The notes under the pieces were generated by a model. It searched no databases. It was not told the DNA's origin and saw only the letters and a list, made by a program, of their open reading frames with translations. A DNA stretch of 64,000 nt from Pseudomonadales bacterium. GTDB lineage: Bacteria > Pseudomonadota > Gammaproteobacteria > Pseudomonadales > Azotimanducaceae. The DNA is taken from the NCBI GenBank assembly GCA_028285415.1, contig JANQPF010000013.1:124001-188000 (forward strand). Reading direction: 5' to 3'. A program made the translations under genes and the position numbers. Of the stretch, positions 1 to 64,000 are shown piece by piece; position 1 is the first letter of the stretch, and each line of letters starts with the position of its first letter.

Positions 1-233
1 TCAGCAAACGCCTGAGCACGCTGGTCGATCTTTTCAACGTCGGCCATCGCACTCGCCGGATCATGTACGAGAATCTCGGTTGGGCACTGGCCTACAACGT
101 GATTGCAATCCCGCTGGCAGCGCTCGGCTACGTACCCCCCTGGGGTGCAGCTCTTGGTATGTCGCTGAGCTCGCTCATTGTCATGGCCAATGCGGGACGG
201 CTTCTGAAGACACCAATCGGAGCGCGGACATGA
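1..233 (+). CDS. ccoI: Cation-translocating P-type ATPase, C-terminal end (CcoI/FixI-like), partial
   Basis: The reading frame enters from the left edge (first full codon at 3) and gives the last 76 residues of a P1B-type ATPase. Two hydrophobic helices are visible: one beginning GWALAYNVIAIPLA, the other PWGAALGMSLSSLIVMANA. This is the usual C-terminal membrane pair, including the MSLSSLIVMxNA signature of copper ATPases. CcoI supplies copper to the cbb3-type cytochrome oxidase. The assignment to CcoI rather than CopA rests on the next gene, ccoS, whose ATG overlaps this TGA (ATGA at 230-233). The catalytic domains lie outside the window. Confidence 0.85.
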   Translation, partial: SKRLSTLVDLFNVGHRTRRIMYENLGWALAYNVIAIPLAALGYVPPWGAALGMSLSSLIVMANAGRLLKTPIGART

Positions 234-376
234 ACATATTGATGCTGCTGATCCCCCTGTCGATTGTGCTGCTGAGCGTCGCGGCGTGGGCATTCATCTG
301 GGCGGTCAATCACCGTCAGTTCGAAAATCTGGATAAACAAGCGGTGGACATTCTCGCCGAAGAATCGAAGGAGTAA
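230..376 (+). CDS. ccoS: cbb3-type cytochrome oxidase assembly protein CcoS
   Basis: This is a 48-residue protein with one N-terminal transmembrane helix (about residues 3-22, LMLLIPLSIVLLSVAAWAF) and the family's WAVNHRQFENLD-type segment, in which a small acidic tail follows the helix. CcoS is needed for cofactor insertion into cbb3 oxidase. The ATG at 230 overlaps the ccoI stop by 4 nt, which suggests translational coupling. The length matches the family. A longer reading of the same frame from 80 exists, but it would run through ccoI in another frame and is not credible. Confidence 0.9.
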   Translation: MNILMLLIPLSIVLLSVAAWAFIWAVNHRQFENLDKQAVDILAEESKE

Positions 377-381
377 GACTC

Positions 382-984
382 GTGAGTACAATACTAAATG
401 GCTTCCTGCTGATGTTTACCCCGCAAAAAGCCTGGCAGAACATCGCGGACGATAATCCCGGTGCGGCGAAGGTGCTGCTGACCCACACCATTCCGTTTGC
501 GGTCATTCCGGCGCTGTGCTGGTACATCGGTGTCACCCAGTACGGCTGGGACGTCGCCGGAGAGACGATGCGTTTGACGCCGGAAAGCGCGTTGCCGATG
601 TGCATCATGTTCTTCCTGGCCTGCGTTGGCGGCGTGGTGTTCCTGGCCCTCATGGTGCAGTGGATGTCCGAAACGTATGGCGACAAAGCCAACTTCTCGC
701 AGGCAGCCACGCTCATTTCGTATACGGCCACTCCCTTCTTCGTAGCGGGTCTGCTTGGCCTCTATCCCGTGCTCTGGCTGGATATCACGCTCGGCGTGGC
801 GGTTGCCTGTTACTGCATTTATTTGCTCTACGCCGGCGTGGCGCCCGTCATGCACGTCGTGCAGGAACGCGGTTTTCTGTACGCCAGCGCCGTGTTCGCG
901 GTAGCGCTCGTCTCGTTCGTGGGATTGCTCACGGTTACCGTTTTGCTATGGGACTTCGGCCCCGCACCGGAATACACTTACTGA
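382..984 (+). CDS. YIP1-family membrane protein
   Basis: This 200-residue polytopic protein has about five hydrophobic segments (roughly 30-50, 70-93, 108-125, 128-150 and 165-190). Its N-terminus (GFLLMFTPQKAWQNIADD) is typical of bacterial Yip1-domain proteins, which start with a short amphipathic segment carrying a P-x-x-A/T-W motif. The GTG start at 382 lies 5 nt after the ccoS stop, so it is probably co-transcribed with the cbb3 assembly genes. No function is established for bacterial Yip1 proteins, and a role in oxidase maturation is only a guess from position. Confidence 0.75.
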   Translation: MSTILNGFLLMFTPQKAWQNIADDNPGAAKVLLTHTIPFAVIPALCWYIGVTQYGWDVAGETMRLTPESALPMCIMFFLACVGGVVFLALMVQWMSETYGDKANFSQAATLISYTATPFFVAGLLGLYPVLWLDITLGVAVACYCIYLLYAGVAPVMHVVQERGFLYASAVFAVALVSFVGLLTVTVLLWDFGPAPEYTY

Positions 985-1014
985 TCGAAAACATCAGGTA
1001 AGAAGGGTGCGCGC

Positions 1015-1353
1015 ATGACTGATTCAGGCTGGCAGGTGTTCGACGTTGCGAAGTTGGCGGCGGCGGACGCCAGCGCGCCCGTAAGCTACCAGGAATTCCT
1101 CCGCGTGCCTTCCATGCACTGTGGCGTTTATCGCCTCTCGAAAGGTTCCTCCGACATGCAGACTCCGCACGACGAGGACGAGGTGTACTACGTGGTGGAA
1201 GGCAAAGCGCAGCTGAAAGTTGCCGGGGAAACCCGCGACGTGGGTCCGGGCTCAGTCATGTACGTCCGCGCCAGCGAGGAGCACGCGTTCTTCGAGATAC
1301 AGGAAGACATGGTGCTGCTGGTGTTCTTTGCAACCGGACGCACGGACGGCTGA
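1015..1353 (+). CDS. Small cupin-domain protein
   Basis: This is a 112-residue single-domain cupin. The first cupin motif is visible as His52-x-x-x-Glu56 followed by YYVVEG. The second is GPGSVMYV with His90. These residues form the usual metal site of a beta-barrel cupin. No substrate can be read from the sequence. It starts 30 nt after the YIP1 gene on the same strand and may be the last gene of that transcript. It converges with the universal stress protein gene, with only 5 nt between the two stop codons. Confidence 0.8.
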   Translation: MTDSGWQVFDVAKLAAADASAPVSYQEFLRVPSMHCGVYRLSKGSSDMQTPHDEDEVYYVVEGKAQLKVAGETRDVGPGSVMYVRASEEHAFFEIQEDMVLLVFFATGRTDG

Positions 1354-1358
1354 CGCCA

Positions 1359-1808
1359 TCACTGACTGCTTTCTTTCAGCTCCACCAGCTTGAAAACCCA
1401 GGTGTCCACCGGGACGCCGTGCAGGATACTGGCCGCTTTTGATCCCAACACCCGCTGCCACCCGGCCCGTCCATGAGAGCCGAGCATGCACGCATCGTAG
1501 CCGCCTTCGTCGAGGAGCGCGTGCACCTCATGCGCAACCCGGCCATAGCGGACGTGGAGCCGCGTTTCATCAATGCCGAAGGGGGCGCATAGCTCAATCA
1601 GGCGGCGTCGGGCATCAGCCATCGTCTGCTCGTAACGCTGCTGATACATCTCACCGCTCATGGTGGGATCAATGCTATAAGCCACCGATGTCGGATCGAC
1701 AACGTGCACCACTTCCAACTGATCACCCTCACCGCAGACCGCCTGAGCACGCTCAAGCACAGCCGTGGCCGGTTGGTCCAGGAGTTCAATTGCAGCGAGG
1801 TATTTCAT
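1359..1808 (-). CDS. Universal stress protein, single domain
   Basis: This is a 149-residue UspA-fold protein (MKYLAAIELLD start, then HVVDPTSVAY). The glycine-rich nucleotide-binding loop GSHGRAGWQRVLGSKA near residue 110 suggests the ATP-binding subtype. The ATG at 1808 is chosen over an upstream in-frame start because a GGAG ribosome site lies 8 nt before it and because Usp proteins begin directly with the first beta strand. The leader (1809-1970) is shared with the divergent permease and holds short inverted repeats (GCGCT/AGCGC near 1821-1832). Confidence 0.85.
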   Translation of the reverse strand: MKYLAAIELLDQPATAVLERAQAVCGEGDQLEVVHVVDPTSVAYSIDPTMSGEMYQQRYEQTMADARRRLIELCAPFGIDETRLHVRYGRVAHEVHALLDEGGYDACMLGSHGRAGWQRVLGSKAASILHGVPVDTWVFKLVELKESSQ

Positions 1809-1970
1809 GGTATCTCCGGAGCGCTGTAGCGCCTGAGCAAGCCTAAGGGCTTGGACCCGGCGGTTCACTAAGTATTTTCCTTAAGCCCGACCAGCGGCAC
1901 TGCGGGTATTGCGGATATTCGACGCGGTTGAGGATGTTAGGGTGCGCCAAACACAACCAGGGCGGGTATT

Positions 1971-3176
1971 TTGAGCCAACCCGTTGCTCTCGACCGAAGC
2001 CTCACGCTGACGCAGATGGTGCTGTACGGTCTCGGTACCACCGTTGGTGCCGGCATTTATGCGTTGATCGGAGAAATTGCCAACGTTGCTGGGACGCTCG
2101 CACCCTGGTCGTTCCTGCTGGCGGCGTTGCTGGCTGGATTCACCGCGTTGTCGTTCGCCCAGCTATCGTCCCGCTTTCCGCGCGCTGCCGGGGCAGCGCT
2201 GTACGTTGAGCGCGGTCTCGACTCGGCGCGCCTTGCACGTCTCGTCGGTTTCCTTGTCATCTTCGCCGGCGCCGTCTCTTCCGCGGCGCTCCTGAACGGT
2301 TTCGTCGGCTATCTCCACGCTTTCCTCGAAGTCCCGCGAGGCGCCGTCATTAGCGGTGCGGGGATACTGATTATCGGCATTGCCGCCTGGGGTATCGCCG
2401 AGTCAGTGTGGATCGCCGGTGTCATCAGCATCGTGGAAGTGCTGGGTTTACTCTGGATCACGGGCCTGGCCGGCACCGAAATTACGCCCGCGAGCCTGAA
2501 CCTGGCTCTCTATGTCCCGGATCTATCCCTCGCCGCCTGGTCCGGCATCGTTGCCGGTGGCGTGCTGTCCTTTTACGCGTACATCGGCTTCGAAGACATG
2601 GTGGAAGTTGCCGAGGAAGTTGAGGACGTTTCACATACGCTGCCACGCGCGATCCTTCTGACGCTGGGATTGTCCACTCTGATCTACGTGCTTCTGGTGA
2701 GCACGACAATCATGGCCGTCGGTCCCGCGCTTCTGGCGGATTCGGCGGCACCCCTGGCCGATGTCTATCGCCACCTCACCGGCAGCGACCCCTGGATCAT
2801 CTCGTTGATAGGCCTCTTTGCCATCATCAACGGCGCCCTCATCCAGGTCATCATGGCAAGCCGGGTCATCTACGGGCTTGCATCGCGCGAGCAGCTGCCG
2901 GGAGTGCTGGCGCACGTGAACGGCATGACGCAAACGCCGCTGCGCGCGACGCTGGTCGCCGGCGCAATTGTCCTGCTCCTGGCACTGGCGGGCAATCTGG
3001 CGCTCCTCGCGGAACTCACGGCTGTCATCATGTTGACCGTGTTTGCGCTGGTGAACTTCTCTCTCTGCCGCCTGGTCTGGAGAACCGAACGGCTGAAGGC
3101 AGTCATCGCTGGGATTGGCGGCACGGTGTGCTGCGCTTTTGCCGTACGCTCGGCCGTGCTCTGGGCGGCCGTTTGA
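1971..3176 (+). CDS. APC-superfamily amino acid/polyamine permease
   Basis: This 401-residue protein has about 11-12 hydrophobic helices. The first carries the substrate-binding unwinding motif GLGTTVGAGIYALIG, and helix 6 contains FYAYIGFEDMVEVAEE, the classic APC F-x-G-x-E region. It is shorter than the 450-500 residues usual for the family because the C-terminus stops after about helix 11-12. The start is a TTG at 1971. Its stop overlaps the ATG of the next gene (TGATG at 3174-3178), so permease and exporter are probably translated together. The substrate is unknown. Confidence 0.8.
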   Translation: MSQPVALDRSLTLTQMVLYGLGTTVGAGIYALIGEIANVAGTLAPWSFLLAALLAGFTALSFAQLSSRFPRAAGAALYVERGLDSARLARLVGFLVIFAGAVSSAALLNGFVGYLHAFLEVPRGAVISGAGILIIGIAAWGIAESVWIAGVISIVEVLGLLWITGLAGTEITPASLNLALYVPDLSLAAWSGIVAGGVLSFYAYIGFEDMVEVAEEVEDVSHTLPRAILLTLGLSTLIYVLLVSTTIMAVGPALLADSAAPLADVYRHLTGSDPWIISLIGLFAIINGALIQVIMASRVIYGLASREQLPGVLAHVNGMTQTPLRATLVAGAIVLLLALAGNLALLAELTAVIMLTVFALVNFSLCRLVWRTERLKAVIAGIGGTVCCAFAVRSAVLWAAV

Positions 3177-5485
3177 TGCCACTGTTAAAACGCCTGTACC
3201 TGGCACTGCTGCGCCATCCGCTGGCCGCGGTTTTGACGCTGCTGCTCGTCGTGGCCGTTGCCGCCTGGTTCGGCCGGGCTCTGAGCTTCGACGCAAGCTC
3301 GGAAACTCTGGTTGTCGAAGGTGATCCGGAGTTTCAGGAGTACCTCGAGGTTGCCGCGGTTTTCCCAAGCGACGATTACCTCTTCATTACGGTTGAGCCC
3401 GACACGGCACTCTTCAGCACCGAGACACTCGACCTCATCGGCGCCATCGAAACCGATCTGGCCGACCTCGATGGCGTGACGGGCACCCTGAGCCTGCGTT
3501 CCGTGCCGCTACTGGGTGGTGAGGCGATTACCACGCTGGCAGATGATCCCGGACTGCTGGCCGAGGCGAAGGCGTATTTCGCCTCCAGCATGCTCTTCAC
3601 CCGCCAACTCGTTGCCGAGTCCGGAGACGCCGCGGCCATCCAGGTCACTCTCAAATCTCTGGGTGAAGGGCATTCACAAGCGGACCGACGATTTCTCATC
3701 GAACAGATACGCGAGGTTCGCGGGCGTTATGTTGACGGCGCCAGGCTACACATCGCCGGCGTGCCCCTGATTGCGCACGACATGATGGTTTACCTGCGCG
3801 CGGACGTGATGAACTTCGGCATTGCCGCCGCGCTCGTGATCTGTCTGGCGCTCTTTCTCTTTTTCCGCCGTCTGCGCTGGCTGGCGCTATGCGCGAGCAA
3901 CGCGACCCTTTCCGTCATCCTGGTTATTGGTGTCCTCGGCGCGCTCGACACCCCGATCAGCGTCGTAAGCGGCAACTTCATCTCTCTCCTTGCCATCATC
4001 AGCATCTCGCTGACCATCCATCTGGTCGTACGCTTTCGCGAGCTGATCCGCACGAGCCCCGATCAGCCGCACGCGGAACGCGTGGCGGAAACCATGCTGT
4101 CCAAATTTGCGCCCTGCGCGTACACCGCCGTGACGACAATTGTGGCGTTCACGAGCCTCCTGACGTCGGGTATCCCACCGGTGGAGGACTTTGGCTGGAT
4201 GATGGCCGTTGGGGTGCTGTGCGCGTTTGTGGTCACCTACGTCTTTTTCCCAACCGTGTTATTGATGCTGGGGCCGCGGCCGCCGAGCAAGACGGTATTC
4301 AAGCCCATGCGACTCTCCATCGCGCTGGGGAATCTCGCGGTAAACCGGGTGGGATGGGTAACCGGCGGCGCGCTGATTGTGCTCATGGCCACCGGCGTGG
4401 GGCTCGCGAGGCTCAACCTCGACAGCCAGTTCAGCCAGTACTTCAAAGCAGACAGCGACATCCGCCAGGGATTGGAATACGTCGACGCCAATTTTGGTGG
4501 CGTGCTGCCGCTCGACGTCATCGTGCAGCTGGAGCCGTTCGTCCAGGAAGCGCTCGATGAAGACGACGACTTTTTCGTGGAGGAGGAGGCCAACTATCCG
4601 CAAAGCGCCTGGTTTACCTCAGACAAGGTACGCGATATTGAAAAGCTGACCCACTACCTGCGCGGTCGTGACGACGTCGGGAGCGCCACTTCCCTTGCTG
4701 ATCTCGCCCGACTTGCCGAGGCGACCAATCGCGGACAACCGCTGGACGACGTGCAGCTGGCGCTCCTGGTGACGCTGCTGGATGAGGGGCGCGCAAGCCT
4801 GGTTGCGCCGTATGCCAATCCGGATACCGGTGAGCTGCGGATCAGCGTGCGCATGCGGGAAGCAACCGCCACGGCAGACTATCCGCAGGTCGTCGCTGAC
4901 ATCGAACGCTTTGCCACGGAAGAACTCGGCTGGCAGGTGGACCGCATAGGCACCACGGGCATGTTCATCCTGTTCGGACAGTCCATCCGTCAGCTTTACG
5001 AATCCCAGCGCGATACGCTGATCTACGTGGTCGTGGCCACGCTTCTCATGTTCGTCGTGCTACTGAGGTCGCTGACCTTCGGGGTTGTCGGTCTTGCAGT
5101 CAACGTACTGGCAGCCGCCTGTGTGCTTGCCTTCATGGGCTTTGTCGGCATACCCATGGATATGATGACCATCACCATCGCCGCCATCACCATCGGTATC
5201 GGCGTGGACGACGCGTTCCACTACCTGCATCGCTATCGAGAGGAACGCAACAAGGGAAGAAACGCCCATGAGGCCATCGCCGCGGTGCATCGCAGCATAG
5301 GGCGCGCCATCTACTTCACCAGCGTGACGGTGGTGGCCGGCTTTTCGCTGCTGGTGCTATCGAATTTTGTGCCGACGGTCTACTTCGGCCTCTTGACGGC
5401 GCTGGCAATGATCATCGCGCTGGTGGCGAATCTGCTTCTGCTGCCGAGTCTGCTGCTGGCTGTCGAGCGGTTCAAGCCAGGCTGA
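3176..5485 (+). CDS. RND/MMPL-family exporter
   Basis: This 769-residue protein has the RND half-repeat layout twice: one N-terminal helix, a periplasmic loop of about 180 residues, then a helix bundle. The C-terminal bundle contains ITIAAITIGIGVDDAFHYLHRYREE, the sterol-sensing-like signature of the MMPL/COG1033 branch. This branch exports hydrophobic molecules and works without a dedicated TolC pair. The ATG at 3176 is preferred over an upstream in-frame ATG at 3128 because it gives exact TGATG coupling with the permease and a normal first helix. The cargo is unknown. Confidence 0.85.
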   Translation: MPLLKRLYLALLRHPLAAVLTLLLVVAVAAWFGRALSFDASSETLVVEGDPEFQEYLEVAAVFPSDDYLFITVEPDTALFSTETLDLIGAIETDLADLDGVTGTLSLRSVPLLGGEAITTLADDPGLLAEAKAYFASSMLFTRQLVAESGDAAAIQVTLKSLGEGHSQADRRFLIEQIREVRGRYVDGARLHIAGVPLIAHDMMVYLRADVMNFGIAAALVICLALFLFFRRLRWLALCASNATLSVILVIGVLGALDTPISVVSGNFISLLAIISISLTIHLVVRFRELIRTSPDQPHAERVAETMLSKFAPCAYTAVTTIVAFTSLLTSGIPPVEDFGWMMAVGVLCAFVVTYVFFPTVLLMLGPRPPSKTVFKPMRLSIALGNLAVNRVGWVTGGALIVLMATGVGLARLNLDSQFSQYFKADSDIRQGLEYVDANFGGVLPLDVIVQLEPFVQEALDEDDDFFVEEEANYPQSAWFTSDKVRDIEKLTHYLRGRDDVGSATSLADLARLAEATNRGQPLDDVQLALLVTLLDEGRASLVAPYANPDTGELRISVRMREATATADYPQVVADIERFATEELGWQVDRIGTTGMFILFGQSIRQLYESQRDTLIYVVVATLLMFVVLLRSLTFGVVGLAVNVLAAACVLAFMGFVGIPMDMMTITIAAITIGIGVDDAFHYLHRYREERNKGRNAHEAIAAVHRSIGRAIYFTSVTVVAGFSLLVLSNFVPTVYFGLLTALAMIIALVANLLLLPSLLLAVERFKPG

Positions 5486-5494
5486 CCCGAAGAA

Positions 5495-5512
5495 ACAAGC
5501 GCTATAGCTTGT
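5495..5512. terminator. Hairpin between convergent genes, possible bidirectional terminator
   Basis: ACAAGC and GCTTGT form a perfect 6-bp stem around a GCTATA loop, flanked by GAAA and TTTC that can extend the stem with one bulge. It lies between the facing ends of the RND exporter and the MORN-C13 gene, and the stop codon of the latter sits in the loop. On the minus strand the stem is followed by TTTCTTC, which is moderately U-rich. Confidence 0.5.
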
Positions 5513-7118
5513 GTTTCCGATACGCTTCACCAATCCAGAGCTGAGGTTGTGACGGTTCGTACTCTTCACTCAGTTCTCGCTGCGTTACAGCTTCCAGAGC
5601 AATCTGAAACGCCTCCTCGAGGTTACGATTCGCCTGAATGCCCTGCTGCAACAGCGCCTCGCCGAAGTAGGTGAGCTCAGCGTCATCGCTACAGCCAAAC
5701 GAGGTGTTGTCAGCGCTTGCCGAGGTCATGATCAAACTGTGCGGATCCTTGAGGGATTCAATCAGGCTCCCGGAGAAACACGCTGACAAGATCAGCGCCC
5801 GCCACTTGATACCCGCACGATCGAGACTCTCTTTCAGGAAGCGGCCGTCAATATTGCGCAGGGATACACCCGGGTAGGTGACACTCAACTCCCCGTCCCT
5901 GGATCCATGGCTGGTGACATACAGGAACAACACGTCTTCTTCATTCATCCTGTCAGCAATTGCACCAAACACGCCGTCCAGATTCGTACGAATGGCAAGT
6001 GGCAACTCAGAATGCGTTTTCGGATTGTTGGAAAGGAGTGCAACCGCTGATACGTGCGGCGTCAACAAGCCGCTACGCTTGCGGAGCAGCTCGATTTCGT
6101 TGAAGAAAACGTCCTGTCCACCGTAAGGTGCCGCGCCGACGATGTACCAATCTTCACGATCAGGTACGCCCGCCGCCACGCGATCGAGCGTGCGCGCTAC
6201 GTGTTCGTTCTGGGCAAAAAATACACTCTCTACGTCAGGCAGGGACAGTCCACTGGGGATCAGGGATGAGGCGTTTTCTCCGGCGAAAAAACCATTCTGC
6301 CAGCGGCCGTTGACCTCCGTCGGCTCTTCCCCGCGATAGAGCGTACCTTCCCCATCGTACCGGCCGTAAGAAAAGCCGCCGCTGTATCGTTCTCCATCCG
6401 ATTTCCACAGTTCCCCCTGCCCATCGAATCGTCCGTAGGAGAACTCTCCAACGTACCGGGTGCCGTCGGCATACGTAAATTCGCCCCGTCCATGCGGTTC
6501 CCAATACTCGACCTCGCCTTCGTAGCGATCGCCGGATGCATAGTCGATGACCCCCTCGCCATGAAACGAGCCGTTGTCGAAGCTACCCGAATAACGAGTT
6601 CCGTCCACCGTCACGAACTCACCTGCGCCGTGGAACAGCCAGTTATCCAGCCCGCCTTCGTAGCGGGATTCACCCGCGAGCTCCACGACGAACGCACCCG
6701 TCGGCTGGCCATAGTCGAACTCGCCCTGGTATCGATCTCCCTGGGCAGACTCGTACACGCCCGCTCCATGAGGCTGCCATGCGGACATCTGACCTTCATA
6801 GCGGTCGCCGTGAACGTACTCGATGACCCCGGTACCGTTCGCACCCTCCTGAAACGTGCCATGCACCTTCGTACCATGGTGAAACGCCGCTTCAGCATGG
6901 CCATGCAGCAGTCCTTTCTCAAATTCTCCCGCAACGCGATCCCCGCTGGGGGAGACAATCTCACCTTCACCGTGGAACAGGCCATCCACCAGCGGTCCGT
7001 CATAGACCGATCCATCCGGGAGAAGGACGGAGTCTATGTCGCCTTGGGCAACGGCGGAAACAGAAAACAGGCAGGCGAGCGGGAGCAAAAGTCGGCGAGC
7101 AAACACATCATCATCCAT
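5502..7118 (-). CDS. Secreted MORN-repeat protein with C-terminal C13 (legumain-like) cysteine peptidase domain
   Basis: The 538-residue product starts with a signal peptide (Arg-Arg then LLLPLACLFSVSAVA, cleavage about residue 24). Residues 30-285 are about ten MORN-type repeats of around 23 residues with the pattern GDRYEGE-x-x-x-x-x-x-HGxG. Residues 320-530 match the C13 peptidase family: the catalytic His404 lies in YVTSHGSRDG, Cys447 lies in LILSACFSGS, and the SFGCSDD and TYFG motifs follow. Both catalytic residues are intact. MORN repeats usually mediate membrane or protein contacts, so they probably position the protease in the periplasm. The substrate is unknown and no partner gene is adjacent. 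The ATG at 7118 has only a weak ribosome site. Confidence 0.85.
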   Translation of the reverse strand: MDDDVFARRLLLPLACLFSVSAVAQGDIDSVLLPDGSVYDGPLVDGLFHGEGEIVSPSGDRVAGEFEKGLLHGHAEAAFHHGTKVHGTFQEGANGTGVIEYVHGDRYEGQMSAWQPHGAGVYESAQGDRYQGEFDYGQPTGAFVVELAGESRYEGGLDNWLFHGAGEFVTVDGTRYSGSFDNGSFHGEGVIDYASGDRYEGEVEYWEPHGRGEFTYADGTRYVGEFSYGRFDGQGELWKSDGERYSGGFSYGRYDGEGTLYRGEEPTEVNGRWQNGFFAGENASSLIPSGLSLPDVESVFFAQNEHVARTLDRVAAGVPDREDWYIVGAAPYGGQDVFFNEIELLRKRSGLLTPHVSAVALLSNNPKTHSELPLAIRTNLDGVFGAIADRMNEEDVLFLYVTSHGSRDGELSVTYPGVSLRNIDGRFLKESLDRAGIKWRALILSACFSGSLIESLKDPHSLIMTSASADNTSFGCSDDAELTYFGEALLQQGIQANRNLEEAFQIALEAVTQRELSEEYEPSQPQLWIGEAYRKHKL

Positions 7119-7228
7119 GAAAGTTCACGGACGAAAGTATGCCGGTCAAATATGCGAAATCACATCAAGATCAGGTGCAAATTCTTCGCAATGTGCGGGA
7201 GTTATCACTCCAACGGTTCAATTGAGGG

Positions 7229-7597
7229 TCAAGACATTGCCTTTGTGTAAGTGCCCATATCAAAGTAGTCGCGCCACACCTGGATTTTTCCGTCGCGCAT
7301 CTCGAACACGCCGACGCATGGGAGATCCACGTCTCCCTGGGTCGTTCTGGTGCGGTCCAGCCGCTCGCAGAACACCACATCGCCATGCTCGGCCATATTG
7401 AGGATATCCCAGGTTGTTTCCGTCCAGGTCGAGAGGAAAGCTTCAATAAAGCCTTTGACCTGTTCGCGGCCCGTCACCGGGTTGGCAGGCATGTTGTAGT
7501 ACGTGCCATCTTCGGTGAAGTATTCCGCAAGCTGGGCGGCATCCATGGCGCTCCAGTTCCCGACAAACTCCCGCACAATGTCCAGATTCTTCGACAT
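7229..7597 (-). CDS. Limonene-1,2-epoxide hydrolase-like NTF2-fold enzyme
   Basis: This is a 122-residue cone-shaped NTF2/SnoaL-type fold. It keeps the residues of the limonene epoxide hydrolase active site: Arg79 and Asp81 in CERLDRTRT, and Asp110 in WRDYFD, with the family's GVFEMRDGKI strand between them. In that family an Asp-Arg-Asp triad hydrolyses small epoxides. The true substrate here cannot be read. It is followed, about 110 nt away on the same strand, by the MORN-C13 gene, with no obvious functional link. Confidence 0.75.
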   Translation of the reverse strand: MSKNLDIVREFVGNWSAMDAAQLAEYFTEDGTYYNMPANPVTGREQVKGFIEAFLSTWTETTWDILNMAEHGDVVFCERLDRTRTTQGDVDLPCVGVFEMRDGKIQVWRDYFDMGTYTKAMS

Positions 7598-7625
7598 GGT
7601 TCCTCCCGTGGTCTTCTACAATATT

Positions 7626-8165
7626 TTACGGCGGGAAAGATTCGAACAGCGCGGGCACGGCCTCCGCGACCACCACCTCCGCATCGTCCCGATCTTTCGG
7701 GTACAGCGTACGCTCCACCCAGCCGCGCCAGATGGGTTCGCCTTCAAAGTAGACATCCGCGGCCAGGAAACCAATGGTGCGCATATCCATCCGCGTCGTG
7801 GATCCGGGATCTATCCGCTCCCAGCAGTCTGCGTCCACACACGGCGATTCATTGATGGTCATCGACATGAGCTCGCGTCGGGTACGCAGAGTCAGCGCTA
7901 CTTCGAAGTCAGCGCCTTCGTTCTCAACGTAGGCGAATCCTTTACGGCCGAGCTCCGCCGCCACCGCATCAGTCAATCCCCGGGCAACGATGGGGCTGAT
8001 GTATCCGGTCCGATCGTCCAGATCCAATGCCTGGTCGCTGCGCCAGGTAAACGTGGATTGCTCATCCAGAAAGCCCGGCGCAACCACACACTGGTTTCCG
8101 GTCTGCATCTGTGTCGCACACGCACTCAAAAACAGCGCGCAGAGTAGGCCTGCAATGACCCGCAT
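7626..8165 (-). CDS. DUF4136-family outer-envelope lipoprotein
   Basis: The 179-residue product has a lipoprotein signal (LLCALFLSAC, acylated Cys16). Next comes a domain beginning FTWRSDQALD and continuing with a VARGLTDAVAAELGRKGF segment, which is typical of DUF4136 proteins. Aspartate at mature position +2 is absent, so outer-membrane sorting is likely. No function is established for the family. It is divergent from the cytochrome gene, and the FNR-like box at 8185-8198 lies only about 20 nt upstream of its start. Confidence 0.75.
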   Translation of the reverse strand: MRVIAGLLCALFLSACATQMQTGNQCVVAPGFLDEQSTFTWRSDQALDLDDRTGYISPIVARGLTDAVAAELGRKGFAYVENEGADFEVALTLRTRRELMSMTINESPCVDADCWERIDPGSTTRMDMRTIGFLAADVYFEGEPIWRGWVERTLYPKDRDDAEVVVAEAVPALFESFPP

Positions 8166-8184
8166 ATTCGACTCCTGGCAATCG

Positions 8185-8198
8185 GTGATACTGATCAG
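8185..8198 (+). promoter_or_regulatory. FNR/Anr-like box
   Basis: The site reads gTGATactgATCAg, which is TGAT-N4-ATCA and matches 8 of 10 positions of the FNR/Anr consensus TTGAT-N4-ATCAA. A -10-like TTTTAT lies at 8221-8226. That spacing puts the centre of the box (8191.5) at about -41.5 from a start near 8233, which is the class II activation geometry. The downstream gene encodes a c-type cytochrome, a plausible target. Confidence 0.5.
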
Positions 8199-8322
8199 TG
8201 AAGCAGATCAAATGCACCGGTTTTATGCGCAATTCTACGTAGCCTTGAGCCGTGCATCCCCTATTTTGCGGGGATCTCAGTTTGCTATGTTGGCGACCAC
8301 GAACAAACCAGCGGGGTTCGTT

Positions 8323-8766
8323 ATGTTTCTTTGCAGATTGACTCGGGGCGCGATTGTCGGGCTCGGCATATTGGGTATGACCGCATGCGATACAAATGAG
8401 TTTGTTCTGCCACCGGGCGACGCAGGAGCCGGCCAGGCCTCGTTCGTCGAGCTTGGCTGCAACAACTGTCACTCCGTGACTGACAAAGTCGAACACATGC
8501 CGCTCGGTGACAATCCCATACACGTCGAACTCGGGGGTACCGTAACGCGGGTGAAAACCTACGCCGATCTCGTGACCTCAATCATCAACCCTTCCCACAA
8601 ACTGTCGAGAGGCGCTAACGCCATGACGGTGACTGAGGAAGGCGAGTCGAAAATGCCTGTCTACAACGACGTCATGACAGTGCAGCAGCTGGTGGATCTG
8701 ACGACGTTTCTCGAGCAGACCTACCAGATCTGGGTACCGCCGCACAACGTCTACTACTATCCCTGA
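8323..8766 (+). CDS. Lipoprotein c-type cytochrome, monohaem
   Basis: The 147-residue product has a short lipoprotein-type signal ending GMTAC (Cys22), a proline-rich linker, and one haem c motif Cys46-Asn-Asn-Cys49-His50. Met111 in SKMPVY is the likely sixth ligand. It should be an electron carrier tethered to the periplasmic face of a membrane. The start at 8323 is chosen because it gives a compact signal peptide after a GCGGGG ribosome site. An in-frame ATG at 8287 is the alternative. The long upstream region (8166-8322) carries the FNR-like box. Confidence 0.8.
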   Translation: MFLCRLTRGAIVGLGILGMTACDTNEFVLPPGDAGAGQASFVELGCNNCHSVTDKVEHMPLGDNPIHVELGGTVTRVKTYADLVTSIINPSHKLSRGANAMTVTEEGESKMPVYNDVMTVQQLVDLTTFLEQTYQIWVPPHNVYYYP

Positions 8767-8796
8767 CGGTCCGCGATCAGAATTCCGGGGACGTGC

Positions 8797-9675
8797 TCAG
8801 GGATGCACCGCCAGCACGTCGGTGACGGCTTTGGTGAGTATCCGCTCAGCGGAGTTACCAACGCCAACCTTCTGTTTGACTCGATGTGAATAGGAACCGA
8901 GCACCAGCAGGTCTGCTTTCAGCTTGCGCGCGGTTTGTGCAACCACTTTGCCGACCTTGCCGACCGGCAGGTGGATGCGGGACTTCGGAATGTCGTACGG
9001 CTTCAGGAGGCGATTCAGCTCAGGCGTCACGCGCTCGACAATCTTCTTTTTGGACACCGTCTCGTTGAGGACGTCCAGGTCCCGCAATACCTGAGATATC
9101 TCCACTGCGAATACCACGTGTACCTCTGCCTCGTGCAGTTTCGCGAAGACGTGCGCGGCGTCGAGCACTTTGCAGTTCAGGTGCCGGTGCTTGGTATCGT
9201 TGTGGCGCAAGTCGATCGCCGCCACGATCTTACCCGAGCGCCGCTTTTTTCCCGACGTAAAGAGGAGCGGCGCCTGGCAGGTTTCGAGCAGCGTCCAGTC
9301 CGTCGGGGTGTGCATGAGGGATTTGGTCTTGTTGACCGTCTTCACGATCAGGTCCACGGGCCGCTCGGCGACTTCGTCCGTCACCCAATCGCCGATGTCG
9401 TGTTCCCAGACAACTCGCTGGCGCACCTTACCTTCGTCACCGACAACCCCGCCGAGCCATTCTTTGCGTTCCTCGACGAGCGTGTGTCTGAGTTTCTTCC
9501 GCGCGGGTGCGTCCAGCACCGCCTGGTTTTCACACATGGCGTTCCAGCAAAAAGACACCGCGTCAACCCGCGCATTGGTCAGACCCTTGAGCTCCAGGGT
9601 CCGACGCCAGGCCAGCTGTTCGTGCTTCGGCTTGTCCAGAATGGTCAGGATCTTGGCGTTGTGCGTCAGATTCAT
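8797..9675 (-). CDS. Tandem universal stress protein, UspE-like
   Basis: The 292-residue protein has two Usp domains (about 1-145 and 146-292), the second closing with LVLGSYSHRVKQKVGVGNSAERIL. This is the layout of UspE, implicated in stress survival and adhesion. The first domain lacks a clear glycine-rich nucleotide loop (VKTVNKTKSLMHTPTDW instead), as in UspE proteins. The gene converges with the cytochrome gene, leaving 30 nt. A near-palindrome ATTTTCC-N7-GGAAATT (9735-9755) lies upstream, and its role is unknown. Confidence 0.85.
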   Translation of the reverse strand: MNLTHNAKILTILDKPKHEQLAWRRTLELKGLTNARVDAVSFCWNAMCENQAVLDAPARKKLRHTLVEERKEWLGGVVGDEGKVRQRVVWEHDIGDWVTDEVAERPVDLIVKTVNKTKSLMHTPTDWTLLETCQAPLLFTSGKKRRSGKIVAAIDLRHNDTKHRHLNCKVLDAAHVFAKLHEAEVHVVFAVEISQVLRDLDVLNETVSKKKIVERVTPELNRLLKPYDIPKSRIHLPVGKVGKVVAQTARKLKADLLVLGSYSHRVKQKVGVGNSAERILTKAVTDVLAVHP

Positions 9676-9778
9676 CGTACGTGATTCCCAGTTTTCCCTT
9701 CACCGTACCGTTCAGGCTAGCAGATCTCTATGCGGGATTTTCCTGATCGCGGAAATTACCTACCGCGCGCGGCCCGTT

Positions 9779-10441
9779 TCAGGCCGCCAGCACAATTTCC
9801 TCAGCGGCGAGAAACAACACGACGCTGTCCGGTTCGACGAAGTTCTTCGCGTCGTTCGATTGATCTTCGGTCATCTGCCTCGACGCCATGGCGGCTCGCG
9901 CGGCGGCAACATCCGGCCAGTGCAGCTCCGTGATGCCGTCGTACGGCGGACGGCCCCGCGCGTATGTTTCCTCTAGCGGATGGCACTGCAGATAATAGAC
10001 GGCCTGTTCGGTCAAGGCCGCAATAGGGCCGTGGTTCAACCACCAGTAACGCTGAAAAGCGTCAACGGTTAGATCGGACCGTCGCAGAAAGGGGAAGACG
10101 CCCTTGATCAGGCCGCCGTCGTGATGCTCAGGCAGCCGCAGGACCGTACGCGCGAGGCCCGTGACGATTGGGCCCACGCGGACGCCGTCAGCAAGCAGCG
10201 GCGACAAAGACTGAGCCTGTGCGGTGCTCGCAAGCGCATCTTGAGTCCGGGCAAACCAGAGCTCGGCAACGCCCGCGTAGGCGGCCGGGTCGTCCGTTAC
10301 CTGATCACCCAGGCTGCGCGTCTGCGTATAGCCGGCCAGCGTCGGTACCTGAGCCTCTATGGCTTCAAGCGCGGCGTTCCCGCTCAGGCGGAAAGGATCC
10401 GTGCCTGCCGGTCCTTCGAGAAAAAAGTATGTCTTGAACAC
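9779..10441 (-). CDS. EthD-like dimeric alpha/beta-barrel protein
   Basis: The 220-residue protein looks like two ferredoxin-like EthD/ABM halves. The second half contains FPFLRRSDLTVDAFQRYWWLNHGP, the F-R-R-x-x-L-t-x-e-x-F-x-x-y-W signature of EthD, and later YDGITELHWPD. The GTG start at 10441 is preceded by a strong GGGAGG ribosome site. EthD domains occur in small degradative or transport-support proteins with poorly known roles, and the substrate is unknown. Confidence 0.7.
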   Translation of the reverse strand: MFKTYFFLEGPAGTDPFRLSGNAALEAIEAQVPTLAGYTQTRSLGDQVTDDPAAYAGVAELWFARTQDALASTAQAQSLSPLLADGVRVGPIVTGLARTVLRLPEHHDGGLIKGVFPFLRRSDLTVDAFQRYWWLNHGPIAALTEQAVYYLQCHPLEETYARGRPPYDGITELHWPDVAAARAAMASRQMTEDQSNDAKNFVEPDSVVLFLAAEEIVLAA

Positions 10442-10556
10442 CGCCTGCCTCCCTCACGTCAATAAATTGTCAGTGCAGCCTTTCTTGCGGTCAACAATTC
10501 AAGTTGGACCCGGCTGCGCCGATAACCTTTGTGTAGCTACGCGCAATGGAAGGCTA

Positions 10557-12476
10557 ATGGCTCAGATACCAGATAATCCGAGATTTCAGCTGGGGTATTC
10601 AGATACGTTCCGAATCCTCTGGCCGTACGTCAAACGCAACTTCATGAACCAGGTAAACGGTATCTGGTTCATTGTTGTTTACCTCATCGTTTTTCAGCTG
10701 CTGATCCTGCAGCTGCCTATCGCCTATGCCGGGATGATTGCCTTCGGCATCTTCATTGTCGCCGTAGGCCTGATGTTCTTCATGGAAGGACTGCGCTTGG
10801 GACTCATGCCCCTCGGTGAAGAGATCGGCAGCGTGTTGCCGAAAAACAGCAGAATGCCGGTCATTCTCGTGTTTGCTTTTTTACTCGGTGCGGGCGCCAC
10901 GTTCGCAGAACCCGCAATTGCAGTGCTGAAGACCGCCGGAGCCGGCGTCAAACCGCACGAAGCGCCCCTCCTTTACAGCCTGCTGAACGATTTCTCCGGG
11001 CAGCTGGTCACCGCTGTCGGGGTTGGCGTCGGTTTTGCGGTGATGCTCGGGGTGCTGCGCTTCTTTTTCGGCTGGCCGCTGAAATACCTGGCCATGCCAG
11101 CCGTCGGCGCACTGCTGGGGCTGTCGTTCTACTTCAGTCAGGTCCCCGTGCTCGCCGACGTGCTGGGCCTCGCCTGGGACTGTGGCGCCGTCACCACCGG
11201 CCCGGTTACCGTGCCGCTGGTTCTGGCTCTGGGTATCGGCGTCTGCCGCGTCGTCAGCGGAGACTCAGGCAGCGGAGGCAATTCGGGATTCGGCATCGTC
11301 ACGCTGGCATCCCTCTTTCCGATCGTCGCCGTGCTGCTGCTGGCTCTGTTTCACCACGGCGCAGAAGACTACTGGGGTGCGAAGAACTACGCCGGGGACA
11401 TGCAGACCGACGTTGCTGAAGTGCAGAGCGCAAGCGAGACGATCACCCTGGAGAAAACCCTCGAACCCATTACCGAGGCTGAATTCAACGCGTACGTCAC
11501 GTCCGGCCAGCTGCCCGAGGGCTACGAGCTTGCCATGCACGACGGCACCGCGCGCCTGGTAAACGGCAAGATTGAGGTCATGAATCCGGAGATGGTCATC
11601 ACCAAGCCTTACCGCAGGGACTTCACCTTCACCGGGGAGAAAAACTGGGACGACACAACCTCGTTTTCCACAGCCATGGAAACTGCGCTCATGGACGCGC
11701 TGCGCGCCATCATCCCGCTGTGCCTCTTCCTCTACGTTGTGCTGCGCCTGGTGCTCCGCCAGCGCATGAACGCGCAGAACGACGTTGGTATTGGTGTCAT
11801 TTTCGCATTTGCCGGGATGACGCTGTTTGGCCTCGGCATTGCGCTCGGTCTCACCCCGCTGGGTGGCCAGCTTGGCAGCAACGTGCCGGTGGCTTTCGCA
11901 GAGATCATCCCCTGGGGACTGGATCACGTCGAAGGTCCGCTCTATGTCGACTACGGCAAAATCGTGGCAATCGGCTTCGCGTTCTTCCTGGGTTACGGCG
12001 CAACGCTGGCAGAGCCTGCCCTGAACGCCCTGGGTGATACCGTCGAGCGGATCACCGTGGGCGCTTTCCGTAAGAAGCTCCTGATGCAGAGCGTCGCCAT
12101 CGGCGTGGCCCTCGGCATCGCCGCCGGCATCGTGAAGATGGCCTACAACCTGCCGCTCTTCTGGATGCTGGCACCACCCTACCTGCTGGTGCTCGTGCTG
12201 ACCTGGTTCTCTGACCACGACTTCGTCAACTTCAGCTGGGACAGCGCCGGTGTGACCACCGGACCCATCACCGTGCCGCTCGTTCTTGCGATGGGCCTCG
12301 GTGTCGGCGCCAACATTCCCGGCGTCTCGGACGGCTTCGGGATCCTGGCGCTCGCGTCGGTTGGACCCATTCTCACGGTGCTGAGCGTTGGCCTCTACAC
12401 CCAGCGCAAACAGCGCACGGTGTCTAAGGTTGGCGAAGACACCGTCGATGGACTCATGCAAGCGGAGGTGAACTGA
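10557..12476 (+). CDS. DUF1538 integral membrane protein, internally duplicated, putative transporter
   Basis: The 639-residue protein has two homologous membrane halves separated by a soluble insert (about residues 290-365). Paired motifs are GAGATFAEPAI and GYGATLAEPAL, LMPLGEEIGS and LTPLGGQLGS, and CGAVTTGPVTVPLVLALG and SAGVTTGPITVPLVLAMG. A repeated TTGPxTVPLVLA core in each half suggests a pseudo-twofold pore or carrier. No function is established for DUF1538. The ATG at 10557 follows a GGAAGG ribosome site. Its TGA overlaps the ATG of the PII-like gene (TGATG), so the two proteins are probably made together. Confidence 0.8.
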   Translation: MAQIPDNPRFQLGYSDTFRILWPYVKRNFMNQVNGIWFIVVYLIVFQLLILQLPIAYAGMIAFGIFIVAVGLMFFMEGLRLGLMPLGEEIGSVLPKNSRMPVILVFAFLLGAGATFAEPAIAVLKTAGAGVKPHEAPLLYSLLNDFSGQLVTAVGVGVGFAVMLGVLRFFFGWPLKYLAMPAVGALLGLSFYFSQVPVLADVLGLAWDCGAVTTGPVTVPLVLALGIGVCRVVSGDSGSGGNSGFGIVTLASLFPIVAVLLLALFHHGAEDYWGAKNYAGDMQTDVAEVQSASETITLEKTLEPITEAEFNAYVTSGQLPEGYELAMHDGTARLVNGKIEVMNPEMVITKPYRRDFTFTGEKNWDDTTSFSTAMETALMDALRAIIPLCLFLYVVLRLVLRQRMNAQNDVGIGVIFAFAGMTLFGLGIALGLTPLGGQLGSNVPVAFAEIIPWGLDHVEGPLYVDYGKIVAIGFAFFLGYGATLAEPALNALGDTVERITVGAFRKKLLMQSVAIGVALGIAAGIVKMAYNLPLFWMLAPPYLLVLVLTWFSDHDFVNFSWDSAGVTTGPITVPLVLAMGLGVGANIPGVSDGFGILALASVGPILTVLSVGLYTQRKQRTVSKVGEDTVDGLMQAEVN

Positions 12477-13672
12477 TGTTTACTCAAGATCATGCCGTAT
12501 CCATGGTAACCGCGGTCCTGCCGACACCCAGCGTTGCGCCGGTATCGGCAGCGGTGCTCCACGAACCCGGCAGCAGCGCGCTCGTCTGGCAGGCCCGCGG
12601 CACGCTCCTGCACGATCACTGGTGGAGACGCTGGCTGCCGCCGATCAGCCCGGCAAAAACCATGATGCACCTGCTCGTACCCAATAGCGAAGTCCCGCGC
12701 CTGGTCAGCACCATCGTGGAACACGGCAGGCTCCATCAGCAGGCGACGGGCGCGGTGTTTTCCACGCCGTGCGAACACGCCTATTTCGGGACGCACTTCC
12801 ACGCCTGGCCGGAGCGCGAAGGTGCCGGCGTTGTGCAATCGAGCCACAACCTCACCGAAAATCTCAACATCATCTACTGCATTGTCGGCCACCAGCTGTC
12901 CGATCGCGTGAGCAAAGCCGCCATCAACGCCGGTGCCCACGGACCCATCGTCTATTACAGCGAAGGCCGTGGTCTGCGCGACCGGTTGGGCTGGCTGCGC
13001 ATCACCAAGGAGCACGAAAAAGAAGTACTGATGGTGATTGCGGACGAGAGTGACGCCGACGAGGTATTCGACGCGATGGCCAAGGCCGGCGAGCTGCACC
13101 TGCCGGGCAGAGGTTTCATGTACCGCATGATCATCGACCGTGGCATGTTTCACCTCCCCTCACGGGTTTCGCACCATCACTACGAAGCCAACATGCAGCA
13201 GATCATCAACGCCATTGATCACCTGAGCGGACATACCCACTGGCGCGACCAGGCGGTGTTCAACGTCGGGGGAGAAGGACGCGGTGTTGGCCTGGAAGAG
13301 CTGGCCAGTGAACGCCGGGAGCTGCAGGACCAGGTCTGTCTGTCAGCAATTGCCACGCGCGATCAGTGCCCGGCAGTCATGGACATGCTGCTCGACGCCG
13401 GTGCGCCCGGTCTGAACGTCACTTACGCACGCTTTGCCGCGCACGAGGAAAGCACGGGGATGGCCGGCGCGCGTCTCAACGAGGAATACGGGATGCTGCG
13501 ATGTATCACCGACAAGTCCGTGGCTGCTGAGATCTGCTCGCTGGTAGAGCGTGACGCCGAGCATAAGGGTCTGACCGACCTTGGGATCTTTACCAACGAT
13601 GTGCCAAGCGTAGCCACCTACGTTCCCGGCAAGAAGGATTACCGCCGCCAACCGCTGGCGGAGGCGTCGTAG
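12476..13672 (+). CDS. Multi-domain PII-like protein
   Basis: The 398-residue soluble protein contains repeated PII-superfamily-like units. The clearest (about 130-222) has AAINAGAHGPIVYYSEGRG, then EHEKEVLMVIAD and LPGRGFMYRMII, which mirror the PII B-loop (GAxGGT..GRG), the EKE strand and the C-loop. A second unit (about 285-385) has LLDAGAPGLNVTYARF and a degenerate rest. A third, weak unit lies at about 60-125. PII proteins sense ATP/ADP, 2-oxoglutarate or other small effectors and gate transporters. Overlap with the DUF1538 gene suggests it regulates that protein. The effector is unknown. Confidence 0.65.
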   Translation: MFTQDHAVSMVTAVLPTPSVAPVSAAVLHEPGSSALVWQARGTLLHDHWWRRWLPPISPAKTMMHLLVPNSEVPRLVSTIVEHGRLHQQATGAVFSTPCEHAYFGTHFHAWPEREGAGVVQSSHNLTENLNIIYCIVGHQLSDRVSKAAINAGAHGPIVYYSEGRGLRDRLGWLRITKEHEKEVLMVIADESDADEVFDAMAKAGELHLPGRGFMYRMIIDRGMFHLPSRVSHHHYEANMQQIINAIDHLSGHTHWRDQAVFNVGGEGRGVGLEELASERRELQDQVCLSAIATRDQCPAVMDMLLDAGAPGLNVTYARFAAHEESTGMAGARLNEEYGMLRCITDKSVAAEICSLVERDAEHKGLTDLGIFTNDVPSVATYVPGKKDYRRQPLAEAS

Positions 13673-15384
13673 TCCACAAGCCTTGCGCGGCGCCAGCCGC
13701 GCAAGGCATTAACTAGATACAACCCTTCGATACGCTCCAGCTCCGAGATTGCCAGAGAGCGCTCCTGGACTTCGCCCGCGGCCACGAGCTGGCCGCGCAA
13801 CGTACCCGGCAGGAGACCGTCGCTGACCGGCGGCGTAAACCGCTCACCCTGCATTTCGTAGACCACGTTGGCTATCGCCGACTCCGTGATCAGACCGTGC
13901 TCGTTGAAGAGCAACGCCTCACAGGTGGCCGGGACTTCCGCCGCGGCCTGTTCATAGACTTGTCTGTGTGTTGTCTTGTGATAAAGCAACATGTCGCTCA
14001 CCGACACCGCGGTCGCAGCCAACGCCACCGGTTGCCACGGTCCGTCCGTCGGCAAGATCTCAACGGTCACCCCCACCGACCCTTGGGCATCGAGGGTCAA
14101 ACGCAGACGGTGAGCGCCTGAATCCAGTTGTGCGGTGGCAGCCTCAATCGTCTCGATGACGCGAGGGTGATCCAGGTGGAAACCAAATAGCTCCGCGCTG
14201 CGGGTGAGTCTTGCCAGATGAGCGTCCAGCAGCGCCACCCGACCGGCTTCGACGCGCATGGTTTCAAGCAGCTCAAAAGCCGGAAGCGGTTCGAGGATCT
14301 TCGCCTTGTCGCGTCTCTCCTCGAGCTCCGCGTCCACGTTCGAATCCCAGACGATACCGCCGCCGACACCGTACTCGGCGACATGGCTCTCGCGATCCAC
14401 CCAGGCCGTGCGGATTGCCACGTTGAACCGGTAACGGCGCTTAGGTGCAAGAACGCCAATGGTACCGCTGTAGAGCTCCCGCGCTCCCGGCTCCAGGTCG
14501 CGGATGAACTGCATGCTCGCGTGCTTGGGCGCGCCGGTGATCGAGGCGGCAGGAAAGAGCGCGGCAAAGAGGCTCGCCAGATCCGTGGTCGTCTGCGCGG
14601 TCACGGTTGAGGTCATCTGCCACACCCGGGGGTGGGCGGAAACCGAGAAAAGCTCCGGCACCTTGACGCTGCCCGGCTCCGCGACGCGGCCAAGATCGTT
14701 ACGAACCATGTCGGTGATCATCAGATTCTCCGCCCGGTCCTTCCGCGACGCGCCGAGCTGGTCGCCCGCCGCCCGGTCCTCCTCGAGCGTCGCGCCACGC
14801 GGCGAGGTTCCTTTCATCGGCATAGTCGTGAGATTTGCGCCAGAAAGCGCAAAGAAGAGCTCCGGAGAAGCTGAAACCACCGCAAAATCCGGGTGCTCGA
14901 GATAAGCGCCGTGCCGCGCTCCAGCACAGATTGCGTCAAAGAGGGCATGAGGATCGTGGCAGCGCGCCTGTAAACGGGTCGTGTAATTGACCTGATAAAC
15001 GTCGCCCGCGCCGATGGCTGCCTTCAGCGTGGCATACCCCGATCGGTACTGCGCCTCGCTTTCGGTGTCCTGCCAGAGGATACCCTTGCCGTTGCCAGTG
15101 GGCGGCGGTGTCTCTTCCCGCCTGCGATACAGCGTGAAAGCAACCAGCGGCAGCCTGCCCGGTTCATGCGCGGCGAAAGTGTCGTCAAAGGCCCGAGCTG
15201 CCTCGTACGTCACAAAGCCCACGGCGTAGAGTCCGTGCGCTTCGACGGCGGACTCCACCGCAGTCAGAGTCCGGGCAACGGCTTCGAGATCACGACAGGC
15301 ATGCACCGCCACCGGCTCGGCATAGACATGCCAGGCGCGCGCATCGGGATCGTGAACTATGGCTTGAGTAAAGGGCTTGAACAT
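13639..15384 (-). CDS. pabB: Aminodeoxychorismate synthase component I fused to aminodeoxychorismate lyase (PabB-PabC)
   Basis: Residues about 110-365 are the chorismate-binding PabB domain, with PMKGTSPRG (Lys191), DMVRNDLGRV and SITGAPK (281-287). Residues about 370-581 are a fold-type IV PLP lyase with the likely Schiff-base Lys470 (YHKTTHR), ESAIANVV and LVNALRGW. Together these convert chorismate to p-aminobenzoate for folate, needing only a PabA amidotransferase encoded elsewhere. The last 34 bases overlap the convergent PII-like gene. The C-terminal LVNALRGW motif shows the overlap is genuine coding sequence. Confidence 0.9.
   Translation of the reverse strand: MFKPFTQAIVHDPDARAWHVYAEPVAVHACRDLEAVARTLTAVESAVEAHGLYAVGFVTYEAARAFDDTFAAHEPGRLPLVAFTLYRRREETPPPTGNGKGILWQDTESEAQYRSGYATLKAAIGAGDVYQVNYTTRLQARCHDPHALFDAICAGARHGAYLEHPDFAVVSASPELFFALSGANLTTMPMKGTSPRGATLEEDRAAGDQLGASRKDRAENLMITDMVRNDLGRVAEPGSVKVPELFSVSAHPRVWQMTSTVTAQTTTDLASLFAALFPAASITGAPKHASMQFIRDLEPGARELYSGTIGVLAPKRRYRFNVAIRTAWVDRESHVAEYGVGGGIVWDSNVDAELEERRDKAKILEPLPAFELLETMRVEAGRVALLDAHLARLTRSAELFGFHLDHPRVIETIEAATAQLDSGAHRLRLTLDAQGSVGVTVEILPTDGPWQPVALAATAVSVSDMLLYHKTTHRQVYEQAAAEVPATCEALLFNEHGLITESAIANVVYEMQGERFTPPVSDGLLPGTLRGQLVAAGEVQERSLAISELERIEGLYLVNALRGWRRARLVDYDASASGWRR
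13680..13707. repeat. Perfect 12-bp inverted repeat in the pabB 3' end
   Basis: GCCTTGCGCGGC and its exact complement GCCGCGCAAGGC flank a GCCA loop. The hairpin lies just after the stop of the PII-like gene and inside the last codons of the convergent pabB gene. No U-tract follows on either strand, so it is not a classic intrinsic terminator, but it could halt transcription or protect the 3' end of the DUF1538/PII-like mRNA. Confidence 0.6.
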
Positions 15385-15445
15385 CAGCGCGCGGCATTAT
15401 CCGCGCGCCTCAGTCCCCCGACAAGTCAGTTGTGTCCTACCGGAA

Positions 15446-15973
15446 TCAGGGTCGCGGCATGATCGCCGGATCACCCGGCCGATAAAGCTCATGCGCGCGC
15501 TTCCAGCCGGCAAACGCCGACAGGATATGGGGCGGATCGTCATGCAGCTCTGTGAATCCGCCGCTGGTGGCGCGCGTGTCGATGTAGCAGGCATCGACGT
15601 TGTCCGCGTGCAGCTCACACGCGAGCTCAAAACCCATGTCCATGATTCGGGCTTTTTCTTCTTCGTAGTTGTTGACGAGAATGCCCACGTGATGGAAACC
15701 CTCTTCACCCGCGGCATACATGTCACGATAGATCGACGGTGTATCGTCGTGCTGCTGAATAAACTGGATCATCATGTCACCGAGGTAGCCGAAGGCGTAG
15801 CTGACGTCCGCCTCCTGGTCCGTACCGCGATACATGAACGTGTCCGTCTTGTGGTGATGCGTGACGACAAACGGCCCCGCTCGATACAGGCGATTCCACT
15901 TCTCACAGGCTTCTTCGACGTCGTTGACCAGATAAGCGTGCTGAAAGAGATCATAGCGCTCCAACATGGGCAT
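15446..15973 (-). CDS. VOC-superfamily (glyoxalase/dioxygenase-fold) protein
   Basis: The 175-residue protein begins QHAYLVNDVEEACEKW, a typical first strand-helix of a VOC module. A second module follows at about residue 90 (GFHHVGILVNNYEEEKA). Candidate metal ligands are His12 and the second-module His residues. It resembles glyoxalase-like proteins near lactoylglutathione lyase, but no substrate is evident. The ATG at 15973 has a strong GGGGAGG site, which decides the start over an upstream in-frame ATG. Confidence 0.75.
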   Translation of the reverse strand: MPMLERYDLFQHAYLVNDVEEACEKWNRLYRAGPFVVTHHHKTDTFMYRGTDQEADVSYAFGYLGDMMIQFIQQHDDTPSIYRDMYAAGEEGFHHVGILVNNYEEEKARIMDMGFELACELHADNVDACYIDTRATSGGFTELHDDPPHILSAFAGWKRAHELYRPGDPAIMPRP

Positions 15974-16094
15974 CGCGTTTCCTCCCCTCTCTGTCTCTCG
16001 GAAAAGTTGAACCAAGGTACAGAAATTACCCACCGCTGCCAAGCATCCGAATTCATTGCGCGCTACACTCGGCGCGCGTAAGGGGGGAACGAGA

Positions 16095-17972
16095 ATGAAA
16101 AAATACCTGATGCTGGCGCTGATCTCGGCGCTGAATCTCCACGCTCAGGCTGAAGACGCCGAGCTTGCCGAGCACGCAGAGTACGCGCGCTTCGAGGCTT
16201 ACCTGGACGGTCTGGTGGCCGCACAGTTCAACGACTACAAGCTCGCCGGGATGACGTTTGTCATGGTGAAGGATGGCGACATACGCCTGAGTAAAGGCTA
16301 CGGCTACGCTCACCTCGACAATCTCACGCCCGTTGACCCGGCAACCCACCTGTTCCGGCCGGGGTCGGTGTCGAAGCTTTTTACCTGGACCGCCGTCATG
16401 CAGCTGGTTGAGCAGGGCAAGCTGGACCTCAAGGCAGACGTCAGCCAGTACGTGGACCAGTTCGACATCCCCAACGAATTCGATACGCCGCTCACCATGG
16501 AAAACCTCATGACCCATACCCCGGGTCTCGAAGACGGTGCGGCGGGTTACCTCTTTGCCGACGAGGAGAGCGACCTGCGACCGCTCGCCGAGGTGCTCGA
16601 AACCTACACCCCCACGCAGGTTGCGAGACCCGGCGAGTATTCGAGCTACTCCAACTGGTCTACCGCGCTGGCGGGACTCATCGTTGCCAACATCTCCGGC
16701 CAGAGCTTCGAGAGCTACGTCGACGAACACATATTTCAGCCACTCGGTATGAACTACGCCACGTTCGATGAGCCGCTGCCCGAGGGCCTCGCCCGGCACA
16801 TGAGCACCGGCTATGTCGAGGAGCGCGGCGCGCTCGAAGACTTCGGTTTCGAGTTCATCAAAAATTTTGGTCCCGCCGGCGCGCTGTCTGCCAGCGGTAC
16901 AGATCTGGCGCCGTTCATGATTGCGCACTTGAACGGCGGCAGCTACGGCAGCGTCCAGCTGCTCCAGCCGGATACCGTGGCGCTGATGCACTCCAACCTC
17001 TACGGCCATCCGGGCGTCGAAAACTGGGCCCACGGTTTCTACGAATATAAGCGCAACGGCAATCGCTTCATCACCCACGGCGGCGATACCATCGCCTTCC
17101 ATTCCCAGCTGGTGTTGGACCCGGATGAACGCTTCGGCTTCTATCTATCTTTCAACGCCGGTGACGGCGCCCGCGCGCGCGGGGCCATCGTTGACGGCAT
17201 CATCGACTACTTCTATCAACCGGCGCCGCCGGACTACAGCCCGCAGGCTCCAGAGGACAGCGCCGAGCGAGTTGCAAACGTGGCCGGTGCCTACCGGGTC
17301 ACCAGGCGTTCTTTCACGAAGCTCGAAGGTGTGCTCGGCCTGGCCGGCGATCTCACGGTCCAGCCGGGAGAAGACGGCACGATCATCGTGCCCGGTCCTC
17401 AGCAGACCATTCGCTTCGTGGAAGTTGAGCCCTACGTGTTTCAGCAGGTGGGTGGTCAGAGCCGGCTGGCCTTCGACACCGACGACGCCGGTAACGTCAC
17501 GCTGGCCCATCTGGGTGTGTTCTCGGGGCAGAAACTCTCGTTTCTTGCGCAGGCATCCACGCATCAGCTGGTCATCGTTCTGGCGCTGTTGTCGGCCCTG
17601 TTTGTCGTCATCAACGGCGTGCGCACGCGCGGACAGACGTCCGCAGGAGCGGCGCGCACCGGTCGGCGCCTCCTGATCGCGGCAAGCAGCCTGCTGCTCG
17701 TTTTTGTCATCGGGCTGGGCGCCGTGCTGAGCGGGCTGGACATGAACCGGGCGGTGTTCGACTTCCCGCCTGCCGGCGTTGGCCCCGTCCTGCTGCTGCC
17801 GCTCCTCTTCGTGCTGTGCACCGCAGGTGCAATCGGCTATCTTGTGCCGGTGTGGCGGGCAGCGGAATGCGGCACCTGGGCGCGCATCCGCTACACCTGG
17901 GTCACCCTGATTTTCATCGCGCTCGGCGCGGTGATGTACTACTGGAATCTTCTGGGCTGGAACTACTACTAG
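16095..17972 (+). CDS. Serine beta-lactamase-family hydrolase with C-terminal membrane domain
   Basis: The 625-residue protein has a signal peptide, then a class C-like serine hydrolase domain with Ser91-Val-Ser-Lys94, Tyr185-Ser-Asn187 and a later HGG triad (ITHGGDT). After a beta-rich spacer, about four transmembrane helices occupy residues 490-625 (for example QLVIVLALLSALFVV). It is likely a membrane-tethered periplasmic esterase or peptidase rather than an antibiotic-resistance enzyme. The ATG at 16095 follows a GGGGGG purine run. The substrate is unknown. Confidence 0.8.
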   Translation: MKKYLMLALISALNLHAQAEDAELAEHAEYARFEAYLDGLVAAQFNDYKLAGMTFVMVKDGDIRLSKGYGYAHLDNLTPVDPATHLFRPGSVSKLFTWTAVMQLVEQGKLDLKADVSQYVDQFDIPNEFDTPLTMENLMTHTPGLEDGAAGYLFADEESDLRPLAEVLETYTPTQVARPGEYSSYSNWSTALAGLIVANISGQSFESYVDEHIFQPLGMNYATFDEPLPEGLARHMSTGYVEERGALEDFGFEFIKNFGPAGALSASGTDLAPFMIAHLNGGSYGSVQLLQPDTVALMHSNLYGHPGVENWAHGFYEYKRNGNRFITHGGDTIAFHSQLVLDPDERFGFYLSFNAGDGARARGAIVDGIIDYFYQPAPPDYSPQAPEDSAERVANVAGAYRVTRRSFTKLEGVLGLAGDLTVQPGEDGTIIVPGPQQTIRFVEVEPYVFQQVGGQSRLAFDTDDAGNVTLAHLGVFSGQKLSFLAQASTHQLVIVLALLSALFVVINGVRTRGQTSAGAARTGRRLLIAASSLLLVFVIGLGAVLSGLDMNRAVFDFPPAGVGPVLLLPLLFVLCTAGAIGYLVPVWRAAECGTWARIRYTWVTLIFIALGAVMYYWNLLGWNYY

Positions 17973-17996
17973 GGTACCGGTCCTTCTGGAACGTGA

Positions 17997-18770
17997 GTGC
18001 GCATAGCAACCTGGAACATCAACGGGCTGCGAGCCCGGCTCGACTTCATGAAAATCTGGCTCGAGTCACGCCAGCCCGACGTGGTTGGCCTGCAGGAGCT
18101 GAAAACGCCAACCGACGAGTTTCCTCACGAGTTCTTCAACGAGCTCGGTTTCACGGCGCTCGTGCACGGCCAGAAAAGCTGGAACGGCGTGGCAATCCTG
18201 ACCCGGCGGGAGGCTGAGCTCAAGCAGGCCGGGCTTCCCGGCGAAGACGACTGGGGTGCCCGGCTGATCACCGCAGAGATCGACGGTGGTCTCGAGTTCA
18301 CCACCGTCTACTGCCCGAACGGAAAGTCGGTGGCCCACGACGACTATCCAGGCAAACTGACCTGGTACGACAGCCTGGCCGAGCACTGGCAGGCCGGCGC
18401 GCATCCGAACCGGGTGCTTTGCGGCGACTTCAACATCGTGCCAAGTGACCTCGACAGCTGGCGTGGAGCCGCCGCCGAAGGTGATATCTTTCACACCAGC
18501 GAGGAGCGCACGCGGCTGGCAAAGCTCATGGACGATGGGCTCACGGACTTATACCGGCATCTGCACCCTGACGAGCAGGCCTTCTCCTGGTGGGATTACC
18601 GGGGCGGCGCTTTTCACCGCAAGCAGGGCCTCAGGATCGATTTTCTGCTCGGCACGGACGCTGCGGTTGCGGCCACGGAGGCGGTGACCATCGACCGGGA
18701 CTTCCGCAAAAAGCAGGACGGACTCACCGCCTCGGATCACGCGCCGGTGTACGCCGATCTTGCCCTTTAG
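17997..18770 (+). CDS. xthA: Exodeoxyribonuclease III
   Basis: The 257-residue protein matches ExoIII/AP endonuclease. It opens RIATWNINGLRARL (metal-binding Asn) and continues with LQELKTP (Glu), GDFNIVPSD (catalytic Asp and Asn), RIDFLLGT and ASDHAPV (catalytic His). It repairs abasic sites and trims 3' blocked ends. The start is GTG at 17997, 24 nt after the hydrolase gene, so it may be co-transcribed with it. Confidence 0.93.
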   Translation: MRIATWNINGLRARLDFMKIWLESRQPDVVGLQELKTPTDEFPHEFFNELGFTALVHGQKSWNGVAILTRREAELKQAGLPGEDDWGARLITAEIDGGLEFTTVYCPNGKSVAHDDYPGKLTWYDSLAEHWQAGAHPNRVLCGDFNIVPSDLDSWRGAAAEGDIFHTSEERTRLAKLMDDGLTDLYRHLHPDEQAFSWWDYRGGAFHRKQGLRIDFLLGTDAAVAATEAVTIDRDFRKKQDGLTASDHAPVYADLAL

Positions 18771-18919
18771 CCGGGGCTTTTCGGCAAAATATTCTTAAGC
18801 TTTGCTACATTCAGTGGTAGAGTACGCGCTCACGATTTTGGGCCGCAAATATTTTCCTTATTTTTCAATAAGTTACGTATGCGCCGGCGCTACCAAAACC
18901 ACCATTTTTGAGAAAACTG

Positions 18920-21007
<2,088 letters not shown>

Positions 21008-21014
21008 GGCCAAA

Positions 21015-21040
21015 GCGCCAGTGGCATTCGCTGCCGGCGC
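21015..21040. terminator. Imperfect hairpin between fusA2 and purE
   Basis: GCGCC-AGT-GGCA-TTCGC-TGCC-GGCGC can fold into a 5+4 bp stem with a 3-nt bulge. It lies between two convergent genes. No U-tract follows, so termination is uncertain. Confidence 0.3.
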
Positions 21041-21057
21041 ACATCCTCATCCTTCCC

Positions 21058-21576
21058 CTAGTCCTCTTCTGACTGCCCTGTCTGGCGCATCCGCGCATCC
21101 AGCGCGGCAGCTTTTTCTTCGACCAGAGCGGTCATGGAATCGCGAAACGCCTGCAGTCGTGTCTTCAGCGCAGCATCGCTCAAGCTGAGAATCTGCGCGG
21201 CCAGGATGCCCGCGTTCCGGGCGTTGTCGATGGCTACCGTTGCAACGGGAATACCGGCTGGCATCTGCACAATCGACAGGAGCGCATCCTGCCCTTCCAT
21301 TTTGGTGGCGCTGATCGGGACACCAATCACCGGGAGCGTCGTGAGCGACGCCACCATTCCCGGAAGATGCGCTGCCCCACCTGCACCGGCGATGATCACG
21401 CCAAAGCCGTTATTCTCTGCCGTCGCGGCAAACTCGTACATGCGGTGAGGCGTGCGGTGGGCGCTGACAATTGCCAGCTGATTGGCGACGCCGAGCTCTT
21501 CCAGCACCTGCCCTGCCTGCTCCATGACGGGAAGGTCTGAGTCACTGCCCATGATGATGCCGACGGAAAGACTCAA
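21058..21576 (-). CDS. purE: N5-carboxyaminoimidazole ribonucleotide mutase
   Basis: The 172-residue protein has the PurE active-site motifs GSDSD (near residue 10), SAHRTP and GAGGAAHLPG. It converts N5-CAIR to CAIR in purine synthesis. The start is TTG at 21576, overlapping the purK stop as TTGA (21573-21576). No earlier in-frame ATG gives the family N-terminus, and the next ATG is inside the GSDSD strand. Confidence 0.95.
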   Translation of the reverse strand: MSLSVGIIMGSDSDLPVMEQAGQVLEELGVANQLAIVSAHRTPHRMYEFAATAENNGFGVIIAGAGGAAHLPGMVASLTTLPVIGVPISATKMEGQDALLSIVQMPAGIPVATVAIDNARNAGILAAQILSLSDAALKTRLQAFRDSMTALVEEKAAALDARMRQTGQSEED

Positions 21577-22718
21577 GCCACGTGCTCCCGTTTTCTCCAG
21601 TCAGAGAGGGCCGTTTCCGCAAGATGTAGCGCTTCGTCCCGGGAATTGGCAACGCTCGTTATGTGGCCCATCTTCCGAAAGCGGGCACCGCCCGGCTTAC
21701 CGTACCAATGGAACACCGTGTCCGGCCCGCTCGTCCAGCTGCCTGCCGCCGGGCAGCTGTCCGTTTCGGCGGCCGCTTCGTTCAATACGTTCAGCATCAC
21801 GGCAGCGGGGCTGCGCTGTACCACACTGCCCAGGGTCATTCCTGCAATCGCGCGCAGATGCTGTTCGTATTGCGACGTCTCGTGCGCTTCGATCGTCAGG
21901 TGCCCGGTATTGTGCACGCGCGGAGAAATCTCATTGACGAGCAACGTGCCATCCATTTCCAGAAAAAACTCGATGGCAAACAACCCCACGCCGTCCATCT
22001 TCTCGATGATGCGCTTACCCAGCCGCTGCGCCCGTTCGGCAGCCTCCGCATCCAGGTCTGCCGGTGAGCTCGCTTCTCGCAGCACATGGCCTGTCTCCTC
22101 GAACAGCATTTCGACGACCGGATAGACCGCTGCCTCGCCGGCTGCGGTACGTGCTACGAGCACGGCCAGCTCGCGCTTGTTGGCAACGTAGCGCTCCGCG
22201 ATGGCATCGCCGCGCCACAGCGATTCGTCGCTCGCCGCCGAATCCACCAGCTGCACCCCCTTACCGTCATAGCCCCCACGCCGCGCTTTCTGAATGAACG
22301 GCGAGCCCAGAAGCTCGCGCAGAGAGGTCACGGTTACCTCTGTATCGCAGTCGACAAAAGGCGCCGTCGGAAACCCGTGTGTAGCAAGCCAGTGTTTCTG
22401 GGTGTACTTGTCCTGAATCATGCGGAGCGTATCGACGCTCGGTGCAACGCGGACGCCCGCGTTCGCCTCCTCGAGGATCTGCAATGCACCCGGCGGTACC
22501 GACTCCGTATCAAAGGTAATGACGTCACAGTTCGCAACCAGCCACTCAGCCGCTTGCGCGTCTTCAGGCTCAGCAATCAGATGATGGTCCGCGTATTCAA
22601 TGGCCATGGAAGTCGGCGTAAAACACACGACATACGTCTCGATGTCGAGAGTCGCGGCAGCCTGGCATAAATAGGCACCGAGCTGGCCCCCGCCAAAAAC
22701 ACCAATGCGCATACCCAT
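21573..22718 (-). CDS. purK: 5-(carboxyamino)imidazole ribonucleotide synthase
   Basis: The 381-residue ATP-grasp enzyme opens GMRIGVFGGGQLGAYLCQAA. It has the ATP-grasp region KARRGGYDGKGVQL and the metal site FEFFLE-like AIEFFLEMDGTLLVNEISPRVHNTGH. It makes N5-CAIR from AIR, ATP and bicarbonate. purK precedes purE in the transcript, the reverse of the E. coli order, with a 4-nt overlap. Two in-frame ATGs (22718, 22712) are possible starts. No clear PurR operator is visible upstream (22719-22978). Confidence 0.95.
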   Translation of the reverse strand: MGMRIGVFGGGQLGAYLCQAAATLDIETYVVCFTPTSMAIEYADHHLIAEPEDAQAAEWLVANCDVITFDTESVPPGALQILEEANAGVRVAPSVDTLRMIQDKYTQKHWLATHGFPTAPFVDCDTEVTVTSLRELLGSPFIQKARRGGYDGKGVQLVDSAASDESLWRGDAIAERYVANKRELAVLVARTAAGEAAVYPVVEMLFEETGHVLREASSPADLDAEAAERAQRLGKRIIEKMDGVGLFAIEFFLEMDGTLLVNEISPRVHNTGHLTIEAHETSQYEQHLRAIAGMTLGSVVQRSPAAVMLNVLNEAAAETDSCPAAGSWTSGPDTVFHWYGKPGGARFRKMGHITSVANSRDEALHLAETALSDWRKREHVA

Positions 22719-22978
22719 TTCTGATACCTGCTGACCAAAGCGATACCGTACCGTCTCATCGGCCTACAACCAATCACTTCTGGAGAATCGATTGTTCGTA
22801 AAAATCGATGAGTCGATGCGGAAAGGTACATGATAACGAACTCAACGCAGCCATGGCCATCAGCACCCGACAACCGCTGAGCCCGACGTTGAAGCTGACC
22901 GGTGAATCCGGCGGTAGAGACTTTGAGTATTGCCGGGATGTGCCCTAGTCTAATCCCACGTCATCCCTGGAGACAGCC

Positions 22979-23806
22979 ATGAGACCACTGATCATCGTGA
23001 CCGCCTGTCTTCTGTGCGCCAGCTGTTGCCTGTTCCCCGAGCCAACCTGTCCTCGGAACGTGGTGATCAGCGGCTACTGGCCGAACACCAACGAGATGCT
23101 GCGCCCGTGGAGCCAGAATGCCGCGCAGAATCCCGGCGGCTGGGAAGGACAGAACTGGAATGGTCACGGCTTTGACGTTTACGCCTTCTTCCCCGAGTTT
23201 CCTCCGGACGGCAACCCCATGAACGACCCTTTCGGATCTGACGGGTGGGTTGGATCCGGAGATCTCAAGGTGGACTATCAGGACACATCCGCAGACTTCT
23301 GGCGCCTCATGGACACGTACCAGCCACACATCGTCGTGACCACCAGCCGCGGCGGCAGCATCGGCTGGGAGGTGGAAGCGGTGGAAGGTGGCCACGATGG
23401 CGGTTCTGGAAACCCCGCTGACGATTGGAACTCGGACCAGCACGGGAGCATCGGTCAGCCTACTCAGGCCAGCGTCGATGCCCGTAGCTGGACGGCCATC
23501 TCAACCTACCGCGCCGGAACCCGCCTTTCGAGCCAGCTGCCCATGGCGGAGATTGTCACTGCTACCCAGGCGCTTGGTCTCGAGAGCGTCCAGATTGACA
23601 CCAACGGCACGAGCGGCAACTACCTGTCGGGCTTCATGGGACTGCACGGGCTCTACTACAACCAGATTGCCAGTCACAACGTTGCCGCCGGACACATACA
23701 CGTGGGCATCAGCGTGTCGGCTGCGAACGCAGAAACGTTGATGCGCACCACCCTGGATACGATCCTGAGCGCCATCGATCCGAGCAGCCTGAGCTGCCCT
23801 CGATAA
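22979..23806 (+). CDS. Secreted pyroglutamyl-peptidase-fold protein lacking the catalytic Cys
   Basis: The 275-residue protein has a signal region ending CASCC, so it is exported and may be lipidated. The mature part resembles the C15 (Pcp) fold: an ISGYWPNTNEMLRPW opening, VDYQDTSADFW, VTTSRGGSIGWE, and SGNYLSGFMGLHGLYYN followed by HIHVGI. In Pcp enzymes the matching segment reads G-T-Y-x-C-N and carries the nucleophile. Here the Cys position appears to be Ser217, while His241 is kept. It may be a Ser-type hydrolase or an inactive relative. A GGAG site at 22969 supports the start. A possible -10 (TCTAAT, 22949-22954) lies upstream. Confidence 0.55.
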   Translation: MRPLIIVTACLLCASCCLFPEPTCPRNVVISGYWPNTNEMLRPWSQNAAQNPGGWEGQNWNGHGFDVYAFFPEFPPDGNPMNDPFGSDGWVGSGDLKVDYQDTSADFWRLMDTYQPHIVVTTSRGGSIGWEVEAVEGGHDGGSGNPADDWNSDQHGSIGQPTQASVDARSWTAISTYRAGTRLSSQLPMAEIVTATQALGLESVQIDTNGTSGNYLSGFMGLHGLYYNQIASHNVAAGHIHVGISVSAANAETLMRTTLDTILSAIDPSSLSCPR

Positions 23807-23807
23807 C

Positions 23808-24314
23808 ATGCAGCTGGAAACAGATCGTCTCAAGATACGCTCTTTCACCACCGCGGACATCGAGGCGTTCGCCGCCATCGTCGCTGACGAGGCGGTAATG
23901 CGCTACCTGGGAGGCTCCATGACGTATGCCGACACCGAGCACTACGTCACCCGCGCAATAGACACCGAGCGCGATGCGGGTTTTTCGCGTTATGCGGTTG
24001 AGCTCAAGCGCAACGGCGAGTTGGTGGGTATGTGCGGTTTTGCGCCGGTTGAGGACTACATCGATCTGGGGTACCGGTTCGACCAGCGCCATTGGGGTCT
24101 GGGTTTCGCAACGGAAGCAGCCCGGGCCGTCGTCGAGGACGGCTTTGCGCATCATGGGTTCACGGAGATTGTTGGCATGGCGCACCCGGAGAACTCGGGT
24201 TCGATCGGGGTTCTGAAAAAGCTGGATTTCACATTCGAGAGGGACCAGCAGACGCCTCGCGGCATGCCCGCAAAACGGTTCCTGCTGAAGCGCAGCACCC
24301 TGCGTCAGGCATAA
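23808..24314 (+). CDS. GNAT acetyltransferase, RimJ/RimL type
   Basis: The 168-residue protein starts MQLETDRLKIRSFTTAD. It contains the acetyl-CoA-binding segment HWGLGFATEAARAVVEDGF and the later MAHPENSGSIGVLKKLDF, both typical of RimL-like N-acetyltransferases. The ATG lies 1 nt after the previous stop, so it is probably translated from the same mRNA as the Pcp-like gene. The acceptor is unknown. Confidence 0.85.
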   Translation: MQLETDRLKIRSFTTADIEAFAAIVADEAVMRYLGGSMTYADTEHYVTRAIDTERDAGFSRYAVELKRNGELVGMCGFAPVEDYIDLGYRFDQRHWGLGFATEAARAVVEDGFAHHGFTEIVGMAHPENSGSIGVLKKLDFTFERDQQTPRGMPAKRFLLKRSTLRQA

Positions 24315-24382
24315 CCCCACTGACACCACGCTGTCAGTAGCCCCACGCTACGATGAGCACCGAACAACGAGGGCCAGATTTG

Positions 24383-24997
24383 ATGATCAAACACTACTAC
24401 CACCCGATGAGCCGGGCCGTGACGACCGATTGGATGCTGAAGGAACTTGGCGCTGAACACGAACAGATCGAAATAGACTACATGTCGGGTGAAAACGCCC
24501 AGCCTGCTTACAGGGCTGTAAACCCCATGGGGAAAATCCCGGCCCTGGTCGATGGTGACGTTGTCGTCACCGAAGCGGCGGCAATCTGTGCGTATCTTGC
24601 CGACCGTTTTCCCGAAAAGCAGATGGCACCTCCAGCCGACAGCGTCGAGCGCGGTCGCTACTATCGCTATCTGTTTTTTCCCGGCACCACGCTGGAGCCG
24701 ATGTTCAGTCTGCAAAACGTGGACCTGGGCGAGCTGACGCCGCAGTCTGCCGGCTGGGGCGACCTGGAAAGATGCCTCGCAACCGTCGAGGACATGACCC
24801 CAGAGCGGGACTGGGCGATGGGCGATCAATTTACCGCCGCAGACGTTGTGTTTGGAGGCACCCTCGACTTTGCCGTGCAGTTCGGCTGGCTGCCGGACGC
24901 CTCGGCGAAAGTCACCGCCTACGTGAAGCGCATCAAGGCGCGCCCCGCCTATCGAAGCAGCCATGACGAGTCATGGCATCAGATTCCAGGAGGCTGA
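24383..24997 (+). CDS. Glutathione S-transferase family protein
   Basis: The protein has a thioredoxin-like N-terminal domain with NPMGKIPALVDGD (cis-Pro loop) and TEAAAICAYLAD (glutathione gamma-glutamyl site). An all-helical C-terminal domain contains FTAADVVFGGTLDFA (N-capping box S/T-x-x-D variant). Ser9-Arg is the likely thiolate-activating pair. The ATG at 24383 is preferred to an in-frame ATG at 24353 because a GAGGG site sits about 9 nt before it. The length is 204 residues. Confidence 0.85.
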   Translation: MIKHYYHPMSRAVTTDWMLKELGAEHEQIEIDYMSGENAQPAYRAVNPMGKIPALVDGDVVVTEAAAICAYLADRFPEKQMAPPADSVERGRYYRYLFFPGTTLEPMFSLQNVDLGELTPQSAGWGDLERCLATVEDMTPERDWAMGDQFTAADVVFGGTLDFAVQFGWLPDASAKVTAYVKRIKARPAYRSSHDESWHQIPGG

Positions 24998-25000
24998 CGG

Positions 25001-26092
25001 TTAGACGTTGAATCGGAAGTGCACCACGTCGCCGTCCGCCATCTCGTACTCTTTGCCTTCCAGGCGCCAGCGGCCGGCGTCTTTTGCACCCTGCTCGCCT
25101 TTGTTTGCGACGAAGTCATCAAAGCTCACGACTTCCGCGCGAATGAAACCTTTCTCGAAGTCGGTGTGGATGACACCCGCCGCCTGCGGCGCTCTTGCGC
25201 CAACGGGAATCGTCCAGGCGCGCACTTCCTTCGGACCGGCCGTGAAGTATTGATGCAAACCTAACAATTTATATCCGGCGCGTATCACCCGATTGAGGCC
25301 CGGCTCTTCGAGACCCAGCTCAGCGAGAAACTCGCTTCGCTCGTCGTCCTCGAGCTCTGCGACCTCCGCCTCGATCTGGTTACTGACGACAACGACCTCG
25401 GCATTGTCCTCAGCGGCGATGGCGCGCACTTCGTCCACGAGCGGATTGTCTTCGAAACCATCTTCAGCGACGTTGGCAATGTAGAGCACCGGTTTTGCCG
25501 TGATGAAGTGGAACTCACGGATCTCAGCGCGCTCTTCTTTGCTGAGATCCGCGGACCGAACGGGCAGGCCCGCTTCCAGCTTTTCTTTGACCTTGTCCAG
25601 AATCGTGAGCAGCGCTTTGGCCGCTTTGTCTCCGCTGCCAGCCGTGCGGCGATTGCGCTCGTAGACCCGCTCCAGCGTATCGAGATCCGCGAGAGCAAGC
25701 TCGGTGTTGATGATTTCTATGTCGTCCCGGGGGGAAACCTTTCCGGATACGTGCACAACGTTGTCGTCCGCGAAGCAGCGAACGACATGGGCAATGGCAT
25801 CCGTCTCCCTGATGTGGGCGAGGAACTGGTTGCCGAGACCTTCACCTTTCGATGCGCCCGCCACCAGACCGGCAATGTCGACGAACTCCATGGTTGCCGG
25901 GATGACCTTCTCGGGACTGACCAGCTGGGCCAGCTGATCGAGCCGCGGATCCGGCACCGGCACAACGCCCGTGTTGGGATCGATCGTGCAGAACGGGAAG
26001 TTCTCCGCATCAATTCCTGCCTTGGTCAGCGCGTTGAAAAGCGTCGACTTGCCCACGTTGGGCATGCCGACAATGCCGCATTTGAATCCCAT
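25001..26092 (-). CDS. ychF: Redox-regulated ATPase YchF (Obg-like)
   Basis: The 363-residue protein opens [24 protein letters not shown] (P-loop), has the G3 region [19 protein letters not shown], and ends in a TGS domain (about 280-363, with [15 protein letters not shown]). YchF prefers ATP and associates with ribosomes. Its ATG overlaps the pth stop by 1 nt (TGATG at 26090-26094). Confidence 0.95.
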
Positions 26093-26679
26093 CAGGTTCC
26101 TCCAGCATGTATGGCGTTCATCGCCGCCTGCCAGCGGCCATGCACAACATCCGCGAGCACCGCTTCGGGAAAATCCGTTGCGCGCTCGACTTCTATTCGT
26201 TCGTCCGCAGGCATCGTGTGCTGGGTGAGAAACGCCGTCACACGACCCCGGTCATTGGGATGGCCCACACCAATGCGCATGCGGTAAAAACCGCCGTTGT
26301 TGCCGCAGCCGCTGCGCACGCTTTTGATGCCGTTGTGTCCGTTGTCACCGCCGCCGGCCTTCAGGCGTACGACACCGGGATCAAAAGCCATCTCATCGTA
26401 GACGATCAGCATTTCCTCGACGGTAATCTTGTAGAACCGGCAGACCGCGCCGACAGATTCACCACTCAAATTCATGTAGGTCGAGGGCACCAGCAGACGC
26501 AGGTCGACGCCAAGCAGGTCACCCCGGCCCAATTCTCCTTTGAACTTGGTATCCGCTGCCAGGCTGATGCCGAAACGACGCGCAAGCGAGCGAACCCATA
26601 CGGCCCCAACGTTGTGCCGGGTAGCCTCGTATTGCGGGCCCGGATTGCCCAGGCCCACGATGAGTTTGAGCGGGATCAT
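26092..26679 (-). CDS. pth: Peptidyl-tRNA hydrolase
   Basis: The 195-residue protein has the Pth signature [20 protein letters not shown], which includes the catalytic His at about residue 22. It also has STYMNLSGE and the lid motif [11 protein letters not shown] followed by [12 protein letters not shown]. It releases peptides from drop-off tRNAs. It lies between rplY and ychF, the usual gammaproteobacterial order. Confidence 0.95.
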
Positions 26680-26739
26680 GCCAATCAGCAGCTGATGAAC
26701 GGCGCAACCAGAGATTGCGCCGGCTTTTCTCCGATAGCG

Positions 26740-27435
26740 CTATTCGTCACCGTCAGCAGCGTCGTCGCCATCCTCGGCAGGCGCTTCGCCTTCCGCTTCG
26801 GCTTCGGCTTCATCCGCCGCTGCAGCTTCTTCTTCCTCTTCAGCGGCACCACCACGACGAATCGCAACACCCACAACCGGAATGTCATGGTCTTCGCCAT
26901 ACGTCAGCGCGACGATGGTCACACCTTCAGGCGTATTGAGATCGCTCAGGTGCAGAGACGTGCCCAGTTCGACATTCTCCATGTCGATCTCGATGTATTC
27001 GGGCAGATCCGCCGGGAGGCAGCTGATTTCCACTTCGGTGAGGTTGTGGGTGATGCTGCCGCCGCCGATCTTCACACCAACGCATTGCTCTTCGTTGATG
27101 AAGTGCAGCGGCACGCTGACGTTGATGGCTTTGTTCGCGCTGACCCGCTGGAAATCGATATGCAGCACTTTGCCGCTGGCGGGGTTGCGCTGTAGATCGC
27201 GCACTACCGCCTGCTGCGGCTTACCTTCGACGATCACGTCGAGGATCTGCGAATAGAACGCTTCCAGTTGCATCGCCTTCGACAGCTCGTTTACGGCAAG
27301 CGTCAGGTTCTGCGGATCGTTCTCAGCGCCATAAATAATGGCGGGTACCTTTTCACCCATACGACGCAGGCGGCGGCTCGCACCTTTCCCCACGTCTGTA
27401 CGGAGTTCGGCAGTCAGGGAAATCTTATCTGACAT
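26740..27435 (-). CDS. rplY: 50S ribosomal protein L25, CTC form with acidic tail
   Basis: The 231-residue protein has an L25 5S rRNA-binding domain (about 1-95, RTDVGKGASRRLRRMGEKVPAIIYG) and a C-terminal TL5/CTC beta domain. A low-complexity Glu/Ala/Asp tail of about 30 residues ends it. CTC-type proteins are longer than the 94-residue E. coli L25. The acidic tail is common in the family. Confidence 0.93.
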   Translation of the reverse strand: MSDKISLTAELRTDVGKGASRRLRRMGEKVPAIIYGAENDPQNLTLAVNELSKAMQLEAFYSQILDVIVEGKPQQAVVRDLQRNPASGKVLHIDFQRVSANKAINVSVPLHFINEEQCVGVKIGGGSITHNLTEVEISCLPADLPEYIEIDMENVELGTSLHLSDLNTPEGVTIVALTYGEDHDIPVVGVAIRRGGAAEEEEEAAAADEAEAEAEGEAPAEDGDDAADGDE

Positions 27436-27509
27436 ATTCCTTCTCCTTGTTTAACCATTCACTGCGTTTGCGACCAACGCGGCGAACACTCAGTCCCTGG
27501 CGCCCGTGC

Positions 27510-28454
27510 CTATCGGAACATGGCGCTCAAAGACTCCTCATTGCTCACCCGCCGAATGGATTCGGCAAGCAGGCGATCCAGACTCAGCTGGGTGACTTTG
27601 CCACACCCCTGAGCTTCTTCGGTGAGCGGAATCGTGTCCGTCACCACAATTTCGTCGAGCTCCGATGCGGCTATCCGTTCGATAGCGGGACCGGAAAACA
27701 CCGGGTGGGTCACGTAAGACACCACCTTCAACGCACCTTCTTCCTTCAGTGCCTGCGCCGCGGTGCACAGCGTCCCGGCAGTATCGACGATGTCGTCGAC
27801 CAGGATGCAGGTTTTACCCGCAACGTCACCGATCACGTTCATCACCCGTGAGTCGTTGGCAACCGGGCGACGCTTGTCGATGATGGCCAGGTCCAGGTCG
27901 TTCAACTGCTTGGCAATCGCCCGCGCCCTGACCACGCCACCCACGTCCGGAGAAACCACCATGGGTTTCTCGTATTGCTGCTCGACGATGTGATCGACCA
28001 GCACCGGTGAACCATAGACGTTGTCCACCGCAATGTTGAAAAAGCCCTGGATCTGATCCGCGTGCAGATCCACCGTGAGGATACGGTCGACGCCAACGAC
28101 GCTGATCATATCCGCCACGACCTTCGCGCTGATGGCCACGCGGGCCGATCTCGGCCGCCGATCCTGTCGCGCGTACCCGAAGTACGGAATCACCGCCGTG
28201 ACCCGGGTGGCCGAACCGCGCTTGATGGCGTCGGCCATGATCAACAGCTCCATCAGGCTGTCGTTGGTTGGCGCGCAGGTCGACTGCAGCAGAAAGACGT
28301 CCTGGCCGCGCACGTTCTCGTGAATCTCGACCATGACTTCGCCGTCGCTGAAGCGGCCCACGTCCGCCCGGCCCAGACGAACGCGCAGCTGATCTGCCAC
28401 GCGTTCCGACAGCGCGGGATTCGCGCCGCCGCTAAACAGCATCAAATTTGCCAA
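27510..28454 (-). CDS. prs: Ribose-phosphate pyrophosphokinase
   Basis: The 314-residue protein carries PRPP synthetase motifs: [20 protein letters not shown] start, ATP loop [14 protein letters not shown], and the PRPP-binding [14 protein letters not shown]. It makes PRPP for purines, pyrimidines, His and NAD. It is transcribed directly downstream of tRNA-Gln and probably shares its promoter. Confidence 0.96.
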
Positions 28455-28514
28455 TTCACTTTCCCTTTGATGGGCTCAACTTTCTGGATCAGTGCGCGCA
28501 AATCCGTGCATGTA

Positions 28515-28589
28515 TGGCTGGGGTGGCAGGATTCGAACCTGCGCATGCCGGGATCAAAACCCGGTGCCTTACCGCTTGGCGACACCCCA
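28515..28589 (-). tRNA. tRNA-Gln (anticodon TTG)
   Basis: The minus-strand 75-nt sequence folds as a cloverleaf. The acceptor stem TGGGGTG pairs with CACCCCA, the anticodon stem CCGGG/CCCGG holds loop TTTTGAT with anticodon TTG, and the T-arm is GCAGGTTCGAATCCTGC. The 3' CCA is encoded. The position before prs matches the lolB-ispE-tRNA-Gln-prs order of related bacteria. Confidence 0.96.
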
Positions 28590-28600
28590 TCTGTTCCTTT

Positions 28601-28634
28601 CTTTCCGCCGGCTTTCCGCCGGTCTTTCCACCGG
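28601..28634. repeat. Three tandem copies of an 11-nt unit
   Basis: CTTTCCGCCGG occurs at 28601-28611 and 28612-28622, with a third, one-mismatch copy (CTTTCCACCGG) at 28624-28634. An inverted repeat GCCACC/GGTGGC follows at 28635-28647. All lie in the transcribed leader of the tRNA-Gln/prs unit, where ispE would be expected. Confidence 0.75.
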
Positions 28635-28701
28635 GCCACCGGGTGGCAATCCGCAACAACTGCGTCCCTGATCGCCGAGACCCCGCGAAAATGAGCGCGC
28701 T

Positions 28702-28730
28702 ATTGTGCTGATCGAGGTCCGCTCTGTCAA
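28702..28730 (-). promoter_or_regulatory. Sigma-70 promoter for tRNA-Gln-prs
   Basis: On the minus strand a perfect -35 TTGACA (28725-28730) is followed by a 17-bp spacer and -10 CACAAT (28702-28707). A GC-rich discriminator (AGCGCGC) comes next, as is usual for stable-RNA promoters. It probably drives tRNA-Gln, prs, rplY, pth and ychF. Confidence 0.7.
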
Positions 28731-28778
28731 TCGGATCAGCGTTTGGAATCAATGAGTTGGAGGTGCTCGAGGCCGTCG

Positions 28779-29351
28779 TCAGGGGCCCTCGAAAGCGGCG
28801 TTCTCGAGGTAGTCCCGCACGACCACGGTGACGCGTTTGCCATCGTTTTCGGCCACCACGCGCCCGGGCGTCAAGCCATCCGTGCTGCGTTCGTAGCCAG
28901 ACAGCTTGACCTGCCAATCCAACTGCACAAACTCAGTGTAGCGGCCCTCAGTATCGCGTACGGGATCGGCAAAACTGAGCTCGCGATGGGGCGTGCCGCG
29001 AATCCAAGCCGGCAGCACCGCCACGGGGACTGACCAGCCGAGGCTCGCGTGCATGACCTCCTCGGGTGAGCCTTGTGCGAGTAACTCACCGCCCTGCAGC
29101 ACCGACATGCTGAGACTGTCGCCCTGCAGCCGCGTGCGTCCCTGTCCGAGCGGGCCCCATACCTCGATGTCATAGGTATCGAGGCTCTGCTGCCAGGCAA
29201 ACCGCGCGCTATAGCCGGTTTCGCCGTCACGAACGCCGAATTTACCCGCAACGCGGAAGTCCACCCCCGGATTCAACGGCAGCGGCTTGGACGCGCACCC
29301 CGAAGCCAGCAACGCCGCAAAAATAGCCTTTAAAATTAGAGACTTAAGCAC
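28779..29351 (-). CDS. lolB: Outer-membrane lipoprotein LolB
   Basis: The protein has a lipoprotein signal ending LLASGC (Cys19 from the GTG at 29351) and a LolB beta-barrel with FRVAGKFGVRDGETGYSARFAWQQ and YDIEVWGPLGQGRTRL. LolB inserts lipoproteins delivered by LolA into the outer membrane. I prefer the GTG at 29351 because it gives a compact signal and leaves room for the hemA promoter. An in-frame ATG at 29378 is the alternative. It is divergent from hemA as usual, but ispE does not follow it. Confidence 0.88.
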   Translation of the reverse strand: MLKSLILKAIFAALLASGCASKPLPLNPGVDFRVAGKFGVRDGETGYSARFAWQQSLDTYDIEVWGPLGQGRTRLQGDSLSMSVLQGGELLAQGSPEEVMHASLGWSVPVAVLPAWIRGTPHRELSFADPVRDTEGRYTEFVQLDWQVKLSGYERSTDGLTPGRVVAENDGKRVTVVVRDYLENAAFEGP

Positions 29352-29369
29352 GCCGTAAAAGCGCCAATC

Positions 29370-29378
29370 TGCTATCAT
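29370..29378 (+). promoter_or_regulatory. Extended -10 element for hemA
   Basis: TGCTATCAT matches the extended -10 consensus TGnTATAAT at 8 of 9 positions. It would start transcription near 29385, 23 nt before the hemA ATG. No good -35 is visible, as is common for extended -10 promoters. Confidence 0.5.
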
Positions 29379-29407
29379 GCACGCTGACCGGAAATCTACA
29401 TCACGCA

Positions 29408-30697
29408 ATGAGCATATTGGCATATGGCTTGAACTATCGCACGGCTTCGATGGAGCTGCGCGAGCGCATTGCCTTCCCGGAAGACGATGTCACGGATGCG
29501 CTGCGCCAGGTCAAACGCGATGTAGACGGGGTGACCGAAGCGGCCATCATCTCGACCTGTAACCGCACGGAGCTCTACTGCGCGCTGCATCCAGATGCCG
29601 AACCCGAGCTCACCCGCTGGCTTGCGCAGTACCGCCCGGTATCGCACCACGAGCTCAACGACAGCACCTACAAACACTGGGACCAGGAAGCTGCCCGACA
29701 CCAGATTCGCGTGGCCGCGGGTCTGGATTCACAGGTGCTCGGCGAGCCGCAGATCATGGGTCAGGTCAAAAGCGCCTATGAAATCGCGCGTCAGACCGGC
29801 ACGCTCGGACCCGAGCTCAATCTGCTCTCGCAGATCATTCTGCGTGCCGCCAAGGAAGTACGCACCCAGACCGAAATCGGACGTAATCCCGTATCCGTTG
29901 CGTACGCGGCCGTCTCCCTGGCACAACAGATCTTCACCGACCTCAAGAGCAAGCGGGCGCTGCTGCTCGGCGCTGGTGAGACCATTGGACTCGTAGCGGA
30001 CCACTTGCACAGTCAAGGCATCGGCAAGATGGCCATCGCCAACCGGACGCTCGCGAATGCCGAAATTCTGGCGGCTAAGTACGAAGCACAGGCCATGCAG
30101 CTCACCGACGTGGCCGAGCGTCTGCCCGAGTTCGACATTGTCATTGCATCCACCGGAAGCTCGCTGCCCATCGTCGGCAAAGGCGCGGTCGAAGCGGCCA
30201 TCAAAGCACGGCGACGCCGGCCTATCTTCATGGTGGACATTGCCGTACCGCGGGACATCGAGCCCGAAGTGGACGAGCTGCCGGACGTTTATCTCTACTC
30301 CATCGACGATCTGTCGCAGATCATCGAAGGCAACATCGAGCAGCGCCGCGAGGCAGCCGCCACGGCCGAAACCTATGTGCACGAGGGAGCGCGGCTTTTT
30401 CTGCGCGAGAGCCGTGTGCAGAAGCATCGCGACCTTCTCAAGAACTTCCGCGAGCAGGCCAAGGACATTCAGGCACAGGAACTCGAGCGAGCCCGCAAAG
30501 ACCTGGCCGGCGGAACCGATCCCCAGCGCGTGCTCGAACGCCTGAGCAACAGCTTGACAAACAAGCTAATACACACGCCGACAATGGCGATTCGGGACGC
30601 GAGCGCTGACGGCCGCACCGACCTCCTGGATTACCTGGCAACGCTGTTTGCCCCCGAGACGAAAACCGACGACAACAACCCAGACGACGGTCACTAA
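29408..30697 (+). CDS. hemA: Glutamyl-tRNA reductase
   Basis: The 429-residue protein has the catalytic Cys51 in [10 protein letters not shown], followed by the [20 protein letters not shown] segment. Its NADPH domain has [16 protein letters not shown], and it ends with a helical dimerisation domain. It makes glutamate-1-semialdehyde from Glu-tRNA for haem. It heads hemA-prfA-prmC-moeB, with prfA beginning 2 nt after its stop. Confidence 0.96.
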
Positions 30698-30699
30698 CC

Positions 30700-31794
30700 A
30701 TGCCGCTCACCGAATCCATGGTCAGCAAGCTGGCCGGTCTGAACGATCGCTTTGAAGAAGTCTCGGCGCTGCTCTCGGACCCCGAAGTCATGAGCGATCG
30801 TGAAAAGTTCACCAGTTTGTCGCGGGAGTTTTCGGAACTCGAGCCGGTGGTGCTGTGCTACCGCAAGGTCGAGAAACTCGAAGCGGACCTGACAGACAGC
30901 CGCGCGCTCCTGGAAGAGGACGACGCGGAGATGCGGGCGCTGGCGGAAGAAGACATCGCGGAAACGCTGGGTGAGCTCGAGGGGTTAGAGGCTGAGTTGC
31001 AGAAACTTCTGCTGCCGAGAGATCCCAACGACCACTCCAACGTCTATCTGGAAATACGCGCGGGCACGGGCGGCGACGAAGCGGCCATATTTTCCGGCGA
31101 CCTTTTCCGCATGTACAGCAAGTACGCCGAGTCGAAAGGCTGGCGCGTGGAAGTACTGAACGAAAGACCGGGAGAGCACGGCGGCTTCAAGGAAATCATC
31201 TCCCGCATCGACGGCAGCGACGTTTACAGCCAGCTCAAATTCGAGTCCGGAGCGCACCGCGTACAGCGTGTGCCTGAAACGGAGTCTCAGGGACGCATCC
31301 ACACTTCCGCCTGCACGGTTGCCATCATGCCCGAGGTGGACGAAATCGATTCCATCGAGATCGACAAAAAGGATATCCGCGAAGATACGTTCCGAGCCTC
31401 AGGCGCCGGAGGACAGCACGTCAACAAGACCGACAGCGCCATCCGCCTCACCCATCTGCCAACCGGCACCGTCGTAGAATGTCAGGACGAACGTTCACAG
31501 CATAAAAATCGCGCCCGGGCCATGTCGCTCCTGCAGGCGAAACTCCTGGACGCCGCGCGCAGCGCTCAGGAGAGCGAGCAGGCTGAGAATCGTCGCCAGC
31601 TCGTCGGCTCAGGCGATCGCTCCGAGCGCATTCGGACTTACAACTTTCCTCAGGGTCGCGTGACGGACCATCGCATCAACCTCACGCTGTACAAACTTGA
31701 CGAGGTTATCGAAGGTGCATTGGACAACGTCGTCGAACCGCTGATACAGGAACATCAGGCAGACCTTCTCAAAGAACTCGGTGCTGAAGCATGA
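30700..31794 (+). CDS. prfA: Peptide chain release factor 1
   Basis: The 364-residue protein has the GGQ motif at 237-239 ([15 protein letters not shown]) and the stop-codon tripeptide Pro-Glu-Thr at 192-194, the P-x-T of RF1 that reads UAA and UAG. Its ATGA overlap with prmC (31791-31794) couples it to the enzyme that methylates the GGQ glutamine. Confidence 0.97.
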
Positions 31795-32594
31795 CCACCC
31801 TGGCGGGCTGGCTTGAGTCGGTCGCTGATCTGCCGCGCCTGGAGCGCGAGCTCCTGCTTGGCGCAACGCTCAATCTATCACGCGCGCAGATCATCGCGTT
31901 TCCGGAGACGCGGATACCCGACGAGCGGGCGGTGGCGCTCGCTGATGGCGCCACGGCGCTGCGCAACGGCACCCCGATCGCCTACCTCCTCGGCGAGTGG
32001 GAATTCTGGGGGTTGCCTTTCACGGTCAGCCCCGCCGTGTTGATTCCACGCCCGGAAACTGAACTCCTGGTGGAACTGGCCCTGGAAGCGGCACCCATCG
32101 ACGCCGCGGTTCTCGAGCTGGGCACCGGCAGCGGAGCCATTGCGGTGGCGCTTGCCAGCGAGCGTCCCGACTTCACAGTGACCGCTCTGGACGCATCCCC
32201 GGGCGCACTCGAAGTTGCCCGTCACAACGGACTGCGCCATCAGGCGGACGTACGCTGGCTCGAGAGCCACTGGTATGACAACCTGCCGGCAGGCGAACGC
32301 TACGACGTCATCGTCGCAAATCCCCCTTACATTGCAGCCAACGATCCGCATCTACCGGCATTGGCCGCAGAGCCTGCAAGCGCGCTGGTTGCCGGTGAGG
32401 ATGGCCTCGACGATATCCGCCACATCGCTGCAAACGCCGCGAGCCGGCTGCATCCGCGCGGCTGTCTCATCGTCGAGCACGGTTACGACCAGGCTCAGCG
32501 CGTGCGCAAAATTTTCGCCGGCGCGGGGTTGGAGCACGTTCGCTCTCACAGGGATCTGGCCGGTATCGAACGGGCGACCATGGGCCATCGGTGA
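31791..32594 (+). CDS. prmC: Release factor glutamine methyltransferase
   Basis: The 267-residue SAM-dependent enzyme has motif [15 protein letters not shown] (109-122) and catalytic Asn177-Pro-Pro-Tyr180, the N5-glutamine methyltransferase signature. An N-terminal helical domain recognises the release factor. It modifies the GGQ glutamine of RF1 and RF2 and starts inside the prfA stop. Confidence 0.96.
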
Positions 32595-33337
32595 TGGAAG
32601 ACGAAGAGCTCCTGCGCTACTCGCGTCAAATCATGCTGCCGGATGTGGACGTGGCCGGCCAGGAAACGCTTGGCGGTGCGCATGTGCTCATCGTGGGCGT
32701 TGGCGGCCTGGGCTCACCTGCGGCCCTTTATCTGGCCGCCGCCGGAGTGGGACGCTTGACCCTGTGTGATGATGACACCGTCGATCTGTCCAATCTGCAA
32801 CGGCAGGTGGCGCACGGCACCGCGGACATCGGCACCAACAAAGCGATATCCGCCGCCGCTTCCCTGCGTGAAATCAATCCGCATACCCGGGTTGAGACGG
32901 TAGAAACCCGCCTCGATGCCGCGGCGCTGGCAACGTTGCTGCAAACCGTCGACCTGGTGCTCGACTGCACCGACAATTTCAACGCCCGCTACGACATCAA
33001 CGATACCTGCTGGGCAGCCGGCGTGCCGGTGGTGTCGGGAGCTGCGATCCGCTGGGAGGGCCAGGTTGCCGTGTTTGATCCACGCGAGCCCGATGCACCC
33101 TGCTATCGATGCCTGTATGCCGAAGGCAACGATCAGGCGCTCAACTGTGCAGAAAACGGCGTCATTGCACCGCTGGTTGGGATCATCGGCACCTGCCAGG
33201 CGCTGGAGGCGCTAAAACTCCTGCTCGGTACCGGCGAGTCGCTGGCCGGGCGAGTCATTTACTTCGACGGTAAGTACGCGGAATGGCGCAGCCTCAAACT
33301 GCAGCGGCGTCCCGACTGTCCGATCTGTGGCGGTTGA
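32594..33337 (+). CDS. moeB: Molybdopterin-synthase adenylyltransferase (ThiF/MoeB family)
   Basis: The 247-residue E1-like enzyme has the nucleotide motif [23 protein letters not shown], then [15 protein letters not shown], and two Cys pairs (CYRC and CPIC) for zinc. There is no rhodanese domain. It adenylates the C-terminus of MoaD, or of ThiS in some species. The ATG at 32594 overlaps the prmC stop as TGATG, though a GTG 3 nt earlier is also possible. The 3' end overlaps the convergent lipB by 44 nt. Confidence 0.88.
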
Positions 33338-33944
33338 GCTGGTAGTACTCGAGCAGTTCCTCGAGGAGTTCCCGCCTGACCTTTTCGATGTCCACTTCCG
33401 CAAACTGGGACATGTCGGTCACTTCTACTCCGAAAAGACCGCAGGGGTTGATTCGCGAAAAGGGTTCGAGGTCCATGTCGACGTTCAGGCTGAGCCCGTG
33501 ATAAGAGCACCCGCGCCTGACGCGCAACCCCAGTGAGCCAATTTTGTTCCCGTCGACATATACGCCGGGCGCATCCGCCCGAGGTTTTCCAGGAATGCCA
33601 TATCGGGCCACCGTATTTGCCATCGCAACTTCGATGCCGGTGACAAGATCTCGAACACCAAGCTTCATGCGGCGGAGATCAAACAGGAGGTAGCCCGTGA
33701 TCTGCCCGGGGCCGTGATACGTAACCTGTCCACCCCGATCGGATTGCACCACCGGAATGTCGCCGGGAGCAAGAAGGTGCTCCGCTTTGCCCGCCTGCCC
33801 CTGGGTGAACACGGGATCGTGCTCTGTGAACCAGATTTCATCAACGGTATCGGCATTCCGTTCGGCGGTGAACGCCTGCATTTTCTCGAACACCGGCGTA
33901 TAGCTCGTGCGCCCCAGATCTCGAATGATGACGGAGCGCCTCAC
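33294..33944 (-). CDS. lipB: Octanoyltransferase
   Basis: The 216-residue protein has [18 protein letters not shown], the catalytic Lys134 (GNKIGSLG) and Cys168 (INPCGLFG). It moves octanoate from ACP to lipoyl domains. The GTG start at 33944 overlaps the ybeD stop (GTGA). lipA, which usually follows, is absent because the convergent moeB comes next. Confidence 0.95.
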
Positions 33945-34201
33945 AAGACCATTCTCACGCTGCCCAGCGACATGAGGTCCTGGTGCAGCGCTTTCAGCTG
34001 CGCCTCACCCGTGGCAACAATTCGCACGCGAACCGACTGATAGTTGCCGTTGCGGCTTTCACGGGTGTTCACCTGATCCGGCGTGACTTCCGGCGCGTGC
34101 CGACGCACAACCTCCAGAATCTCTACGACGCTGTCCGCGGTCGTATCCCCGATGATTTTGATCGGGTAGTCGCAGGGGAATTCAATCTGCGGCGCGTCCA
34201 C
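33941..34201 (-). CDS. ybeD: DUF493/UPF0250 family protein YbeD
   Basis: This 86-residue ACT-like small protein contains [22 protein letters not shown] and [21 protein letters not shown], the core of the family. It typically sits between a D,D-carboxypeptidase gene and lipB, as here. Its biochemical role is not established. The start is GTG at 34201. Confidence 0.9.
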
Positions 34202-34204
34202 CTT

Positions 34205-35407
34205 TCACTCACCGCTGAAGAGTGAGGCGAAGAAGAGTGTCAGAAAGTCGCCCATACGGCTGAAAATACCAGCTTCGGGGGCATCTTCCAGCGCAATGAG
34301 CGGCGCAGAGTAAATAATCTCGTCGTTCAGCCGCAGCTTGAGCTCGCCGACCTCGTCGCCTTTGCTCAGTGGCGCTTCGAGCACCTTCGGCACAACCATC
34401 TCCGCCTGTATGTCGTTGTAGTAGCCACGCGGGAAGGTCACGGTAACGTCTTCTGCCACACCAAGACTGAGGGTTTCCGCCTCTCCGTAGAAGATCTCCT
34501 GCTCTTTCAGCATGACCTCAGCCGCATAGAGCGACTGAGTTTCGTAGTAGCGGAAGCCATAGGACAACAGCTTCTGGCTTTCGCGCATGCGTGCCTCGTC
34601 GCTGTCCGTCCCCATGACCACAGAGATGAGACGCATGCCCTGACGGACGGCCGACGCCACCAGACAGTAACCGGCGTCGCTGGTATAGCCGGTCTTCACA
34701 CCGTCGACCGTGCGATCGCGCCACAGGAGCTTATTGCGGTTGGGCTGCTCTATGTCGTTGTAGGTGTAAGAGCGATCGGAATAAACGGCATACTGGTCAG
34801 GGAACCGCGCAATCAGATCACGCGTCAGGAGCGCCAGATCCCAGGCTGAGGAATAGTGTTCCGAGTCCGGCAGTCCCGTGGAATTCATGAAGTGCGTGTT
34901 GGTCATGCCCAGCACGGCCGCCTGCTGGTTCATCATGTTGGCGAATGCCGCTTCGCTACCGCCCATGTGTTCAGCCAGCGCCACGCTCGCGTCATTACCC
35001 GACTGTATGATGATGCCTTTGAGCAAGTCCCCAACCTGCACCTTGCGCCCTTCGCGGATGAACATTTTCGAACCACCCGTTCGCCAGGCGTTTACGCTGA
35101 CCAGCACCTCATCCGCTTCGGTCATCCTGCCGGCATCAATCTCCTGCTCGGCAAGGTAGGCGGTCATGATCTTGGTGAGACTGGCTGGCGGGTTGCGCTC
35201 ATGCGCATTGTGTTCGACGAGCACTTTCTGCGAGGCGGCATCAATGAGGAGATAGGAGGAGGCCGCCACCTCCGGCGCCGGCGGGATGATCGGCGCCGCC
35301 GCCCGCACTGGAGCCGCGGCGACGAGCAGGGAACAGCAGAACGCCGCCGCAAACATGCCGGCAGCAAAATTTCGATTTGCGGCTTTCCGCTGGGGACGCT
35401 CTACCAT
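34205..35407 (-). CDS. dacA: D-alanyl-D-alanine carboxypeptidase, PBP5/6 type
   Basis: The 400-residue protein has a signal peptide, the SxxK motif Ser76-Leu-Thr-Lys79, Ser136-Gly-Asn138 and Lys238-Thr-Gly240. A C-terminal beta domain and a short amphipathic anchor end it. It trims the terminal D-Ala of peptidoglycan pentapeptides. The ATG at 35407 follows AAGGAA and gives a normal signal peptide, while an in-frame ATG at 35449 would add 14 residues. The D-amino acid transaminase found here in Pseudomonas is missing. Confidence 0.93.
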   Translation of the reverse strand: MVERPQRKAANRNFAAGMFAAAFCCSLLVAAAPVRAAAPIIPPAPEVAASSYLLIDAASQKVLVEHNAHERNPPASLTKIMTAYLAEQEIDAGRMTEADEVLVSVNAWRTGGSKMFIREGRKVQVGDLLKGIIIQSGNDASVALAEHMGGSEAAFANMMNQQAAVLGMTNTHFMNSTGLPDSEHYSSAWDLALLTRDLIARFPDQYAVYSDRSYTYNDIEQPNRNKLLWRDRTVDGVKTGYTSDAGYCLVASAVRQGMRLISVVMGTDSDEARMRESQKLLSYGFRYYETQSLYAAEVMLKEQEIFYGEAETLSLGVAEDVTVTFPRGYYNDIQAEMVVPKVLEAPLSKGDEVGELKLRLNDEIIYSAPLIALEDAPEAGIFSRMGDFLTLFFASLFSGE

Positions 35408-35466
35408 GAACAGCGCGTTCCTTAAGACATAAAAGGGCAATCTTAACATTCTGAACTCGGGGCTCC

Positions 35467-36252
35467 CTAGCGGGGCGAAGTGGGGATCAAATGCGGTTTA
35501 CCGTAGTCCGCGGCCTGCAGCAGCGTCTGCACTCTTTCGAGATCTTCGCCTGCCGCCACGGGACCGAGGCGCACGCGGTAAAAGTTGTCTGTCGGAACCT
35601 TAACGACCACGCCACGGAATCCGGTCAACTCCTGCAGTTCACGCTGGAGGCGGTCCGCCCGTTCGAGTTCGCTGAACGCCCCCGCCTGCACCATGTACAG
35701 CTGAGGCGCGACCCGCTCGGGCTCCAGCACCTCAACGCGCACCCGACTCGTCCCCTGGTTGTGAAAGCCGAGTTTCACGGCAGCGGCGTAGGAGAGATCG
35801 ATGATACGGTCGCTCACGAACGGGCCACGATCGTTGACTTTGACGACGGTACTTTTGCCGTTACTGAGGTTCGTGACTTTCACATAGGTCGGCAGCGGCA
35901 GATGACGATGCGCTGCGGTCAGCTTGTAGATGTCGAACGGTTCGCCGCTGGACGTGTCGCGGCCGTGGAACTTGGTTCCGTACCAGGAAGCAATCCCCTC
36001 CTGATAAAACCCCTTGGCACTGTCCATTACCCGGTATGACTTGCCGAAGACCGTGTATACCGGGCCGTTACCCCGCTTGCTGCGCGGCTCATCCTGCACC
36101 TTCGGGTCCGGAATGCGTTCGAGGCGGGCAATCAGGTCACCCGACAGACGGGGCGCTGCGTCGACGGGACCCGGACTCCGCTTGACCGGGCTCTGATAGG
36201 CACAAGCCGTAGTTAAAAGAACAGGCAGCAGAATCAGGATCCGCATGAGCAT
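35467..36252 (-). CDS. rlpA: Septal ring lytic transglycosylase RlpA
   Basis: The 261-residue lipoprotein (LLTTAC, Cys17) has a double-psi beta-barrel domain (about 85-175, EGIASWYGTKFHGRDTSSGE and VKVNDRGPFV). A C-terminal SPOR domain (about 185-255) binds denuded glycan at the septum. RlpA cleaves naked glycan strands in daughter-cell separation. It starts 2 nt from the mltB stop. Confidence 0.94.
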   Translation of the reverse strand: MLMRILILLPVLLTTACAYQSPVKRSPGPVDAAPRLSGDLIARLERIPDPKVQDEPRSKRGNGPVYTVFGKSYRVMDSAKGFYQEGIASWYGTKFHGRDTSSGEPFDIYKLTAAHRHLPLPTYVKVTNLSNGKSTVVKVNDRGPFVSDRIIDLSYAAAVKLGFHNQGTSRVRVEVLEPERVAPQLYMVQAGAFSELERADRLQRELQELTGFRGVVVKVPTDNFYRVRLGPVAAGEDLERVQTLLQAADYGKPHLIPTSPR

Positions 36253-36254
36253 CC

Positions 36255-37286
36255 TCAGCGTCCCACCACGGCGGCACCGCGGCGCGCCTTGATCGCCTGA
36301 CTCAGCTCGTAGACCGCAAGCGCATAGAGGTGACTGTGGTTGTAGCGGGTGATGACGTAAAAGTCGTGCAGCGCCAGCCAGTATTCGATCCCGTCGCTAC
36401 CCTCCAGCTTGAAGAGCGCAGCTTTCCGTTCGGCATCCAGTTCAGGAACCGCCACACCGCGCGCGCGGACATCTGCAACGCTATGCCGAAGTTTCAAGCC
36501 TTGGTTGACAAGATCATCCACGGCCTCATCCGATACCTCCAGGCGCACCGCAACAACGCCATCGCCGCGCCACTGATGGCGGGCAAAGTAGTTGGCAACG
36601 CTGCCTATGGCGTCATCAGCGTTGGCCCATATGTCGCGGAGACCATCGCCGTCGAAATCCACAGCGTAGTGCCTGTAGCTCGATGGTATGAACTGCCCGT
36701 AGCCCATGGCTCCGGCGTAGGAGCCGTAGAGGTCTGTGGGGTTTTTACCCTCTTCCCGGGCAAGCAGCAGAAATTCGGTCAATTCTTTGCGGAAAAACTT
36801 GGCCCGGGGTTCATAGTCGAACCCGAGCGTCGTCAGCGCGTCGAGCACCCGAAATCCACCCGTGATGTCTCCGTAGCGGGTTTCTATCCCGATGACGGCA
36901 ACCACGTATTCGGGCGCCACGCCGTAGTGCTCGGCGGCAGCGGCAAGCGTCGCTTCGTGCTCCGCCCAGAAATCCACACCCCGAGCGATACGGTCGTCGT
37001 CCACCAGATGGGATTTGTAGCGGCCCCAGGTCCAGACCTTCTCCGCCGGGCGGGATATTCGATCGATGATGTCCTGGCGTTGCTGCACGCCGGCAAACAG
37101 GGTTTCGAGCGCCTGCGCGTCGAAACCGTGCTCGGCGACGAGCGTTTGAATGTATTGCGCAACGTCGGCGCGGTCTCCGTAGGGTGTGGGATGCTCAGCT
37201 CCCGCTCCCGAGCAGGCCGCCAGCGCCGCTATCCACACCATCCGCCTGCAGGCGACTGCAATCGTTCGTCTCAAAGTATCAACCAA
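36255..37286 (-). CDS. mltB: Membrane-bound lytic murein transglycosylase B
   Basis: The 343-residue lipoprotein (LAAC, Cys25) has catalytic Glu135 in VIGIETRYGD. The active-site segment AGAMGYGQFIPSSYRHYAVDFDGDG includes the calcium-binding EF-hand-like loop of Slt35. It cleaves peptidoglycan between MurNAc and GlcNAc. It lies in the rod-shape/wall cluster. Confidence 0.94.
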   Translation of the reverse strand: MVDTLRRTIAVACRRMVWIAALAACSGAGAEHPTPYGDRADVAQYIQTLVAEHGFDAQALETLFAGVQQRQDIIDRISRPAEKVWTWGRYKSHLVDDDRIARGVDFWAEHEATLAAAAEHYGVAPEYVVAVIGIETRYGDITGGFRVLDALTTLGFDYEPRAKFFRKELTEFLLLAREEGKNPTDLYGSYAGAMGYGQFIPSSYRHYAVDFDGDGLRDIWANADDAIGSVANYFARHQWRGDGVVAVRLEVSDEAVDDLVNQGLKLRHSVADVRARGVAVPELDAERKAALFKLEGSDGIEYWLALHDFYVITRYNHSHLYALAVYELSQAIKARRGAAVVGR

Positions 37287-37319
37287 CGCTCGTAACTTCC
37301 TCTACTGCTCTCCGGTCAA

Positions 37320-38444
37320 CTACCAGGCCTTGTGCGTGCGTATGGCCATGACAATACCAAATCCGGCCATCAACGTAATCGCTGACGTGCCGCCATAGCT
37401 GACCAGGGGCAGTGGCACACCCACCACCGGCAGAAGGCCGCTCACCATGGCAATGTTGACGAATACATAGACAAAAAACGTGAGAATTAGTGCACCAGAA
37501 AGGAGCCTGCCGAAGCTGCTCTCGGAGCTTGCCGCAAGGATGAGGCCGCGCAGGATCAGCAGCAGATACAGGATCACCAGCACGAGAAACCCGAGCAGGC
37601 CAAGCTCCTCGCCGACAACCGCAATGATGAAGTCTGTCCGCGCTTCCGGCAGAAAATCGAGGTGGCTCTGGGTACCTTGCAACAGTCCCTTACCCCAGAC
37701 CCCGCCAGATCCTATGGCCGTCGTCGACTGTATGATGTTCCAGCCAGCCCCCAGGGGGTCGCTCTCGGGGTCGAACAACGTCAGGATGCGCTGACGCTGG
37801 TACTCCTGCAGCGTATACCAGAGCCCGGGCGCGGCGGCCGCGGCGGCAACCGAGGCGTAGGCAACCCAACGCCAGGGCAATCCGGCCAGCAACACGACCG
37901 CCAGCCCCGCACCGGCGACCAGAATACCCGTGCCCAGGTCTGGTTGCGCAATGATGCAGCCGGCGGGTATCGCGACAATGGCAAGCGCCACGCACACATC
38001 CTTGAACGAGGGTGGTAGCGGACGGTCGTGGAAATACCACGCCACCGCCATGGGCACCGCAATCTTCATGAGCTCAGAAGGCTGAAACCGGATAATCCCC
38101 GGAATGTCCAGCCAGCGCTGTGACCCTTTGACCTTCACACCGAAGAGCAGCACCAGAATGAGGAGCACAACGCCGGCAACATAGACAATTGGCGCCCAGC
38201 GGGCATAAAAGTGCGGCGGTAGCTGTGCGGCCACCACGAGCGCAACAAAGGCCAGTCCCAGACGCAGGAGCTGCGCGCGAAACAGTGTCTCGCTGCCATC
38301 CACCGCGCTGTACAAAACACCGAGGCCGTACAGTAAGACCAGCAGAATGAGCGCCAGCATCAAAGGGTCGATATGCACGCTCTGCAACCAGCTGCCGCGA
38401 TCGCGTTCGTGCTCCGGCAGGCTGCGTATGAAATCTCTTGCCAC
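37320..38444 (-). CDS. rodA: Rod shape-determining SEDS glycosyltransferase RodA
   Basis: The 374-residue protein has about ten transmembrane helices with the SEDS motifs: GIIRFQPSELMKIAVPMAVAW, the acidic loop WNIIQSTTAIGSGGVWGKG, and FVYVFVNIAMVSGLLPVVGVPLPLVSYGG. It polymerises lipid II with PBP2 during elongation. The GTG start at 38444 lies 17 nt after the mrdA stop. Confidence 0.96.
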   Translation of the reverse strand: MARDFIRSLPEHERDRGSWLQSVHIDPLMLALILLVLLYGLGVLYSAVDGSETLFRAQLLRLGLAFVALVVAAQLPPHFYARWAPIVYVAGVVLLILVLLFGVKVKGSQRWLDIPGIIRFQPSELMKIAVPMAVAWYFHDRPLPPSFKDVCVALAIVAIPAGCIIAQPDLGTGILVAGAGLAVVLLAGLPWRWVAYASVAAAAAAPGLWYTLQEYQRQRILTLFDPESDPLGAGWNIIQSTTAIGSGGVWGKGLLQGTQSHLDFLPEARTDFIIAVVGEELGLLGFLVLVILYLLLILRGLILAASSESSFGRLLSGALILTFFVYVFVNIAMVSGLLPVVGVPLPLVSYGGTSAITLMAGFGIVMAIRTHKAW

Positions 38445-38461
38445 GCGTACTTCCCGATCGC

Positions 38462-40348
38462 CTAGTTACGGCTGGCCAGCTGCGGCAGCAGATACGCATC
38501 GGTGACCTGCCGCGCGATGGGTGCCGCCACGGAGCTGCCGCCGCCGCCGTTTTCCACCAGCACCGACAGCGCAATGACCGGCTCGTCCGCCGGTGCAAAG
38601 GCAATGAACCAGGCGTGTTTGCGGTTGAACTCCTCGAGCTCCTCCTCGTTGTATTCCTCACCCTGGCGAATTTCGACCACCTGAGCGGTGCCCGACTTGC
38701 CTGCCATGCGGTATGGGATGTCGCGGCCTATGTAGGCCCAGGCGGTGCCGTTCTGACGGAACCCCTGATTGCCACGGTGGACCACGTCTTCCATTGCATC
38801 CACCATGTTCTCCCAGTCTTCCGGCGTGGGTCCCGCAACCGCCGCCAGCGGCTGCGGCGGGTCTACTTCCGGCAGCGGCGCGTCGCTCGACAGGAGCATG
38901 CGCGGGCGCACCACCTCACCGCGATTGGCGAGCGTTGCCGCCACCACCGCCATCTGCATCGGCGTCACCAGGAGATCCCCCTGCCCGATGCCCATGTTGA
39001 CCGAATCTCCCGGATACCAGATTTCACCCTTGTAACCCTGTTTCCAGATGGGATCCGGCAGGAGTCCCGCGCTGGCGCCGGCAATGTCGACGCCAAGCTC
39101 GCTGCCAAAGCCGAACTGCGCCGCAAACCCGACGAGAGACTCCACCGGCATACGCGTTGCCAGATCGTAGAAAAAGACGTTGGAGGAGCGGTATATGGCG
39201 CGGCGCAGATCCACCGTACCCTGACCGCCCGCGTTGTTGCGTGTCCACGCCCAGTCCCGGTAGATCCGTTCCTGTCCGGGCAGCTGGAAGTAGCCAATGT
39301 CCTCGATGGTCTCGTCCCAGGACATCACATCGTTGACCAGCCCCGCCAGACCCACCACCGGCTTGAACGTCGACCCCGGCGCGTACTGTCCGTTGATCGC
39401 CCTGTTGAAGAGCGGTTTGTATATCGAGTGGCTGAGCTCCCCGAACTGGGCGCTCGACATGCCCGTAATGAAAAGGTTCGGGTCGTAGCCCGGGTTACTG
39501 ACGAGTGCCAACACACCGCCCGAGCGCGGGTCGAGCGCAACGATGGCGCCTCGCCGTTCACCCAGGGCGGCCGTTGCCGCAATCTGCAGCCGGCCATCCA
39601 GATAAAGGCTGATGTTCTGTCCGGCAATCGGTGGCTTGATGTCGAGCACCTGACGGATGCGCCCGTGGGCATCGGTTTCCACCTGCTGATAACCCACTTC
39701 ACCGTGCAGCGAACGCTCGTAGTAGCGCTCCACGCCACGCTTGCCGACAAAACGGGTTGCACTGTAGGTGACGCTGTCGAGTGAGCGCAGGTCATCCTCG
39801 TTGATCCGCCGTACCGAACCCACCGCGTGCGCAAAAAGACTGCCATAGGGGTAGTTGCGCACCAACTCGTTGACGACCTCCACACCCGCAAACTTGTGAC
39901 GATTCACCGCGAGCAGCGCTATTTCTTCTTCGGTAAGGGAACTGCGTAACGTCACCGGCTCGAACGGACGACGCTTTTCGGCCAGCCGCTTCTCAAACTC
40001 GCTGATGTCGGCCGGCGTAATGCTGACGAGCTGACTCAACTGTTCGATCGTCGAACCAATGGTATCTATTCGCTCGGTTACCAGCGCCAGACTCGATGAG
40101 TCCCGGTTGTCCGCGAGCAGCTCACCCTGCCGGTCGAAAATCAGCCCGCGCGGCGGTGCCAGGGGCTGCACCTGGATACGGTTCTGATCGGAGCGGGTCT
40201 GGTAGGTTTCGAACTCCCAGATCTGCAGCTGCACGAAGCGCACGACCAAGAGCAGCAGCAGGACCGTCATGATCACGAAGAGCGTCATCGCGCGCCCGAC
40301 AAACATCTGTTTTTCGCGCGCAGGATCTTTTATCGACGAAACAACCAC
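38462..40348 (-). CDS. mrdA: Penicillin-binding protein 2
   Basis: The 628-residue class B PBP has one N-terminal membrane helix and a pedestal domain. Its transpeptidase domain has GSTFKPVVG (SxxK), YRSSN (SxN) and GKSGTAQ (KSGT). It cross-links the wall with RodA. The start is GTG at 40348. The nearby order rlmH-mrdA-rodA is the conserved one. Confidence 0.96.
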   Translation of the reverse strand: MVVSSIKDPAREKQMFVGRAMTLFVIMTVLLLLLVVRFVQLQIWEFETYQTRSDQNRIQVQPLAPPRGLIFDRQGELLADNRDSSSLALVTERIDTIGSTIEQLSQLVSITPADISEFEKRLAEKRRPFEPVTLRSSLTEEEIALLAVNRHKFAGVEVVNELVRNYPYGSLFAHAVGSVRRINEDDLRSLDSVTYSATRFVGKRGVERYYERSLHGEVGYQQVETDAHGRIRQVLDIKPPIAGQNISLYLDGRLQIAATAALGERRGAIVALDPRSGGVLALVSNPGYDPNLFITGMSSAQFGELSHSIYKPLFNRAINGQYAPGSTFKPVVGLAGLVNDVMSWDETIEDIGYFQLPGQERIYRDWAWTRNNAGGQGTVDLRRAIYRSSNVFFYDLATRMPVESLVGFAAQFGFGSELGVDIAGASAGLLPDPIWKQGYKGEIWYPGDSVNMGIGQGDLLVTPMQMAVVAATLANRGEVVRPRMLLSSDAPLPEVDPPQPLAAVAGPTPEDWENMVDAMEDVVHRGNQGFRQNGTAWAYIGRDIPYRMAGKSGTAQVVEIRQGEEYNEEELEEFNRKHAWFIAFAPADEPVIALSVLVENGGGGSSVAAPIARQVTDAYLLPQLASRN

Positions 40349-40427
40349 GTTGCTACATATCGCCTAGTTCAATGCTCTGAAGGATACGTTCATTCGGAAA
40401 TCCTCGTCCGAACTCCAATCACGAATA

Positions 40428-40892
40428 TCAGTCCCGGTGGTACGGATGTCCGGCGCTGATCGACCAGGCCCGATACAGCGCCTCGGCAACGATGACCCTG
40501 ACCAGATAGTGGGGAAAGGTCAGCGCTGAGAGAGACAGCGTTTCATCCGCTCGCTGAATTATAGCCGGTGCAAGACCGTCGGCACCGCCCACGCAGACGA
40601 CCACATCGCGCCCCTGCATGCGCCAATTATCCATTTTCCGGGCCAGCTGTTCACTACTCACGACACGTCCGCCTTCATCCAGCGCCACCACCCAGTCCGT
40701 GGGACGTATTTGCGCAAGCATCTTGTCGCCTTCTCGGGAAACATAGCGGGCGGCATCTCCCTGATGCCTGGGCGCGGGAATTTCAATGAGTTGCAGGGCG
40801 GTTTCGCGAGGCATGCGGCGGGCGTACTCCTCGTAGCCCGAGCGCACCCACCCCGGGGCTTTGCTCCCCACCGAGACGAGCTTGATTTTCAC
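40428..40892 (-). CDS. rlmH: 23S rRNA pseudouridine-1915 N3-methyltransferase
   Basis: The 154-residue SPOUT-fold enzyme has KIKLVSVGSKAPGWVRSGYEEY, LDEGGRVVSSEQLA and the knot segment CVGGADGLAP, ending YHRD. It methylates m3-psi1915 in helix 69. The start is a GTG at 40892. It is downstream of rsfS, as usual. Confidence 0.95.
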   Translation of the reverse strand: MKIKLVSVGSKAPGWVRSGYEEYARRMPRETALQLIEIPAPRHQGDAARYVSREGDKMLAQIRPTDWVVALDEGGRVVSSEQLARKMDNWRMQGRDVVVCVGGADGLAPAIIQRADETLSLSALTFPHYLVRVIVAEALYRAWSISAGHPYHRD

Positions 40893-40904
40893 GACATCGA
40901 CTGA

Positions 40905-41282
40905 CTACAGCGTGGATTCGGTATCCGCCGGCAGCTCCGACCACAGACGCTCGAGTTCGTAAAATGCCCTGGCTTCCTTCTGCATGACGTGCACCACAAC
41001 ATCACCCAGATCCAGCAGCACCCATTCGTAAGTTTCACGACCTTCGACACCGGCTGCGGGGCATCCGCAATCCTTGGCGGTCGCAATGACCTGATCGACG
41101 AGCGCTTTGACATGCCGGTTGGAGGTGCCGCTGACGAGCACCATGAAATCTGTGATGGGGGTGAGCTTGGTGACATCCAGTGCAATGATGTTCTGCCCTT
41201 TGAGATCGTCGAGAGCCGCGACGATGTGATCACGCAACGACGTTGCGGACTGCTCATTTGAAGAGACGGTGGTTTCGGTCAA
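40905..41282 (-). CDS. rsfS: Ribosomal silencing factor RsfS
   Basis: The 125-residue protein has LDVTKLTPITDFMVLVSGTSNRHVKAL and WVLLDLGDVVVHVM, the RsfS core that binds L14 and blocks subunit joining in starvation. The start is TTG at 41282, overlapping the nadD stop as TTGA. No better start is in frame nearby. Confidence 0.94.
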   Translation of the reverse strand: MTETTVSSNEQSATSLRDHIVAALDDLKGQNIIALDVTKLTPITDFMVLVSGTSNRHVKALVDQVIATAKDCGCPAAGVEGRETYEWVLLDLGDVVVHVMQKEARAFYELERLWSELPADTESTL

Positions 41283-41917
41283 ATAGGATCCTCCTCGCTT
41301 TGATAGAGCCTATGGCGCGTAATATAGGTGCAAACGTCCGCTGCAAGCAAATGTTCCACCGGCTGACCCGCCGCAATCCGCCGCCGTATCTCGCTGGCTG
41401 AGATCTCCAGCATCGGCAGCTCCAGGCGCACAATCTGGCCGAGACTATCCCGCCGCAACGTGTCACATTCATGACGCTCACAGAGCGCGCGCACCTCAGC
41501 CGGCTCGTCGCGGCGATCTCCCGGCCGGTCGACGACGATGAGGTTGCAGTGCTCGAGGAGGTCCTGCCAGCGATGCCAGATCGGCAGGGTGGCAAACGCG
41601 TCCTGGCCGAGAATCCAGCACGGCAGCGCATCCGGGTTGGCTTCACGCACCGATTCGAGCGTGGTGACGGTATAAGATTCTCCGGCTCGCCGTATTTCCA
41701 TGTCGTCCGGAACGAGCGCCTCGTGCTCTGCGCAGGCGAGCTCGAGCATTGCCCAGCGGGTTTCGGTGTCGCTCATGGGCAGACCACGATGACCCGGCCG
41801 CGCTGCCAGCACCATGCGCACTTCGGATAAGGCCAGCGCTCCAACTACCGCCAGCGCCGCATGCGTGTGGCCCAGATGGACCGGATCAAAGGTACCGCCG
41901 TAGTATCCGACGAGCAT
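41279..41917 (-). CDS. nadD: Nicotinate-nucleotide adenylyltransferase
   Basis: The 212-residue nucleotidyltransferase has the HxGH-type motif GGTFDPVHLGHTHAAL and the C-terminal ISASEIRRRIAAG. It makes deamido-NAD from NaMN and ATP. It follows proA and couples into rsfS. Confidence 0.95.
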   Translation of the reverse strand: MLVGYYGGTFDPVHLGHTHAALAVVGALALSEVRMVLAARPGHRGLPMSDTETRWAMLELACAEHEALVPDDMEIRRAGESYTVTTLESVREANPDALPCWILGQDAFATLPIWHRWQDLLEHCNLIVVDRPGDRRDEPAEVRALCERHECDTLRRDSLGQIVRLELPMLEISASEIRRRIAAGQPVEHLLAADVCTYITRHRLYQSEEDPI

Positions 41918-41932
41918 GCGTAAACGGGTGAA

Positions 41933-43198
41933 TCAGCGGTGGCGGAGATGGCCGTTGCCGTAGACGACGTATTTCTGCGACGTCAGGCCTTCGATGCCCA
42001 CCGGCCCACGAGCATGAATCTTGTCGGTGGAAATCCCCACCTCAGCGCCGAGACCAAACTCGAAGCCGTCGGCAAACTGCGTCGACGTATTGACCATGAC
42101 AGACGCGGAATCAACCTCGGTAATGAAGCGCCGGGCACGTTGGAAGTCGCTTGTCACAATGGTATCGGTGTGCTGGGAGCTGTACTTGTTGATGTGTGTA
42201 ATGGCCGCGCTCACGTCGTCGACAACCCTCACCGCCAGCGTCGGTCCCAGGTACTCGGCGTACCAGTCGGACTCGGTAGCCGCATCGATACCCGGCAACA
42301 CGGCGCGGGTGGCGTCACAACCACGCAGCGCAACGCCGGCTTGGCCGTAGCGGTCCGCAAGATCGGGCAGCAGATCTGCCGCAATCTTCTCGTGAACGAG
42401 AAGCGTCTCGAGCGCATTGCACACCGCGTACTTCTCAACTTTGGAATTGAAAGCGATGTTGGCACCCATCTCGAGATCAGCCGCCTCGTCCACATAGACG
42501 TGACAGACCCCGTCGAGGTGTTTGATCACCGGGATCATCGAGTCCTGCATGATGCGCTCGATCAGACCCTTGCCGCCGCGAGGCACAATGACGTCGATGT
42601 ACTCATGCAGCTTCAAGAGCTCACCCACCGCAGCGCGGTCGGTGGTGTTGAGGAGCTGCACCGCCGCCTCGGGTAGCCCGGCTTTGCCGAGCCCCGCTGT
42701 AACACAGGCACCGATCGCCTGATTCGATGCAAACGCTTCGGAGCCGCCCCGCAGAATGCAGGCGTTGCCGGACTTCAATGCCAGGCTGGCCGCGTCCACG
42801 GTGACGTTGGGGCGGGACTCGTAAATCATGGCAATCACACCCAGCGGCACACGCATCTTGCCAACCTGGATGCCTGAGGGTTGATAGCTGAGATCGGTCA
42901 CTTCGCCAATCGGATCACGGAGACTGTCGACCTGCAGGATACCTTCGATCATCCGGTCGATGCCGCGGTCGTCGAGCAACAGGCGATCGATCAGCGGCTG
43001 GTCGATCCCGCGGGATTCCGCGTTGCCCATGTCCTCGGCGTTGGCCGCTTTGATGGACTCCCGCGCCTCGTCGGTCGCCGCCGCGATGGCTTTCAAGGCA
43101 TCCGACTTGACCTGGGTGCTGGCAGCAGCCACCACGCGCGACGCCTGCCGCGCGGCTTTGCCAAGCCCGGTAATGTAGGTTGTCAGATCAGCACTCAT
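41933..43198 (-). CDS. proA: Gamma-glutamyl phosphate reductase
   Basis: The 421-residue aldehyde-dehydrogenase-fold enzyme has [21 protein letters not shown], the GGSEAFASN cofactor loop, and the catalytic-Cys region [15 protein letters not shown]. It makes glutamate-5-semialdehyde for proline. proB is not adjacent. It heads the proA-nadD-rsfS-rlmH transcript. Confidence 0.96.
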
Positions 43199-43241
43199 GA
43201 GGCGCAGTATACGCTAAATTCAGGCCGGCCAACCCGGGCGG

Positions 43242-43847
43242 CTACTCCTGAAACTTGCTGACGATGCGGGAGAGCTCCGTCAGACGCTCTTTCGGCCAGC
43301 GCATCTGCAGGAGCGCCTGTTTGATCTCGGGCTCAATGGGTAAGAGCTCCGCCAGGCGAAAGCTCACTGATCGCGCTTCGTTGAAATCCACGCTGAGGTT
43401 CAGCCGCTGCACGAGCGGGTGGTTGGTGAGCTCCTTCAGCACATCCACCAGCCGGTCGTGTTCGGGAAGAAGCTCGCCAGCGCCCTCTTCAGGCAGAAAC
43501 TCGACCTCACCCAGCAGCAGATGGTCAGCCTGCTCGCGCGTTGCACGTACGCGGAATTTGCGCCGGCCTTCGGCCACGATGCCAAGCAGGCCATTGTCCG
43601 CCTGGTTGAAGTCTACAATGTGCGCTTCGGTACCCACGCCAAAGCAGTCCGGCTGACTGGCATTTGCCTCCAGACGCGCCTCCGCACCGCTGCGGATGAG
43701 CACCACGCCGAAACCGGTCTGCTCGCGCATACAACGCCCGACCATGTCCACATAGCGCGGTTCGAAGATGCGCAGCGGCAGCACGCCGCCGGGAAAAAGC
43801 ACCGAGCGCAGGGGAAACAGCGGAATTTCGACAACGGAATCAGCCAT
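43242..43847 (-). CDS. LON peptidase substrate-binding-domain protein
   Basis: The 201-residue protein carries only the Lon N-terminal (substrate-binding) domain: IPLFPLRSVLFPGGVLPLRIFEPRYVDMVG, then GFGVVLIRSG and a C-terminal helical part. There is no ATPase or protease domain. Such proteins are widespread and their role is unknown. It lies 43 nt upstream of proA on the same strand. Confidence 0.9.
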   Translation of the reverse strand: MADSVVEIPLFPLRSVLFPGGVLPLRIFEPRYVDMVGRCMREQTGFGVVLIRSGAEARLEANASQPDCFGVGTEAHIVDFNQADNGLLGIVAEGRRKFRVRATREQADHLLLGEVEFLPEEGAGELLPEHDRLVDVLKELTNHPLVQRLNLSVDFNEARSVSFRLAELLPIEPEIKQALLQMRWPKERLTELSRIVSKFQE

Positions 43848-43856
43848 GGCAACAGG

Positions 43857-45383
43857 CTAACCGATAGGCGCCTTTTTGTCCGCCCACGGCTGCGCTTCTT
43901 CCAACTCGTAGGCGAGCTCCAAGAGCGTTCGTTCTTCACCGTACTTCGCCATGAACATACTGCCAATCGGCAGTCCATCCGCACTCCAGGAGAGGGGGAG
44001 CGAAATGGCGGGCGTACCCATCGCGTTAGCCAGAGGCGTGTAGGCGACATAGTCGAAGGTGCGCGCTTTGAGCACCTCCGGGTCTACCGTCGGACCCTGC
44101 TCACCGATGCGCGGCGCTGTCGAAGACAGCACCGGCGTCAGCCAGGCGTCATAGCCCGACATGAATTCGGTCACCGTCTCGTTGACCGCGCTGAATACGC
44201 GCTGGACGTTGGCGAGGCTTTCCTCACCCCGGGTCGCAAAGTGATCCGCGAGGTACAGCGTCCAGGGCTCGAGCAGGTTTCCGAGCTCACTTTCCGGCAC
44301 GCCGGCAGCAAGCAGATTGTTACGGATTCCCCACGCGCCCTGCGACCACAGGTCCAGAAACGCGTCTTCAAAAGCTTTCCCGTCGTATGCGGGCGCCGCT
44401 TCTACAACCTCGTGGCCGAGGCTCTGACAGAGCTCGGCAACCTGACGCTGGGCAGCCGCCACATTCTCATCGGGTTCGGTGCCTTTTGCCGACGTGGTCG
44501 AGAAAGCAATCCGCAGCTTCTTACGCGAGGGGATGCCCACGTAGCCGACTTCACCAAGGCCAACCCCGCCACCACCGCCTTCACCCGCTGCCAGCAACAG
44601 CGCGTTGTCGCGCACCGTACGACTCACCGCATGGCGCACCGATATCTGCGTGAGTTCCGTATCTGCCTGCTCTCCGACCATGCGCCCGCGGCTGGTTTTC
44701 AGACCAACCAGGCCGCAACACGATGCGGGAATACGAATTGAGCCGCCGCCGTCGCTCGCCTGCGCTGCGGGCACAATACCGGCGGCTACCGCCGCGGCCG
44801 CCCCGCCGCTGCTGCCGCCGCTCGAATGATCCGTGTTCCAGGGATTGCGGCACGGACCCAGCGCCAGCGATTCGGTGGTACCGATCAGGCCGAACTCCGG
44901 CGTGTTGGACTTGCCGATGATGTTGACCCCGGCAAATCTGAGGGCCTGCACCAGCGGTGCATCCGCCTCGGCCACGTTGTCCAGGAACGCGCGGCTGCCA
45001 TAGCTGGTGCGCACACCGCCGACGTCCGTGAGATCCTTGATCAGATAAGGCACACCTTTCAACAGCCCTTCGGCGCTGGCGTTTGCCGCCTGTTCGCGTG
45101 CGGCGTCGTACATCGGCGTGACGATGGCGTTAATTTTGTCGTTGACGGCCTCGGCCCGATCGATCGCCGCGTTGACCAGCTCCAGCGCGCTGACCTCACC
45201 GCGAGAGAGCATCATCGCCTGACCCAACGCATCTGCATCCGCCGGGTTCGTGACCACAGGCGCTGATGACTCCGGCGCGTCGCAACCCGTCAGCGCCAGC
45301 ACCGCTGCACCCTGTGCGCTACGCGACAGGAACGTACGGCGGCTGACGCCATAACTTGCGGTTGTTCTTTTGTTTATCGGCAC
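43857..45383 (-). CDS. Exported amidase (amidase-signature family), Tat lipoprotein-like
   Basis: The 508-residue protein starts with a twin-arginine signal (VSRRTFLSRSAQG) followed by LALTGC (Cys34), so it is probably a Tat-exported lipoprotein. The amidase triad is visible: Lys116 (LIKD), a Ser in GGSSGG (191-192) and nucleophile Ser215 (GGGSIRIPAS). The substrate is unknown. The GTG start at 45383 is the only in-frame start ahead of the Tat motif. It is divergent from the dienelactone hydrolase gene. Confidence 0.88.
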   Translation of the reverse strand: MPINKRTTASYGVSRRTFLSRSAQGAAVLALTGCDAPESSAPVVTNPADADALGQAMMLSRGEVSALELVNAAIDRAEAVNDKINAIVTPMYDAAREQAANASAEGLLKGVPYLIKDLTDVGGVRTSYGSRAFLDNVAEADAPLVQALRFAGVNIIGKSNTPEFGLIGTTESLALGPCRNPWNTDHSSGGSSGGAAAAVAAGIVPAAQASDGGGSIRIPASCCGLVGLKTSRGRMVGEQADTELTQISVRHAVSRTVRDNALLLAAGEGGGGGVGLGEVGYVGIPSRKKLRIAFSTTSAKGTEPDENVAAAQRQVAELCQSLGHEVVEAAPAYDGKAFEDAFLDLWSQGAWGIRNNLLAAGVPESELGNLLEPWTLYLADHFATRGEESLANVQRVFSAVNETVTEFMSGYDAWLTPVLSSTAPRIGEQGPTVDPEVLKARTFDYVAYTPLANAMGTPAISLPLSWSADGLPIGSMFMAKYGEERTLLELAYELEEAQPWADKKAPIG

Positions 45384-45417
45384 AGTTCTTCCCCTCTAAT
45401 CCGGCTGACCGCCCATG

Positions 45418-45423
45418 TATACT
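45418..45423 (+). promoter_or_regulatory. Possible -10 of the dienelactone hydrolase gene
   Basis: TATACT matches the -10 consensus at 5 of 6 positions and would start transcription near 45430, 29 nt before the ATG. No clear -35 is seen 17 bp upstream, so this is weak. Confidence 0.3.
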
Positions 45424-45458
45424 CGCCCCACGATACGCCGTCAGACACAGGTACCTCC

Positions 45459-46220
45459 ATGCTAGAAGGTTTCGACTCACGCGCTTTCTCTGCGCCGATC
45501 GGCACAGGTGATGCCGTGACCCACGACGTATACAGCAAAGGGGACGCATCCCGATGCGTGGTCATCATACAGGAACTGCCGGGTATCGGACCCGAGACCA
45601 TCAGCCTTGCCAACACCTTCGTCGAGCGGGGTTTTCGCGCCGTGCTCCCGCATCTCTTTGGCCCGCTGGGACGCGTTTCCATGCTTGGCAACACGGCGCG
45701 GGTCTTCTGCATGCGCAAAGAGTTCAAGCTCTTCAGCGCGAACGAGTCCAGCCCGGTTGTCGACTGGCTGAAGGCGCTGTGCCAGGACCTGCGCGCAGCC
45801 CACGGCGCTGAGGCCGTGGGGGTTATCGGCATGTGTCTGACCGGCAACTTCGCCATCTCGCTGATGGCCGACGACAGCGTGCTGGCCGGCGTAGCGTCAC
45901 AGCCGTCCATGCCGCTCTTCAAGCAGGACGCTTTGCACATGACCGACGCTGAAGCGGACGCAGCACGTGCTCGTCTGGACGAGCACGGACCGATGATGGC
46001 GCTGCGGTTCACTGAAGACCCGCTTTGCACGGGGCGTAAGTTCAAAGCCATCAGCGAGCGTTTCAACGACGACAAGGAGCGCGTCCGCTTGGTTGAGCTG
46101 CCGGGCAAGGGACATTCCGTGCTGACGCTGGACCTCATTCAGGGCGGAGAACCGGCGGCGCAGGCGCTCGAAGACGTGCTCGCTTACTTCACGGACAAGC
46201 TCGGGGCCGATCCGGCATAA
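45459..46220 (+). CDS. Dienelactone hydrolase family protein
   Basis: The 253-residue alpha/beta hydrolase has the DLH nucleophile Cys126 in GVIGMCLTGN (instead of Ser), supporting Glu39 (IQELPGI), Asp187 and His219 (GKGHSV). This is the activated-cysteine arrangement of dienelactone hydrolases. The length and an insert after residue 80 differ from the catabolic enzyme, so the true substrate may not be a dienelactone. Confidence 0.85.
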   Translation: MLEGFDSRAFSAPIGTGDAVTHDVYSKGDASRCVVIIQELPGIGPETISLANTFVERGFRAVLPHLFGPLGRVSMLGNTARVFCMRKEFKLFSANESSPVVDWLKALCQDLRAAHGAEAVGVIGMCLTGNFAISLMADDSVLAGVASQPSMPLFKQDALHMTDAEADAARARLDEHGPMMALRFTEDPLCTGRKFKAISERFNDDKERVRLVELPGKGHSVLTLDLIQGGEPAAQALEDVLAYFTDKLGADPA

Positions 46221-46227
46221 ACCGTTG

Positions 46228-47022
46228 ATGGACTGGCTGCAGATCATCGTCCTGAGTCTCATCCAGGGCATCACCGAATTCCTGCCCATCTCGAGCTCCG
46301 CGCATCTCGTGCTGCCGAGCCTGCTGACCGAATGGCCCGATCAGGGCCTGGCGTTCGACGTCGGTGTGCACTTCGGAACGCTCGTGGCGGTCATCATCTA
46401 CTTCCGGGTTGAGCTCACGCGTATGGCAGGCGCCGTCATCAGCCTGCCCCGACAGCGCACGATGACGCCTGACCTCGACCTCGTGCTGAAGCTCGGCATC
46501 GCGACGCTGCCCGTCGCCATCGTGGGCTTCATCGGCAAAGACTTCGTCGAAAACAACCTGCGCACCCTTCCGGTCATTGCCTTCGCAACCATCGGTTTCG
46601 GCCTGCTGCTGTGGTATGCCGACCGCCGCCCCGGAGACGGGGAGCGGGTCGGCTGGAATCAGGCAGGGCTGATTGGTCTGGCGCAGGTGCTGGCACTCGT
46701 CCCCGGCACCTCGCGATCCGGCATCACCATCACCGCTGCACTGCTGGCCGGTTTGAGCCGCACCACCGCGGCCAGATTCTCCTTTCTGCTCGCCATTCCT
46801 ACGATTGCGGGCGCCCAGCTTCTGCTGACGCTGGATCTAGCGGCGCAACCCGAAGATCGCGTGTTTGCACACTTGTTGTCGGGTGCAATCCTGTCCGGAG
46901 CGTCGGCTTATCTCTGCATCCACTATTTCATCGCGCTGGTAGAACGCACCGGCATGCTGCCGTACGTCATTTATCGGCTGGTGCTCGGCGCGATCCTGCT
47001 GAGCCTGCTTTACGTCTTCTGA
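46228..47022 (+). CDS. uppP: Undecaprenyl-diphosphatase UppP (BacA)
   Basis: The 264-residue membrane protein has the BacA motifs LIQGITEFLPISSSAHLVL and LVPGTSRSGITITAALL. It dephosphorylates C55-PP for wall synthesis. The ATG at 46228 is preferred over a TTG 3 nt earlier. Its last 13 nt overlap the convergent GNAT gene. Confidence 0.95.
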   Translation: MDWLQIIVLSLIQGITEFLPISSSAHLVLPSLLTEWPDQGLAFDVGVHFGTLVAVIIYFRVELTRMAGAVISLPRQRTMTPDLDLVLKLGIATLPVAIVGFIGKDFVENNLRTLPVIAFATIGFGLLLWYADRRPGDGERVGWNQAGLIGLAQVLALVPGTSRSGITITAALLAGLSRTTAARFSFLLAIPTIAGAQLLLTLDLAAQPEDRVFAHLLSGAILSGASAYLCIHYFIALVERTGMLPYVIYRLVLGAILLSLLYVF

Positions 47023-47750
47023 GGATTGGCGATAAACGACTGCAGCGTGCGGCGCTGTAGACCATCTGGCGCAAAGTTCTCCGGCATGAGCCAGGCGTCA
47101 TAGGCTGAGCGCAGCGCCGGCCATTCTTCGTCGATGATGCTGTACCAGGCGGTATCGCGGGTCCGGCCGCGGTTGATCACGGCACGGCGGAACTGTCCCT
47201 CGAAGGTGAACCCGAAACGCGCGGCGGCTCGGCGCGACGGGGCGTTCAGGGCATCGCACTTCCATTCGTAGCGACGGTAGCCCAGCGCTTCGAACGCATG
47301 TCGAGCAAACAGGTAATTGGCTTCCGTCGTCACCGGCGAACGGGCAATGGCGGGACCCCAGTAGATGTTGCCAATCTCGATGCTGCGGTGCGCGGGTGTA
47401 ATCCGCATGAACGCCTGGCGCCCACCCACCTGTCCCGTGCGCAGGTCAATGACCGCATAGAAGACGTCGCCGCCGTCAGCGGCCCGTTCCAGCCAGCGGT
47501 CGAAATCAGACCGGGATGCCGGCGGCAGGTCGGGCAGATAGCGGAAACGCTCAGCGGCATCGGGCGGGGTCGACGCCGCGTACAATCCGTCGCCGTGCAG
47601 CACCGCATCGAGCGGCTCAAGACGACAGAACCGGCCCGTCAGCGTGGCGTCTCCGGGCGGCGTCGCTGCGCCCCCCGTGACTTCGGGACCTATCGGCAGG
47701 CCGGTTGCGGGATCACGCTCCTGCGGGACATCAAACGGCAGCTCCGTCAT
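47010..47750 (-). CDS. GNAT acetyltransferase
   Basis: The 246-residue protein has an N-terminal extension of about 40 residues, then a RimL-like GNAT core: GRFCRLEPLDAVLHG, IEIGNIYWGPAIARSPVTTEANYL, and CDALNAPSRRAAARFGFTFEG. The ATG at 47750 is assumed because the frame upstream is in the ssb shadow, and no good ribosome site is seen. The acceptor is unknown. Confidence 0.8.
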   Translation of the reverse strand: MTELPFDVPQERDPATGLPIGPEVTGGAATPPGDATLTGRFCRLEPLDAVLHGDGLYAASTPPDAAERFRYLPDLPPASRSDFDRWLERAADGGDVFYAVIDLRTGQVGGRQAFMRITPAHRSIEIGNIYWGPAIARSPVTTEANYLFARHAFEALGYRRYEWKCDALNAPSRRAAARFGFTFEGQFRRAVINRGRTRDTAWYSIIDEEWPALRSAYDAWLMPENFAPDGLQRRTLQSFIANPQKT

Positions 47751-47772
47751 GTCACGCGGAACGTCAGCATGA

Positions 47773-48237
47773 CTAGAATGGGATGTCGTCTTCGAAGTCG
47801 GTGTCGTCAGACAGCGTGGGCGCGTTGTCCGACATGGCCGGTGGCTGATTCGATTCGAAGCCGGAGGGTGCACCCTGGGGCTGCCCCATGCCACCACCGC
47901 CGCCGCGGCTGTCGAGCATCTGCAGCTCGCGCGCCATGATTTCCGTGCGGTACTTCTTGACCCCGTCCTGTTCCCAGCTTGTGGTGCGCAGGCTCCCTTC
48001 GATATAGACCTTTGAGCCTTTGCGCAGATATTCCCCGGCAATCTCTGCCAGGCGCGCAAAACACACGACGTTGTGCCACTCCGTACGTTCCTGCTGCTCG
48101 CCGCTGCTGCGGTCGCGCCAGGATTCTGAAGTGGCCACACTGAAATTCGTCACCGCGCTGCCGCTCTGCGCGTAACGTGTCTCCGGATCGCGCCCCAGAT
48201 TGCCGATCAGGATGACCTTGTTGATTCCCCGAGCCAT
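47773..48237 (-). CDS. ssb: Single-stranded DNA-binding protein
   Basis: The 154-residue OB-fold protein ([23 protein letters not shown]) has a Gly/Gln-rich linker and the acidic tip DFEDDIPF, the docking tail for SSB partners. It is divergent from uvrA, the common gammaproteobacterial arrangement. Confidence 0.97.
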
Positions 48238-48255
48238 AGTCCTACTCTGATACTT

Positions 48256-48285
48256 ATTATGTCCGGCAAGTGTAATTCATCTTAA
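48256..48285 (-). promoter_or_regulatory. Sigma-70 promoter for ssb
   Basis: On the minus strand -35 TTAAGA (48280-48285), an 18-bp spacer and -10 CATAAT (48256-48261) precede a start about 12 nt upstream of the ssb ATG. AGAGTAGGA provides the ribosome site. Confidence 0.55.
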
Positions 48286-48392
48286 GAACCACCCAAAGAA
48301 AAATCGCCGGAGCCGGTGTGAGCGGACACCTTTCCCGATACCGGCAACGCGCCAGCGTCGCCGCCCGCACACGCTCGCAACCGCCCGATGTC

Positions 48393-48439
48393 GGTAGGCT
48401 GTCAGTAATGTTTGCGACAAATTCGTTTCAGAGCCTACC
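48393..48439. repeat. 8-bp inverted repeat upstream of uvrA
   Basis: GGTAGGCT (48393-48400) and AGCCTACC (48432-48439) are exact complements separated by 31 nt. The rest of the 264-nt ssb-uvrA gap shows no gene and no canonical LexA box (CTGT-N8-ACAG). Confidence 0.55.
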
Positions 48440-48501
48440 CACGCTTGCCCGTAAAACCCGATCGCGCCAAACTCTCCTGTTCACTTTCCTAGAGACACAC
48501 G

Positions 48502-51327
48502 TTGGACACGATCTCCGTTCGCGGCGCCCGCACCCACAACCTGCGCGACATCAACCTCGAAATTCCACGGGACCAGCTGGTCATCGTGACCGGCCTCTCC
48601 GGTTCGGGTAAATCGTCCCTGGCCTTCGATACGCTCTACGCCGAAGGGCAGCGGCGCTACGTCGAGTCGCTGTCCGCCTACGCGCGCCAGTTCCTGTCGA
48701 TGATGGAGAAACCCGACGTCGACCACATCGAGGGACTCTCGCCGGCGATCTCCATCGAGCAGAAATCGACCTCGCACAATCCGCGCTCGACCGTCGGCAC
48801 GATCACCGAGATCTACGACTACCTGAGGCTTCTGTTCGCCCGCGTGGGAGAACCGCGCTGCCCGGATCATGACCTGCCGCTGGCGGCACAAACGGTCAGT
48901 CAGATGGTTGATCAGGTCATGGCGCAGGAAGAGGGAGAGCGCATCATGGTGCTGGCGCCGGTCATCAACGAACGTAAGGGTGAGCACCTCCACGTTTTTC
49001 AGGAGCTGCGCAGCAACGGTTTCGTACGCGCCCGCGTCGACGGCATTGTGGTCGATCTCGACGCCACGCCGGATCTCGACAAGAACAAAAAGCACACGAT
49101 CGAAGCGGTTGTGGATCGCCTGCGCATCCGTGACGACATCCAGCAGCGCCTTGCAGAGAGTTTCGAGACCGCGCTGCAGCTCACCGACGGCGTAGCGCTG
49201 GTGCAGAGCATGGACGACGAAAGCGCCGAGCCGCTGGTATTTTCCGCACGCTTTGCGTGCCCGACGTGTGGTTATTCGATCCCCGAGCTCGAGCCACGCA
49301 TGTTCTCATTCAACAATCCGGCCGGCGCCTGTGAGGCCTGCGACGGGCTGGGCGTGACCAACTTCTTTGATCCGGAGCTGGTCGTCGCCGACACCGAACT
49401 CACGCTCGCCGAAGGCGCCATCCGCGGCTGGGACCGGCGCAACGTCTACTACTTTCACATGTTGAGCTCGCTCGCGGCGCACTACGGCTTCGACGTTGAG
49501 GTACCGTTCAAAAAGCTCGCGAAAAAGCACCAGCAGGCGATTCTCTATGGGAGCGGCCAGACGCGCATCGACTTCAGCTACGCCAATGACCGCGGTGACG
49601 TCATCCGCCGGCGCCATCGATTCGAGGGCGTCATTCCCAACATGGAGCGACGCTACCACGAAACCGACAGCAACATGGTGCGCGAGAACCTGCAGAAGTT
49701 TCTACGGGTGGCTGACTGTCCCAGCTGCCACGGCACGCGCCTGAGAAAGGAGTCGCGCCACGTTTTCATCGGCGCGACCAACCTGCCCGAGATAACCCAT
49801 GGGTCGGTGGAGGCCACGCTCGACCGTTTCAAGAAGCTGAAGCTCAAAGGTCAGCGCGCCACCATCGCCGACAAGATCCTCAAGGAGATCATGGCTCGGC
49901 TGCAGTTCCTGGTGGACGTCGGCCTCAACTACCTGACGCTCGACCGGAGCGCGGAGACGCTGTCCGGCGGCGAGGCACAGCGAATCCGCCTCGCCAGTCA
50001 AATCGGCGCCGGGCTCGTGGGCGTGATGTACATCCTGGACGAACCGTCCATTGGCCTGCACCAGCGCGATAACGAGCGGCTGCTGCGTACCCTCGAGCAC
50101 CTGCGCGATCTCGGCAACACGGTGCTCGTGGTCGAGCACGACGAGGAGGCGATACGCGCTGCGGACTACCTCATCGACATCGGTCCGGGTGCGGGTGTGC
50201 ACGGCGGCAAGATTGTGGCGTCCGGGGCACTCAAAGACATCATCAGCACCAAAAGCTCGATTACCGGACAGTACCTGTCAGGTAAAAAGACGATTGCCGT
50301 GCCAGCGGAGCGCACACCGGTTGACGCCGACAAGATGCTCACCCTGGCGGGTGCCGCCGGTAACAATCTGCAGGATGTCACCATCAGTATCCCCTGCGGA
50401 CTGCTGACCTGCGTGACCGGCGTTTCGGGATCCGGGAAGTCCACGCTCATCAACCACACGCTGTACCCGATTACGGCCACCGCGCTCAACAAAGCGACCA
50501 CGGTCAAACCCGCGGCCTATGACACCATCGACGGCCTCGAGCATCTGGACAAGGTCGTCGACATCGACCAGTCGCCGATCGGTCGCACGCCGCGCTCCAA
50601 CCCGGCCACCTATACCGGCCTCTTTACGCCCATTCGGGAGCTCTTTGCGCAGGTGCAGGAAGCCCGGGCCCGCGGTTACAAACCCGGCCGCTTCAGCTTC
50701 AACGTCAAGGGCGGGCGCTGCGAAGCCTGCCAGGGTGACGGCGTGATCAAGGTGGAGATGCACTTCCTGCCGGACATATACGTACCCTGTGACGTCTGCA
50801 AAGGTAAACGCTACAACCGCGAAACCCTCGACATCCGCTACAAGGGCAAGAACATCCACGAGGTGCTGGACATGACCGTGGAGGAAGCCCGCGAGTTCTT
50901 CGACGCGGTGCCGATGCTCGCGCGCAAGCTGCAGACGCTGATGGACGTGGGGCTTTCCTATATTCGTCTGGGGCAGTCGGCGACGACGCTGTCCGGCGGC
51001 GAGGCCCAGCGGGTCAAGCTGTCGCGGGAGCTCTCCAAGCGTGACACCGGCAGCACGCTGTACATCCTCGATGAGCCGACCACCGGCCTGCATTTTCACG
51101 ACATTGCGCAACTGCTGGACGTCCTGCACCGATTACGTGACGACGGCAATACCGTTGTCGTGATCGAGCACAACCTCGATGTCATCAAAACCGCGGACTG
51201 GATTGTCGACCTGGGACCGGAAGGCGGTTCAGGCGGCGGCACGATTGTCGCCACCGGCACGCCCGAGCAGGTGGCCAAGGTGAAGAAGTCGCATACGGGG
51301 CGGTTTTTGAAGCAGGCGCTCGCCTGA
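48502..51327 (+). CDS. uvrA: Excinuclease ABC subunit A
   Basis: The 941-residue protein has two ABC ATPase units. The Walker A loops are [14 protein letters not shown] and [14 protein letters not shown], and LSGGEAQR occurs twice. Zinc modules have CPTC/CEAC and CEAC/CDVC pairs. It is the damage-recognition part of nucleotide excision repair. The start is TTG at 48502, giving the family N-terminus [14 protein letters not shown]. Confidence 0.97.
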
Positions 51328-51338
51328 AGCGTCAGGCG
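51321..51338. terminator. Perfect hairpin formed by the facing 3' ends of uvrA and sdpI-like gene
   Basis: CGCCTGA and TCAGGCG form a 7-bp perfect stem around AGCG. The uvrA TGA lies in one arm and the stop of the convergent gene in the other. No long U-tract follows, so bidirectional termination is only likely. Confidence 0.5.
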
Positions 51339-51973
51339 TTCAGCTTGCGGTAGAGCACAAAGCTGTAAACAATCGCGCCCACCGCAACAGTAACAACTGC
51401 ACCAACACTGATACCAAGCGCATAAGGCTGTGCTAGTGCCAGACCGGCAACAACCGTCAGCAGCCCGACGAGCATGAACGCCCAGCCGGTAACGCGGTGG
51501 GTGCGCGACCAGACTTCCGGATCCGCCAGGGTCCAGGGCGTACGGATGCCGAAGAAGAAGTTCGGCTGTGTCTTGTTCATGTAGTTGCCAATGATGGCAA
51601 AGAGCACGCCGAGACCGACGACAATCCACGTCGTAAGGTTCAGGCTTCTGCCAAGCGACAGCCAGAGCACCGCGGCGTGCACCAGCATCATGAACGCAAT
51701 CGACGCCGTCATGACCTTGAGATAAGCATCCATGAAACGGTCCATGCGAAAGCCTTTGGGGCTGATCACCGGCAGCAGGCGCAGCAAAGCGTGCACGCCG
51801 AGTCCCGCGAGCGGCATGAGAAACGCGCCCCAGGGCTGCGGGGTAAAGCCATCCGCCACGCCCTCTGCGTTCCAGTGGGTGGGCATCGGATCCGGCAGCT
51901 GCCCGTAGAGCACTGCGCTTGCCAGCGCACCGATGCCAACGAATCCAAGACAGAGGTAATCGAACTTGTTCAC
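51332..51973 (-). CDS. SdpI-like integral membrane protein (DUF1648)
   Basis: The 213-residue protein has about six membrane helices. An N-terminal DUF1648 segment (LPDPMPTHWNAEGVADGF) is followed by the SdpI region (NFFFGIRTPWTLADPEVWSRTHRVTGW). In Bacillus SdpI confers immunity to the SdpC toxin and senses it. The GTG start overlaps the stop of the ArsR-type regulator (GTGA), the sdpR-sdpI order. No sdpC-like toxin is nearby. Confidence 0.85.
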   Translation of the reverse strand: MNKFDYLCLGFVGIGALASAVLYGQLPDPMPTHWNAEGVADGFTPQPWGAFLMPLAGLGVHALLRLLPVISPKGFRMDRFMDAYLKVMTASIAFMMLVHAAVLWLSLGRSLNLTTWIVVGLGVLFAIIGNYMNKTQPNFFFGIRTPWTLADPEVWSRTHRVTGWAFMLVGLLTVVAGLALAQPYALGISVGAVVTVAVGAIVYSFVLYRKLNA

Positions 51974-52263
51974 TTTTCAGCTCCCAGCTCCTGACCATTC
52001 GGAGCAGCAAAAACGTCCAGCACAAACCGGGCGGTATCTTCGAGGACACTAGTATTCAAGGTGTAGACGATGCTCTGTCCTTCACGATGACTGCGGACCA
52101 GCTCAGCCTGCTTCAAGAGGCTGAAGTGATGAGACAGCGACGGTTTCGACATATCGAACCGTTTCGCAATGTCCCCGGCAGACATCGAGCCGTCCGCCAG
52201 CAGCCGCAGTATTTCGCGACGAGTCGGGTCGGCCAGCGCTTTGAAGGTGTCCTGATTCGACAT
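51970..52263 (-). CDS. ArsR-family autorepressor, SdpR-like
   Basis: The 97-residue winged-helix protein opens TFKALADPTRREILRLLADGSMSAGDIAKRFDMSKPSLSHHFSLLKQAELV. It has no metal-binding Cys motif, as expected for SdpR-type repressors rather than metal sensors. A perfect palindrome lies just upstream of its ATG. Confidence 0.88.
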   Translation of the reverse strand: MSNQDTFKALADPTRREILRLLADGSMSAGDIAKRFDMSKPSLSHHFSLLKQAELVRSHREGQSIVYTLNTSVLEDTARFVLDVFAAPNGQELGAEK

Positions 52264-52266
52264 TTC

Positions 52267-52284
52267 GATATTTAGACAAATATC
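52267..52284. promoter_or_regulatory. Operator palindrome of the sdpR-like gene
   Basis: GATATTT-AGAC-AAATATC is a perfect 7-bp inverted repeat in an AT-rich patch, 3 nt before the start codon of the ArsR-family gene. A second symmetric element TTAGA-N6-TCTAA overlaps it. The position and symmetry fit an autoregulatory site. Confidence 0.65.
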
Positions 52285-52319
52285 TAATTAAATTGCAAGT
52301 CCGGAGACCGAGAGCAATT

Positions 52320-52345
52320 AGAAAAGAATGAGCCGCTAGCCCGGC
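52320..52345 (-). terminator. Weak intrinsic terminator after the aminotransferase
   Basis: On the minus strand GCCG-GGCTAG-CGGC forms a short stem, with the aminotransferase stop in the loop, followed by TCATTCTTTTCT. The stem is only 4 bp. Confidence 0.3.
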
Positions 52346-53460
52346 AGGCAGTGGCTGAGGGCGTTGACGCAGAGAGTGACGTTTTCCCGGCGTGCTGCGT
52401 AGCCCATGAGGCCAATGCGCCAGAACTTGCCGGCATAAACGCCGAGGCCGGCGCCAATCTCGAGGTTGAAATCGGCGAGGAGCTGTTTACGCACGGCACC
52501 TTCGTCGACACCCGTGGGCGCCTGGACCACATTCAGCTGTGGCAGACGGAAGCGTGCGTCCACCGCCATGGTGAGACCCAGATCTTCCAGGCCCGCAACC
52601 AGGAGCTCGTGCATGTCGCGGTGACGCTGCCACGAGTGTTCGAGACCTTCTTCGTGCAGCATGAGGAGCGCTTCGTGCAGGCCGTAAAGGGCATTGACCG
52701 GCGCGGTGTGGTGATAGGTGCGCGCGCCTTCGCCTTCCCAGTAGGCCATGAGGAGCGACAGGTCGAGAAACCAGCTCTGCACCGGCGTGTTGCGCGCCTT
52801 GACCCGATCGGCTGCGGCCTCGCTGTAGGTGATGAGACTGATGCCCGGCGGGCAGGACAAGCACTTCTGGCTACCCGAGTAGCAGACGTCGATCTGCCAA
52901 TCGTCAACGCGAAGCTCAACCCCGCCGAGGCCCGTGACCGAATCGACGATGGTCAGGCAGCCTGCCTCTTTGGCAATCGCGCAGAGCGCCTGTGCATCCG
53001 AGCACACGCCCGTAGACGTTTCCGCGTGTACGAAAGCAACAATTTTTGCGTCGGGATTGGCGGCCAGCGCTGCGCGGAGCTTCTCGGGGTCTACCTGCTG
53101 GCCCCAGTTGTCCTCGACCGTCACCAGCTCGCCGCCCATGCGCTTGACGTTTTCCGCCATGCGCATGCCGAACACGCCATTGATACAGACGATGACTTTG
53201 TCACCCGGCTCGAGCAGGTTCGCAAACGCCGCTTCCATCGCCGCGGAACCGGGTGCGGAGACGGGCAAGGTCAGCGCATTGGACGTCTGAAACGCGTCAC
53301 GCAGCAGCGCCTTGATGTCGTCCATCAGGGTGATGAAGTTGGGGTCGAGGTGCCCGATCGTGGGCTGCGCCATGGCGGCCAGCACCCGTGGATGCACGTC
53401 CGACGGGCCAGGGCCCATCAGCGTGCGCGGTGTCGGTACGAACCGGGTGTGGGAGCCCAC
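52336..53460 (-). CDS. PLP-dependent aminotransferase, alanine-glyoxylate/serine-pyruvate type
   Basis: The 374-residue fold-type I enzyme has RTLMGPGPSDVHPRVLAAMAQP, SAPGSAAMEAA and the Schiff-base Lys in CYSGSQKCLSCPPG. It transfers amino groups between Ala or Ser and glyoxylate. The GTG at 53460 overlaps the rplQ stop by 1 nt (TAGTG), so it may be translated from the ribosomal alpha-operon mRNA. An internal ATG at 53418 would cut into the conserved N-terminus. Confidence 0.88.
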   Translation of the reverse strand: MGSHTRFVPTPRTLMGPGPSDVHPRVLAAMAQPTIGHLDPNFITLMDDIKALLRDAFQTSNALTLPVSAPGSAAMEAAFANLLEPGDKVIVCINGVFGMRMAENVKRMGGELVTVEDNWGQQVDPEKLRAALAANPDAKIVAFVHAETSTGVCSDAQALCAIAKEAGCLTIVDSVTGLGGVELRVDDWQIDVCYSGSQKCLSCPPGISLITYSEAAADRVKARNTPVQSWFLDLSLLMAYWEGEGARTYHHTAPVNALYGLHEALLMLHEEGLEHSWQRHRDMHELLVAGLEDLGLTMAVDARFRLPQLNVVQAPTGVDEGAVRKQLLADFNLEIGAGLGVYAGKFWRIGLMGYAARRENVTLCVNALSHCLPG

Positions 53461-53984
53461 TAGGACTTGTCTTTGTCGGCTTCTGCCGTCGTCTCTTCCG
53501 CTTCAGTCTCTGCAGCCGCTTCGGCAGTCTCTTCTTCGATCACTTCCGCGTCTTCGATTTCTTCGGAAGAATCCGCTGCCGTTTCCTCTGCGCCTTCGTA
53601 ATCTTCATCGTCGTAATCGAAGTCGATGGGACGGTCGACCAGCTCGATGAAGGCCATCGGCGCAGCGTCACCAGCGCGGTAGCCGCACTTCAGAATGCGG
53701 GTGTAGCCACCCGGACGGGTTTCGTAGCGCGGTCCCAGCTCGCTGAAGAGTTTGCCAACGGCCGCTTTGTTGCGGGTGCGGGAGAACGCGAGGCGACGGT
53801 TGGCCACGGAGTCCTCTTTCGCCAGCGTAATCAGCGGCTCGGCAATACGACGCAGCTCCTTGGCTTTCGGCAAGGTCGTCTTGATCACCTCATGCTCGAT
53901 CAGCGACGCCGCCATGTTGCGGAACATGGCCTGGCGGTGCGACGAGTTACGGTTCAGTTGTCTACCACTCTTACGATGACGCAT
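53460..53984 (-). CDS. rplQ: 50S ribosomal protein L17 with long acidic tail
   Basis: Residues 1 to about 125 are a normal L17 ([24 protein letters not shown]). The remaining 50 or so residues are Glu/Ala/Asp-rich low-complexity sequence ([12 protein letters not shown] onward). Typical L17 is about 127 residues, so the tail is an addition. It is the last ribosomal gene of the alpha operon. Confidence 0.96.
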
Positions 53985-54077
53985 TTCTATTTCCTAACTA
54001 ATGCTTCAACTACTATCTTCGTTGCCTCACGGCATTCACTGCTCTTCCGCAGTCCAGCTCAACCTCGATGGTCGAGA

Positions 54078-54098
54078 GAGAATTACGCAGTAATTCTC
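54078..54098. repeat. Hairpin 1 between rpoA and rplQ
   Basis: GAGAATTA and TAATTCTC form a perfect 8-bp stem around CGCAG in the 127-nt rpoA-rplQ gap. No gene or other clear signal is seen there apart from this and the next hairpin. Confidence 0.65.
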
Positions 54099-54101
54099 GC
54101 A

Positions 54102-54126
54102 GGAAGAGTCGCTACGCGACTCTTCC
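54102..54126. repeat. Hairpin 2 at the rpoA stop
   Basis: GGAAGAGTCGC and GCGACTCTTCC form a perfect 11-bp stem with a 3-nt loop that contains part of the rpoA stop codon. There is no U-tract, so it is more likely an RNA-processing or stability element than a terminator. Confidence 0.7.
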
Positions 54127-55104
54127 ACCTTGCAGGTTTGCCGGCGGCCAGTTTTCGAGGCGCATGCCCAGGGACAGACCACGTGATGCCAGCACGTCTT
54201 TGATTTCGGTCAGCGACTTCTTGCCGAGGTTCGGCGTCTTGAGAAGCTCCACTTCGGTGCGCTGGATGAGATCGCCAATGTAGTAAATGTTCTCAGCCTT
54301 CAGGCAGTTCGCGGAGCGCACCGTCAGCTCGAGATCATCTACCGGACGGATCAGGATCGGGTCGATCTCGTCCTCTTTCTCTTCAACGACCTGTTCGCCT
54401 TCGCTTTCGAAGTCGACAAATACCGCCAGCTGGTGCTGCAGTATGGTTGCCGCGCGGCGAATCGCTTCTTCCGGATCGATGGTGCCGTTGGTTTCCAGGT
54501 CCAGGATCAGCTTGTCGAGGTCGGTGCGCTGCTCAACACGCGTGCTTTCCACGCTGTACGCGACGCGCTTCATCGGGCTGTAAGAGGCATCGAGACGCAG
54601 CACGCCAATCGGGCGGCTGTCTTCTTCGTCGCTGATGGAGTCGACCGGCACGTAGCCGCGGCCGCGGGTCACCCGCGCTTCGATGCGGATGGCACCGTTG
54701 TCGTTCAGCGAGCACACCACGTGGTCCGGATTGGCAATTTCCACATCCTGAGTGAGCTGGAAGTCGCCGGCAGTCACCTGGCCACCACCCTCTTTGGAGA
54801 GGCTGATGATGGCTTCGTCCTGATTGTGCAGGATGACCGCAATCCCTTTGAGGTTCAGCAGGATGTCGATGACGTCTTCCTGCACACCCTCGAGGGTGCT
54901 GTACTCGTGCAGCACGCCGTCGATCTGGACTTCCGTGATGGCGCACCCCGGCATGGACGACAGAAGAATTCTTCTGAGCGTATTGCCAAGGGTGTGACCA
55001 AACCCGCGCTCCAGCGGCTCCAGCGTCACCTTAGCCCGGGTCGGGCTGGCGGACTGGATGTCGATATTCCGCGGGGTCAGAAACTCATTCGCCAACTGTG
55101 ACAT
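54112..55104 (-). CDS. rpoA: RNA polymerase subunit alpha
   Basis: The 330-residue protein has the N-terminal assembly domain ([26 protein letters not shown]) and the C-terminal domain ([27 protein letters not shown]) that contacts UP elements and activators. The length and position between rpsD and rplQ are standard. Confidence 0.98.
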
Positions 55105-55179
55105 ATATTTTGTCTCCTAGATGCGCTCGCGCGCTCTGCGTAACTTCTCTGAAGTAAACTCTTACTGCTTGGAACGGGC

Positions 55180-55800
55180 TTACTTCGAGTAAAGCTCTAC
55201 AATGAGGTTTTCGTTGATTTCCGTCGGGAGCTCTTCCCGGTCGGGCAGACGCTTGAAAACCCCTTCATATTTCTCTGCATTGACGTCCACCCACTCAACC
55301 GGCGCACGCTGGCTGGCAAGCTGCAGCGCGGCTGAGATGCGCAGCTGACCGCGGGCTTTCTCCGCCACGGCCACGGTGTCGTCGGGCTTGACCTGATAAG
55401 AGGCGATGTTGACAAGGTTGCCGTTCACGACGATGGCCTTGTGGGACACCAGCTGACGTGACTCCGCACGTGTGGCACCAAAGCCCATGCGGTAGACCAC
55501 GTTATCGAGGCGGCTCTCGAGGAGCTTCAGCAGGTTTTCACCCGTGGCACCCTTCTGACGGTCAGCCTTCTTGTAGTAGTTGCGGAACTGCTTCTCGAGC
55601 ACGCCGTAGATACGACGGACCTTCTGCTTCTCACGCAGCTGCACCGCGTAGTCGGACAGGCGGCCACGGCGCACGCCATGCTGACCGGGCGCGTGATCGA
55701 TCTTGCATTTCGAGTCGATCGGACGCACACCGCTCTTCAAGAACAGATCCGTGCCTTCGCGTCGGCTCAGCTTGAGTTTTGGTCCTAGGTACCGGGCCAT
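55180..55800 (-). CDS. rpsD: 30S ribosomal protein S4
   Basis: The 206-residue protein ([24 protein letters not shown]) has an S4 RNA-binding domain ([28 protein letters not shown]). It lacks the zinc Cys motif near the N-terminus (C- form). In E. coli S4 represses its own operon. The gap to rpoA (55105-55179) holds two mutually exclusive short stems, ACTTC/GAAGT and GAAGTAA/TTACTTC. Confidence 0.98.
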
Positions 55801-55827
55801 AACTTACCTCTTCGTTTCCTTCTCCGC

Positions 55828-56202
55828 TTAAACGCGGCGTCTCTTCGGCGGACGGCAGCCGTTGTGCGGGATTGGCGTCACATCGGCAATGCTGTTGATT
55901 TTCAAACCTGCGGCATTCAGCGCGCGTACGGCAGACTCACGTCCCGGGCCGGGGCCCTTCACGTAGACGTCGACGCTTTTCATGCCAAATTCCAGCGCGG
56001 TATTGCTGGCACGCTCGGCCGCAACCTGCGCGGCAAACGGCGTGCTTTTGCGCGAGCCGCGAAAGCCCGATCCACCAGCCGTCGCCCAGCAGAGCGTGTT
56101 GCCCTGACGATCACTGATGGAAATGATGGTGTTGTTGAATGAGGCGTGGATATGCGCCACACCGTCGATCACTACTCGTTTGGCTTTCTTACGTTCTGCC
56201 AT
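55828..56202 (-). CDS. rpsK: 30S ribosomal protein S11
   Basis: The 124-residue protein has [28 protein letters not shown] and the C-terminal [18 protein letters not shown]. The normal length and neighbours (rpsM, rpsD) leave no doubt. Confidence 0.98.
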
Positions 56203-56225
56203 GGGTATTTCCTGCTCTTAATCTC

Positions 56226-56582
56226 TTACTTGCGGATCGGACGGCGCGGCCCTTTGCGCGTGCGCGCGTTGGTCCGGGTGCGCTGACCGTGTACCGGCAG
56301 ATGGCGTCGATGGCGCATGCCGCGGTAGCAGCCGAGGTCCATCAGACGCTTGACGTTCATGGAGGTTTCCCGACGCAGGTCACCCTCGACCGAGAGCTTC
56401 GCAATCTCGCTGCGAATGGCGTCCAACGACGCCTCGTCGAGCTCACCGACCTTGTGTGACGGGTCGACGCCCGCTTCAGCACAAATTTTCTTTGCGGTGG
56501 TGCGGCCAATCCCGTAGATGTAGGTCAGCGAGATGCCCGCGTGCTTGTTGTCGGGAATGTTGATTCCGGCAATACGTGCCAT
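56226..56582 (-). CDS. rpsM: 30S ribosomal protein S13
   Basis: The 118-residue protein has [26 protein letters not shown] and the tail [20 protein letters not shown] that contacts P-site tRNA. It opens the alpha operon after rpmJ. Confidence 0.98.
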
Positions 56583-56603
56583 TCTATACGCTCCGTTTCG
56601 TTC

Positions 56604-56720
56604 CTAGCCTTGACGCTGCTTGTGCCGAGGCTCAGCGCTGCAGATCACCCGCACAACGCCTTTGCGTTTGATCACTTTGCAGTTCCTGCAGATTTTCTTA
56701 ACCGATGCTCTGACTTTCAT
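56604..56720 (-). CDS. rpmJ: 50S ribosomal protein L36
   Basis: The 38-residue frame between secY and rpsM encodes [20 protein letters not shown] and continues to a KQRQG end. Cys11, Cys14, Cys27 and His33 make the zinc ribbon, so this is the zinc-binding form. Confidence 0.97.
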
Positions 56721-56747
56721 AACAAGTTTCCTGTTCGACGCGTCGCG

Positions 56748-58088
56748 TTAGCCGCCGCGCCGTCTTCCGTAACCCTGTAAGTTGGACTTTTCCATCAGCT
56801 TGGCGTACTGACTGGACATCAGGTGTGACTGCACCTGTGACATGAAGTCCATGGCAACCACCACCACAATCAGGAGCGCAGTGCCGCCCAGCTGGAAGGT
56901 GATATCGAACGCCACGATCATGAATTCCGGCAGCAGGCACACGAGCGTCACGTACAAAGCGCCAAAAACCGTGAGGCGCGTGATGACATCGTCGATATAG
57001 CGCGCGGTCTGCTGTCCCGGCCGAATACCCGGCACGTACGCGCCCTGCCGCTTCAAGTTGTCAGCCACGTCCTTCGGATCGAACATGATCGCGGTGTAGA
57101 AGAAGCTGAAGAAGATGATGCCTGCGGCAAAGAGCATGATGTAAAGCGGCTGCCCGGGGCTCAGCACCAGGGATACCTCCTGCAGCCAGCCCATGCCCGG
57201 ATTGGTGCCGAACCAGCTGGCCATTGAAGCCGGTGCAAGCAGCAGGCTCGACGCAAAGATCGCCGGAATGACACCCGCCATGTTGATCTTGAGCGGCAGA
57301 TGGCTCGACTGTGCCTGATACACCCTTCTGCCCTGCTGGCGCTTGGCGTAGTTGACCGTAATGCGCCGTTGGCCGCGCTCCACCCGTACGATGAACCAGA
57401 TGACGCCAATGGCAATCGCTGTCATGAAAAGAAGCGCAATGATGTTGATCTGATCCTGGCGGGCGGCCTCGAACACCTGGCCGAGGGCGGCTGGGAATCC
57501 AGAGACGATGCCGGCAAAAATCAGCAGCGAGATGCCGTTGCCGACCCCACGCTCGGTAATCTGCTCACCCAGCCACATCATGAAGATGGAGCCGGTGATC
57601 AGCGTCAGCGACGCGACAAAGTAGAAGGTGAATCCTGTGTCGAACGCGAGCCCCTGGTTGGCCAGCGTCACCGTGAGCGACACACCCTGGATGGTGGCAA
57701 TACCCAGCGTCAGGTAGCGCGTCACCTTGGTGATCCGGCGACGGCCGGCGTCACCCTCTTTGCGCCACTGCTGGAACTGCGGGTACATCATGGTCAGGAG
57801 GTTCATGATGATGCTGGCGGTGATGTAGGGAATTACGCCGAGCGCAAGGATACTCATCCGCTCCCAGGCGCCGCCCGAGAACATGTTGAAGAGCTCGAGG
57901 ATGCCGCCCTGGTTCTGGTTAAAGAGCGCCTGCAGCTGACTGGGGTCGATGCCCGGCACAGGGATGTGCGTGCCGATGCGATAGACGAGCAGCGCAAATA
58001 AGACGAACAGCAGCCGGGTGCGGAGCTCAGCAATGCCCGCCTGGTTACCCGCCAGCTGTTGTGCCATTTCCTGTTGCGTACGAGACAT
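56748..58088 (-). CDS. secY: Preprotein translocase subunit SecY
   Basis: The 446-residue protein has ten transmembrane helices. It carries ELRTRLLFVLFALLVYRIGTHIPVPGID, the plug region LFNMFSGGAWERMSILALGVIPYI, and the cytoplasmic loop with RRITVNYAKRQQGRR. It forms the Sec channel. It ends the spc operon. Confidence 0.98.
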   Translation of the reverse strand: MSRTQQEMAQQLAGNQAGIAELRTRLLFVLFALLVYRIGTHIPVPGIDPSQLQALFNQNQGGILELFNMFSGGAWERMSILALGVIPYITASIIMNLLTMMYPQFQQWRKEGDAGRRRITKVTRYLTLGIATIQGVSLTVTLANQGLAFDTGFTFYFVASLTLITGSIFMMWLGEQITERGVGNGISLLIFAGIVSGFPAALGQVFEAARQDQINIIALLFMTAIAIGVIWFIVRVERGQRRITVNYAKRQQGRRVYQAQSSHLPLKINMAGVIPAIFASSLLLAPASMASWFGTNPGMGWLQEVSLVLSPGQPLYIMLFAAGIIFFSFFYTAIMFDPKDVADNLKRQGAYVPGIRPGQQTARYIDDVITRLTVFGALYVTLVCLLPEFMIVAFDITFQLGGTALLIVVVVAMDFMSQVQSHLMSSQYAKLMEKSNLQGYGRRRGG

Positions 58089-58121
58089 GATTGTCGTCTA
58101 GCTGCCTGTTCTACTCAGTCG

Positions 58122-58562
58122 TTACTCGGCGATGGAGCCACCGGCCGCCTCAATGGCAGCTCTGGCACCCTTCGTCACTTTGATGTCCGCGCCTTTGACG
58201 TTGACCGCACGGGCTACGTCGCCGCTCAGCATGATGCGTGCGCGGCGCATGTCGCGGCGCACGACGTTGGCAGCCTTGAGGCTGTCCAGCGTCACTTCGT
58301 CACCGTCCACCTGGCCAAGCTCGCTGGTGCGAACTTCCGCCGTGGTCAACCCCACGCGCGAGCGGAAACCGAATTTCGGTATGCGCATCTGCAGCGGGAG
58401 CTGTCCGCCTTCGAAACCGGGGCGCACGCCGCCACCGGAACGCGCTTTCTGGCCCTTCTGGCCACGCGCGGCGGTTTTTCCCCAGCCTGAACCCGGGCCG
58501 CGTCCGACGCGGCGCTTGGCCCGCTTACTGCCGGGGCCGGGTGAAATTTCGTTCAGTCGCAT
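58122..58562 (-). CDS. rplO: 50S ribosomal protein L15
   Basis: The 146-residue protein starts [22 protein letters not shown]. It has the Gly-rich RNA-binding segment [21 protein letters not shown]. The ATG at 58562 overlaps the rpmD stop (TAATG). A longer in-frame start would run into rpmD and is rejected. Confidence 0.97.
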
Positions 58563-58750
58563 TACGCTTCTCCTTCGACCCGCACCATGTAACTGATGCG
58601 ATTGATCATGCCGCGCACGGAAGGCGTATCTTCCACTTCCACGGTGTGACCAATGCGGCGCAGGCCCAGACCGGCTACGCACGCTTTGTGTTTCTTCAGA
58701 CGCCCAATGGGGCTTTTGGTCAGCGTTACTTTCAGCATCTTGTCACTCAT
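58562..58750 (-). CDS. rpmD: 50S ribosomal protein L30
   Basis: The 62-residue protein has [24 protein letters not shown], the L30 core. The start MSDKMLKV has two possible Met residues (58750 or 58738). It is coupled to rplO. Confidence 0.96.
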
Positions 58751-58796
58751 GATCCTGGCCTAACTTCTTATGCCACTCTTTCCGTTGCGACGTCGT

Positions 58797-59300
58797 CTAC
58801 GCGACGATGTCCTCCACGGGCTTGCCGCGCTTCTCGGCAACCTGCTGCGGCGACTTCATGTCACGCAGCGCTTTGAACGTCGCGTTAATCACGTTCACGG
58901 GGTTGGTCGAGCCATAACACTTCGCCAGAACGTTCTGCACGCCGGCCGCTTCGAGAAGCGCACGCATCGTGCCACCCGCAATCACGCCGGTACCTTCGGA
59001 AGCCGGCTGCATGTAAACCTTCGAGGCACCGTGACGCGCGGTCAGCGGGTACCACAGCGTCGTACCGTTGAGCTCAACGTCGACCATGTTGCGGCGCGCC
59101 GCTTCCATGGCTTTCTGAATCGCCAGAGGCACTTCGCGCGCTTTACCGCGGCCGAAGCCCACGCGTCCGTTGCCGTCACCGACAACCGTCAGGGCGGTAA
59201 ATCCAAAGATGCGGCCACCTTTGACCACTTTGGCGACGCGGTTGACCTGGACCAGCTTCTCGACCAGTCCTTCTTCGCGAACTTCTTCCGTATATGCCAT
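58797..59300 (-). CDS. rpsE: 30S ribosomal protein S5
   Basis: The 167-residue protein has an N-terminal dsRBD-like domain ([30 protein letters not shown]) and a C-terminal GHMI fold. The loop around residues 20-30 shows nothing unusual. Confidence 0.98.
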
Positions 59301-59311
59301 GTGTACCTACT

Positions 59312-59662
59312 CTAAAATTCCAGGCCGCCTTCGCGGGCTGCATCTGCCAGCGCCTTAACGCGCCCGTGGTATTTGTATCCCGACCGATCGAAAGCGACCT
59401 TGCTGACGCCCGCCTCTTTGGCGCGATCGGCAACGAGTGCACCAACCTTGGCGGCGGCGTCGACGTTGCCCGTGGCGCCGTCACGCAGATCCTTTTCCAG
59501 CGTGGAAGCCTGGGCCAGCACCGTGCTGCCATCCGGAGAGATCACCTGGGCGTAGATGTGGCGCGGCGTGCGATTGACGCTCAGGCGCGTGACACCCTGC
59601 TCCCGCATGGTCATGCGTCCGCGTCTGGCGCGGCGATGTCTGGTTGCTTTCTTAACGTTCAT
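59312..59662 (-). CDS. rplR: 50S ribosomal protein L18
   Basis: The 116-residue protein binds 5S rRNA. It has [30 protein letters not shown] and ends [15 protein letters not shown]. Confidence 0.98.
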
Positions 59663-59679
59663 CGTTCGTTTCTCTTCAA

Positions 59680-60213
59680 TTACTTCTTCTTGGCTTCTTT
59701 ACGGCGTACATACTCGCCCTGATATCGCACGCCTTTGCCTTTATAAGGCTCCGGCGGGCGGAAGCCGCGAATCTCGGCACATACCTGGCCGACTTTCTGT
59801 TTGTCGATACCGGTGATGACAATTTCCGTCTGGCTCGGCGTCTGCGCTTCGATGCCTTCCGGCAGCTCGTACTCAACCGGGTGCGAAAACCCCAGCTGTA
59901 GCGTCAGCTTCTTGCCTTGAGCCTGGGCGCGGTAACCAACACCCTGGAGCTCCAGGCGGCGTTCAAAGCCCGCTGAGACACCCGTCACCATGTTCTGCAC
60001 GACGGCGCGCATGGTGCCTGCCATGGCGCGCGCTTCACGCTGACCGCCCCTGGCGGCAAACTTGAGCGCACCCTCTTCCTGCTCGACGCTGACGTCGGCA
60101 TGAACGTCAAACGCCATTTCACCTTTGGCGCCTTTGACCGAGAGCGCCTGGCCGCTGAGCTTGACCTCAACGCCTGACGGCAGTTCGATCGGACTATTCC
60201 CAACTCGAGACAT
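59680..60213 (-). CDS. rplF: 50S ribosomal protein L6
   Basis: The 177-residue protein has two L6 alpha/beta repeats. [21 protein letters not shown] opens it, and [26 protein letters not shown] ends the second. Confidence 0.98.
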
Positions 60214-60222
60214 CGTCTACTC

Positions 60223-60615
60223 CTAAAAGACCGTGCAGAGCACTTCGCCGCCAACGCCGGCCGCGCGCGCTTTCTTGTCGGTCATCACGCCTTTGTTGGT
60301 ACTGACAACGGCAATACCCAGACCACCACGCACCTGAGGCAGATCTCCACACTCTTTGTAAATACGCAGACCGGGGCGGCTGATCCGCTTGATCTCCTCG
60401 ATCACGCCGGTGCCGTTGTGATATCGCAGGTCGATGTGGAGCATCGACTTCGGCGCATTATCACCCTCGAAACCGTTGATGAAGCCTTCGTCCAGCAGCA
60501 CTTTGAGGATGCTGCGCTTGATCTTGGAATTCGGGATATCCACGCTCTCGTGACCTGCCATCTGCGCATTGCGGATGCGCGTCAGGAGATCCGAGATGGG
60601 GTCTTGCATCGTCAT
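60223..60615 (-). CDS. rpsH: 30S ribosomal protein S8
   Basis: The 130-residue protein has [23 protein letters not shown] and [31 protein letters not shown]. In E. coli S8 represses the spc operon by binding near rplE. The frame offers an ATG 6 nt earlier as well. Confidence 0.98.
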
Positions 60616-60630
60616 TCTTAACCTACCTTC

Positions 60631-60936
60631 TTACCAGCTTGCCTTGACAAGTCCTGGCACGTCGCCACGCATGGCTGCTTCGCGCAGCTTGTTGCGGGCC
60701 AGACCAAACTTTCTATACACCGCGTGCGGGCGGCCGGTGAGGCCACAGCGACGCTGCTCGCGAACGGGGCTTGCGTTGCGGGGGAGCTTCTGCAGCTTCA
60801 GCTGCGCTTCCCAGCGCTCGTCATCGGACAAGTTGCGGTTGCCGATGATGGCCTTCAGCTCTGCACGCTTCTTTGCGTACTTGGCGCGAGTTTTGGCGCG
60901 CTTCTTTTCCCGCTCGATCATCGATGTCTTAGCCAT
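60631..60936 (-). CDS. rpsN: 30S ribosomal protein S14, zinc-free form
   Basis: The 101-residue protein lacks the CxxC zinc motifs (one Cys only, in [18 protein letters not shown]) and has the long insertion of the C- type S14. Confidence 0.98.
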
Positions 60937-60947
60937 AACGAATACTC

Positions 60948-61487
60948 CTAACCGCGGAACGGGAATTTGAATGCCTTCAGCAGCGCCAACGCGTGTTCGT
61001 TGTTCGTTGCTGAGGTCGTTACACAGATGTCGAGGCCCCGGATTTTGTCGATCTTGTCGTAGTCGATCTCCGGGAATACGATCTGCTCGGTGATGCCCAT
61101 GCTGAAGTTACCGCGGCCATCGAAAGACTTCGGGTTCAAACCGCGAAAGTCGCGAATCCGCGGGATGGCAACGCCCACCAGACGCTCAATGAAGTCGAAC
61201 ATACGGCTCTGGCGAAGAGTCACTTTACAGCCGATCGGCCAGCCCTCACGAATTTTGAATCCGGCCTCGGACTTCCGGGCGTTACACACGACCGGACGCT
61301 GACCGGCAATGGCCGTCATGTCGGCAACGGCCGCTTCCATGACTTTACGATCCGCGACGGCATCGCCAACGCCCATGTTGAGCGTTACTTTTTCGATACG
61401 CGGCACAGCCATGACGTTGGCGAGGCCAAGCTCCGCCTGCAGCTGCGGACGGATCTCTTTGATATAGGTTTGGTACAAATTCGACAC
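60948..61487 (-). CDS. rplE: 50S ribosomal protein L5
   Basis: The 179-residue protein has [25 protein letters not shown] and the 5S-binding loop, ending [11 protein letters not shown]. It is in standard position between rplX and rpsN. Confidence 0.98.
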
Positions 61488-61489
61488 GG

Positions 61490-61804
61490 TTAGTCCTCGA
61501 TCGGCTTACCAGTAGATTTGAAGACGCGGATTTTCTTGCCGTCTTCAATCTTGAATCCAACTTTGTCAGCGCGGCTTTCCTCGTGATTCCAGATCGCCAC
61601 GTTCGACACCTGTATGGGCGCTTCTTTGTCGACGATGCCGCCGCGCTCGCCAATGTTCGGATTGGCGCGGGTATGCTTTTTAACCATGTTGACGCCGCCA
61701 ACCAGCAGGCGCCCGTCCTTCATGACGCGCAGCACGTCACCCCGGCGACCTTTGTCACGGCCGGAAATCACTACAACTTCGTCGTCTTTCTTTATTTTCA
61801 ACAT
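61490..61804 (-). CDS. rplX: 50S ribosomal protein L24
   Basis: The 104-residue KOW-domain protein ([25 protein letters not shown]) initiates 50S assembly. It lies 2 nt from rplE. Confidence 0.98.
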
Positions 61805-61840
61805 GTGTTGTGTCTCTTATCGTCCTCGTCGCCTGCGCGC

Positions 61841-62209
61841 CTAGATCACTTCCGGCGCCAGCGAGACGATGCGCATGAAATTCTCGCTTCTGAGCTCGCG
61901 GGTCACCGGTCCGAAGATCCGCGTGCCCACAGGCTGGTTCTGCGGGTTCAGTAGAACCGCGGCGTTCTGATCGAACTTGATCAGCGAGCCGTCCGCGCGA
62001 CGCACGCCTTTGCGCGTGCGCACGACAACGGCGTTCATGACCTGGCCCTTGCGTACGCGGCCGCGGGGAATGGCTTCTTTGACCGTCACCTTGATGATGT
62101 CGCCAATGCCTGCGTAGCGGCGCTTGGAGCCACCCAGCACCTTGATGCACTGCACCTTACGAGCGCCGCTGTTGTCAGCGATGTCCAACATGGTCTCTGT
62201 CTGAATCAT
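61841..62209 (-). CDS. rplN: 50S ribosomal protein L14
   Basis: The 122-residue protein has [27 protein letters not shown] and the [24 protein letters not shown] end. It is the first gene of the spc operon, and L14 is the binding site of RsfS, encoded at 40905-41282. Confidence 0.98.
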
Positions 62210-62215
62210 GGCTCG

Positions 62216-62494
62216 TTAGACTCCGCCTGCACGCTCATCGATGCTCTTGAGCATCCACGTTTTGGTTTTCGACAAAGGCCGACACTCGACCACGGTCACC
62301 GTGTCGCCAACCTGACAGCTGTTCTCTTCGTCGTGCGCGTGAACCTTGCTCGACTTGCGCACGAACTTGCCGTAGACCGGGTGCTTGACGCGGCGCTCGA
62401 TGCGAACGGTGACCGTCTTGTCCATGCTGTCGCTGACGACAACGCCGGAAACCGTGCGCGGGTTGCTTGCCTTTTCCAGGCCTGCTTCAGCCAT
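62216..62494 (-). CDS. rpsQ: 30S ribosomal protein S17
   Basis: The 92-residue OB-fold protein has [31 protein letters not shown]. Its start overlaps the rpmC end by 8 nt. Confidence 0.97.
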
Positions 62495-62678
62495 CCGCCT
62501 TCTCCTTCATGATCGTTTTCACCCGGGCAATGTCGCGACGCGTTTCTTTCATCATGTGCGTCTGGCCCATCTGACCGCTGGCAAACTGCATGCGGTTCGA
62601 AAACTCTTCTTTACGCAGACGCAGCAGCTCGTCGTTGAGCTCGTCCAGCGACTTTTCTCTCAGTTCCTGCGCTTTCAT
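62487..62678 (-). CDS. rpmC: 50S ribosomal protein L29
   Basis: The 63-residue helical protein ([22 protein letters not shown]) sits near the exit tunnel where SRP and trigger factor dock. Confidence 0.97.
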
Positions 62679-62719
62679 CGGACATGGTCCCGCTTTAGTT
62701 GATTCAGTGACCCACTCAT

Positions 62720-63133
62720 CTACATCGCCGTCCGTTTTACAAATACCGTTTTGAAAGGCAGCTTGGCCGCGGCGAGCGCAAACGCTTCGCGCGCGATCTC
62801 CTCCGGCACACCTTCCATCTCATACATCACGCGACCCGGCTTGATCTGCGCCACCCAGTATTCGACGCTGCCTTTACCTTTACCCTGGCGAACTTCCAGC
62901 GGCTTTTTGGTGATCGGCTTGTCCGGGAAGACGCGAATCCAGATCTTGCCGCCGCGCTTGACGTGACGGGTCATGGCACGACGGCCGGCTTCGATCTGGC
63001 GCGCGGTCATGCGACCCCGCCCGACGGCCTTCAGGCCATACTCGCCAAAGCTGACTTTGCCGCCGCGTTCTGCCAGACCGCGATTGCGGCCTTTGTGCAT
63101 CTTGCGAAATTTGGTTCTTTTCGGCTGTAACAT
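62720..63133 (-). CDS. rplP: 50S ribosomal protein L16
   Basis: The 137-residue protein has [24 protein letters not shown] and [32 protein letters not shown]. This includes the conserved loop Arg that is hydroxylated in E. coli. Confidence 0.98.
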
Positions 63134-63155
63134 CTACTTTCTCGTTTACTGACCG

Positions 63156-63815
63156 TCAGGCCTGCTGGGCAGCTTCTTCGGTCTGCCCACCAATCACTTC
63201 ACCTTTGAATATCCAGACCTTGATGCCGAGGATGCCGTAGGTGGTCAGCGCCTCAGCGGTGGCGTAGTCAATGTCTGCACGAAGCGTATGCAGCGGCACA
63301 CGGCCCTCGTGATAAACCTCGGAGCGGGCAATTTCCGCACCACCCAGACGACCGGCAACGCGTACCTTGATGCCTTCCGCGCCCAGGCGCATGGCGTTCT
63401 GAATCACGCGGCGCATCGCGCGGCGAAACTGCACGCGGCGCTCGAGCTGCTGCGCCACGTTCTGCGCAACCAGCTGGGCATCGAGCTCCGGCTTCCTGAT
63501 TTCTTCGATGTTCACGTGGACCGGCATGCCCATGCGCTTGGTCAGCTCCGCACGCAGGCGTTCCACATCTTCACCCTTCTTACCAATCACGATGCCGGGC
63601 CGGGCGGTGTGAATGGTGACGCGGGCGGTCTGTGCGGGACGCTCGATGTCGATACGGCTGACAGACGCATCCGCCAGACGCTTACGGAGATAATCGCGAA
63701 CCTCCAGATCATTCAAGAGATATCCGGAGTAACTTTTCTTATCGGCGTACCAAACGGACGTGTGGTCCTTGACGATGCCAAGGCGGATGCCGGTCGGATG
63801 TACTTTCTGGCCCAT
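63156..63815 (-). CDS. rpsC: 30S ribosomal protein S3
   Basis: The 219-residue protein has [24 protein letters not shown] and the KH motif [18 protein letters not shown]. It is slightly shorter at the C-terminus than E. coli S3. Confidence 0.98.
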
Positions 63816-63831
63816 ACTTATCTCTACTCGC

Positions 63832-64000
63832 TTATACGTCGGATACAGTCACGGTGATGTGGCTGGTCCGCTTTAAAATTCTGTCTGCGCGGCCTTTGGC
63901 GCGAGGACGAATGCGTTTCATCGTCAGGCCTTCGTCTACATAAATCTCGGAGACCTTCAGCTCATCGATGTCCGCGCCTTCATTGTTCTCTGCATTGGCA
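63832..64000 (-). CDS. rplV: 50S ribosomal protein L22, 3' part
   Basis: The last 55 codons are present and run off the right edge. The segment [24 protein letters not shown] is the conserved beta-hairpin end that lines the exit tunnel. The stop is TAA at 63832-63834. Confidence 0.96.

Follow-up and report, generated by a model that had tools for sequence, protein, structure and literature searches.

The locus lies in the window, the 64,000-nucleotide stretch of Pseudomonadales DNA analysed here, and consists of two plus-strand open reading frames: one at 10557-12476, whose product is a membrane protein of 639 aa containing two DUF1538 domains, and one at 12476-13672, whose product is soluble, 398 aa long, and contains three PII-like units. 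The stop codon of the first (TGA, 12474-12476) and the start codon of the second (ATG, 12476-12478) share one base, and the sequence GGAGGTG, which resembles a ribosome-binding site, is found just 5' of the second start, the whole junction spanning 12464-12478. The start assigned to the upstream gene, ATG 10557, agrees with its aligned relatives. A search for sigma-70 promoters upstream of the genes yielded none on the plus strand and one site on the minus strand, where 0.7 were expected. With both reading frames present and a stop and start that share a base, co-translation of the DUF1538 gene with the PII-like gene, as originally predicted, was borne out, and the best explanation for the arrangement is a single operon encoding an antiporter-type protein and its dedicated PII-family regulator.

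Pfam identified two stretches of PF07556 in the 639-aa protein (E 4.8e-109). Among 29 aligned fused proteins the TTGP-TVPLVLA core of both halves was invariant, in keeping with the earlier description of a duplicated membrane protein carrying a TTGPxTVPLVLA core in each half. NCBIfam models recognized a first half similar to UmpA (NF041627 at residues 29-265; 213.8 bits, under the equivalog cut-off of 490) and a second similar to UmpB (NF041628 at 375-616; 181.4 bits, under the cut-off of 500). Using these matches together with hydropathy, we divided the protein into an UmpA-like half (residues 30-265; 10644-11351), a linker (residues 266-381; 11352-11699), and an UmpB-like half (residues 382-613; 11700-12395; PF07556 at 390-613), all on the plus strand. 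Hydropathy analysis indicated 14 membrane segments, seven per half. When the linker was left out, the even loops held 18 lysine and arginine residues and the odd loops 3, which predicts that the halves are oppositely oriented and that both ends of the transporter, including the tail at 614-639, are cytosolic and so within reach of the PII protein. Among the predicted cytosolic loops are those near residues 80-100, 172-181, 401-411, and 486-507. The linker is acidic (21 D/E, 8 K/R), is predicted to be extracytoplasmic from the same count, and contains four short strands in the structural model. That AlphaFold2 model was weak (pLDDT 70.3, pTM 0.70), and it found no significant match in the PDB (best E 0.084). 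A single-sequence scan of the contigs of the named genomes with the 639-aa protein returned no relative. The host genome has a single DUF1538 gene (two domain matches at one place).

According to the available text of PMC5484666, a function was assigned to DUF1538 in 2017 through UmpA and UmpB of Halomonas zhaodongensis: co-expression of the two restored salt tolerance to an E. coli strain without three of its Na+/H+ antiporters, co-immunoprecipitation indicated that they form a hetero-dimer, and between pH 6.5 and 9.5 UmpAB exchanged Na+ (Li+, K+) for H+. The window protein has in common with Halomonas UmpAB its DUF1538 family, its paired halves, and the order of an UmpA-like followed by an UmpB-like half; it differs in being one chain, in its acidic linker, and in falling below both equivalog cut-offs. 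As judged by sequence, the 639-aa protein is both UmpAB subunits in one chain. The original prediction had spoken of a DUF1538 pore with an unknown ion or metabolite. Membership of the UmpAB family makes the protein a carrier instead, and at family level the ion is not without precedent, as the Halomonas system exchanges Na+ (Li+, K+) for H+ (PMC5484666, available text); by analogy with the family, the transporter in the window may carry Na+, Li+ or K+. Six separate UmpAs from our survey scored 352-391 bits on the UmpA model as compared with 213.8 for the fused protein, so the fused form constitutes a distant branch whose ion we infer. The UmpA equivalog cut-off was reached in none of 20 genomes, and then in none of 369 in the class sample. 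The same difference in score lends some weight to the idea of a regulatory pair in which the fused DUF1538 protein carries something besides Na+, Li+ or K+; we consider this unlikely, if worth bearing in mind, and the FAEPA and TTGP-TVP cores, common to both halves and to all aligned rows, speak against it.

We examined the 398-aa protein by profile search and by structure prediction. Pfam P-II (PF00543) matched two stretches with 38.3 bits, above the cut-off of 25. AlphaFold2, given a 35-row alignment of three-unit proteins, produced three beta-alpha-beta-beta-alpha-beta units: U1 (residues 8-104; 12497-12787), U2 (residues 130-226; 12863-13153), and U3 (residues 286-381; 13331-13618). The mean pLDDT of the model was 74.0 and its pTM 0.75, with pLDDT < 50 in residues 230-280 and in parts of the T-loops. 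In Foldseek, 38 of the 50 rows printed were PII or SbtB chains, all with probability 1.00 and with a TM by target mostly of 0.6-0.7; the other 12 were loose (rmsd 12.5-22.5 A), and they include the three top rows by E-value, which are not PII (rmsd 18.8-22.4 A). A profile comparison of the alignment with the PDB matched 27 sequences, all of them PII proteins, with weak E-values (0.0026 to 0.62); these matches fell at residues 60-104, 135-222, and 288-393. PDB entry 9p1x contains two PII chains at a ratio of 12:6. The ferredoxin-like PII fold sought by structure prediction was therefore found, in both the AlphaFold2 units and the Foldseek matches to PII and SbtB. The expectation of two to three units held insofar as this is a multi-unit PII protein; the number is three, and the N-terminal unit (8-104) lies outside the two ranges given earlier. 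Covalent linkage is present among the three PII units themselves, not between them and the transporter. A 35-nt repeat connects U2 and U3 at the DNA level (12924 and 13392, 74 per cent). Following U2, residues 233-258 (13172-13249) include the invariant pattern QQ...D...G...WR in the alignment and are modelled as a helix of low confidence. The active form of PII proteins is a trimer. A pTM of 0.75 over three such small units suggests a defined packing, which we take to be a pseudo-trimer formed by the one chain.

Pairing of the two genes was conserved well beyond the host. DUF1538 was found in 22 of 97 relatives and a match to the PII chain in 18, all of them within the 22; a PII gene adjoins DUF1538 in 21 of the 22, and in the remaining genome (G031) both genes are at contig ends. 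A profile scan of the named genomes with the three-unit PII alignment detected 34 three-unit loci, and in all 33 that have upstream DNA, DUF1538 is directly 5', with a gap of -11 to +97 bases (measured at L080, L081, L083, and L084 from the matched start, as the listed ORFs start too early). L084, one of the three-unit loci, belongs to the cultured Sinimarinibacterium flocculans. A sample of 398 genomes from the phylum contained 126 with DUF1538. In 50 genomes of 19 families, one locus each, a PII gene was located 3' of DUF1538 on the same strand in 47 (all except L123, L124, and L134), and in 18 further loci it was missing only from L151; a strict gap rule reduces these counts to 46/50 and 16/18, since at L118 and L150 the ORFs as listed begin inside the upstream gene. 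In 11 of the 12 loci most similar to the UmpA model from Halomonas the order is umpA-umpB-PII-CBS (L171 has no PII gene), an observation that concerns these 12 loci and not H. zhaodongensis. Nine plasmid records matched, and PII was 3' of DUF1538 in all seven that were opened, five of them in Clostridia. Assuming three PII genes per 5000 genes, the chance of 47/50 is roughly 1e-133, a figure that treats as independent loci that are not. The adjacency anticipated between DUF1538 and PII-like genes is thus conserved, and it can be seen, unnamed, in annotated records as a DUF1538 domain-containing protein next to a P-II family nitrogen regulator. As contact between the PII chain and UmpAB is something that we infer, the chain could be merely co-expressed with UmpAB and act on another target; this is improbable, however, given that the two genes stay adjacent in different phyla, on plasmids, and where either partner has become fused.

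The loci make up a series of forms. Type I has umpA and umpB (or a short fusion of ~500 aa) and one PII of ~116 aa, usually followed by a gene for a CBS-pair protein, which was present in 30 of the 50 loci (31 by listing) and Pfam-confirmed in one. Type II joins a fused UmpAB of ~570-650 aa to a PII, IIa, that occurs either alone (L148-L150) or with a divergent second PII, IIb. We detected IIb in 12 of the 18 further loci and in L015-L017. Several of its matches were weak, with E up to 0.005; in Pfam one IIb scored 17.8 bits and another had no match. In type C, from Clostridia, a fused UmpAB of ~500 aa precedes a PII ORF of 217-305 aa, in which two units appear as printed matches in three of five cases and by eye in the other two. 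Type III, to which the window locus belongs, pairs the three-unit PII with a fused UmpAB of ~620-680 aa. A downstream CBS gene was absent from all 34 type III stretches and from 15 type II stretches. Across this series, the three-fold symmetry of the PII partner is lost step by step.

In a tree of 198 units, U1, U2, and U3 formed one clade of 35 members apiece (supports 1.0, 0.956, and 0.999). Each unit being monophyletic, the tree fits a single fusion, and by sequence the three-unit chain looks to have arisen once. U1-U3, IIa, and IIb were split from type I and two outgroups with support 0.984, the only such split that we count as supported; as regards a possible derivation of U1 and U3 from the separate IIb, U3 and IIb grouped in the same tree with 0.17 and U1 and U2 with 0.915. 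The nearest relative of U2 was IIa, at 34 per cent mean identity.

Residue conservation was then compared over 196 units with the host genome's GlnK as reference (alignment of the C-loop is uncertain). Tyr51, Lys90, and Arg101 of GlnK were each kept in 0/196 units, Arg103 in 3, Gln39 in 16, and Lys58 in 89, and the T-loop spans ~21 letters against 26 in GlnK, making it ~5 residues shorter. Loss of Tyr51, Lys90, and Arg101 makes GlnK-type sensing of ATP and 2-oxoglutarate, for which the original prediction had proposed binding tests, as well as uridylylation, unlikely on sequence grounds. The PF00543 score above cut-off could be taken to indicate an orthodox GlnB/GlnK nitrogen sensor (ATP/ADP, 2-oxoglutarate, uridylylation at Tyr51) that has acquired a new target. 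That reading is very improbable and, by the residues and the short T-loop, largely refuted; the host, moreover, has a separate GlnK by AmtB.

The three units are under unequal constraint. In the three-unit family mean column entropy was 1.08 bits for U2, 1.64 for U1, and 2.06 for U3, the least conserved unit, and over the T-loop it was 0.36, 1.11, and 2.57 bits, respectively. The T-loop of U2 is by far the most constrained, that of U1 is moderately kept, and that of U3 is free; U2 has, besides its near-invariant T-loop, an LPGRGF B-loop. The divergence of U1 and U3, together with the loss of the ligand residues, would suit a PII array that senses nothing and, its pockets decayed, serves the antiporter as a permanent component for structure or assembly. 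We regard this as rather unlikely, because type I, IIa, and U2 units retain a T-loop and a PG-G B-loop, Lys58 persists in nearly half of all units, and most type I operons include the CBS-pair gene. CBS pairs commonly sense nucleotides, so that the type I CBS gene would point to a small molecule of the adenine-nucleotide type as ligand.

Cyclic di-AMP was also considered as the ligand of the PII chain and was rejected: the DAC domain of its synthase (PF02457) was found in 0/97 relatives, including the host genome, by a search that was positive in 11 of 14 controls. In other bacteria cation transporters are under the control of c-di-AMP, which is what could recommend a receptor like PstA; against that zero count, such a role for the chain is scarcely credible. 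PstA resembles the present protein in having the PII fold without a nitrogen role; the difference is that the 97 relatives have no c-di-AMP synthase domain.

That a PII protein can be paired with a transporter is known already, and the host itself provides two further examples. Its three PII matches are a GlnK by AmtB, an SbtB-like PII by an Sbt_1 transporter, and the three-unit chain; each PII gene therefore adjoins a transporter gene. Sbt_1 is not the neighbour of the three-unit PII, which is DUF1538, and the SbtA/SbtB-like pair is elsewhere in the genome. As in GlnK-AmtB, a soluble PII gene sits beside a transporter gene; here, in contrast, the PII is one chain of three units, the transporter is of a hetero-dimer family, and the GlnK residues are lost. 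SbtB-SbtA is likewise a PII-like protein beside an ion-coupled carrier, SbtB has a similarly short T-loop, and SbtB 6mmo was among the fold matches, but that transporter is of another family and SbtB is a single-unit PII. In the available text of a review, GlnK and AmtB are trimers that bind 1:1, SbtB and SbtA are both trimeric, and the use of PII seems restricted to transporters able to be trimers (PMC10710835). As far as our searches of the open-access literature show, the systematic pairing of DUF1538/UmpAB with PII is new, as are the series that its forms make up and the PII of three units in one chain: no description of a DUF1538/PII pairing was found there, the available text of the UmpAB paper has 0 mentions of PII or P-II (PMC5484666), and the sole 'pii' in the available text of PMC7221264 sits inside a motif string.

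We consider it probable that the locus encodes an UmpAB-type antiporter, its subunits fused, that is gated by a dedicated PII regulator acting as a single-chain pseudo-trimer. The sensor-transporter unit of the original prediction still accounts best for the locus. The PII chain would dock to UmpAB from the cytosolic side, and antiport would be switched or slowed upon binding or release of a small nucleotide-type ligand, by comparison with GlnK-AmtB and SbtB-SbtA (both the gating and its sign being conjectural). The T-loop of U2 is probably the main contact with the transporter, while U1 and U3 might mainly complete the ring and add specificity. The PII protein would be a modulator, dispensable for antiport activity itself, because, according to the available text of PMC5484666, a 4.2-kb clone with three intact ORFs, the last of them umpB, gave UmpAB activity in E. 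coli. For a partner that lacks three-fold symmetry one T-loop would be enough, leaving the other two units free to diverge, initially as separate genes and later within one chain. We tentatively propose, as a course of events that is plausible though on balance doubtful, that (i) a symmetric PII trimer gave way to separate, diverged partners, and (ii) a one-time fusion of these produced an asymmetric pseudo-trimer that gates a pseudo-dimeric antiporter and uses chiefly one T-loop to do so. If UmpAB hetero-dimers assembled as a trimer, this symmetry-breaking interpretation would fall. As the partners are co-encoded and assays for UmpAB exist, the question of gating is directly testable.

The occurrence of such pairs in many bacteria suggests a little-noticed on/off switch for cation/proton pumps. 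If contact between the partners is true, homeostasis of monovalent cations and pH would join the reach of PII signalling, the DUF1538 family would gain a regulator, and a natural single-chain PII would become available, both for engineering and for dissecting the role of each unit in the ring. If, in addition, the gating is asymmetric as proposed, PII signalling would operate here in a new way, on what would be the first cation/proton antiporter under PII regulation, and PII control would reach beyond trimeric transporters.

The fused DUF1538 transporter gene and the adjoining three-unit PII gene lie between two genes carried on the opposite strand. Just upstream of the pair, a gene on the minus strand (8797-9675) encodes a universal stress protein, in which two stretches belong to the Usp family. 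At the other end, a minus-strand gene (13639-15384) encodes a chorismate-binding enzyme fused to a class IV aminotransferase, and the last 34 bases of this gene overlap the 3' end of the plus-strand PII gene in a tail-to-tail arrangement. Elsewhere in the window, a protein of 538 amino acids (5502-7118, minus strand) combines MORN repeats with a legumain-like Peptidase_C13 domain at its C-terminus, which is unusual in a bacterium.

At some of the loci surveyed (L089, L119, and L133/L147), two DUF1538-PII systems adjoin in one stretch, the transporter genes being separate in one system and fused in the other. The operon copy on a Chelativorans plasmid (L159) may be decayed, as its first DUF1538 gene is short (273 bases as annotated). 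Among PII structures, PDB entry 9p1x contains two differing PII chains, of 105 and 125 amino acids, in 12 and 6 copies, respectively, and is possibly a mixed PII assembly.

In addition to GlnK with AmtB and the pair described here, the genome harbors a third PII-transporter pair, in which an SbtB-like PII protein (98 amino acids) adjoins an Sbt_1 transporter (325 amino acids; locus L004, contig C12).
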